Shown here: one piece after another, positions 1 to 37,153 of the stretch
Layout: every line of letters starts with the position of its first letter
How positions within the stretch are numbered: the first letter of the stretch is position 1
Origin: an uncultured Acetobacteraceae bacterium
Lineage (GTDB): Bacteria; Pseudomonadota; Alphaproteobacteria; Acetobacterales; Acetobacteraceae
NCBI GenBank assembly: GCA_937873095.1
Contig: CALMVI010000035.1
Coordinates: 1 to 37,153, forward strand
Length of the DNA: 37,153 nt
Direction of reading: 5' to 3'
Notes under the pieces: generated by a model
What the model was told of the DNA's origin: nothing
The model's database searches: none
The model's input: the letters and a program-made list of their open reading frames with translations, nothing else
Position numbers and translations under genes: made by a program

Positions 1-1
1 G

Positions 2-1222
2 GAGGGCGGGCTGCCGGGCCTGCCGCAGGCGCTGCTGCTGGCCTTTGCCGGCGGGCTGGTGCTGAACCTGATGCCCTGCGTGCTGCCGGTCCTGGCGATG
101 AAGGCCGTGGCGCTGGCGCGGCTGTCCGGCGCGGCGCGCGCGCATGTGCGGCGGGAGGCGGCGCTGTACACCGCGGGCGTGGTGGCGGCGTTCCTGGCCA
201 TCGGCGGCGCGATGCTGGTCGTGCGCGCGCTGGGCGGGGATGCCGGGTGGGGCGTGCAGTTCCAGTCCGCGTCGTTCACCGCGGGCATGGCGATGCTGCT
301 TCTGGCCATCGGGCTGAACCTGTCCGGCGTGTTCGCCGTGGGCGGAGCCTGGTCGGGGGCCGGGCAGCAGCTTGCTGCCCGAGGGGCGTTCTTCACCGGG
401 CTGTTGGCCGTCGTTGTCGCCACGCCGTGCACGGCGCCGTTCATGGGCGCGGCACTGGCCGCGGCGCTGGCCTTGCCGCCGGCGGCCGGCATGCTGGTCT
501 TCGTGATGCTGGGGCTGGGCCTGGCGGCGCCGTATGCGGTGCTGGCGTGCAGCCCTTCGGCGGCCCGGCTGCTGCCGCGGCCTGGCGCCTGGATGGACGG
601 GTTCAAGCAGGTCCTGGCGTTTCCCATGTACGGCGCTGCCGCCTGGATGCTGTGGGTGGCGAGCCAGCAGACAGGACCCTCTGGCCTGGCCATGGTGCTG
701 GCAGGTCTGTTGCTGACGGGGTTTGCGGCCTGGGCGTATGGCCGCAGGCAGGCGAGCGGGCGCGGCAGGCTGCTGGGAGCCTCCTCGCTGGCCGCCCTGG
801 CGGGCGTCTGCGTGGTGCTGGCCGGCTTGGGTTCCGAGCGGCCCGCGTCGGCGGCGGCGGGTGTGGCGACGGACGGGTCCGAACCGTTTTCGGCGGGGCG
901 GCTGTCGGCGTTGCGGGCGGCGCACCGGCCTGTCTTCGTCGACATGAGTGCTGCCTGGTGCGTGACCTGCCTGGTCAACGAGCGGGTGGCGCTGCAGTCG
1001 CGCCAGGTGCGGGCCGCGTTCGCGCGCTCGGACGTCGCCTACCTGAAGGGGGACTGGACGCGTCAGGATGCCGGCATCACCGCGTTCCTCCATGGCTTCG
1101 GCCGGTCCGGGGTGCCGCTCTACGTGTTCTACCCGCCGGGCGGGGAAGCCTCCACGCTGCCGCAGATCCTGACGCCGGGGCTCGTGCTCTCCGTGTTGGG
1201 GCAGCCGGCGGTGCCTGGCTGA
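2..1222 (+). CDS. DsbD-like thiol:disulfide interchange protein, 5'-truncated by window edge
   Basis: The reading frame is open from the first bases of the window, so the start lies upstream. The visible part is a polytopic DsbD transmembrane domain followed by a thioredoxin-like domain. The membrane part carries the two redox cysteines of the family, in LMPCVLPVLAMK and VATPCTAPFMGA. The C-terminal domain has the active-site motif WCVTC after FVDMSAA. Members pass electrons from cytoplasmic thioredoxin across the inner membrane to periplasmic thiol-disulfide partners. The first window residues (LPQALLLAFAGGLVLNLMPC) match the first helix of the membrane domain, so any N-terminal periplasmic domain is outside the window. 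The GTG at 59 would be an internal start that cuts this helix and is rejected. Whether this is DsbD proper or an ScsB-type relative cannot be decided without the N-terminus. Confidence 0.9.
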   Translation, partial: EGGLPGLPQALLLAFAGGLVLNLMPCVLPVLAMKAVALARLSGAARAHVRREAALYTAGVVAAFLAIGGAMLVVRALGGDAGWGVQFQSASFTAGMAMLLLAIGLNLSGVFAVGGAWSGAGQQLAARGAFFTGLLAVVVATPCTAPFMGAALAAALALPPAAGMLVFVMLGLGLAAPYAVLACSPSAARLLPRPGAWMDGFKQVLAFPMYGAAAWMLWVASQQTGPSGLAMVLAGLLLTGFAAWAYGRRQASGRGRLLGASSLAALAGVCVVLAGLGSERPASAAAGVATDGSEPFSAGRLSALRAAHRPVFVDMSAAWCVTCLVNERVALQSRQVRAAFARSDVAYLKGDWTRQDAGITAFLHGFGRSGVPLYVFYPPGGEASTLPQILTPGLVLSVLGQPAVPG

Positions 1223-1242
1223 GGTCGGCGCCGAAGATTGTT

Positions 1243-1331
1243 TGCGGGTCCGGGGGCGCCCGCCCCCGGCGGGGTTTGGGGCGGAGCCCCAAGCTCGATC
1301 GATAGATTTACACCCTCAACGCCCCTGGCCT
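1243..1331 (+). repeat. Dispersed hairpin repeat, copy A
   Basis: This 89-bp segment between two convergent genes is nearly identical to the reverse complement of 22604-22691. It contains two strong hairpins: a GC palindrome at about 1250-1269, and TTGGGGC-GGA-GCCCCAA at 1276-1292. Its position between the ends of the DsbD-like gene and murQ suggests it may also act as a bidirectional terminator, although no U-tract follows. Confidence 0.8.
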
Positions 1332-2276
1332 TTGCTCGTTGGCGGGGCTGTCCGCGGCCAGCGCCCTGCCCAGGTGCCCGCCGGCGGTAAGGAGCCGCGA
1401 GGCGGCCTCGTCCGCGTCAATGCCGTGCACCAGCATGACCGCGAGTTTGACCCGCCCGCCGCTGCGCGACAGGGCCTGCACGGCCGCAGCCTCCGAGCAC
1501 TCCGTCAGCGACCGCACCATGCGCACCGCACGCCGGCGCAGCTTGTCGTTGCGCGCCACCATGTCCACCATCTGGCCGCGCCACACCCTGCCGAGCCGGA
1601 GCATCAGCAGGGTGGAGAACAGGTTCAGCACCACCTTCTGCGACGTGCCCGCCTTGAGCCGGGTGGAGCCGGCGATCGGTTCGGGGCCGGTCTGCACCAG
1701 AATCGCATGGTCCGCCGCCGCCAGCAGCGGCGCACCCGGGCTGTTGGCGACCGCGACGGTCAGCGCGCCGGCCTGGCGGGCGGCAGAGAGGCAGGCGAGC
1801 ACGTAGGGCGTGGCGCCGCTGGCGGCCAGGCCCACCGCCACGTCGCCGGGGCCCGGGTGCTGGGCGGCCATGTCGGCCAGGGCCAGCTCGTCGCGGTCTT
1901 CGGCGTTCTCCACAGCGCGGGTCAGCGCATCCCGGCCGCCGGCGATCAGCAGGCCCAGCCGGTCCTCCGGCCAGTCGAAGGTGGGGGGCAGCTCCGCGCC
2001 GTCCTGCACGCCGATCCGGCCGGAGGTGCCGGCACCGCAATAGATCAGCCGCCCGCCGACGCGCAGCCGGTCGGCCGCCGCCTCCGCCGCGGCCGCAATC
2101 GCGGGCAGGGCGGGGCGCACGGCCGCCACGGCGGATAGCTGCGCCTCCAGCAGCGCGTCCAGCGCCACCGGGGACGGCCACTCGTCCAGCGACAGGTAGC
2201 GAGGGTCCACGCGCTCGGTCGCCGGCAGCAGCTCCGAAAGCGCGTGGCCGGCGGCCGACGGCCGGCTGTCAGACAT
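1308..2276 (-). CDS. murQ: N-acetylmuramic acid 6-phosphate etherase
   Basis: MurQ cleaves the D-lactyl ether of MurNAc-6-phosphate to give GlcNAc-6-phosphate in cytoplasmic recycling of cell-wall muropeptides. The 322-residue protein has a SIS sugar-isomerase fold with the phosphosugar-binding motif GAGTSGRIG at about residues 81-89. QDGAELPPTF follows, carrying the expected catalytic Glu at about 95. Length is normal for the family. The ATG at 2276 lies inside the end of parE (8-bp overlap), so the two are probably co-transcribed and translationally coupled. No anmK or murP partner is visible in the window. The family call is secure. Confidence 0.95.
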   Translation of the reverse strand: MSDSRPSAAGHALSELLPATERVDPRYLSLDEWPSPVALDALLEAQLSAVAAVRPALPAIAAAAEAAADRLRVGGRLIYCGAGTSGRIGVQDGAELPPTFDWPEDRLGLLIAGGRDALTRAVENAEDRDELALADMAAQHPGPGDVAVGLAASGATPYVLACLSAARQAGALTVAVANSPGAPLLAAADHAILVQTGPEPIAGSTRLKAGTSQKVVLNLFSTLLMLRLGRVWRGQMVDMVARNDKLRRRAVRMVRSLTECSEAAAVQALSRSGGRVKLAVMLVHGIDADEAASRLLTAGGHLGRALAADSPANEQRPGALRV

Positions 2277-4254
2277 CCACGTCCTCGACCGTGCGGGCGT
2301 TCTCCTGGATGAACTGGAAGCGCAGCTCCGGCTTGCGGCCCATCAGCGACTCGACGAGCGTGGAGGTGGTGGCGCGGTCGTCGCTGGGGATCACCACCTT
2401 CAGCAGCGTGCGGCGCGCCGGGTCCATCGTGGTTTCCTTCAGGGCTGCCGCAGGCATCTCGCCCAGGCCCTTGAACCGGCTGATCTCGACGCGCCCGGTG
2501 CCCTTGAACCCCGATTTGAGCTTTCGGTCGCGGTCCTGGTCGGTCATCGCGTAGATCGATCTGGCGCCCTGGGTCAGCCGGTAGAGCGGCGGGCGGGCCA
2601 GGAACACGCGGCCGTCGCGTATCAGTTCGGGCAGCTCGCGGTAGAAGAACGTCATCAGCAGCGAGGCGATGTGGGCGCCGTCCACGTCGGCGTCGGTCAG
2701 GATGATGACGCGGCCGTAGCGCAGCTTCGTGCCGTCGAAGCGGTCGCCGGCGCCGCAGCCGAGCGCTTCGATCAGGTCCTTGAGCTCCTGGTTTTGCCGC
2801 AGCTTCTCGGTGCTGGCGCTGGCGACGTTGAGGATCTTGCCTTTCAGCGGCAGAACGGCCTGGGTCTCGCGGTTGCGCGCCTGCTTGGCCGACCCGCCTG
2901 CGCTGTCGCCCTCGACCAGGAACAGCTCGGTCTCGGCAATGCCCTCCCTGGTGCAGTCGGTCAGCTTGCCGGGCAGCCGCAGCCGGCGGGTGGCCGATTT
3001 GCGCGGCGTGTCGCGGGCCTCGCGGCGGCGCAGGCGCTCCTCGGCACGCTCGATGACGAAGGCGAGCAGGATGTCGGCCCGGGCGGGGTCGTCGGCCAGG
3101 AAGTGGTCGAAGCGGTCGCGCAGCGCGGTTTCCACCAGGCGTGCCGCTTCCGGGCTGGTGAGCTTTTCCTTGGTCTGGCCCTGGAATTGCGGGTCGCGCA
3201 GGAACACCGAAAGCTTGGCGGCCAGGTTGCCGAGCACGTCGTCGGCGGTCACCTGGGCGGCCCGCTTGTTGGCGCGCTGTTCGCCCCAGCCGCGCAGGGA
3301 TTTCAGCAGCGCGGTGCGGAAGCCGGCCTCGTGCGTGCCGCCCTGCGGCGTGGGCACGGTGTTGGTGTAGGAATCGACCCTGGGGTCGCCCTGCTCGAGC
3401 CAGGCTGCGGCCCACTCCACCCGGCCGGACGCGCGTCCGTCGGCCGCTTCCGGCAGGTCGGCCTGCCCGGCCCAGATCTCCGGCAGCACGCGCGCCTGCC
3501 CGGCGATGTCGGCGTCCAGGCTGTCCCGCAGCCCGCCCGGGAAGTGCAGCACGGCTTCGGCGGGCGTCGCGTCGCGCGGCGCAAGCAGCGCCGGGTCGCA
3601 GGACCAGCGGATTTCCACCCCGCGGAACAGATAGGCCTTGGACCGGCACAGCTTGAACAGCCGCGCCGGGCTGAACGCCAGGGCGCCGAAGATCTGCGGG
3701 TCGGGCTGGAAGCGGATGGTGGTGCCGCGCCGGTTGTGCACGGCGCCCGCGTTGACCAGCTTGGAGGTCGGCAGCCCGCGGGAGAAGCTCTGCCGGTAGA
3801 GGACGCGGTCGCGCGCCACCTCCACCTCCATCATCGACGACAGCGCGTTGACCACCGAACTGCCCACCCCGTGCAGCCCGCCGGACGTGTCGTAGGCGCG
3901 GCCGCCGAACTTGCCGCCCGAGTGCAGGGTGGTGAGGATGACCTCGAGCGCGCTCTTCTTGGGGAATTTGGGATGCGGGTCGGTCGGGATGCCGCGGCCG
4001 TTGTCGCGCACCGTCAGCGTGTTCGCCGCTGCCAGCGACACGTCGATGAAGGTCGCATGGCCCGCCACCGCCTCGTCCATCGCGTTGTCGATGATCTCGG
4101 ACGCCAGGTGGTGCAGCGCCGATTCGTCGGTGCCGCCCACGTACATGCCCGGGCGGCGGCGCACCGGCTCCAGGCCCTCGAGCACCTCGATGTCCTTGGC
4201 CGAGTAGTCCTGCGAGGCGCGCCGGTCTTGTTCGCCGTCGAACAGATCTGCCAT
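2269..4254 (-). CDS. parE: DNA topoisomerase IV subunit B
   Basis: This is the ATPase subunit of the type IIA topoisomerase that decatenates daughter chromosomes. The 661-residue product has a GHKL ATPase domain (EIIDNAMDEA at 53-62, then GRGIPTD and GGLHGVGSSVVNALS), the transducer region, and a TOPRIM domain with EGDSAGG near 447 and DADVDGAH near 520. It ends with the RFKGLGEMP region. At 661 residues it is shorter than most GyrB proteins, which favours ParE. The frame is open further upstream to 4479, but the ATG at 4254 starts the recognisable N-terminus (MADLFDGEQ) and is preceded by GGGATGAC as a possible ribosome site. It overlaps murQ by 8 bp downstream. It diverges from a small secreted-protein gene. 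Confidence 0.95.
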   Translation of the reverse strand: MADLFDGEQDRRASQDYSAKDIEVLEGLEPVRRRPGMYVGGTDESALHHLASEIIDNAMDEAVAGHATFIDVSLAAANTLTVRDNGRGIPTDPHPKFPKKSALEVILTTLHSGGKFGGRAYDTSGGLHGVGSSVVNALSSMMEVEVARDRVLYRQSFSRGLPTSKLVNAGAVHNRRGTTIRFQPDPQIFGALAFSPARLFKLCRSKAYLFRGVEIRWSCDPALLAPRDATPAEAVLHFPGGLRDSLDADIAGQARVLPEIWAGQADLPEAADGRASGRVEWAAAWLEQGDPRVDSYTNTVPTPQGGTHEAGFRTALLKSLRGWGEQRANKRAAQVTADDVLGNLAAKLSVFLRDPQFQGQTKEKLTSPEAARLVETALRDRFDHFLADDPARADILLAFVIERAEERLRRREARDTPRKSATRRLRLPGKLTDCTREGIAETELFLVEGDSAGGSAKQARNRETQAVLPLKGKILNVASASTEKLRQNQELKDLIEALGCGAGDRFDGTKLRYGRVIILTDADVDGAHIASLLMTFFYRELPELIRDGRVFLARPPLYRLTQGARSIYAMTDQDRDRKLKSGFKGTGRVEISRFKGLGEMPAAALKETTMDPARRTLLKVVIPSDDRATTSTLVESLMGRKPELRFQFIQENARTVEDVDV

Positions 4255-4367
4255 CGTGTCATCCCGTCGTTCCCTGCCGGCTACGACGGACGCCCGTGGC
4301 CGGCAAGCCACCGCCTTTCGCTGGCCGCGCAAACGCCATATCGCCCTTGCCGGGCAGGAGGGAACGG

Positions 4368-4760
4368 ATGGACGGGATGAGGATGATCTTGGCCGCCTGT
4401 CTCGCGGCAGGACCAGTCTTGGCAGCCGGCTTGGACGTGCAGCCGTACGTCGGCAAGCCCTACGCCACGCTCCATGCACGCCTCGTCTCGGCGGGGTATG
4501 CGCCGTTTCGCATCCTGCAGCCGGGCACCCCCGCCTATCGGATGGCCGTCTACAACCGGCGCGACGTATACAGCCGATATCCTGAGGTGCAGGCCTGTGC
4601 GGGAACCGGGCTTGGCGATTGCGACTTCGTCCTGTCGCGCCATGGCGACGTCATCGTGGTGCACACCACTGGGGAAACCGCCGCGACTCTGGTGGTGGCC
4701 GACCTGCGCCGTTGCAGCCCGGCCGAAGCCGAGCGCCTCTACGCTCAGCCGCACTCGTAG
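4368..4760 (+). CDS. Small secreted protein of unknown function
   Basis: I do not recognise this family. The 130-residue product begins with a short Sec-type signal peptide (MDGMRMILAACLAAGPVLA, predicted cut after VLA). The mature part is about 110 residues and holds three cysteines, two in ACAGTGLGDC and one in RRCSPAE, so a disulfide is possible in the periplasm. The start at 4368 is chosen over an in-frame ATG at 4296 because a strong AGGAGGGA ribosome site lies at 4356-4363 and the signal peptide starts here. The gene diverges from parE across 113 bp and converges on the lysozyme-like gene at 4828. Confidence 0.75.
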   Translation: MDGMRMILAACLAAGPVLAAGLDVQPYVGKPYATLHARLVSAGYAPFRILQPGTPAYRMAVYNRRDVYSRYPEVQACAGTGLGDCDFVLSRHGDVIVVHTTGETAATLVVADLRRCSPAEAERLYAQPHS

Positions 4761-4827
4761 AGCGGGTTCGTGCTGACCATGTCGTCCCGGCCCGCGCCTG
4801 CTTTTGCTCTCTTCCCGACCGTACGCC

Positions 4828-5220
4828 TCAAAACCATTTATGGACGAGCCAGAACGCCTTGGCGTCTGCCGCACTGCCGTACCGTCCCTTGATGTAGCGC
4901 AGGCCGCCCTGGCACTCCTCGACTGCGTTGCCGAACGAGTCCACCCCTCTCGGGTTGTTCGCGTAGCCCGAGGCAGTCAGCTGAAACAGGCCGCGGGCGG
5001 TTGATTTGGGGTTCTGGAGATTGACCACACCTTCGGATTCCTGCGCCATAATCCAAAGCAGGTCGTCGAACTCCCCGGACGGCGTCTGTTCCAGCAGCAT
5101 CGTCTGGCGCAGCGCCGTTCGAGACGCGTCGAGAATGTCGGCCGGGTCCTTCTCCACCCAGGGGTGGCGGGCTGGCCTGGTCGGCGCAGCCCGTGCAGCG
5201 GCCGGCGCCTGTGCCATCAC
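4828..5220 (-). CDS. Lysozyme-like (SLT-type transglycosylase) domain protein without signal peptide
   Basis: The 130-residue protein has the pattern of the lytic transglycosylase/lysozyme fold. WIMAQESEG provides a candidate catalytic Glu near residue 61, followed by NPKSTARGLFQLT (the usual S-x-A-x-GLFQ block) and GGLRYIKGRYG. This predicts cleavage of the MurNAc-GlcNAc bond in peptidoglycan. The start is the GTG at 5220 or the ATG at 5217. No hydrophobic signal peptide is seen, and an in-frame TAG (the dps stop at 5254-5256) prevents an upstream extension. It lies 33 nt downstream of dps on the same strand, with no clear ribosome site of its own. How it would reach the cell wall is unknown. 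Confidence 0.75.
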   Translation of the reverse strand: MMAQAPAAARAAPTRPARHPWVEKDPADILDASRTALRQTMLLEQTPSGEFDDLLWIMAQESEGVVNLQNPKSTARGLFQLTASGYANNPRGVDSFGNAVEECQGGLRYIKGRYGSAADAKAFWLVHKWF

Positions 5221-5253
5221 GGCTGCGCCATCAGCTGCCTGCCGGGGCCGGGA

Positions 5254-5802
5254 CTATGCCCCGTCCCCGTCGCGCATGTTGCCGGTCGGCTCCTGGACGT
5301 GCGCTTCGAGGAACCACAGCTGCTTGTCGATCCCGCGCGAGACCTCCGTGAAGATGTCGGCCGCATCCGCGTCGCCGGCCTCGTCGGCCTGGTCGATGCT
5401 CTCGTGCAGCGCGTTGGCGTAGGCGCCGAAGCGGTCGATCAGGGCGGCGAGGTGGTCGGCGACGGCGTAGGTGTCGGTGGGATAGGGTGCCAGCCTGGTC
5501 ATCGAGTTCACCGTCTGCGTCGTGCCCAGGGCGGTGCCGCCCAGCTGGACAGCCCGCTCCGCCATGGTGTCGTTCCACTCGTCCTGCTCGGTCCTGAAAC
5601 CGTCCAGCATCAGGTGGATGCCGATGAATTGCGGGCCCTTGAGGTTCCAATGCGCCTGCTTGGTGGCCAGGGCGAGGTCGATGCCGTCGGCCAGCCTTGC
5701 ATTGAGCAGGTCCACCGAAACCGCCTTGGCGTTGGACGACAGGTTGTTGCGGGTCTTGTGCATGCGATGCGCCTGGGCTGGGGCGGGCTGAACTTTGGCC
5801 AT
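5254..5802 (-). CDS. dps: Dps family DNA-protecting ferritin-like protein
   Basis: Dps forms a 12-subunit cage that oxidises and stores iron and shields DNA in starvation or oxidative stress. The 182-residue sequence has the inter-subunit ferroxidase residues at the expected spacing: His51 (KQAHWN), His63 (GIHLML), Asp78 and Glu82 (DTMAERAVQLGG). The N-terminal tail carries several basic residues, which could bind DNA. The ATG at 5802 is preferred over the open frame back to 5868 because AGGAGAG lies just upstream. It diverges from msrC over 130 bp, so both genes may answer to oxidative stress from a shared region. The lysozyme-like gene follows in the same frame. Confidence 0.95.
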   Translation of the reverse strand: MAKVQPAPAQAHRMHKTRNNLSSNAKAVSVDLLNARLADGIDLALATKQAHWNLKGPQFIGIHLMLDGFRTEQDEWNDTMAERAVQLGGTALGTTQTVNSMTRLAPYPTDTYAVADHLAALIDRFGAYANALHESIDQADEAGDADAADIFTEVSRGIDKQLWFLEAHVQEPTGNMRDGDGA

Positions 5803-5932
5803 GCTGTCTCTCCTGAAGGTCTCGCGGCAAACGCGGGCTGCCGCCCGATGTTCCTGAACGGGTGCCATGCGTGAAGCAGCCTGCCCGCCGGCCCCGGTTT
5901 CGCCTGTCCGCCCGCTGCACTATGAGGCGCCG

Positions 5933-6400
5933 ATGACGAACCCCATCGACCCCGGAGACCTGATCGGCGAGCTCAGGGCGCTGCTGGACGGCGAGCCGGA
6001 CCTGGTCGCCAACGCCGCCAACACGGCCGCTCTGATCTTCTCGCGCGTGCCGAGGCTCAACTGGGCCGGCTTCTACTTCCTGCGCGGCGCGGTGCTGGTC
6101 GTGGGACCGTTCCAGGGCCTGCCGGCCTGTACGCGCATCCCGGTGGGGCAGGGCGTCTGCGGCAGTGCGGCGGCGCGCGGCGAGACCATCGTGGTGCCGG
6201 ACGTGCACGCCTTCCCAGGCCACATCGCCTGCGACAGCGCCTCCCGGTCCGAAATCGTGGTGCCGTTCAGCATCGGCGGCCGACTGGCCGGAGTGCTGGA
6301 CATCGACAGTCCGGAGCCGGACCGCTTCTCGCCCGCGGACAGGGCGTTGTTCGAGGCGGTCGCCCAGACCTTCGGCGCGGCGCACCGACCGGCGGAGTAA
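5933..6400 (+). CDS. msrC: Free methionine-(R)-sulfoxide reductase (GAF domain)
   Basis: This cytoplasmic enzyme reduces free methionine-R-sulfoxide. The 155-residue GAF-domain protein has the three family cysteines at Cys66 (LPACTRI), Cys76 (QGVCGSA) and Cys100 (HIACDSAS). Their spacing of 10 and 24 residues equals that of the E. coli enzyme (84/94/118). The signature VVPDVHAFPGHIACDSASRS is complete. The ATG at 5933 with a short GAGG at 5924-5927 is preferred to the longer frame from 5867, whose extra residues do not resemble the family. Divergence from dps suggests a shared stress context. Confidence is high. Confidence 0.94.
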   Translation: MTNPIDPGDLIGELRALLDGEPDLVANAANTAALIFSRVPRLNWAGFYFLRGAVLVVGPFQGLPACTRIPVGQGVCGSAAARGETIVVPDVHAFPGHIACDSASRSEIVVPFSIGGRLAGVLDIDSPEPDRFSPADRALFEAVAQTFGAAHRPAE

Positions 6401-6406
6401 GCCGGC

Positions 6407-7537
6407 TCAGGCGGCCGCGGCCCGAGCGGCCTCGTCGCGCTTGGCCCACGCGTCGAGCCAGAGGGGAAGCGCCATGGCGGGAAGCGGCCTGGCGAACAGG
6501 AAGCCCTGCAGGGCGTCGACCTCCAACGGCTTGGCGCGTTCCAGACACGCCTCGTCCTCGATGCCCTCGAGGATGGTGAACCGGCTTCTCGCCTTGGCCG
6601 CGCCGACGATGCTCTCCAGCAGCGCCTGGGACCCAGGATCGGAGATGAGAGTGCCGTCGAGCTTCACCGCATCGAATGGCAGCTCCATCATCTCGCGCCA
6701 ATGCGGCAACTCGGGGCCCGCATCGTCGATGGCGGTCAGGAAGCCCGCGGCGCGCCAGTTATCGAGCGCGCGGCCGAGCAGGACCATGTCGGGCGCGGTC
6801 AGCGACTCCAGGACCTCCACCATGACCCGCTTGTGCGCCACCCCCGCCAGCGCGCACATCTCGACGGCACGACGCAGGGCCGTCGGGTGCAGGAACGACA
6901 CCATCGGCACGTTCAGCGTCACGAACAGCTGCAGGTCGCCGACCGGACAGCTGAGTTCGAGGAAGGTGCGCGCCGCGGCGATGCTGGTCAGCAGGCGCTC
7001 ACGGCCGGACGCGATGGTGGCCGGGATGAAGTCCTTGGGGTGCATGATGCCACGCTCGCGCGTGTGGACGCGGGCCAGGGCCTCCAGGCCGATGGGCTGC
7101 AGGTCGGTGGCGCGCACGATCGGCTGGAAGCGCATGCGCAGCCCGCCGTTATGCAGCGCCGCCGTCAGTTCCTCGGGCGTGAGCTCGGTGGCCGGTGCCG
7201 GCGCCGGCCGGTCGGACAGGGCGCGCAGAAGCGCGTCCATGTCCGGTTCGACCACGGATTCGACCGTGTTGATGCCGGAACAGCCGCCGCCCAGGATGAC
7301 CAGCGGGGTGGCCTTCAGCGTGACCTCGTCCAGCATGCCCGCGAGCGTATCCACCTCGCGCGAGCGAAGCGGCCCGCTGGCGAGCACGTGCGTGTAGACG
7401 TGGTCGGGACGCAGCATGCGGACCAGCGCCGCATGGACGTCGGGAACCACGTCGATCGCCGCACCCAGGCGGCCTGCCGCCTCGGTGGCGAGCGCCACCC
7501 AGTTCGGCAGGGTGCTGACTAGCAAGAGCCGCGGCAT
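6407..7537 (-). CDS. Receiver-like domain fused to an EAL (c-di-GMP phosphodiesterase-type) domain
   Basis: The 376-residue protein starts with about 110 residues of a receiver-like alpha/beta fold (MPRLLLVSTLP, then TPLVILGGG). It seems to lack the phospho-acceptor Asp, with YTHVLASGPL at that place. An EAL domain follows. Its residues EALAR (near 150), the Asn in TLNVPM, VEVLES, IDDAG, VKLDGTLI, ILEGIE and LQGFLFARPLP are present, so metal-binding positions look retained. However, the usual DDFGTGYSSL loop has become DDAGPELPHW. EAL domains hydrolyse c-di-GMP, and degenerate ones act as sensors. The ATG at 7537 is preferred to a TTG at 7618. It is convergent with msrC. Confidence 0.85.
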   Translation of the reverse strand: MPRLLLVSTLPNWVALATEAAGRLGAAIDVVPDVHAALVRMLRPDHVYTHVLASGPLRSREVDTLAGMLDEVTLKATPLVILGGGCSGINTVESVVEPDMDALLRALSDRPAPAPATELTPEELTAALHNGGLRMRFQPIVRATDLQPIGLEALARVHTRERGIMHPKDFIPATIASGRERLLTSIAAARTFLELSCPVGDLQLFVTLNVPMVSFLHPTALRRAVEMCALAGVAHKRVMVEVLESLTAPDMVLLGRALDNWRAAGFLTAIDDAGPELPHWREMMELPFDAVKLDGTLISDPGSQALLESIVGAAKARSRFTILEGIEDEACLERAKPLEVDALQGFLFARPLPAMALPLWLDAWAKRDEAARAAAA

Positions 7538-7692
7538 GGATCCGGCAGGCAGGACACGTGCTCCAAGATCCCTTTTCCACACGGGAGTTTGGATTATTTG
7601 TTCGACACACGCAAACAAAATAAAGACTGGACTGGCGTGGCGACCGATTCACGGTAAACGGCGTCGCGCCGCGCCGCTATAGTTAATTCAAC

Positions 7693-8652
7693 TTAGCTGG
7701 GATGGCCTGCCAGGCTTTTGCCAGGGGCCGCCGACACCTCGCGACGCAGCCGGTTCTCGCCCAGCAGCAGCAGGATGGGGGCCGCGATCATGATCGAGCT
7801 GACCGTGCCGATGGCAATGCCGAACAGCATCGCCATCGCAAAGCCGGACAGGCTGGGGCCGCCGAACAGCGCCAGCGGCACGCTCGCCAGGAACACGGTG
7901 CTGCTGGTGCCGAGCGTGCGGTTCAGCGTCTCGTTGATCGACAGGTCGATCAGCTGGCGCAGCGGCATGGTCTTGTAGCGGCGGAGGTTTTCCCGCACCC
8001 GGTCGTACACCACCACCTTGTCGTTGGTGGAATAGCCGATGATCGTCAGGATCGCCGCCACCATCACCGAGTCGAACTCGATCCGGGTCAGCACCAGAAA
8101 CCCCATCGTCTTGGTCACGTCCAGCAGCAGCGTCACCACCGCGCCCACGGCGAACTGCCATTCGAAGCGGAACCAGATATAGGCGAAGATCATCCCCAGG
8201 CTGATCACCAGCGCCAGGATGCCGTTGCGCAGCAGCTCGTCGCTGACCGAGGCGCCGACCACGTCCTGGCGCAGCACGCGGCTGCCCGGCTGGGCCTGCT
8301 GCAGCACCTGCTCCACCCTGTGCTGCATCGCCTGGTTGGCGGCCGGCGTGGCCTCGGTATCCAGCCGGATCAGCAGGTCGTCAGGCGCGCCGAAACGCTG
8401 CAGGCCGGCGGTCGGCACGCGGGCCTGGGCGAAGGCGGCGCGGAGCGTGTTGAAGTCGGCGGGCCCTGGCGTGCGCGCCTCGATCGTTATGCCGCCCTTG
8501 AAGTCGAGGCCGAGGCGGAGGCCGGGGTAGAAAAACAGCCCGACCGACAGCGCGGACAGGATGAACGAGCCCGCCAGCCCGTAGAACCGCGCCCGCATGA
8601 AGGCGAAGCGCGTGTTGTCGGGGACGAAGCGGAACAGCGGGCGGTTGAACAT
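7693..8652 (-). CDS. secF: Protein translocase subunit SecF
   Basis: SecF works with SecD to use the proton gradient in Sec-dependent export. The 319-residue protein has an N-terminal membrane segment, the GLDFKGG motif near residues 48-54, a small periplasmic domain, and a C-terminal bundle of five membrane helices. The bundle contains the conserved GYSTNDKVVVYDRVREN region. The ATG at 8652 begins the family-like MFNRPLFRFVPDN. The open frame continues to 8826 only because it runs through the inverted-repeat element, which reads there as a PGLDPGIH-type peptide. The gene follows secD, with the repeat element between them. Confidence 0.95.
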   Translation of the reverse strand: MFNRPLFRFVPDNTRFAFMRARFYGLAGSFILSALSVGLFFYPGLRLGLDFKGGITIEARTPGPADFNTLRAAFAQARVPTAGLQRFGAPDDLLIRLDTEATPAANQAMQHRVEQVLQQAQPGSRVLRQDVVGASVSDELLRNGILALVISLGMIFAYIWFRFEWQFAVGAVVTLLLDVTKTMGFLVLTRIEFDSVMVAAILTIIGYSTNDKVVVYDRVRENLRRYKTMPLRQLIDLSINETLNRTLGTSSTVFLASVPLALFGGPSLSGFAMAMLFGIAIGTVSSIMIAAPILLLLGENRLRREVSAAPGKSLAGHPS

Positions 8653-8694
8653 GATCAGGCGCTTCCACTGGCAAAACGCCAATCGATCGAATCG

Positions 8695-8828
8695 CCTTGG
8701 CCGGGCTTGTCCCGGCCATCCACGCGGTTGGACCGGCGCAGTTGGCGAGATGGAGAGCAAATATCTTCCAGCGCCCTGAAAACCAGGACGCACAACCGCG
8801 TGGATGCCCGGGTCGAGCCCGGGCAAGG
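8695..8828. repeat. Inverted-repeat intergenic element between secD and secF
   Basis: Two 36-bp arms, 8695-8730 and 8793-8828, are inverted copies matching at 32 of 36 positions, separated by 62 bp. Each arm is itself partly palindromic (GGCCGGG-CTTGT-CCCGGCC and CCCGGG-TCGA-GCCCGGG type). Translated, one arm reads PGLDPGIH, a peptide commonly seen when alphaproteobacterial intergenic repeats are read through. No transposase is present. It fits a MITE-like or REP-like element lying within the secD-secF operon. Confidence 0.8.
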
Positions 8829-8862
8829 TGATGACATAACGATTTCGGCCACGTGAATCATC

Positions 8863-10422
8863 TCAGACCGGCAGCAGCTGGGGGCGGCGCGCGCCGTACC
8901 AGCGCACCATCATCAGCCGCGCCAGCACGGTGGCGGTGAACAGCGTGGTGGCGATGCCCACGGTGATCGTCAGCGCGAAGCCCTTCACCGCGCCGGTGCC
9001 GAACACGAACAGCATCACATGGGCCAGGAACGCGGTCACGTTGCTGTCCAGGATGGTGGAGAAGGCGCGGCGGAACCCGGTTTCCATGGCGTTCAGCGGC
9101 GTCCGCCCGTTCTTCGTCTCCTCGCGAATGCGCTCGTTGATCAGGATGTTCGCGTCCACCGCCATGCCCAGCGTCAGCAGCAGGCCGGCCATGCCGGGCA
9201 GGGTCAGGGTCGCCTCGAACAGCGAGAGTATGGCCACCAGCAGCACCAGGTTCATCAGCAGCGCGAGGTTCGCGAACCAGCCGAACAGCCCGTAGAACGT
9301 GCCCATGAAACCGACCACGAGCAGGAACCCGGCGATCAGGGAATAGGCGCCGGCGCGTATGCTGTCGGCCCCGAGCTCCGGCCCGACCGTGCGCTCCTCC
9401 ACCACGGTGAGCGGCGCGGGCAGGGCGCCGGCGCGCAGCAGCACGGCGAGCTGGTTTGCGCTGGCCGCGGTGAAGTTGCCGCTGATGACGCCGCGCCCGG
9501 TGGTGATGGCGTCGCGGATCACCGGCGCCGAGATGATCTGGTTGTCCAGCACGATGGCGAAGCGCTTGCCCACGTTGCTGCGCGACGTGTCGGCGAAGCG
9601 GCGGGCGCCCAGCGAATCGAAGGTGAAGTTGACCACCCAGCCGCCGTCCTGCTGGCTGGTGCCGGCGCGCGCGTCCGTCAGGTTGGCGCCGTCCACCTCG
9701 ATGCGCTTGCGGATCGGCAGCTTCTCGGCCGGGTTGTCCTGCATCCCCAGCAGCTCGACGCCGGGGCCGGCCGGCGCGCCGGGGACGGCGCCCTCGTCGA
9801 GCAGGTGGAACGTCATCTTGGCCGTCTTGCCCAGCAGCTCCTTGACCCGGTTCGGGTCCTCCACGCCAGGCAGCTGCACCACGATGCGGTCGGTGCCCTG
9901 GCGGGTGATCTGCGGATCGACCACGCCGGTCTCGTCGATGCGGCGCCGCACGATCTCGATCGACTGTTCGACCGCGTGCGTCGCCGTCTGCACCAGGGCC
10001 GCCTGGGACAGGGTGATGCCGACATTGCCGCCTGGCAGGTCGGCCACGGCGAACTCGCCAGGTGCTGCGGCCGGGACCTGGCGCAGGGCGGCGAACGCGG
10101 CATCGTGCTGCGCAGGGTCGCGCAGGTGCAGGAACACGCGCTGCTGGCCGGGCTGTGCGGTCAGGTTCTGGTAGCCGACATGGGCGCGCAGCAATTCGGC
10201 GCGCGCCCCGTCCGCCAGCGCGTCCAGCCGCTCGTGCTGCACGGCGTCCATGTCCACCTGCATCAGCAGGTAGGAGCCGCCGCGCAGGTCGAGCCCGAGA
10301 TGCACGCTGTGCCAGGGCAGCCAGGCGGCCGGGGCGGGCATGACGTTGGGCAGGCACAGCAGCACCCCGAGCAGGCAGGCGGCCGCGATGCCGAGCGTTT
10401 TCGCGCGGCTGAAATACATCAT
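8863..10422 (-). CDS. secD: Protein translocase subunit SecD
   Basis: SecD is the partner of SecF in the accessory export motor. The 519-residue protein has an N-terminal membrane helix, HLGLDLRGGSYLLMQVD at about 41-57, a large periplasmic P1 domain, and a six-helix C-terminal bundle. The bundle includes AVDANILINERIREE and the FRRAFSTILDSNVT segment typical of the RND-like fold. Two adjacent ATGs at 10422 and 10419 are possible starts, and neither has a strong ribosome site. The open frame back to 10605 has no family resemblance and crosses a 9-bp tandem repeat. No yajC is visible upstream. Here secD and secF are separate genes with about 210 bp between them. Confidence 0.95.
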   Translation of the reverse strand: MMYFSRAKTLGIAAACLLGVLLCLPNVMPAPAAWLPWHSVHLGLDLRGGSYLLMQVDMDAVQHERLDALADGARAELLRAHVGYQNLTAQPGQQRVFLHLRDPAQHDAAFAALRQVPAAAPGEFAVADLPGGNVGITLSQAALVQTATHAVEQSIEIVRRRIDETGVVDPQITRQGTDRIVVQLPGVEDPNRVKELLGKTAKMTFHLLDEGAVPGAPAGPGVELLGMQDNPAEKLPIRKRIEVDGANLTDARAGTSQQDGGWVVNFTFDSLGARRFADTSRSNVGKRFAIVLDNQIISAPVIRDAITTGRGVISGNFTAASANQLAVLLRAGALPAPLTVVEERTVGPELGADSIRAGAYSLIAGFLLVVGFMGTFYGLFGWFANLALLMNLVLLVAILSLFEATLTLPGMAGLLLTLGMAVDANILINERIREETKNGRTPLNAMETGFRRAFSTILDSNVTAFLAHVMLFVFGTGAVKGFALTITVGIATTLFTATVLARLMMVRWYGARRPQLLPV

Positions 10423-10438
10423 GGTGCGACCATGGGGG

Positions 10439-10465
10439 CGGGCATGGCGGGCATGGCGGGCAAGG
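10439..10465. repeat. Three tandem 9-bp units upstream of secD
   Basis: The unit CGGGCATGG occurs twice, followed by CGGGCAAGG, directly upstream of the secD start. It is short and could be chance slippage in a GC-rich leader. Confidence 0.5.
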
Positions 10466-10538
10466 CGCTCCAGGCTATGCGCCGCATATGCGGTCTGGCG
10501 CGGCGCCAGGCAACATGTACGGCGGCGTGGCGCCTCGG

Positions 10539-11363
10539 TCAGACGGGCGTCACGTTGGGCGGGCCGCTCTCCAGCACGCCCACGCGGTCGCCGACCGCGA
10601 TCCATCCCAGCGCCGCGGGCACCAGGTTCTGGCCGAACATGATGCCGCGCTCGTCGTGGCGGAACAGGCCCAGCGTGCGCAGCGGCTCGCTCCTGTCCGG
10701 CCGTTCGCCCGTGCGCTGGTCGATCGTGGTCACGATGCAGCGGTCGCAGGGCTTGACCACCCGGAACGCGGCCGAGCCGATGCGGACCAGGCGCCAGCGA
10801 TCCTCGGCCCAGGCGGGCGCTCCGTCGACGACGATGTTGCCGCGGAACCGGCCGACCGGCACCGGATTGGCCAGACGCGCGTTCAGGTCGGCCAGCGAGC
10901 CGAGCGAGGTCAGCAGCACCGGGTAGCCGTCAGCGAAGCTGACCGACTCGCCGGGCTCCCCGTAGGCCGGGTTGATCGGCCGCAGCGAGGGGTCGTGCAT
11001 GTGCACCAGCCGCAGCTCCTGGCCGAGCGCCGCGCTGAGCCAGGCATCCGCCGCCGGCCCGGCCAGTGCGGCCTGCAGCGTGTTGCGCCACACGGTCACC
11101 GCGATGCGGGCAGCGTCGGGACCCGGCACGGCGACGTCGATGCTGCCGTGGTCGGGATGACTGAGGCGCAGGCGCTGCGGCGTCACCTCGGTCCGGATCG
11201 CCGCCATCGAGGGCAGGACGCGCTGTGTGACGAAGCGGCCGGCCCTGTCCACCGCCAGCCAGCGCCGGTCGTGCTGCAACCCGCACGCCTCAACCCGGGC
11301 CTGTGGCACGGCGATGCCGGCCAGACCCTTGACCGGAAACACGTGGATTTCGGCAACAACCAT
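10539..11363 (-). CDS. MOSC domain-containing protein
   Basis: The 274-residue protein has the N-terminal beta-barrel of the MOSC_N family (VVAEIHVFPVKGLAG at the start) and a C-terminal MOSC domain. The conserved cysteine region VVKPCDRCIVTTID lies near residue 205, and GRFRGNIVV lies before it. Relatives such as YcbX and mARC bind molybdenum cofactor and reduce N-hydroxylated compounds, so a molybdenum-dependent reductase role is likely. The substrate cannot be told. No ferredoxin domain is attached. The ATG at 11363 is preferred; the longer frame begins with a TTG at 11396. The gene diverges from the oxidoreductase gene across 82 bp. Confidence 0.88.
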   Translation of the reverse strand: MVVAEIHVFPVKGLAGIAVPQARVEACGLQHDRRWLAVDRAGRFVTQRVLPSMAAIRTEVTPQRLRLSHPDHGSIDVAVPGPDAARIAVTVWRNTLQAALAGPAADAWLSAALGQELRLVHMHDPSLRPINPAYGEPGESVSFADGYPVLLTSLGSLADLNARLANPVPVGRFRGNIVVDGAPAWAEDRWRLVRIGSAAFRVVKPCDRCIVTTIDQRTGERPDRSEPLRTLGLFRHDERGIMFGQNLVPAALGWIAVGDRVGVLESGPPNVTPV

Positions 11364-11445
11364 CGGCACGTCCGCTCGCTTCGGTCCTTTTGACAACGGC
11401 GGCCCCGTCTCGCAATCGGGGTGCGCGGTAAGCTATGCACGGTGC

Positions 11446-12465
11446 ATGCCTGACATCCTCCGCATCGGCGTCATCGGCGCCGGCCATTTCGGCCGCTTCC
11501 ACGCCCAGAAGGTCGCACAGAGCAGGCGCGCGGCGCTGGTGGGCATCACCGACCTGTCCGCCGACCGCGCAGCACTGGTCGGGCGCGAGCTGGGCGGGGT
11601 GCCGGCGATGGGCCTGGCCGACCTGCTGGCCACCGCCGAAGCGGTCATCGTCGCCGCGCCGGCGGAGGCGCATTACGACCTGGCGGCGCTGGCGCTGGAG
11701 CAGGGCCGCCACGTGCTGGTCGAGAAGCCGATCGCCGCCACGCTGGAGCAGGCCGACCGGCTTGGGGAGCTGGCGCGCGCGCAAGACCGCGTGCTGCAGG
11801 TGGGGCACCTGCTGCGCTACTCGCCCGAGCACGGGGCCATCGCCGCCCGCATCGCCCGGCCGCTCTACATCGAGGCGACGCGGATCGCGCCGTTCAAGCC
11901 GCGCGGCACCGACGTCTCGGTCATCCTGGACCTGATGATCCACGACCTCGACCTGGTGCTGAGCCTGGTGGACAGCGAGATCGAGAGCGTGGACGCGCTG
12001 GGTGCGGCGGTATCCAGCGCGTTCGAGGACATCGCCAACGCGCGCGTGCGCTTCGCCAATGGCTGTGTTGCCACCATCACCGCCAGCCGCATCTCGCTCA
12101 AGACCGAACGCCGCATGCGCCTGTTCAGCCAGGAGGGCTACCTGTCGGCCGATTTCGTGGCCCGCCGCCTGACCATGATCGGCAAGGGGGGGATCGGGCG
12201 CGACCGCGGCGTGCCGATCCCCGGCACCGACGGCTTCCTGCTCGACGAGGCGGCGTGGGAGGAACACGACGTGCTGGAGGCCGAGCACGACGCGTTCATC
12301 GCGTCCTGCCTGGACGCGGCACCCGTGGTGGTGGACGCGTCGGCCGGGCGGCGTGCCCTGGCCGCGGCGCTGGCGGTGGCCGACGGAATGGCGCGGTCGC
12401 GCGCCCTGGCCGAGGCGTCAGGGCTGATCCAGCAGATCGAGCACCGCGCGGGCAGCGGCGTCTGA
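11446..12465 (+). CDS. Gfo/Idh/MocA family oxidoreductase, GnnA-like
   Basis: The 339-residue protein has a Rossmann NAD(P)-binding motif GAGHFG at 11-16, the catalytic-region EKP at 93-95, and a C-terminal alpha/beta domain with LDLMIHDLDLVLSLV. The IANARVRFANGCVATITASR segment resembles oxidoreductases found beside lpxA, lpxI and lpxB in other bacteria. Some of these (GnnA) oxidise UDP-GlcNAc at C3 on the way to amide-linked lipid A. Here the gene is on the opposite strand to lpxB and overlaps its 3' end by 48 bp, so it is a neighbour rather than an operon partner. The specific substrate is an inference. The ATG at 11446 starts the Rossmann strand. Confidence 0.82.
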   Translation: MPDILRIGVIGAGHFGRFHAQKVAQSRRAALVGITDLSADRAALVGRELGGVPAMGLADLLATAEAVIVAAPAEAHYDLAALALEQGRHVLVEKPIAATLEQADRLGELARAQDRVLQVGHLLRYSPEHGAIAARIARPLYIEATRIAPFKPRGTDVSVILDLMIHDLDLVLSLVDSEIESVDALGAAVSSAFEDIANARVRFANGCVATITASRISLKTERRMRLFSQEGYLSADFVARRLTMIGKGGIGRDRGVPIPGTDGFLLDEAAWEEHDVLEAEHDAFIASCLDAAPVVVDASAGRRALAAALAVADGMARSRALAEASGLIQQIEHRAGSGV

Positions 12466-13572
12466 GGGGTCGCCCAAGGGCGCGCGCAGCGTCTGCATGA
12501 TGCCGGCGAACGCTGCGCGCTGCGCGTGGGCGGCCTCGGTATCGCTCAGCAGCGTCCGCAAGACGGCGCTGAGCCGTTCGGGCGTGCAATCGCCCTGCAG
12601 CAGCTCGGGCACCACCTGCCGGCCGGCCAGCAGGTTGACCATGGCGACGAACGGCACGCGGATCAGCCGGCGCGCGATGGCCGCGCTCACGGGGTTGACG
12701 CGGTAGGTGACCGCCATCGGCACCCCGGCCAGCGCCAGCTCCAGCGTGGACGTCCCCGATTTCGTGAGCGCCGCGCCGCAGGCGGCGTAGGCGTCGTGCT
12801 TGTCCTCGATCTCGGTGACGACCAGCGGCGGCACCGGCCAGCGTGCGGCCGCGCGCGCCACGATCTCGGCCACCGCCTGGGAGCTGGGGATGACCGGCAC
12901 CAGATCCGGGACGTCCCGCCGCAGCAGGGCGATGGCGCGGCCGAACACCGGCATCAGCCGCGGCGCCTCGGTGCGCCGGCTGCCCGGCATCAGCACCACG
13001 ACGGGAGCGCCGTCCGGGATGGCGTGGCGTGCGCGGAATCGTGCCGCGTTCCCCCGGTCCGCGCCCGATTGCAGCACCGGGTGGCCCACGAAGGTGGCGG
13101 GCAGGCCGTGGCGGGCGAAGAACGCCACCTCGAACGGCAGCAGGCACAGCAGCCTGTCCCACAGGCCTGGGTAGTCCCGCACCCGGTGCTCGCGCCAGGC
13201 CCAGACCTGCGGCGCCACGTAATGCACGCGACGCAACCCGAGCGGCCGAATGCGCGCGAGCAGCCGCAGCGCGAAGCCCGGACTGTCGATGGTGACGACC
13301 ACGTCCGGACGCAGGCGCTCGATGTCGGCCACCGCCTGTGCCAGGCGCCGGTTGAGGCTGCGCAGCCGCGGCAGGATTTCGGCCAGTCCCATCACCGCCA
13401 GCTCGCGCATCGGAAACAGCGAGCCCAGGCCCGCCTGCTCCATGCGCGGGCCGCCGATGCCGGCGAAGGCGAGGCCGGGCCGCTGGCGGCGCAGCGCCTG
13501 CATCAGCCGCGCGCCGAGCACGTCGCCGCTGGCCTCCCCGGCCAGCAGCCAGATCGTGGGCGGATGGGCCAA
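12418..13572 (-). CDS. lpxB: Lipid-A-disaccharide synthase, TTG start
   Basis: LpxB joins UDP-2,3-diacylglucosamine and lipid X to make the lipid A disaccharide. The 384-residue GT19 protein has GEASGD at about 12-17, GIGGPRM, the VGHPVLQSG region and VLMPGSRRTEA. The start is a TTG at 13572. An in-frame TGA lies two codons upstream, and the next ATG falls beyond GEASGD, so a TTG start is the only reading that keeps the N-terminus. The weak GGGGGC upstream is the only ribosome-site candidate. It begins 17 nt after hisI on the same strand and its end overlaps the convergent oxidoreductase gene by 48 bp. Confidence 0.95.
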   Translation of the reverse strand: MAHPPTIWLLAGEASGDVLGARLMQALRRQRPGLAFAGIGGPRMEQAGLGSLFPMRELAVMGLAEILPRLRSLNRRLAQAVADIERLRPDVVVTIDSPGFALRLLARIRPLGLRRVHYVAPQVWAWREHRVRDYPGLWDRLLCLLPFEVAFFARHGLPATFVGHPVLQSGADRGNAARFRARHAIPDGAPVVVLMPGSRRTEAPRLMPVFGRAIALLRRDVPDLVPVIPSSQAVAEIVARAAARWPVPPLVVTEIEDKHDAYAACGAALTKSGTSTLELALAGVPMAVTYRVNPVSAAIARRLIRVPFVAMVNLLAGRQVVPELLQGDCTPERLSAVLRTLLSDTEAAHAQRAAFAGIMQTLRAPLGDPSDAAARAVLDLLDQP

Positions 13573-13589
13573 GGCTCAGCCCCCGACGC

Positions 13590-13958
13590 TCAGCCGTACA
13601 GCGCTTCGGGGTCGGCCAGGCAGGCGGCGATTTCGACCGCGCCGCCGTCCCGCCACGCGGTGTAGAAGCAGGAGCGGTGGCCGGTGTGGCAGGCCACACC
13701 CGTCTGGTCGACGAGCAGCAGCAGCGTGTCCGCGTCGCAATCGTAGCGCAGCTCGACCAGGCGCTGCGTCTGGCCCGAGGTCTCGCCCTTGCGCCACAGC
13801 CGCTGCCGCGACCGGCTCCAGTAGCAGATCGTCCCGGTGGCAAGCGTCTCGTCGATGGCCGCCTGGTTCATCCAGGCCAGCATCAGCACCTCGCCGGTGT
13901 CGTGCTGCTGGGCGATGGCGGGGATGAGGCCGTCGGCGTTGAAGCGGATGGAGAGCAT
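13590..13958 (-). CDS. hisI: Phosphoribosyl-AMP cyclohydrolase
   Basis: This enzyme opens the purine ring of phosphoribosyl-AMP, the third step of histidine synthesis. The 122-residue protein has the complete metal sites: Asp73, Asp75 and Asp77 (YDCDAD) for magnesium, and Cys74, Cys90 and Cys97 ([11 protein letters not shown]) for zinc. An AGGAG sits immediately before the ATG at 13958, with no spacing. An in-frame TAG four codons upstream rules out a longer protein. It stands alone, without other his genes, and is followed by lpxB. A decayed second copy lies at 15179-15510 in the same orientation. Confidence 0.96.
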
Positions 13959-14105
13959 CTCCTGATGCTAGGACCATAGCTGCCCGCCGGCCATCCAGGC
14001 GCCGCGCCGCGGCTGGTCGCCGGCCGTCGGCGGAGCTGTGGACTTCGTGACCCGGCCCGTGCAACCTGGTTAGTCGGATGGCGTCCCGAAGTGTGAAAGG
14101 CCGAC

Positions 14106-14648
14106 ATGCCGACCCACCATCATCATCGGCGCTGGCGTCCCCATCTCCACCACATAGCGCATGGCGGGCAGCCTTCCAACGCCGAGGCGTTCATCGCGAT
14201 GGCCAAGCCAGTGGCGTTGGCGACGAAAGCGAAATGGGGCACGCCCGCTTCCGTGCTGATCGCCCAATCCGCTCTGGAGACGGGTTGGGGCCAGCATGTG
14301 AAAGACGGCTCTTACTTCGGGGTCAAGACGGGATCACGCTACCAGGGGAAGAGCACCAACTTCGCAACCCACGAGGTCGAGGGGGGCAGGTTGGTCGGCT
14401 GCAACGACAATTTCCGCGCTTATGACAGCTTCGCCGAGGCGGCGGACGGCTACGGCCAGTTCCTGACCACCAACCCGCTATTCAGTGGCGCCTTCGCGTT
14501 CAAGGACGATCCTTACAAGTTCTTATCCGTCATCGCCAAGCATTACGCGACCAAGCCGGATTACGAGCAGCAGGTGAGAAGCATCATCAGGCACCACCAG
14601 CTGCTCTGTTTGGATCAGGCGAGGGACAGCGGGGCCGGCCAGACATGA
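14106..14648 (+). CDS. Glucosaminidase-domain (FlgJ-type) peptidoglycan hydrolase without signal peptide
   Basis: The 180-residue protein has a His-rich N-terminal tail (THHHHRRWRPHLHHIAHG) followed by a glucosaminidase domain from about residue 25. LIAQSALETGWGQHV contains the expected catalytic Glu58, and SYFGVKTGSRYQG and the YDSFAEAADGYGQFL segment follow the family pattern. It should cleave the glycan strand of peptidoglycan. No hydrophobic signal or flagellar rod domain is present. The start ATG at 14106 has AAAGG five nt upstream. The stop overlaps the next gene by ATGA, so the two are translationally coupled. Candidate roles are an exported toxin or a local wall remodeller. The export route is unknown. 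Confidence 0.85.
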   Translation: MPTHHHHRRWRPHLHHIAHGGQPSNAEAFIAMAKPVALATKAKWGTPASVLIAQSALETGWGQHVKDGSYFGVKTGSRYQGKSTNFATHEVEGGRLVGCNDNFRAYDSFAEAADGYGQFLTTNPLFSGAFAFKDDPYKFLSVIAKHYATKPDYEQQVRSIIRHHQLLCLDQARDSGAGQT

Positions 14649-15115
14649 GGAGCCCAACCGCATGCGATGGCATCGGAACGCGGCGCCTTCGGCATCTGCG
14701 TCGTGTCGTCGGCATATTGGCCGGCCCGGTTCTCTGGTTCGGCACCGCGCAAGGCGATACACTGCCCAAACTGCCACAGACGCGTCTGATGACCCATCAC
14801 GGCAGCGACTGCAAAGAAGTGGACCTGAAGACCTGGAAACACCCGACCAAGGCCGTCCTGGCCAAGAACAAGGTCCCGCTCACACGATTGGACCTGTGCG
14901 ACAACGGACGGTTCCCGGTCTTCTACGTGAATTTCCAATACGACCCGATGCTGGACACCACGGATAGTTTCTTCCTGCCGTTCTACGACGCGATGTGGAA
15001 GGCGAACGGGCGCAATCCCATGGGTTTCGTGGTGACCACGTCCAACGAGACGATCGAGCTGGCCGACTCCGGAAAGTCTCGACCGAAAGACCTGCACGAG
15101 CAATTCGCAAACTGA
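14645..15115 (+). CDS. Small exported protein coupled to the glucosaminidase; candidate immunity protein
   Basis: I do not recognise this family. The 156-residue product has a basic N-terminus (RRLRHLRR), then a hydrophobic stretch and a plausible signal-peptidase site after GTAQG at about residue 37. The mature part is about 119 residues with two cysteines (GSDCKE and DLCDNG), so one disulfide is likely. The start ATG at 14645 overlaps the TGA of the glucosaminidase gene. A small periplasmic protein coupled to a wall hydrolase without a signal peptide is the arrangement of many effector-immunity pairs. That role is an inference from layout only. A substrate-binding or adaptor role is equally possible. 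Confidence 0.7.
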   Translation: MRSPTACDGIGTRRLRHLRRVVGILAGPVLWFGTAQGDTLPKLPQTRLMTHHGSDCKEVDLKTWKHPTKAVLAKNKVPLTRLDLCDNGRFPVFYVNFQYDPMLDTTDSFFLPFYDAMWKANGRNPMGFVVTTSNETIELADSGKSRPKDLHEQFAN

Positions 15116-15178
15116 TCGACGCTGTCCCGATCCACTACACCGCCCAGCTCACTTCACCCCGCGCCTGTTCGGGGGCGG

Positions 15179-15510
15179 CTACAAGGTCTCGCCGCCGTCC
15201 CGCCACGCCGTGTAGAAGCAGGTGCGGTGGCCGGTGTCGCAGGCGACCCCGGTCTGGTCGACGAGCAGCAGCAGCGTAGCCGCTTCACAATAGTAACGCA
15301 GCTCGACCAGTCGCTGCACTTGACCGAAGGTCTCCCCCTTGCGCCACAGAAGCTGCCGCGACCGGCTCCAGCAGCAGATTTTCCGGTGACAAGCGTCTCG
15401 TCGACGGCCGCCTGGTTCACCCAGGCCAGCATCAGCACCTCGCCGGTGTCGTGCTGCTGGGCGATGGCGGGCACGAGGCCATCGTTGTTGAACGTCAGTT
15501 TTGGAAGCAC
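15179..15510 (-). pseudogene. hisI pseudogene, frameshifted second copy
   Basis: The first 44 codons match HisI ([20 protein letters not shown], then VDETLVTGK). A one-base deletion near 15380-15383 relative to hisI moves the rest to another frame (WRKGETFGQ, then [13 protein letters not shown]). In the shifted part the magnesium-binding Asp positions read YYCEAA instead of YDCDAD, and CHTGHR has become CDTGHR. The last 16 or so codons are missing and the ATG is now GTG. DNA similarity to 13590-13958 is high by eye. Loss of all three Asp residues argues for a decayed copy, not a sequencing error. Confidence 0.9.
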
Positions 15511-15620
15511 GGTGGTTCTTGAGCATTGATCAAAGGGTCGAACGTGTCCAGAACGCTCGCCCGGCGTGAAGCGGCGTCGAAAGGCCGCTCGTAGCAGCCA
15601 TTTCCTTCAGGGGGGCACGC

Positions 15621-16058
15621 CTACGCTGCTGCGGATTTTTCGTAAGTCGCGATTTCGGTCACGATCTGCATGCCAAGGGTGTGCAGTGCCGCTTCGACGT
15701 GACCGATATGGCTTCGGTGCAATGGGTCACGCAGCCGGCGTATCGCGGATTCGCTTTGTCCCATCCGCCTTCCGAGTTCCACGTTGGTGACGCGCTGGTC
15801 CAGCATCGCCTCATGCAGCGCAAGCTTGGCCGCGATCAAAACCGGCACGGCGATCGTCGATGCACCCTGACACCGGGGGCGCGGTAGAGCCCTGCCGTCA
15901 TCGGTATAGAAGCTGAGCGCGGTCACGAGCGCGTCAGGCGCTCGCGCCAAAGCTTCCTCAAGGGTCGAGCCGAAAGTCACCAACTCCGGTATGTCCGGGG
16001 CGGTCACTGTGACTCCCTCAGGCTCCGCGCTGAACTGGACGGCGTAGGCGTATCGCAT
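15621..16058 (-). CDS. hicB: HicB-type antitoxin with C-terminal HTH
   Basis: The 145-residue protein begins with the HicB partial RNase H-like fold (MRYAYAVQFSAEPEGVTVT, then APDIPELVTFGSTLEEAL). It ends with a helix-turn-helix-like region from about residue 85 (VTNVELGRRMGQSESAIRRL). HicB binds and silences HicA and represses the promoter of the pair. The ATG at 16058 lies 1 nt after the hicA stop, so they are coupled. The larger open frame back to 16151 overlaps hicA and is rejected. The order hicA then hicB is the common one. Confidence 0.9.
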   Translation of the reverse strand: MRYAYAVQFSAEPEGVTVTAPDIPELVTFGSTLEEALARAPDALVTALSFYTDDGRALPRPRCQGASTIAVPVLIAAKLALHEAMLDQRVTNVELGRRMGQSESAIRRLRDPLHRSHIGHVEAALHTLGMQIVTEIATYEKSAAA

Positions 16059-16059
16059 T

Positions 16060-16272
16060 CTAGAGATCCAGGTCCGATGATTCGAGTCCAAGCTGTTTGA
16101 GAACGGCTCTGAGTGTGCCTTGAGGCAAGTCGCCGCGGTGCATCGGCACAACCGTCACGCCAGTTCCATGACGGAGCTTGACGTGGCTGCCTGCTCCCGG
16201 CCTTTCCTCATGGGGAACGCCGAGCTTTGTCGCCCTTCGACGCAAGCGACGCAGAAGCTCGTCAGCTCGCAT
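16060..16272 (-). CDS. hicA: HicA-type mRNA interferase toxin
   Basis: The 70-residue protein matches HicA throughout: a dsRNA-binding-like fold with the catalytic His at about residue 30 (GSHVKLRHG), the strand VTVVPMHRGDLPQGTLRA, and the C-terminal helix VLKQLGLE. HicA cleaves mRNA and stops growth when free of HicB. The ATG at 16272 gives the normal length. The open frame back to 16389 runs into metC and is not needed. The pair sits in the accessory stretch between hisI and metC. Confidence 0.92.
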   Translation of the reverse strand: MRADELLRRLRRRATKLGVPHEERPGAGSHVKLRHGTGVTVVPMHRGDLPQGTLRAVLKQLGLESSDLDL

Positions 16273-16324
16273 TCCAGAGAAAGTCGCACAGATATGATCG
16301 AACGTCGAGCATTCATGCTGCTCG

Positions 16325-16384
16325 ATCAGACGGACGGATCTGATGGCGCATGGCGGCCTTCGTGCGCAGCGGAGGGCACTCCGC
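16325..16384. repeat. Two hairpins at the metC 3' end
   Basis: ATCAGA at 16325-16330 pairs with TCTGAT at 16339-16344, and GCGGAG at 16369-16374 pairs with CTCCGC at 16379-16384. They lie over the last codons and stop of metC. No U-tract follows, so they may be intergenic-repeat remnants rather than a terminator. Confidence 0.4.
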
Positions 16385-17570
16385 TCCACCCTACGACCAG
16401 GGCGGCCTGCTTTAGGTCAGCAATCAGATCGGCCGGGTCCTCCAAGCCGATGTGGAACCGCACGATCGGCCCCGCAAACGCCATCTCGCCCGCCGAACGC
16501 TGCACGAACCCGGTGGTCGGGAGCGCCAGGCTTTCGTAGCCGCCCCAGGACGCGCCGATGCCGAACAGGGTGAGCGCGTCCACGAAGCAATGCGTCGCCT
16601 CGACCGTGATGTCTGGCTGAAAGGCCACGCCGAACAGGCTGCACGCGCCCGAGAAGTCGCGCTGCCACAGCGCGTGGCCGGGGGCGCCGGGCAAGGCGGG
16701 GTGCAGCACGCGCGCCACCTCCGGCTGGCGGGCGAACCAGGCCGCAACCTCAAGCCCCGACGCCATCTGGCGGTCCAGCCGCACCGCCATCGTGCGCAGG
16801 CCGCGCAGGGTCAGCCAGCAATCGTCGGGCGAGGCGTACTGGCCGAGCTGCAGTGCCGCGTCGCGCACGCGGCGCCAATGCGCGTCCTCCCGCGTGGTGG
16901 CCGAGCCGATCAGCACGTCGGAATGGCCGCCGGGGTATTTCGTCAGCGCCTGGATGGACACGTCCACGCCGTGCGCGAAAGGCTGGAAGGCGTGGATGCC
17001 CCAGGTGTTGTCCATCAGCACGGCGGCACCGCGGCTTCGCGCCAGGGCGGCCAGCGCCGGCACGTCCTGCACCTCGAAGGTGTGGCTGCCGGGGCTTTCC
17101 AGGAACAGCACCCGCGTCTGCCGGCCGAACAGCGGCGCCAGTTCCTCGGCGGTCGCTTCGGCGCGGTAGTAGCTGGTGGCGACGCCCATCCGCTTCAGCA
17201 TGGTCTCGCAGAACAGCCGGGTCGGGCCGTAGACGCTGTCCGGCATCAGCAGGTGGTCTCCAGCGCCGAGATAGCCCAGCAGCGGCGTCGTTACCGCGGC
17301 CAGCCCGCTGCACAGGATCTGGCAGCGCGTGCCGCCCTCCACCTCCGCCACCACGTCCTCGAGCGCGTGGTGGGTGGCCGAGCCCTGGGTGCCGTAGGTC
17401 AGCGCCTGGTCGAAGCGGCGCTTGAGGTAGGCGCGGCGCTGCGCCACGTCCTCGTAGAGCACGGTCGAGCCGCGATGGACGGCCGGGTTGACGAAGCCGT
17501 GCGCCTTCGTGCCCGCCCGGCCGGCATGCGACAGTCGGGTGGCCAGCCCGTGTTGCGGCACGTCGGCCAT
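16326..17570 (-). CDS. metC: Cystathionine beta-lyase
   Basis: This PLP enzyme of the Cys/Met-metabolism family splits cystathionine to homocysteine, pyruvate and ammonia. The 414-residue protein has YGTQGSATHHALEDVVAEVEGG, the PLP-contacting MDNTWGIHAFQPF, and the PLP lysine in ALTKYPGGHSD near residue 211. The C-terminal family signature is FVDALTLFGIGASWGGYESL. The last 20 or so residues (after QAALVVG) run into a hairpin-bearing segment and do not look like the family, so the stop seems to be borrowed from intergenic sequence. The ATG at 17570 follows the sseA stop by 1 nt. A cystathionine gamma-synthase-type activity is less likely given MetC-like motifs. Confidence 0.92.
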   Translation of the reverse strand: MADVPQHGLATRLSHAGRAGTKAHGFVNPAVHRGSTVLYEDVAQRRAYLKRRFDQALTYGTQGSATHHALEDVVAEVEGGTRCQILCSGLAAVTTPLLGYLGAGDHLLMPDSVYGPTRLFCETMLKRMGVATSYYRAEATAEELAPLFGRQTRVLFLESPGSHTFEVQDVPALAALARSRGAAVLMDNTWGIHAFQPFAHGVDVSIQALTKYPGGHSDVLIGSATTREDAHWRRVRDAALQLGQYASPDDCWLTLRGLRTMAVRLDRQMASGLEVAAWFARQPEVARVLHPALPGAPGHALWQRDFSGACSLFGVAFQPDITVEATHCFVDALTLFGIGASWGGYESLALPTTGFVQRSAGEMAFAGPIVRFHIGLEDPADLIADLKQAALVVGWSGVPSAAHEGRHAPSDPSV

Positions 17571-17571
17571 C

Positions 17572-18426
17572 TCAGGACGCCTTCTTGGGCGTGTCCGTCC
17601 GGCTGCCCCACTCGGTCCAGGACCCGTCGTACAGCGCGCCCTCCGGTAGTCCAGCGACGGCGAGGCCCAACGTCAGGATGGCAGCGGTGACGCCGGTGCC
17701 GCAGCTGGTCACCACGGGCCGCGTGCCGTCGGCGCCGGCTTGCGCGAATCTTAGCCGCAGCGCGTCAGGGGACAGCATGGTGTGGTCCTGGTTCAGCAGC
17801 TCGGTGGCAGGAAGGCTGCGTGCGCCTGGCATGTGGCCGCCGGGCAGGCCAGGGCGCGGCTCGGGCGCGGTGCCGTGAAAGCGGCCGGCGGGCCGCGCAT
17901 CCAGCACCAGCTCGCGTCCGGAGGCGAGCGTCTCGACCATGTCGCCCAGGCCGCGCAGGCGCGCGGCATGCAGGGTCGCGTGGAACTGCCCGGGCTGCGC
18001 CGGCGCGGGCCTGCCGTGTTCGAGCGCGCGCTGCTCGGCCCGCCATTTCGGCAGGCCGCCATCCAGCACGTGGGCCTGGTGTCCGAACAGCCGCATCAGC
18101 CACCAGCCGCGCCCGGCGGAGAACAGGCCCTTCTGGTCGTAGAACACGACCGTGTCGCCGTCCGAGACGCCGAGTGCGGCCAGCGCCCGCTCGAAGCGTC
18201 CGGCCGAGGGCGCCATGTGCGGCAGGCTGGTTTCCTGGTCCGCCACCGCGTCCAGGTCGAAGAAGCGCGCGCCGGGAATGTGCTCCCGCTCGAAGAGCGC
18301 GGCCGCATCCTGTGCCTCGGTGGGCAGGTAGAAGCTGGCGTCGAAAACGCGAAGGCCCGGCTTGTGCTGGCTGGCCGAGCCGAGCCGCTCGGCCAGCCAG
18401 GCGGTGCCGACCAGGGGCGAGGTCAT
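17572..18426 (-). CDS. sseA: 3-mercaptopyruvate sulfurtransferase
   Basis: The 284-residue protein has two rhodanese domains. The second carries the active-site loop TSCGTGVTA with Cys at about 242. The CG[ST]GVTA form is typical of 3-mercaptopyruvate rather than thiosulfate sulfurtransferases. It transfers sulfur from mercaptopyruvate to thiols or cyanide. The ATG at 18426 overlaps the NUDIX stop as ATGA, which decides the start over another ATG nine bases upstream. metC follows after 1 nt. This fits a cysteine and methionine sulfur operon. Confidence 0.93.
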   Translation of the reverse strand: MTSPLVGTAWLAERLGSASQHKPGLRVFDASFYLPTEAQDAAALFEREHIPGARFFDLDAVADQETSLPHMAPSAGRFERALAALGVSDGDTVVFYDQKGLFSAGRGWWLMRLFGHQAHVLDGGLPKWRAEQRALEHGRPAPAQPGQFHATLHAARLRGLGDMVETLASGRELVLDARPAGRFHGTAPEPRPGLPGGHMPGARSLPATELLNQDHTMLSPDALRLRFAQAGADGTRPVVTSCGTGVTAAILTLGLAVAGLPEGALYDGSWTEWGSRTDTPKKAS

Positions 18427-19073
18427 GGCAACCATCGCGCACGCAGCCAGTCGCGCCTGGCCGCGAACCACATCAGGCCGATGCTGGCGACCGAGTTGGG
18501 GTAGGCGCCGGCCAGCACCTGCTCGATCACATGGGCGGCCGGCAGCGCGCGCACACGGATATCCTCCTGCTCGCTCGCCAGGCCGGCCGTGCCCAGCAGA
18601 CCGTCCGGTCCGATTTCGCCGATCCGGACCCTGCCTGCGAACAGCGTGCACAGCTCGTCGCAGCCGCCCGGCGTGAGGAGGAAATCGCCGATGCGCTCCA
18701 GCTCGTGCAGCTCGATGCCCATTTCCTCGACGGCCTCGCGGCGGATCGTCGCCTCGGCCGTGTCGGCGCCGTCGACGAGGCCGGCCGCGAGTTCGGTCAT
18801 CACCGGCGGCAGGCCGGCGGCGAAGGCGGCGAGGCGGAACTGCTCGATGACGACGACGCGGTCGGTGGCCGGGTCGTAGGGGAGAACCGCCGCGGCCGTG
18901 CCGCGGCGCAGCAGCTCCCAGCTTCGGGGGCCGGACATCCTGCCGTCGAAGCGGCGCTGGCGGAACTGCACCGTCTGCAGCGGGAACCGCCCGCTCCACA
19001 CCGTCTCGACCGCGTCCAGCGCCACGTCGGGCGATGTGGGGAAGCCGGTGGCCGGCTGTCTGGGCGGGGTCAT
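18423..19073 (-). CDS. NUDIX hydrolase, ADP-ribose pyrophosphatase-like
   Basis: The 216-residue protein has a NUDIX box at about 98-120 (GLVDGADTAEATIRREAVEE, then MGI). The first Glu of the canonical G-x5-E is Asp, while the catalytic R-E-x-x-E-E-x-G part is intact. An AGLVD sequence and a proline region downstream (LLTPGGCDE) point to the ADP-sugar pyrophosphatase subgroup. The ATG at 19073 (MTPPRQ) is preferred to the longer frame from 19193. Its stop overlaps sseA by ATGA, so it is co-translated with the sulfur genes. It starts 53 nt after the XRE-type regulator on the same strand. Confidence 0.88.
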   Translation of the reverse strand: MTPPRQPATGFPTSPDVALDAVETVWSGRFPLQTVQFRQRRFDGRMSGPRSWELLRRGTAAAVLPYDPATDRVVVIEQFRLAAFAAGLPPVMTELAAGLVDGADTAEATIRREAVEEMGIELHELERIGDFLLTPGGCDELCTLFAGRVRIGEIGPDGLLGTAGLASEQEDIRVRALPAAHVIEQVLAGAYPNSVASIGLMWFAARRDWLRARWLP

Positions 19074-19126
19074 CGGGCCACAGATAGCCTGCCCGGCACA
19101 GGCTGGGAACCTGCGCGAGGCAGGGC

Positions 19127-19999
19127 CTACTGGGCGGCGATCAGCTCGCGCAGGTGGGCGGACGCGGCACGGCCCTTCACCGCCTCGCGCCACATCGCCT
19201 CGGCCACCCTCTGATGGGCGGTGACGGCCTCGTCGGCACCGGTGATCATGGCGACGCCGGTGCTGAGATGGGGGATGGTGTCGGAGCGGAACGGGTTGAT
19301 GGCCAGCATCGCCCGGTCGCGGGAGCGCAGCAGCTGGAACTGCCCCGACGGCTCGCCCGTGGAGAGCAGGCCGAACTGCAGGCCCATCGGCTCGACTTCC
19401 ATGAGGTTGGCGATGTTCTCCATCTCGATCCGCGCGACGACGCGGGCGCGTTCGCGCAGCGCGTCCGATTTCGCCATTCCCTGGCCCACGCCCTGCTTGA
19501 GGAAGCGCACGATGGCGCCGGCCGAGAGCATGGCGATGATGCTGGGGCGGCGCATGCGGAACATGCGCTTGCGTTCAGCCAGTATGCCCAGGACCTGTTC
19601 GGCGGTGGCCCGCGCGGCCGTCCGCTCCGCCCCCGTCTCGCCCGCCGCCTCGATGAACAGCTCGGCTTCCAGGGAGTCGAGCTCGTCGGAGGAGGTGAGG
19701 AAGCTGAGCGGCGAGGAGACCTGCAGGATCTGGTCGGCCGTCTCCTCCACCTGGCGCAGGCGCTCGAAGAAGCCGATCGGGCGGTTGTAGTACTCCACGC
19801 CGATGCCGAGCAGCGACAGCGGCGAGATCTTGAGCAGTTCGGCCAGCCGGTTGACCGTGTCGAGCTTGATCACCTCGCCTTTTTCGTAGCGGTAGAGGGC
19901 GGCGCGCGAGACGCCGAGCCGGGCGGCGATCTCCTCCGCCCGCATGCCGGATTCCAGCCGGTAGGCCCTGAGCTGCTGTCCGATTTCAGTGAACCGCAT
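19127..19999 (-). CDS. XRE-type transcriptional regulator with unknown C-terminal domain
   Basis: The 290-residue protein starts with a lambda-repressor-like HTH at about 5-60 (LRAYRLESGMRAEEIAARLG, then VSRAALYRYEKGEVIKL). A domain of about 220 residues that I do not recognise follows. It includes a segment with RMRRPSIIAMLSAGAIVRFL and a late region with NPFRSDTIPHLSTGVAMIT, possibly ligand-sensing. The ATG at 19999 is chosen; the longer frame begins with a TTG at 20029. Being first in a minus-strand run with the NUDIX, sseA and metC genes, it may regulate them. That is inferred from position only. Confidence 0.82.
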   Translation of the reverse strand: MRFTEIGQQLRAYRLESGMRAEEIAARLGVSRAALYRYEKGEVIKLDTVNRLAELLKISPLSLLGIGVEYYNRPIGFFERLRQVEETADQILQVSSPLSFLTSSDELDSLEAELFIEAAGETGAERTAARATAEQVLGILAERKRMFRMRRPSIIAMLSAGAIVRFLKQGVGQGMAKSDALRERARVVARIEMENIANLMEVEPMGLQFGLLSTGEPSGQFQLLRSRDRAMLAINPFRSDTIPHLSTGVAMITGADEAVTAHQRVAEAMWREAVKGRAASAHLRELIAAQ

Positions 20000-20241
20000 T
20001 GATTCGTCCGATCTTTGTGACAACGCCAATCATCGGCGCCGGTGGTGTTGACAGCCCCACGGCGAAGCTGGACAGCATCGTGTCGCGACGTCTCCAACGG
20101 TGCATGTAGACATATGGACGGGAGTCGTCATCCCACAAACCGTGATCCGAGCAGCTTTTTGAAAAAAGTCCAATTTTGGATCGCGCCCGCCAGTTGTTTT
20201 TCGGGCCTGGTTTGCTTGCCGCGCGCCGGGTCGCGGCAAGG

Positions 20242-21303
20242 ATGATCGCCGAACGGGTCCTGATGGGCTTGCTCATCGGCGCCATCGCCCTGGGCTGCGG
20301 GCTGGTCATCTACCCCTTCCTGTCCGCCGTGCTGTGGGCCGCCATCCTGGCCTACACGACCTGGCCGCTCTTCGCCTGGCTCCACGATACGCTGAGGTTG
20401 CCGCGCGGTCTGGTGGCGCTGCTGATGGTTGTGCTCTCCGCCCTGGTCATCGTGCTGCCGCTGGCCCTGGCCGTTCCGGGGGGTGCGGCCGACGTGCAGG
20501 CGCTGCGCGGTTCGGTCGAAACCTGGCTGGCCCAGATACCGCCTGCGCCGCGCTGGCTGTATCCGGTGCCGCTGATCGGCGGGCCGCTCACCGACACCTG
20601 GAACGCCTGGGCCGCCGACCTGTCCGGCATGACCGCCTTCTTCCGGCCCTATCTCGGCATGTTCGCCGAACGCAGCCTGTCGCTGCTGCTCGGGCTGGCG
20701 GGCGGGCTGGTGCAGTTCTTCACCGCGTTGTTCGTGGCGTTCTTCTTCTGGTTTTCCGGCGAGACGCTGGGCTTGCGCCTGCAGTTGCTGGTCAACCGTA
20801 TCGCCGGGCGTTACGGGCCCGACCTGATAGCGACCACGGCACGGGCCGTGCGCGGCACCGTCTACGGCATACTCGGCACCGCCATCATCCAGGGCTTCCT
20901 GACGGCGTTCGGGCTGAGCCTGGCCGGCGTGCCACGCGTGGTGCTGCTGGGGACGGTGACGGCGTTTCTTGCGGTGCTGCCGGTGGGCGCGCCGCTGGTC
21001 TGGATACCGGCCGGGCTGTGGCTGCTGGCGGACGGGCACACCGCGCACGGCATCTTCCTGCTGATCTACGGCGTGGTGGTGGTATCGGGCTCGGACCACC
21101 TGATACGGCCTTACTTCATCGCGCGCGGGGCCAAGATCCCATTCCTGCTCACGGTGCTGGGCGTGCTCGGCGGGGTGCTGGCGTTCGGGGCGCTGGGCAT
21201 TTTTCTCGGACCCGTGCTGCTCGGCGTGGGCTGGATGCTGGTGGTGGAGTTCGCGCGCATCGACAAGGCGGTGGCGCCCGCGCCAGCCGCGCTGCTTCCT
21301 TGA
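20242..21303 (+). CDS. AI-2E/PerM family permease
   Basis: The 353-residue polytopic protein has paired N-terminal helices (RVLMGLLIGAIALGCGLVIY), a soluble segment at about 90-140, and a C-terminal helix bundle. The bundle has GTVTAFLAVLPVGAPLVWIP, then SDHLIRPYFIARGAKIPFLL and GALGIFLGPVLLGV, typical of this family. Members export autoinducer-2 or act as ion antiporters, and the substrate here is unknown. The ATG at 20242 has GCAAGG close upstream. An in-frame TTG at 20176 is the alternative. It diverges from the XRE-type regulator across 242 bp, in which I see no convincing promoter or hairpin. Confidence 0.88.
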   Translation: MIAERVLMGLLIGAIALGCGLVIYPFLSAVLWAAILAYTTWPLFAWLHDTLRLPRGLVALLMVVLSALVIVLPLALAVPGGAADVQALRGSVETWLAQIPPAPRWLYPVPLIGGPLTDTWNAWAADLSGMTAFFRPYLGMFAERSLSLLLGLAGGLVQFFTALFVAFFFWFSGETLGLRLQLLVNRIAGRYGPDLIATTARAVRGTVYGILGTAIIQGFLTAFGLSLAGVPRVVLLGTVTAFLAVLPVGAPLVWIPAGLWLLADGHTAHGIFLLIYGVVVVSGSDHLIRPYFIARGAKIPFLLTVLGVLGGVLAFGALGIFLGPVLLGVGWMLVVEFARIDKAVAPAPAALLP

Positions 21304-21314
21304 CCTGCTGAGCC

Positions 21315-22160
21315 GTGCGCGCCATCCGACTGGCGGCGGAGCCGGCATGGGCAGGGCGGCCTGCGCTGCGCGCCACCCCGCCGCGGCCTGCACGATCCCG
21401 CAAGATCCGGGAGAAGTGGCGTGCCGGCAGCCTGCTATCGGCGTTGCTGCACGGCGCGGCGCTTGCGCTGCTGCTGCTCGGCGCACGCGGGACCACCAAG
21501 ACCGAAGAGCAGGCGGCGCCGAGCTTTGCCGTCGAGTTCACCAATTCCGGCCAGCCGGTGACCGCGCCGCCCGCCCCGACCTCGCAGCCGGAGGTCAACC
21601 TTGGGACGCCCGAGATGGCTCCGCCGCCGCCGGCCGACCAGCCGGCCGAGCCGCTTCCCGTGCCCCGCCCGGCCAGGCGCTACGGCAGCGCGCTGCGGCC
21701 GAAAGCCGACCAGAACCCGTTCGCCCACATCGTGCCGTTCGACCTCGCTCCGCAGCAGCGCCGGTCGCTGGCCGCGGGGACAGGCCGCGGCCTGGACCTC
21801 TCGGCGGGGCCGGTGATCAGGAACGGGGCGCTGCAGGACTCGGTCCAGCACGTGCGCGGAACGCACGGCATGTCGGACTGGACCGAGCGGCTCCAGGAAT
21901 TCGTCGAGGAGCACAAATACTACCCGCGTGAGGCAGCCGATAACGGCGAACAGGGTGCCGCCGTGCTGCGGGTCACGGTCAGCCGCGACGGAACGGTGAA
22001 ACGGCTGGCGCTGGTGAGCTCGTCCGGTTCGCACCTGCTGGATGCGGCGTGGATGGCGGTGTTCCGCGACAACAAGTTGCCGCCCTTCAACGACGACATG
22101 GCGGGCAACGAGGTCACCTTCAACTACGAGCTCGACTACCACCTGATCTACGGGCGTTGA
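21315..22160 (+). CDS. TonB-like energy transducer protein
   Basis: The 281-residue protein has one N-terminal membrane helix at about 38-58 (SLLSALLHGAALALLLLG) containing a Ser/His pattern like that of TonB. A Pro-rich linker follows at about 80-120 (TAPPAPTSQPE, PPPPADQPAEPLPVPRPARR). The C-terminal TonB domain begins near 195 (YYPREA, then GAAVLRVTVSRDGTVKRLAL). It would couple inner-membrane energy to outer-membrane receptors or, alternatively, act TolA-like. No exbB/exbD is in the window. The GTG at 21315, 11 nt after the permease stop, is the only early start in frame and lacks a clear ribosome site. Confidence 0.85.
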   Translation: MRAIRLAAEPAWAGRPALRATPPRPARSRKIREKWRAGSLLSALLHGAALALLLLGARGTTKTEEQAAPSFAVEFTNSGQPVTAPPAPTSQPEVNLGTPEMAPPPPADQPAEPLPVPRPARRYGSALRPKADQNPFAHIVPFDLAPQQRRSLAAGTGRGLDLSAGPVIRNGALQDSVQHVRGTHGMSDWTERLQEFVEEHKYYPREAADNGEQGAAVLRVTVSRDGTVKRLALVSSSGSHLLDAAWMAVFRDNKLPPFNDDMAGNEVTFNYELDYHLIYGR

Positions 22161-22224
22161 GGCGCGAGGGCGTTAGACAATCGGTAAGCAGCGTCTGTCA
22201 GGATGCCGGCTCCTGGGGACGCTC

Positions 22225-22581
22225 ATGAGCATGATGACCAACACCGCCTGGGGCGTTGCTGCCGAGCAGAGTGCCTGCCAGGCCCTGGCCGCCGATGGCT
22301 GGTCGATCCTCGGCCGCCGCCTGCGCACCAAGGCCGGGGAGGTGGACGCGGTGGCGCAGAAGGACGGCCTGGTCGCTTTCGTCGAGGTCAAGTCGCGCGC
22401 CACTCTGGCTGCTGCGGCCTACGCCCTGGGGGAGCGGCAACAGGGACGGTTGATGGCGGCGGCGGAAATCCTGCTGTCCGAGCATCCCGACTGGGGCAGC
22501 GAGGGGGTGCGTTTTGACGTGATGCTGGTCGACAGGCAAAGCCGTGTTCGCCGCATTTCCGACGCGTTCCGGCTCAACTAG
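22225..22581 (+). CDS. YraN/UPF0102 family nuclease-fold protein
   Basis: The 118-residue protein has the UPF0102 pattern: GVAAEQSACQALAADGWSIL, then RTKAGEVDAVAQKDGLVAFVEVKSR in two blocks. The last part (GE-x-D ... VEVK) matches a restriction-endonuclease-like fold with possible metal-binding Glu, Asp and Lys. The cellular role of the family is not settled. The ATG at 22225 has GGGGA upstream. YraN genes often lie near rsmI and gshB. Here gshB follows after a repeat-filled gap and rsmI is not seen. Confidence 0.88.
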   Translation: MSMMTNTAWGVAAEQSACQALAADGWSILGRRLRTKAGEVDAVAQKDGLVAFVEVKSRATLAAAAYALGERQQGRLMAAAEILLSEHPDWGSEGVRFDVMLVDRQSRVRRISDAFRLN

Positions 22582-22603
22582 CGCGGTTCACCTTAGGCTA
22601 TGG

Positions 22604-22691
22604 AGGCCAAGGGCGTTGAGGCTGTAAACTATTGATTCAGCTTGGGGCTCTGCCCCAAACCCCGCCGGGGGCGGGCGCCCCCGGACCCGCA
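22604..22691 (-). repeat. Dispersed hairpin repeat, copy B
   Basis: The reverse complement of this 88-bp segment matches 1243-1331 with about ten differences, most in the last third. It contains the hairpin TTGGGGC-TCT-GCCCCAA at 22642-22658 and the 20-bp GC palindrome at 22665-22684. It occupies most of the first half of the yraN-gshB gap (22582-22879), which holds no gene. Confidence 0.8.
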
Positions 22692-22711
22692 GATATTCAA
22701 GTCAATGGGAT

Positions 22712-22812
22712 CCAAACGCCCGGCGTTTGGCGGGGTGCGGGGCAGAGCCCCGCTTTCCTGCCTGTCGCGCCTTCGGCGCCGATAGATCCACGGCCTCGTT
22801 GCCCCTGGCCTT
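22712..22812 (+). repeat. Dispersed hairpin repeat, diverged copy C
   Basis: The perfect 9-bp inverted repeat CCAAACGCC-C-GGCGTTTGG spans 22712-22730. It is followed by GCGGGGC-AGA-GCCCCGC at 22737-22753. Then come GATAGAT (22781-22787) and GTTGCCCCTGGCCTT, which resemble the end of copy A. It lies beside copy B in the opposite orientation. Confidence 0.6.
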
Positions 22813-22879
22813 CCCAGCCGACTGTTCCCGTCAGCACGGGATTGCTCTAGACGCGCCCCGTCAATGCGAGGAGAGCGGC

Positions 22880-23887
22880 ATGGCCAGGAGCGCGCTGAGG
22901 GTCGCGGTGCAGATGGACCCGCTCGACCACATCAACATCGATGGCGACAGCACGTTCGCCCTGATGCTGGAGGCTCAGGGCAGGGGACATGCGCTATGGC
23001 ACTACGAGGTGCGGCACATGGCTCTCGACCAGGGCCGTCAGACGCAGGATGGACGGTCCGTCGAGCGTCTGACCGCGCTCGCCGGCCCGGTCACCGTGCG
23101 GCGGGAGCAGGGACGCCACTTCACCCTTGGCGCGCAGGCCACGCTCGACCTGGCATCGATGGACGTGGTGCTTATGCGCCAGGACCCTCCCTTCGACATG
23201 GCCTACATCACGGCCACCCACATGTTGGAGCACATCCAGCCCGGCACGCTGGTCGTCAACGACCCGGCTGCGGTGCGCAACGCGCCGGAAAAGCTGCTGG
23301 TGACCCATTTCCCCGACCTGATGCCGCCGACCCTGATCACCTGGAACCAGGACGCGATCAGGGCCTTCCGCGCCCGGCATGGCGACATCATCGTCAAGCC
23401 GCTGTTCGGCAACGGCGGCGCAGGTGTGTTCCGGATCCGGCCAGACGACGAGAACCTGGCCTCGCTGCTGGAAATGCATTTCGCACGCTCCCGCGAGCCG
23501 TTGATGATCCAGCGCTACGAGCCGGCGGTGCGGCAGGGGGACAAGCGGATCATCCTGGTCGACGGGCACCCTGCCGGCGCCATCAACCGAGTGCCGGCGC
23601 AGGGCGAGGCGCGGTCCAACATGCATGTGGGCGGCCAGGCAGAGAGGAGCACGCTGACCGCGCGGGAGCAGGAGATCTGCCGCAGGATCGGCCCGATGCT
23701 GCGCGAGCAGGGCCTGATCTTCGTGGGCATCGACGTCATCGGCGACTGGCTGACCGAGATCAACGTGACGTCGCCCACGGGTCTGCAGGAGGTCCAGCGC
23801 TTCGACGGAACGAACCTGGCCGGGCTGATCTGGGACAGCATCGAGCGCCGCCGGGCCGAGGCAACAGCCGCCGCCGCGGCGGGATAG
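22880..23887 (+). CDS. gshB: Glutathione synthetase
   Basis: GshB adds glycine to gamma-glutamylcysteine with ATP to complete glutathione. The 335-residue protein has the N-terminal family signature [20 protein letters not shown] and the segment [14 protein letters not shown]. The ATP-grasp domain has [13 protein letters not shown] and ends with the substrate loop [12 protein letters not shown]. The ATG at 22880 has a strong GAGGAGAG ribosome site at 22868-22875. The open frame back to 22727 passes through a hairpin repeat and is rejected. gshA is not in the window. Confidence 0.96.
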
Positions 23888-23896
23888 CCCCTGCCG

Positions 23897-24514
23897 TCAA
23901 GGCTGACGGGAGGAGGCCCGGACTGGCCTGGCGAACCGCCACCGCGCGACCAGGGCGGCCGCCACGGCCAGCGCGAAGACGGCGGCGCTGGACGGTTCGG
24001 GAACGGCGGTTGCGATGGGCGTGCCCGGGGTCGCGCCGTGAGGCGGCGCGCCGGAGGCTGGCGGCGGGGACAGGGTGGTTCCTTCCCCGCCTGATGGTGA
24101 CAGGCCGGACGGGGATGGCTGCGTGAAGCCGCTGGTGGCGGCAGGCTTGCCCGGCGGAAGCAGAAAGGCACCCGCGCCGGCGACGCCGGCCGCGCCCGCC
24201 AGGCCCAGCATGGCCATGCCAAGCTTGGCGCCGCTGCCCAGCAGGGCTGCCTTGGGTGCGGCTGCACCGGGCAGCAGGGCGGCGCCGGGAACCCGGCCAG
24301 CCGGCGCGGCAGGCAAGGTGCCGGGGTGGCCGAGCGCCGCTTCGGGCTTGCCGCAGGCGTCCGACACGGGTGGTGCGTGTTGCGGGGCGCGGGCCAGGCT
24401 GTGGTGGATGCGGTGGCGGATGCGGCCGACGGCGTGGTGGACCGCGTGGTGGTGCGGCGTACCCTCGGGCGGCAATTGCGGCTCGGCCAGAGGGTTGCAC
24501 GGGTCGGTTGCCAT
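23897..24514 (-). CDS. PEP-CTERM sorting-signal protein, low complexity
   Basis: The 205-residue protein ends with a typical PEP-CTERM signal: VPEPSS at 171-176, a hydrophobic helix at about 177-190, and an Arg-rich tail (RWRFARPVRASSR). Such tails are cut by an exosortase at the inner membrane. The rest is Pro/Ala/Gly-rich with a His-rich stretch at 21-38 (HHHAVHHAVGRIRHRIHH) and a second hydrophobic stretch at about 98-119. No N-terminal signal peptide is seen, which is unusual for this class. The ATG at 24514 has no strong ribosome site. No function can be given beyond sorting. It converges on gshB with a 9-nt gap. Confidence 0.75.
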   Translation of the reverse strand: MATDPCNPLAEPQLPPEGTPHHHAVHHAVGRIRHRIHHSLARAPQHAPPVSDACGKPEAALGHPGTLPAAPAGRVPGAALLPGAAAPKAALLGSGAKLGMAMLGLAGAAGVAGAGAFLLPPGKPAATSGFTQPSPSGLSPSGGEGTTLSPPPASGAPPHGATPGTPIATAVPEPSSAAVFALAVAAALVARWRFARPVRASSRQP

Positions 24515-24596
24515 CGATCTGTCTCTGCGGTCTGAAGAGGTGCCGCAGACGGTCGCATGACTTCGTTAATTTAAAGTAAAGATGGCGCTCGCCGGG

Positions 24597-25259
24597 TCAT
24601 TCCCGCTGCAGGATACGGTCGTTGAACAGCGTCGCCGCCCGGCCGGCCTGAAAGTGCCGCTTCAGCCCGGCTTCGTCGTACTGGTGTTCGACCCAGTCCA
24701 GAAACGGCACGCGCCCCTCCGCCTCCTGGGCGTAGAGGCGGAAGAACGCGTCGAGTATGCCGGTGCGAGAGCCGCTGAAATGGCCGTAGCGCCATGACAG
24801 CTGGGTTGCCGCCTGGCGTGCCGTGCCGCCTTCGAACAGCACCGCCAGGCCGGACGCGAGCCCGGCCCGGTCGGCGCCCGACTTGCAATGCATCAGCGCC
24901 GGCGCGTCCAGTTCGGCGTAGATCGCCGCGAAGCGCAGGATGCGGTCGCGATGCGGCGCGCCCCGGCTTTCGAACGCCATGTCGTGGTGGACCAGCCCGA
25001 GCGCCCGGGCGGAGGCGCGCGACAGGGCGTCCGACCCGCATTGGCGCTGGCCGCGCAGGTTGATCACCGTGCGCAGGCCGAGCCGGCGCTTGGCCGCGGC
25101 CAGGCGCGCGGGGGTGGGGTGGTTTGACCGGTAGAGTTTGCCCGGCACCACGACGGCGAAATTGTCCCACAGCAGCCGGAACATCGCGTGGTCGGCCAAG
25201 AGCGAATCGGACCACGCCCGGGCTTTGCCGCGCCACGAACTCACATCGCCGTCGAACAT
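24597..25259 (-). CDS. Cys-based (tyrosine/dual-specificity-like) protein phosphatase
   Basis: The 220-residue protein has the phosphatase P-loop HCKSGADR, with Cys125 and Arg131 as the catalytic pair. An upstream strand, LRTVINLRGQ, and the GKLYRSNHPTP start are typical of atypical dual-specificity phosphatases of bacteria. It removes phosphate from proteins or small phospho-molecules; the substrate is not known. The ATG at 25259 is preferred over a TTG at 25277. It lies 50 nt downstream of sdhB on the same strand and could be co-transcribed with the sdh genes. Confidence 0.85.
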   Translation of the reverse strand: MFDGDVSSWRGKARAWSDSLLADHAMFRLLWDNFAVVVPGKLYRSNHPTPARLAAAKRRLGLRTVINLRGQRQCGSDALSRASARALGLVHHDMAFESRGAPHRDRILRFAAIYAELDAPALMHCKSGADRAGLASGLAVLFEGGTARQAATQLSWRYGHFSGSRTGILDAFFRLYAQEAEGRVPFLDWVEHQYDEAGLKRHFQAGRAATLFNDRILQRE

Positions 25260-25309
25260 GGCGCAGCTAACAGCCAACCGCCCGCAGCCGCCAGGGAGGC
25301 GGCGTCACC

Positions 25310-26092
25310 TCACCCCTGGCGCTCGGCGATCATCTGCTTGATCTCCTGGATCGCCTGGGCGGGATTGAGGCCCTTCGGGCAGGTCTGGGTGCAGTTCATG
25401 ATCGTGTGGCAGCGGTACAGCTTGAACGGGTCTTCCAGCGCGTCCAGCCGCTCGCCGGTGTTCTCGTCGCGGCTGTCGGCGATCCAGCGATAGGCGGCCA
25501 GAAGGGTGGCCGGGCCCAGATACTTGTCGCCGTTCCACCAGTAGCTGGGGCAGGAGGTGGTGCAGCAGTAGCAGAGTATGCACTCCCACATGCCGTCCAG
25601 CTTGGCCCGCTCCTCGCGGCTCTGCAGCCGCTCGCCGTCGGGCGGGGCCGCGCTGTCGGCCTGCAGCCACGGCTTGATCGACTGCAGCTGGGCGTAGGCG
25701 GTGGTCAGGTCGGGAACCAGGTCCTTGATGACCGGCATGTGGGGCAGGGGGTAGATGGCGACCGCGCGCTTCACCTCGGCCGTGGGTTTCAGGCAGGCCA
25801 GGGTGTTGCCGCCGTCGATGTTCATCGCGCAACTGCCGCAGATGCCCTCGCGGCAGGAGCGGCGGAACGTCAGCGTCGGGTCGAGCTCGTTCTTGATGTA
25901 GATCAGCGCGTCCAGCACCATCGGCCCGACGCGGTCGAGGTCGAGCGTGTAGGTGTCGATGACCGGATTTTTCCCGTCATCGGCGTTCCAGCGATAGATG
26001 CGGAACTCCTTGACCCGTTTGGCGCCCTCTGGCGCCGGGAACGTGCGGCCGCGGCCAACGCGGCTGTTCTTGGGAAGCGTGATTACGGCCAT
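25310..26092 (-). CDS. sdhB: Succinate dehydrogenase iron-sulfur subunit
   Basis: SdhB carries electrons from the flavin of SdhA to ubiquinone through three iron-sulfur centres. The 260-residue protein has the [2Fe-2S] cysteines Cys80, Cys85, Cys88 and Cys100 ([15 protein letters not shown] ... TLAC). The C-terminal Cys clusters for [4Fe-4S] and [3Fe-4S] are [12 protein letters not shown] and [10 protein letters not shown]. The start ATG at 26092 is 14 nt after the sdhA stop. Length and motifs are normal. It is the last of the sdhCDAB genes. Confidence 0.97.
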
Positions 26093-26106
26093 TGCTGCGA
26101 TCTCGA

Positions 26107-27918
26107 CTAATAGACCCGCTTCTTCGGCGGGAACACCTGGACCTCGTTGGTCATCGTCTGCATGCGCACCGGGCGGTAGTCGAGGTGGACGTCGCCGTTG
26201 TCGCCGACCCAGCTCAGCGAATGCTTCATCCAGTTCGCGTCGTCGCGGTCCGGGTAGTCGTCATGCGCCTGGGCGCCGCGGCTTTCGCGCCGGGCTTCTG
26301 CGCTCGCCATCGTGGCCGCCCCGTTGCGCACCAGGTTCTGCAGCTCGAGCGCCTCGACCAGGTCCGAATTCCAGATCAGCGAGCGGTCGCTGACCGACAT
26401 GTCGGACAGGCCGCTCCACAGCTGGTGCATCTTGTCCACGCCCTCTGTCAGGCTGGTGCTGCTTCGGAACACGGCGGCGTGGCGCTGCATCGTGCGCTGC
26501 AGCGCCTCGCGCAGCTTGGCCACACCGGTGCCGCCGCTGGCGTGGCGCGTCCAGTCGAACCGGTCGAGGCTCGCCTCGCCGGCGCGCGGCGGCAACGGCG
26601 CCTGGCTCGCGCCAGAGGTCACCACCTGGGCCGCGCGATGGGCGGCGGCGCGGCCGAACACCACCAGGTCGAGCAGCGAGTTGGTGCCGAGCCGGTTGGC
26701 GCCGTGCACCGACACGCAGGCCGCCTCGCCCACCGCCATCAGGCCAGGCACCGTCGCGTCCGGGTCGCGAGCGGTCGGGTTGATCACCTCGCCATGAAAA
26801 TTGGTCGGAATGCCGCCCATGTTGTAGTGCACGGTCGGCAGCACAGGGATCGGCGACTTGGTCACGTCCACGCCGGCGAAGATCCGTGCGGTCTCGGAGA
26901 TGCCGGGCAGCCGCTCGTGCAGCAGGTCGGCGCCGAGATGCTCGAGATGCAGCAGGATGTGATCCTTGTTGGGACCCACACCCCGCCCCTCGTTGATCTC
27001 GATCGTCATCGAGCGGCTGACCACGTCGCGCGAGGCCAGATCCTTCGCGGTGGGGGCGTAGCGCTCCATGAAGCGCTCGCCCTCGCTGTTGGTCAGGTAG
27101 CCGCCCTCGCCGCGCGCGCCCTCGGTGATCAGGCAGCCGGCGGGGAAGATGCCGGTGGGGTGAAACTGCACGAACTCCATGTCCTGCGTCGGCAGCCCGG
27201 CGCGCATCGCCATGCCGCCGCCATCGCCGGTGCAGGTGTGGGCGCTGGTGCAGGACAGGTAGGCGCGGCCGTAGCCGCCGGTCGCCAGGATCACCAGCTG
27301 CGCGCGGAAGCGGTGAATGGTGCCGTCCTCCAGGCACCAGGCGGTGACGCCGCGGCACGCGCCCTCGTCGTCCATGATCAGGTCGAGTGCCAGGAACTCG
27401 ATGAAGAACTCCACCTCGTGCTTGAGGCATTGCTGGTAGAGCGTGTGCAGCATGGCGTGGCCGGTGCTGTCGGCCGCCGCACAGGCGCGCATGGCCGGTT
27501 CCTTGCCATACTCCTTCATGTGGCCGCCGAACGGGCGCTGGTAGATCTTGCCGTCCTCGGTCCGGCTGAACGGCATGCCGAAATGTTCGAGCTCGTACAC
27601 CGCCGGCGCGGCCTCGCGGCACATGTACTCGATCGCGTCCTGGTCGCCCAGCCAGTCCGACCCCTTCACGGTGTCGTACATGTGCCAGCGCCAGTCGTCC
27701 TCGCCCATGTTGCCGAGCGAGGCGCCGATGCCGCCCTGAGCCGCCACCGTGTGCGAGCGGGTGGGGAACACCTTGGTCAGGCACGCCGTCTTGAGCCCGG
27801 CCGCACCGGTGCCGAGTGTTGCGCGCAGGCCGGAGCCGCCCGCGCCCACCACGACCACGTCGTAGGTGTGGTCGATGACGGTGTAGGCCCCGATCGACGG
27901 CTTGCTGATGGCGTTCAT
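26107..27918 (-). CDS. sdhA: Succinate dehydrogenase flavoprotein subunit
   Basis: SdhA oxidises succinate to fumarate in the citric acid cycle on the inner face of the membrane. The 603-residue protein has the FAD-binding GAGGSGLRA at about 25-33 and the flavin-linking His56 in [33 protein letters not shown] in the substrate domain carries the catalytic-region residues. The C-terminal flavoprotein domain ends with the usual Tyr-rich tail (DVHLDYRPV). The ATG at 27918 lies 12 nt after sdhD. It has the length and organisation usual for alphaproteobacteria. Confidence 0.97.
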
Positions 27919-27930
27919 CTTGCGGCCCGC

Positions 27931-28356
27931 TTAATGCGCCATCACGGCCAGCTTCAGCACGGCGACTGCGGCAAGCAGCCCCAGCAGCAGGCAAGCACCC
28001 TTGGTGGCAAGGATCGCGGCCTCGCGCCGCGGAATGGTATGAATGTAGTCCTCGTAGACCACCTGCAAGCCCAGATGCATGTGATGGAAGTTCATCGCGA
28101 TCAGGGCGAGCAGCAGCGCCGCGTTCCACGGCCGGCCGGCCCAGGCCGCCATGCTCTGCTGGTCCGCACCAAGATGCGCCAGCACGGCCACCACGAACCA
28201 CACGGTCAGCGGCACCAGGGCGATGGCCGTCACCCGTTCGGCCTTCCAGTGGTGCGAGCCGGCATGCGCAGCCCCGGTGCCGCGCACCCGGCCCAGCTGG
28301 CTTCGCATGACGGTGATGCCGGGGCTGGTCACCGTCGGTTTCTGTGCGGCACCCAT
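27931..28356 (-). CDS. sdhD: Succinate dehydrogenase membrane anchor subunit
   Basis: SdhD is a small three-helix protein that anchors the enzyme and helps bind ubiquinone and heme b. The 141-residue sequence has the family region GSHHWKAERVTAIALVPLTV, then FHHMHLGLQVVYEDYIH, and a C-terminal helix. His residues in these stretches are candidate heme and quinone ligands. The gene starts 3 nt after sdhC, so it is tightly coupled. Confidence 0.92.
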   Translation of the reverse strand: MGAAQKPTVTSPGITVMRSQLGRVRGTGAAHAGSHHWKAERVTAIALVPLTVWFVVAVLAHLGADQQSMAAWAGRPWNAALLLALIAMNFHHMHLGLQVVYEDYIHTIPRREAAILATKGACLLLGLLAAVAVLKLAVMAH

Positions 28357-28359
28357 CGC

Positions 28360-28797
28360 CTAGACCGCCACCGACAGGTAGCCCACCAGCCAGACCAGGA
28401 TGGTCGCGGCCAGCGTCAGCGCCAGGATCACGTAGGTGACCCAGTTCAGGTCGGTCTTCTGCAGCCCGTGGCCCGCATCCCAGACCAGGTGCCTGATGCC
28501 GCCGAAGAAGTGGTAGAACAGCGAGGCGGTCCAGCCGAGCAGCATCAGCAGGCCGAGCGGGGAGGCCACGAAGCCCTGCACGGCTGCGAAGGGCTGCGGC
28601 CCGGACGCGGCCGCCACCAGCCACCACACCAGCAGCAGCGAGCCCACCGAGAGGGCGATGCCGGTGGCGCGGTTCAGGATGGACGCGACCATGGTGATGG
28701 GCCAGCGATAGATGCCGAGATGCGGCGAGACCGGCCGCATGACCAGCTTGGCGTCGCTGTTCCGGGCCACGATGGAGGCGTCGCGGATGTCTGGCAT
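28360..28797 (-). CDS. sdhC: Succinate dehydrogenase cytochrome b556 subunit
   Basis: SdhC is the other membrane anchor, which provides a heme ligand. The 145-residue protein starts with MPDIRDASIVARN and the family motif RPVSPHLGIYRWPITM, then three membrane helices. FYHFFGGIRHLVWD carries the His residues expected near heme b. The ATG at 28797 is preferred over an ATG at 28851, because the family N-terminus starts here. An upstream GGAG is rather far away (13 nt). It is the first gene of the sdh run and diverges from a DUF3574 gene over 52 bp. Confidence 0.93.
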   Translation of the reverse strand: MPDIRDASIVARNSDAKLVMRPVSPHLGIYRWPITMVASILNRATGIALSVGSLLLVWWLVAAASGPQPFAAVQGFVASPLGLLMLLGWTASLFYHFFGGIRHLVWDAGHGLQKTDLNWVTYVILALTLAATILVWLVGYLSVAV

Positions 28798-28849
28798 CGG
28801 TGGGTGCGGGCTCCGGCTGGTGCGTTGTGCGCTGCAACGGGGATAGGAC

Positions 28850-29284
28850 ATGGGCCAGATGGGGTCAACGAAAGCGTCCGCGAGGGCGGGTGCCCAGGCA
28901 GGCGCCTGGCGGCTGGCCGCGGCCCTGTTGCTGGCCGGCTGCCAGGCGCCCTGTCCGTTCCCCGGCCAGGGCAGGGTGACGCGGCTGGAGCTGTTCTTCG
29001 GCCGCGCGATGCCAGGCGGCGGGCGGGTGAGCGACGCGGCCTGGCAGGATTTTGCAACCAGGGTCCTGACGCCGGCCTTTCCCGACGGGCTCACCGTCTT
29101 GCGCGGCGTCGGCCAGTGGCGCGACCCGCAGCGCCGCCAGGTTGTGCGCGAGGACAGTTTCGTGGTGCTGGTGCTCGGGCGCGTCGAGCCGGCGGCGGTC
29201 GCGATGGTCAGCCAGACGTATCGGGCGTGGTTCGATCAAGAAGCGGTAGGCGTGGTGAGCAGCAAGGCCTGCGCGGCTTTCTAG
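28850..29284 (+). CDS. DUF3574 family lipoprotein
   Basis: The 144-residue protein has a signal peptide ending in the lipobox LLAGC with Cys31, so it should be lipid-anchored in the periplasm. The mature part has the DUF3574 pattern: LELFFGRAMPGGGRVSDAAW, FPDGLTVLRGVGQW and REDSFVVLVL. No function is known for the family. The ATG at 28850 follows AGGA and is close to a second ATG at 28859. It diverges from sdhC and is followed by a hairpin region. Confidence 0.82.
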   Translation: MGQMGSTKASARAGAQAGAWRLAAALLLAGCQAPCPFPGQGRVTRLELFFGRAMPGGGRVSDAAWQDFATRVLTPAFPDGLTVLRGVGQWRDPQRRQVVREDSFVVLVLGRVEPAAVAMVSQTYRAWFDQEAVGVVSSKACAAF

Positions 29285-29348
29285 AGCATGTTCCGTTCAC
29301 TCGCGTTCACGCCACAGGCTCTAGCTGGTTGTTTTGCGAGCATCTTCA

Positions 29349-29376
29349 CCCGATCAGACGATTCCGTATGATCGGG
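29349..29376. repeat. Hairpin in the 3' intergenic region of the DUF3574 gene
   Basis: CCCGATCA at 29349-29356 pairs perfectly with TGATCGGG at 29369-29376 around a 12-nt loop. It lies in a 153-bp gap between convergent genes, where a terminator is expected, but no U-tract follows. The gap otherwise holds no gene. Confidence 0.5.
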
Positions 29377-29437
29377 ATCTGCGCTAGCCAGGTCGTCGAA
29401 CTCGACCGGACGCGCTCCCTTTCGCTCGACGACACCG

Positions 29438-30778
29438 CTACGCCGAAGCCTGATGCAGCCCCGCCAGCGCCGGGTCGAGCCCGGCCTGCGGCTCAGCGGC
29501 CTCTGCCGCGAGCGTCTGCCGCACGATCCGCCTGCAGCGCGACAGCAGGGCGACGATGATGTAGAAGGGTTCGAAATATCCCATGCTCAGCGCCGCGCCT
29601 GTCACGAGGTAGACGATCAGGCTGATCTGGCTCATGCGGGCGAGGTCGGCGGCCCATGCCAGGGATTGGTGCCCGCGCGCGCTGCGGTAGATGCGGTTGC
29701 AGTTGTGGAACGCGGCCAGGACCGTGGCCAGGAACAGGCCAAGCCCTAAGAAGCCGTAATCGCCGAGCACCTCGAAGTATATGCTGTGCGCGGCGTGGGC
29801 CACCGTGTCCGGCGGCGGCGTCGGAATGAAGTCGAGCGCCGGCAGCCCGGGCTTGTAGGCGTTCCAGACGGAAAGATGCTGAACCGCATGCGGACCGCCG
29901 CCGAACAGCGGGTGGTCCATGGCGATGAGCCAGCTCAGCTTCCACGCGACGACACGGCCCATGAAGGAGCCGTCATTGTCGGCATTCTGTATCGTGTTGA
30001 GCCGGTCGAACCAGGAACTCGGCGCCAGTAGGAAGATCGCCACCCCTGCTGCCGCAACCAGCAACAGGCTCGCCGCCTTGTTCCTGCTGTTCTTCACCAT
30101 GAACAGCCCAAGGATGAGCATTCCCACGAAGCCGCCGCGCGAAAAGGTCATCACCACCGTTATCGCGGCCAGGACCAGGGTTGCAACCAGGCCCAGCCTG
30201 ACCACGCGAACCGCGGAGTAGCGCGCGACGTAGAGCGCGAGCGGGATGATCATCAGCAGCGCGGTCGCCAGGGAGTTGTTGTCGCCCACGCTTCCGGACC
30301 CGATGATCGTGTGGCCGCCGGAGGTCAGGATGGAGATCAGCCCCTCCTTCACCGCCAGGAACCCGAGCGACACCACGATGGTGAGCACCAGAAGGTGAAC
30401 CCGATGCCGCGTCGTCATCACGGCGGTGATGGTGAACGCGAGCACGATTTCCTTGAGAAGCTTCTGCCACAGCTCGTCCGCTTCCGCGCCGGGAGCGAGC
30501 GCCATCAGCCACGATACCGTGCCGGCCAGGCCGAGCAGCAGCAGCAGCGCCAGCGTCGGATCGAGGTAAGGATCCTTTTTCTCGCGGCTGAGCAGCAGCA
30601 GCGCCAGCGTGCAGACGGCCACGATCTTGTTGAGCGGCACGCCCGCCATGAACCCGGACAGCAACTCGTTCGGGGAGAGCAGCGCCACCCACACCCAAAG
30701 CAGCACGCCGACGAACGCCGAGATGAGGCAAAGCGGCAGCAGCGCCATCCACACGAAGGCGAACATGACGTCTCTCAT
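29438..30778 (-). CDS. O-antigen ligase-like polymerase, exosortase-A-associated O-ligase type
   Basis: The 446-residue protein has about ten to twelve membrane helices and a large periplasmic loop (near HPLFGGGPHAVQHL), as in O-antigen ligases and Wzy polymerases. Its N-terminus (MRDVMFAFVWMALLPLCL, then FVGVLLWVWVALLSPNELL) closely follows the pattern of the O-ligase family often linked to exosortase A. Members attach or polymerise glycans at the periplasmic face. The ATG at 30778 overlaps the stop of a small upstream ORF as ATGA. The longer frame to 30805 is unlikely. The link to the PEP-CTERM protein at 23897-24514 is inferred; no exosortase gene is in the window. Confidence 0.82.
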   Translation of the reverse strand: MRDVMFAFVWMALLPLCLISAFVGVLLWVWVALLSPNELLSGFMAGVPLNKIVAVCTLALLLLSREKKDPYLDPTLALLLLLGLAGTVSWLMALAPGAEADELWQKLLKEIVLAFTITAVMTTRHRVHLLVLTIVVSLGFLAVKEGLISILTSGGHTIIGSGSVGDNNSLATALLMIIPLALYVARYSAVRVVRLGLVATLVLAAITVVMTFSRGGFVGMLILGLFMVKNSRNKAASLLLVAAAGVAIFLLAPSSWFDRLNTIQNADNDGSFMGRVVAWKLSWLIAMDHPLFGGGPHAVQHLSVWNAYKPGLPALDFIPTPPPDTVAHAAHSIYFEVLGDYGFLGLGLFLATVLAAFHNCNRIYRSARGHQSLAWAADLARMSQISLIVYLVTGAALSMGYFEPFYIIVALLSRCRRIVRQTLAAEAAEPQAGLDPALAGLHQASA

Positions 30779-30954
30779 GCACCGGCATCCCAGGGGTCGT
30801 CCCACCTCCGTTCCGGATTTTTCTGTGAACGTCCTGCGCCGCCCGGAGAAACGTCGCGCATCCGGAACAGGCTGGTGTGCGGCTCACCGGGCGCACGCCG
30901 GTCGTCGCGCAGTCCCATGAACACCAGCAGGACGACGACGAAGCAGTCGAGCAT
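30775..30954 (-). CDS. Small single-helix membrane protein coupled to the ligase gene
   Basis: The 59-residue ORF starts with a membrane helix (MLDCFVVVLLVFMGL). A polar C-terminal tail rich in Arg, Asp and Trp follows (NPERRWDDPWDAGA). It overlaps the ligase start by ATGA, as expected of a translated gene. A GGAAG lies 12 nt upstream of the ATG at 30954. I do not recognise a family. An in-frame start further up at 30990 would place charged residues before the helix and is less likely. Confidence 0.5.
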   Translation of the reverse strand: MLDCFVVVLLVFMGLRDDRRAPGEPHTSLFRMRDVSPGGAGRSQKNPERRWDDPWDAGA

Positions 30955-31078
30955 GAACGTCAACGCTTCCAGCCTAGCACTCCGTCGCAATCAACCAGGG
31001 GCCTCTATAGGCCCGCGAAATCGCCCCATCGTTAACGGAAGACGATCGAACAGGAAGCCCGTGCGCCGGCGACAACGA

Positions 31079-32110
31079 CTAGGCCGCGATCTGCCGCAGC
31101 AGCCCCTGCGCCACCAGGGTCTCGGCGATCTGCACCGCGTTCAGTGCCGCGCCCTTGCGCAAATTGTCCGACACGCACCAGAAGCCCAGCCCGTTGGGCA
31201 CGGTCGGGTCGCGGCGCAGGCGGCTGACATAGACGGCGTCCTCGCCCTGGCACTCGGCAGGGGTGATGTAGCCGCCGTCGTCCCGGCCGTCGACCACCAC
31301 CACGCCCGGGAAGGTGCGGAGCAGGTCGCGCGCCTCACCCAGATTGACCGGCTGCTCGAACTCCACGCTCACCGCCTCGGCGTGGCCGATGAACACCGGC
31401 ACCCGCACGCAGGTGGCGAACACGGCGATGTCGGCGCCCATGATTTTCCGGGTCTCCACCGCCATCTTCCACTCCTCGCGGGTGGCGCCGTCATCCATGA
31501 AACGGTCGATGTGGGGAATGCAGTTGTAGGCGATGTTTTTCGTGAACACCTGCGGCTGGGCGGGGTCGTTGACGAAGAAGGCCTTGCTGCTGGTGAACAG
31601 CTCGTCCATGCCTTCCTTGCCCGCGCCGGACACCGACTGGTATGTGCTGACCACCACGCGGCGCGCGGTGAACCGGTCGTGCAGGGGCTTGAGCGCCATC
31701 ACCATCTGGATGGTGCTGCAATTGGGGTTGGCGATGATGCGCCGGCGGGCGTGCCGGGCCAGTGCCTGCGGGTTCACCTCCGGCACCACCAGCGGCACGT
31801 CGGGCTCCATGCGGAACTGGCTGGTGTTGTCGATCGCGATGCAGCCCACCGCCGCCGCCCGCGGGGCGTGCACGGCGGAGACCGACGCGCCCGGGCTGAA
31901 CAGGCCGAGATCCCAGCCGGCGAAATCGAAGGTTTCGGTGTTGCGCACCGTCAGCACGCGCTTCTCGCCGAAGCTGACCTGCTGGCCGGCCGATCGCGGG
32001 GAGGCCAGGGCTGCCACGTCGTCCACCGGGAAGTCGCGCTCGGCGAGCGTTTTCAGCATTTCGCGCCCGACTGCGCCGGTGGCGCCTACGACTGCGACCT
32101 TGTAGCCCAT
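31079..32110 (-). CDS. asd: Aspartate-semialdehyde dehydrogenase
   Basis: Asd makes aspartate semialdehyde, the branch point to lysine, diaminopimelate, threonine and methionine. The 343-residue protein starts with the NADP-binding motif VAVVGATGAVGREML. The catalytic Cys lies in NPNCSTIQM near residue 130, and substrate-binding QSVSGAGKEGMDEL follows. The ATG at 32110 is preferred to a GTG at 32377, which would need translation through the palindromic intergenic region. A GGAG is present 12 nt upstream. It diverges from the glucoamylase gene. Confidence 0.96.
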   Translation of the reverse strand: MGYKVAVVGATGAVGREMLKTLAERDFPVDDVAALASPRSAGQQVSFGEKRVLTVRNTETFDFAGWDLGLFSPGASVSAVHAPRAAAVGCIAIDNTSQFRMEPDVPLVVPEVNPQALARHARRRIIANPNCSTIQMVMALKPLHDRFTARRVVVSTYQSVSGAGKEGMDELFTSSKAFFVNDPAQPQVFTKNIAYNCIPHIDRFMDDGATREEWKMAVETRKIMGADIAVFATCVRVPVFIGHAEAVSVEFEQPVNLGEARDLLRTFPGVVVVDGRDDGGYITPAECQGEDAVYVSRLRRDPTVPNGLGFWCVSDNLRKGAALNAVQIAETLVAQGLLRQIAA

Positions 32111-32343
32111 GGGCGTGTGTGACTCCGAAAGAAGGCTGGGGGCTTTGCCCCCAGACCCCCACCAAAGGCCAGTCGGCCTCTGGACACCATTAATAGGGGT
32201 AGGGCTAAGGGGGCCACCCGGTTCTAGGCCAAACGGCGGGTCGGCCCCCTTAGCCCTACCCCTACATAAACAGGTTCTAAGGACGACTGTCCTTAGCGGG
32301 GTCCAGGGGCAGAGCCCCTGGCCTTCCTTCGGAGCACACACCC
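32111..32343. repeat. Nested palindromic intergenic region between asd and the glucoamylase gene
   Basis: The outer arms, 32111-32159 and 32298-32343, are inverted copies with about six differences and two small gaps. They reach both start codons, so both leaders begin with the same C-GGAG-CACACACCC type sequence. Each arm holds a hairpin: CTGGGGGC-TTT-GCCCCCAG at 32136-32154 and CCAGGGGC-AGA-GCCCCTGG at 32303-32321. Inside lies a perfect 22-bp inverted repeat, 32194-32215 with 32243-32264, around a 27-nt loop. An 8-bp stem (CTAAGGAC-GACT-GTCCTTAG) sits at 32277-32296. Confidence 0.85.
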
Positions 32344-34728
32344 ATGGAAGCACCAGGCGCACCCGGCATCGCCCCACGCTGGACCTCGTCGGACAAGAGC
32401 GGCGTCGGCACCGCGCTGTCGCCCACCAGCCGTGTCTGGTTCACCATCAGCCACGGCATCCTCAACGAATGCTACTACCCGCGCGTCGACCAGGCGTGCA
32501 TACGCGATTTCGGCTTCATCGTCGCCGACGGAAACGGCCTGTTCGCCGAGGAGAAGCGCGACACCGACAGCGTGATCACCGCACTCGAGGACGGCGTCCC
32601 CGCCTACGAGCTGGTCAACACCCACCGCCCGGCCGGCGGCGGCAAGCCGCGGTTCAGGATCGTCAAGCGCGTCATCACCGACCCAAGGCGCGACGTGGTG
32701 CTGCAACAGGTGCGCCTGGAGCGGCTGGACGGCGCGCCCCTGCGGCTGTACGCGCTGCTGGCACCGCATCTGGTCAACGCCGGCAGCGACAACACCGCCT
32801 GGCTGGACAGCCACAAGGGGCAGCAGATGCTGTTCGCCGAAGGGGGCGGCGCTGCCCTGGCGCTGGCCGCCAACTGCTCCTGGGCCAGGCGCTCGGTCGG
32901 GTTCGCCGGCATCAGCGACGGGTGGCAGGACCTGTCCCGCCACGGCGGGCTGACCTGGGAGTACGACCGCGCGGTCAACGGCAACGTGGCGCTGGTCGGC
33001 GAGGCGGCCCTGCCCGAAGACGGGCAGGCGGTGTTCGCGCTGGGCTTCGGCCGAAGCGCGGGCGAGGCGGCGTTCCGCGCCCGGGCCAGCCTGTTCGACG
33101 ATTTCGACGCGCTGGCCGAGGAATACGCCGCCACCTGGCGGGGCTGGCAGGCCGGGCTGCGTCCCCTCGACCGGCGCGCCGGGCCGGGCGGCCACAACAC
33201 CTACCGGGTCAGCACCGCGGTGCTGCGGACGCACGAGGCGCCGAGCTTCCGCGGCGGCTTCATCGCCAGCCTGTCCATCCCCTGGGGTGCGGCCCGCGGC
33301 GACGACGACCTGGGCGGCTACCACCTGGTCTGGCCGCGCGACCTGGTGGAGACGGCCGGCGGCCTGCTCGCGGCCGGCGCCGGCGCCGAAGCGATGCGGG
33401 TGCTGGAATACCTGCGCGCCACCCAGGAGCCGGACGGCCACTGGCCGCAGAACAATTGGCTCGACGGCACCGCCTACTGGCAGGGCGTGCAGATGGACGA
33501 GTGCGCCTTCCCCATCCTGCTCGTGGACATGGCAAGCCGCGCCGGCGTGCTGCCCGAGGCCGAACGCGCCCGCTACTGGCCGATGGTGCGGGCGGCCGCC
33601 GGGTTCCTGACCCGCAACGGCCCGGTCACCGGCCAGGACCGTTGGGAGGAGAACGCGGGCTACTCCATCTTCACCCTCGCGGTCGAGGTTGCGGCCCTGC
33701 TGGTGGCGGCCGAGCTCGCGGCATCGGCCGGTGCGGCCGACACCGCGCGGTTCCTGGAGGACACCGCCGACGCCTGGAACGACGCGGTCGACGGCTGGAC
33801 ATACGCGCGCGGCACCGCGCTCGCCGGGACGCTCGGGGTGGACGGCTACTACGTCCGCATGGCGCCGGCCTGCCCGCCATCGGCCGCGTCGTCGCTCGAC
33901 CGGCTGGTGCAGATCAAGAACCGGCCGGACGGGGAGGGCATGATCCCCGCCCACGACATCGTCAGTCCTGACGCGCTGGCGCTGGTGCGGTTCGGCCTGC
34001 GCGCGGCCTCCGACCCGCGTATCGTGAGCACCATCGCCGCGATCGACCACTCGGTCAGGGTGGATTTGCCGGCCGGACCCTGCTGGTACCGCTACACCGG
34101 CGACGGCTACGGCGAGCATCCCGACGGCCGGCCGTTCGACGGGGTGGGCCAGGGCCGGCTGTGGCCGCTGCTGACCGGCGAGAGGGCGCATGTCGCCGTC
34201 GCCGCGGGCGACCTGGACGCCGCGCGAGGGCTGCTCGCCACCCTGGAGGCCTGCACCAGCCGCGGCGCGCTGCTGCCCGAGCAGGTCTGGGACACGGACG
34301 ACATTCCCGAGCGGGAGCTGTATCGCGGCCACCCGAGCGGTTCGGCGATGCCGCTGGTCTGGGCGCATTCGGAGCACATAAAGCTGCTCCGCTCGATCGC
34401 GGACGGCCGGGTCTTCGACATGCCGCCCCAAACCGTCCGGCGCTACCAGACAGAGAGCCATCCGCCCCGCGTGGCGCCGTGGCGCCCGGACTTCCGGCCG
34501 GACACGGTGCCACGCGGACGCGCGCTGCGCATCGAGCTGCCCGAACCTTCGGTGGTGCTGTGGAGCGGCGATGGCTGGGCCAGCTCGGCCGAGCTGCCCA
34601 CTGCCGACACCGGGCTCGGCGTGCACGCTGCCGAGTTGCGCATGGACGGCCGGAGTGTGGAGTTCACCTGGCGGGCGGCTGCCACCGGCGCCTGGGCGGG
34701 CGCGAACTACGCCGTCGGTGTCGCATGA
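32344..34728 (+). CDS. GH15 glucoamylase-type glycoside hydrolase
   Basis: The 794-residue protein has an N-terminal beta-sandwich of the bacterial glucoamylase/glucodextranase kind (about 15-270) and a GH15 (alpha/alpha)6 barrel. The barrel includes YHLVWPRDLVETAGG near 325-339, QDRWEENAGYS with the catalytic acid Glu near 435, and LPEQVWD with the second Glu near 645. It releases glucose from the non-reducing ends of starch, glycogen or dextran-like chains. No signal peptide is seen (N-terminus MEAPGAPGIAPRW), so it is probably cytoplasmic and may act on glycogen or trehalose-like material. A GGAG lies about 10 nt before the ATG. It diverges from asd. Confidence 0.92.
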   Translation: MEAPGAPGIAPRWTSSDKSGVGTALSPTSRVWFTISHGILNECYYPRVDQACIRDFGFIVADGNGLFAEEKRDTDSVITALEDGVPAYELVNTHRPAGGGKPRFRIVKRVITDPRRDVVLQQVRLERLDGAPLRLYALLAPHLVNAGSDNTAWLDSHKGQQMLFAEGGGAALALAANCSWARRSVGFAGISDGWQDLSRHGGLTWEYDRAVNGNVALVGEAALPEDGQAVFALGFGRSAGEAAFRARASLFDDFDALAEEYAATWRGWQAGLRPLDRRAGPGGHNTYRVSTAVLRTHEAPSFRGGFIASLSIPWGAARGDDDLGGYHLVWPRDLVETAGGLLAAGAGAEAMRVLEYLRATQEPDGHWPQNNWLDGTAYWQGVQMDECAFPILLVDMASRAGVLPEAERARYWPMVRAAAGFLTRNGPVTGQDRWEENAGYSIFTLAVEVAALLVAAELAASAGAADTARFLEDTADAWNDAVDGWTYARGTALAGTLGVDGYYVRMAPACPPSAASSLDRLVQIKNRPDGEGMIPAHDIVSPDALALVRFGLRAASDPRIVSTIAAIDHSVRVDLPAGPCWYRYTGDGYGEHPDGRPFDGVGQGRLWPLLTGERAHVAVAAGDLDAARGLLATLEACTSRGALLPEQVWDTDDIPERELYRGHPSGSAMPLVWAHSEHIKLLRSIADGRVFDMPPQTVRRYQTESHPPRVAPWRPDFRPDTVPRGRALRIELPEPSVVLWSGDGWASSAELPTADTGLGVHAAELRMDGRSVEFTWRAAATGAWAGANYAVGVA

Positions 34729-34849
34729 CCCTGCTCGTCAGGCGCCGGTGGCGGCGCCAGTGGCGACCACGTCATGAAAATGCCATTTTTTGCTGTTCCG
34801 AGATGATTTTGCGTTGCGGGCGTAAACTGCGCTGCTAGCATGCGCGCGT

Positions 34850-34915
34850 AGGCGGCCACTCCTGCCCGGATCGGATTGGCACCGACACGGCAGGAGCCGC
34901 CTGAGTCCAATCCGA
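34850..34915 (+). promoter_or_regulatory. Two stem-loops in the leader of the S53 peptidase gene
   Basis: AGGCGGC-CAC-TCCTGCC at 34850-34866 pairs with GGCAGGAGCCGCCT at 34889-34902, leaving a 3-nt bulge. TCGGATTGG at 34871-34879 pairs with CCAATCCGA at 34907-34915. The two pairings interleave, so they exclude one another or form a pseudoknot. They precede the GGAG and TTG start at 34930. A regulatory role is possible but not shown. The rest of the 201-bp gap (34729-34929) shows no gene. Confidence 0.45.
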
Positions 34916-34929
34916 GATCGGAGACTGCC

Positions 34930-37101
34930 TTGCACCCCACCTTGAGAACACGAATCCTGTGCGGCACCATGCTGGCGGGGCTGATCGCCCTTTCCGGCGG
35001 GGCCAGGGCGGCCGACACCTCGACCGTTCCGGGCGGCCTCGTACGCTGGGCGGTGCAGGCCGCGAGGGTGGGCAGCGCCGACGGCGCCAGGCAGGTTCCC
35101 GTCGTGCTGCACATGGCGCTGCGGAACCCCGAAGGCCTGGCCAGCCTGGTCGCCGACGTGTCCAAGCCGCGCAGCCCCGATTACGGCAAGTACCTCACGG
35201 TCGCCGGGTTCCGTGCCCGTTTCGCCCCTGACCCGGCCGATGTCGAGGCCGCCCGCGCGTGGCTCGAGAACGCCGGCCTGAAGAACGTCACCGTCGGACC
35301 GGCGGGCGCCTACGTGTCGGCCACCGCGACCGTCGCGCAGCTGGCGAGCACGTTCGGGGTGTCGCAGTCGCTCTACGCCGTCAACGGCCGCGTCCTGCGC
35401 GCCAACGCCGAGCTGCCGAGCATCCCGGCAGCACTCGCCGGCAAGATACTGTCCGTCGAGGGCCTGCACGAGGGCAATGAGAGGCATCCGCACCTGCTCT
35501 CGGCCGTGGACGGCCCGCACAGGATGCCTGCAGGTTTCCACGCGGACGCCAGTGCGGCCGTGACGCCGCCGCCGGTCGCGGCTTTCCTGCCGTCGCCGTA
35601 CTGCGACACCTACATGGGCGACCTCAAGGCCACCATCAGCACGCAGCCCGTCCCCTACAACCCTTCGCTGCCCTGGCTGAACTGCGGCTACACGCCGCAG
35701 CAGATCCGCGCCGCGTACGGCTTGGACAAGGTCGGCACGCTCGACGGCACCGGTGTCACCGTGGCGATCGTCGACGCCTTCGCCTCGCCCACGCTGATGG
35801 CGGACGGCAACGCCTACGCCGCCAATCACGGCCTGCCGGCACTGACCTCGGCCAACTTCACGCAGATCATCCCGGAGGGCATCTACAGCGTTCCGTCCGA
35901 CCAGGTGAGCAACGCCTATGGCTGGTGGACCGAGGAATCGCTCGACCTGGCATCGGTGCACGGATCGGCGCCCGGCGCCAACATCGTCTATATCGGCTCC
36001 ACCGACAACAGCACGTCGCTGACGGTCGCGCTCACCAACGCGATCTACAACCGCCAGGCCGACATCATCACCAACAGCTACAGCTACAACGGCGACGACA
36101 TCGACGCTTCGGACGTTTCGGCGCAGAACCAGACGTTCATGGTGGCCGACAGCATGGGGATCACGGTGCTGTTCAGCAGCGGGGACGACGGCGACCTCAG
36201 CGCGGTCAACGGCGTCGCCACCGGGTCCTTCGAGTCCGACAGTCCTTACGTGACCGGCGTCGGCGGAACCTCGCTGTTCCTGCGCGGGCCGCTGGGTCTC
36301 AAGGACGAGTGGGGCTGGGGCACGTATCGCGACTACCTGGGCAACGCCACCGTCAACAGCGCGACCTCGATCACCACCTCGGGCCTGGAAACCACGACGG
36401 CCAGCGGCAAGACCCTCTCCGCCTTCGCGTTCTACGCCGGTTCCGGCGGCGGGATCAGCACGCTGGCGCCGCAGCCGGACTACCAGGCCGGCATCGTTTC
36501 CAACGCGCTGGCCACCACGCTGCACATGGCGGACGGGTCCACCACCACGGTGGGCGCGTCGCGCGTGGCGCCGGACGTGGCGATGGATGCCGACCCCTAT
36601 ACCGGCTACCTGTATGGCGAGACCTTCACCATCGCCGGCAACCCGATCAGCGACGCGGGATGCACGGCGCTGACCGCGACGACCGAGTATTGCGAGAGCG
36701 CCGAAGGCGGCACCAGCCTTGCCTCGCCGCTGATGGCCGGCACCCTGGCCGTGGTGGACCAGGCGCGTCTGGCGGCGGGCAAGCCGCTGGTCGGCTTCGC
36801 CAACCCGTTCTTCTACTCCGGCACGATCGGCACCACGCTGACCGCGTCCGGCATCAACGACGTGACGGCGCCGGCACGGCCGCACGCTGTGCTGCGCGGC
36901 TACGCCAACGACCTGACCCGGGTGCGCGTGGTGACGATCAACTCGGTTCCCCGCAACACGGAGACCTCGCCCAACACCCTGACGGTGTGCGGGCTGCGAA
37001 CCTGCGAGGGCATCGACGAGATCTTCAACTACACGACGACCGGCTACGACGACGTGACCGGCCTGGGCGTGCCCTACGCGCCCGCGCTGGCCGCACAGTA
37101 G
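34930..37101 (+). CDS. S53 family (sedolisin/kumamolisin-type) secreted serine peptidase, TTG start
   Basis: Sedolisins are acid-active serine-carboxyl proteases. The 723-residue precursor has a signal peptide (HPTLRTRILCGTMLAGLIAL, cut after ARA), a pro-kumamolisin activation domain at about 30-195, and the peptidase domain. The catalytic residues are Glu335 and Asp339 (TEESLD), Asp419 in SSGDDG and Ser596 in GGTSLASP, and a Ca-binding DDVTGLGVP lies near the end. The start is a TTG at 34930 with GGAG at 34920-34923, six nt upstream. An upstream TTG at 34876 would add 18 polar residues before the signal peptide. It is likely secreted and self-activating at low pH. Confidence 0.93.
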   Translation: MHPTLRTRILCGTMLAGLIALSGGARAADTSTVPGGLVRWAVQAARVGSADGARQVPVVLHMALRNPEGLASLVADVSKPRSPDYGKYLTVAGFRARFAPDPADVEAARAWLENAGLKNVTVGPAGAYVSATATVAQLASTFGVSQSLYAVNGRVLRANAELPSIPAALAGKILSVEGLHEGNERHPHLLSAVDGPHRMPAGFHADASAAVTPPPVAAFLPSPYCDTYMGDLKATISTQPVPYNPSLPWLNCGYTPQQIRAAYGLDKVGTLDGTGVTVAIVDAFASPTLMADGNAYAANHGLPALTSANFTQIIPEGIYSVPSDQVSNAYGWWTEESLDLASVHGSAPGANIVYIGSTDNSTSLTVALTNAIYNRQADIITNSYSYNGDDIDASDVSAQNQTFMVADSMGITVLFSSGDDGDLSAVNGVATGSFESDSPYVTGVGGTSLFLRGPLGLKDEWGWGTYRDYLGNATVNSATSITTSGLETTTASGKTLSAFAFYAGSGGGISTLAPQPDYQAGIVSNALATTLHMADGSTTTVGASRVAPDVAMDADPYTGYLYGETFTIAGNPISDAGCTALTATTEYCESAEGGTSLASPLMAGTLAVVDQARLAAGKPLVGFANPFFYSGTIGTTLTASGINDVTAPARPHAVLRGYANDLTRVRVVTINSVPRNTETSPNTLTVCGLRTCEGIDEIFNYTTTGYDDVTGLGVPYAPALAAQ

Positions 37102-37114
37102 AGTATCCGTGTTG

Positions 37115-37141
37115 ATCAAGCTCTGATTTACTCGGCTTGAT
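37115..37141. terminator. Weak hairpin after the S53 peptidase gene
   Basis: ATCAAGC at 37115-37121 pairs with GCTTGAT at 37135-37141 around a 13-nt loop, 14 nt after the stop. There is no U-tract within the window, so the terminator call is tentative. Confidence 0.3.
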
Positions 37142-37153
37142 GAAGTGTGACGC

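Follow-up and report, generated by a model that had tools for sequence, protein, structure and literature searches.

The window, a 37,153-nt stretch of DNA that makes up contig 35 of a 3.69-Mb genome in 162 contigs, contains two divergent genes whose start codons are separated by 233 bp. The nearest relatives of its asd place the genome in the Acetobacteraceae. On the left, asd reads leftward from a start codon at 32110-32108 and is 86% identical to its counterpart in the congener G001. On the right is a GH15 gene, the N-terminus of which aligns by eye with homologues in genomes G012 and G058; no homologue was found in G001 or in a second congener, G002. The entire gap is one giant imperfect palindrome, made up as follows.

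31079..32110, minus strand: asd, aspartate-semialdehyde dehydrogenase, 343 amino acids (Pfam Semialdhyde_dh and Semialdhyde_dhC)
32111..32134, minus strand: asd-side arm, which is the asd leader, with GGAG at 32126-32123; locus-specific, mirrors 32326-32343 (sequence, flank comparisons)
about 32135..32328, no strand: core of the dispersed element (query: gap bases 25-218; 99% identical copy at G000:C106:19326-19519)
32136..32154, no strand: left outer hairpin 1, CTGGGGGCTTTGCCCCCAG (sequence, predicted fold, terminator/promoter scan)
32162..32183, no strand: left hairpin 2, CCAAAGGCCAGTCGGCCTCTGG (sequence, predicted fold)
32194..32264, no strand: central hairpin, a perfect 22-bp stem (32194-32215 and 32243-32264) with a 27-nt loop (inverted-repeat search, copy comparison)
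32277..32296, no strand: right hairpin 2, CTAAGGACGACTGTCCTTAG (sequence, predicted fold)
32303..32321, no strand: right outer hairpin 1, CCAGGGGCAGAGCCCCTGG (sequence, genome matches, predicted fold)
32326..32343, plus strand: GH15-side arm, which is the GH15 leader, with GGAG at 32331-32334; mirrors the asd leader (sequence, flank comparisons)
32344..34728, plus strand: GH15 gene of glucodextranase/glucoamylase type, 794 amino acids (Pfam Glucodextran_N and Glyco_hydro_15)

From the outside in, each half thus consists of a locus-specific arm, hairpin 1 and hairpin 2, with the central stem and loop between the two halves. The whole 233 nt is predicted to fold as a single hairpin, at -169.7 kcal/mol for the plus strand (z = -14.0) and -179.5 kcal/mol for the minus strand (z = -14.9), and none of 200 shuffles was equally stable on either strand. 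An earlier, sequence-only reading of the window had described inverted arms that reach both start codons, giving the two genes the same leader and ribosome site, around a perfect 22-bp inverted repeat, and both descriptions held. The repeat is the central stem listed above, and the outer arms, TTCGGAG(T)CACACAC(G)CCCATGG read toward the gene on each side, match up to both start codons, which are both in use. Comparison of the 40-nt flanks (32092-32131 and 32326-32365) gave a mirror score of 18, which was reached by none of 20,000 single-base shuffles and by 2 of 20,000 pairs of positions drawn at random from the window. No Rfam family matched within the window at gathering score, and identity with an Rfam RNA was rejected.

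A dispersed palindromic core with a changing central stem

The core of the gap is a dispersed, non-autonomous, REPIN-like palindromic element of roughly 195 bp found in Acetobacteraceae. Besides the copy in the window, its own genome has three more: the 99% identical copy already listed, a related copy at C106:5039-5243 (84% identity) and another at C80:89731-89899 (81% identity, one end incomplete). Hairpin 1, alone or beside other hairpins, occurs at about 40 scored places among 148 candidates in this genome. When the copy L003 was used as query, 22 of 100 genomes, the window's included, had matches at E 1e-6 or better, mostly to one end of the element. Acidiphilium rubrum ATCC 35905 (L046, G100) has 40 scored places among 114 candidates, and at 36 of the 40 the match spans 184 or more of the query's 201 bases; two congeners have only a few copies. 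In 30 A. rubrum copies examined by eye, the core ends in AAGGCC...GCCTT or similar. By a crude home-made codon model, the A. rubrum elements are mostly extragenic, and the gene calls of this model place 15 of 30 between convergent, 10 between codirectional and 5 between divergent genes. Plasmid-borne copies were considered and rejected, as two element queries gave no match.

The central stem changes in sequence while its pairing stays perfect. The four copies in the window's genome agree at every position of the 30 and 31 nt that border the centre; copies L001 and L002 share a centre, and L003 and L004 have other stems, of 22 and 20 pairs. The inner stem thus differs in sequence in two of the three other copies and is still perfectly paired. 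Between L002 and L003, 9 of 22 stem pairs are changed on both sides and none is broken. Stems of elements in genomes G006, G016, G030, G035 and G058 likewise differ in sequence and length, with up to 60 perfect pairs.

Several further observations concern the repeats themselves. For G058, 10 of 20 fetched stretches (L220, L225, L226, L230, L231, L234 and L236-L239) end at a contig end that lies at the matched element end or within about 75 bases of it; assemblies thus seem to break off at the element, and the true number of copies may be higher than counted. At L283 in A. rubrum, the right outer hairpin is interrupted by another hairpin-forming stretch, apparently a nested insertion. The window's genome also contains a compact two-hairpin repeat (AAGGCCAGGGGC...GGGGTTTGAAACCCCAGACCCCC) at 20 places (L013-L038), which has hairpin 1 in common with the element. 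A second palindromic repeat family, A/T-rich and with arms CTTCTTTTTT...AAAAAAGAAG, lies in the left flanks of L281 and L285 in A. rubrum; at L285 its own outer flanks also look mirrored, and L039:2135-2236, close to asd in a relative of the window's genome, holds a similar palindrome.

Mirrored flanks and the gene ends within them

We compared the 40 nt outside the left end of each element with the reversed 40 nt outside its right end in nine genomes, the window's among them. Pairing of ends, in which a loose regular expression was applied to loci chosen by BLAST, gave 45 pairs; removal of five duplicate or wrong pairings, of L164, L178, L242 and L252 (right end misplaced), and of flanks shorter than 40 nt left 32. 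The mean score was 14.5 for a copy's own flanks, 8.2 for cross pairs from the same genome and 6.7 for cross pairs from other genomes. For 20 of 31 copies the own pair scored above all cross pairs from its genome, in several cases by one point; L165, which has no same-genome cross pair, is not in this denominator. The 11 not above their best cross pair were L004, L150, L156, L162, L168, L170, L176, L179, L181, L184 and L254.

In A. rubrum, 30 of the 40 scored places were used, including the query's own locus, L260. Own pairs averaged 23.3 versus 9.3 for 870 cross pairs, and the own opposite flank ranked best of 30 for 28 copies; at L277 it came third, and at L283, a copy interrupted at its right end, it came 25th. 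When windows were lengthened and scoring was tightened, the own pair was above all cross pairs for 23 of 28 copies (L283 and L287 left out). Mirroring was strong to 60 nt, weak from 60 to 80 nt and absent farther out. Arms varied in quality, from 42 of 42 bases identical at L281 to 39 of 50 at L265. The 19 short two-hairpin repeats of the window's genome had no mirroring (own 6.8 versus cross 6.7, P 0.34). At most of the copies examined, the two flanks are mirror images of each other and differ from site to site.

Some of the mirrored flanks include host gene sequence. At L261, the right flank holds, in inverted orientation, the last codons of the pyrroline-5-carboxylate reductase (proC-like) gene on the left, and a related gene end in the congener G101 has no element behind it. 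The ends of a triosephosphate isomerase gene (tpiA, L275) and an ETF-domain gene (L274) are mirrored, and at L281 the mirrored stretch takes in the final codon plus stop of an enoyl-ACP-reductase-like gene. At L222 in G058, one flank includes the start codon of a cation-efflux gene, and the other flank repeats this codon in mirror image; no reading frame longer than 90 codons begins in that other flank. In G101, Acidiphilium sp. STC_13, the end of a tpiA-like gene is duplicated behind it in a tandem repeat of some 26 bases (L319).

The arms do not travel with the core, since L264 and L265 have cores that differ at no position and arms that are unrelated. The same holds for L001 and L002, the cores of which are 99% identical: their flanks are unrelated, and those of L002 mirror each other. 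The earlier suggestion that a repeat insertion supplied both leaders therefore stands for the core, which has copies elsewhere in the genome and in the Acetobacteraceae, but is not supported for the leaders. Genome-wide, the asd-leader motif matches exactly at this locus alone, so a shared leader family was rejected. Judged by these sequence comparisons, the asd and GH15 leaders are not part of the dispersed unit that holds the inner hairpins.

Origin of the arms

The most likely reason for the likeness of the leaders is that one was copied as the mirror image of the other. On balance, we think it somewhat more likely than not that the element is a non-autonomous palindrome whose hairpin lets replication switch template, copying one flank over the other. 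The element comprises two inverted ends, with two small hairpins each, around a long variable central stem, and its DNA could fold as one long hairpin during or after insertion. A polymerase on one arm could then switch to the other, continue beyond the element's limit into the opposite flank, and return. A mirror copy of one neighbour's flank would thereby be written over the other side, and the same switching would preserve full pairing in the central stem as its sequence drifts. asd and GH15 would have a common leader because the copied stretch takes in the ribosome-binding site and extends as far as the start codons, and the match would require no regulatory role. One cause, template switching, fits both the perfect, drifting stems and the mirrored flanks. 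Reverse-complement copying and homogenisation of arms by template switching are described in passages of published work (PMC8794818, PMC8604942, PMC7202029). With a chance that we put a little short of even, the process may be general: a mobile palindrome that mirrors its surroundings, overwriting ribosome sites and first or last codons on the opposite side, could be an engine for rewriting leaders and gene ends throughout Acetobacteraceae.

A single perfect copying at a recent insertion does not fit, because mismatched arms occur beside identical cores. This combination needs repeated patchy copying, gene conversion of the core, or arms that predate the core. Arm score did not correlate with core divergence (rho -0.11, P 0.57, n 29, L283 left out), and a prediction that arm length follows gene distance failed (rho -0.35 for the nearer and -0.22 for the farther gene, n 13, not significant).

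Arms that predate the core would be expected if the element inserts into long imperfect palindromes that already exist, such as hairpins at gene ends. We consider this unlikely but far from negligible. It explains how identical cores can be bordered by arms that are imperfect and unrelated (L264, L265) and fits the leaning toward convergent gene ends in the crude gene calls, and REPs are known targets of insertion sequences (PMC1525189). However, a scan of 81 kb of A. rubrum flanks for side-by-side arms found only 2 places scoring at least 20, versus 19 of 30 element flanks, and both places were, by eye, copies of the second, A/T-rich palindromic repeat. The arms also contain start, stop and final codons of unrelated genes, and related gene ends in G101 lack such a palindrome (by eye, with synteny lost there). 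No clean empty site was recovered, as synteny was broken at the loci read in G101 and G102, and insertion into existing palindromes is therefore the main rival still standing. The orthologous site L073 in Acidiphilium sp. STC_13 has one decayed hairpin and weak mirroring that 65 of 5000 shuffles equalled. Lower still is the probability that the arms are the element's own outer part, old, diverged from site to site and kept complementary by selection on the hairpin. The arms in G016 do have a common consensus, with same-genome cross scores up to 18, and terminal steps resembling AAGC/AAGG recur (by eye), but unrelated arms beside identical cores and gene codons within arms both argue against it.

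We regard it as very improbable that the palindrome is a selected regulator, as in the earlier proposal that hairpins in the two leaders govern translation or prevent read-through. The predicted folds do have two hairpins in each leader, as that proposal held, and the GH15 GGAG and start codon fall in a further weak stem-loop, with two bases of the GGAG paired. The asd GGAG, however, is predicted to be unpaired, and the leader folds are not unusual compared to shuffles (z -1.2 and -1.9). No sigma-70-like promoter was found, and there was one terminator-like site, reading toward asd, where 0.3 would be expected by chance. The loose expression for element ends gave many false matches in asd neighbourhoods and was replaced there by BLAST with real ends. 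Among 80 asd loci from relatives (some shortened by contig ends), none had a match to any of eight such ends next to the start of asd; full-size pairs of ends occurred in 1 of the 80 loci, and for 30 of the loci no element was seen in the 150 bases ahead of asd. The congeners G001 and G002, examined by eye, have neither the element nor the common leader upstream of asd, an absence that the earlier reading had named as one half of what would refute it. We take the common leader to be a by-product rather than a switch.

If template switching beside the element is the correct explanation, two unrelated genes can gain a common ribosome-binding leader without selection. It also calls for caution, since matching leaders or covarying stems do not necessarily indicate regulation. 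Strains polymorphic for the element would show how long palindromes arise and stay perfect.

Comparison with known systems

As described in the relevant passages of PMC3116915, REPINs consist of two inverted palindromic units with conserved ends and a spacer, and are extragenic, present in many copies and non-autonomous. The element resembles them in being an inverted doublet of palindromic units that is dispersed and mostly extragenic. It differs in having two hairpins per end, a variable and perfect central stem, and mirrored flanking DNA, which those passages on REPINs do not mention. A RAYT domain (PF01797) was found in 2 of 16 genomes searched, all 16 with element-end matches and A. rubrum not among them, and neither gene has hairpin 1 within its 3.3-kb locus. 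A RAYT-driven REP was thus rejected, and no transposase for the element was identified. By eye, no GTAG or CGTC tag stands at the hairpin foot at the core ends of 30 A. rubrum copies; CGTC repeats are missing in Acetobacteraceae according to a passage in PMC3733652. Since the element has the layout of a REPIN but neither a linked RAYT nor such a tag, we call it REPIN-like. In the window's genome a single Y1/RAYT-like gene was found (L189, G000:C100:9149-9478); the neighbouring reading frames repeat the peptide GADVAALFR, which suggests that the gene has its own, different flanking repeat.

Other systems have parts of the pattern. The repetitive hairpin-forming and double-hairpin elements of mitochondria are dispersed and some carry complementary substitutions; they are organellar, and the passages on them in PMC2800124 do not mention mirrored flanks. 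The coding palindromes of Nematomorpha mitochondria are, in the account given in PMC6649704, long perfect inverted repeats within functional sequence, and differ in not being tied to a mobile element. In the portions of the open-licence PMC literature covered, we found no description of this Acetobacteraceae element or of mirrored flanks.

A further likeness, in mechanism, is to template switching at quasipalindromes, in which, according to passages of PMC8794818, PMC8604942, PMC7202029 and PMC3820800, reverse-complement copying makes or repairs stems and homogenises arms. The flanks described here are likewise locus-specific reverse-complement copies of adjacent host sequence. The difference is that the switching proposed here would occur at many sites, next to a dispersed element, and extend tens of bases into host flanks and gene ends. 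If so, REPIN-like elements and template switching would be joined in one process that can be seen at dozens of sites within a single genome.
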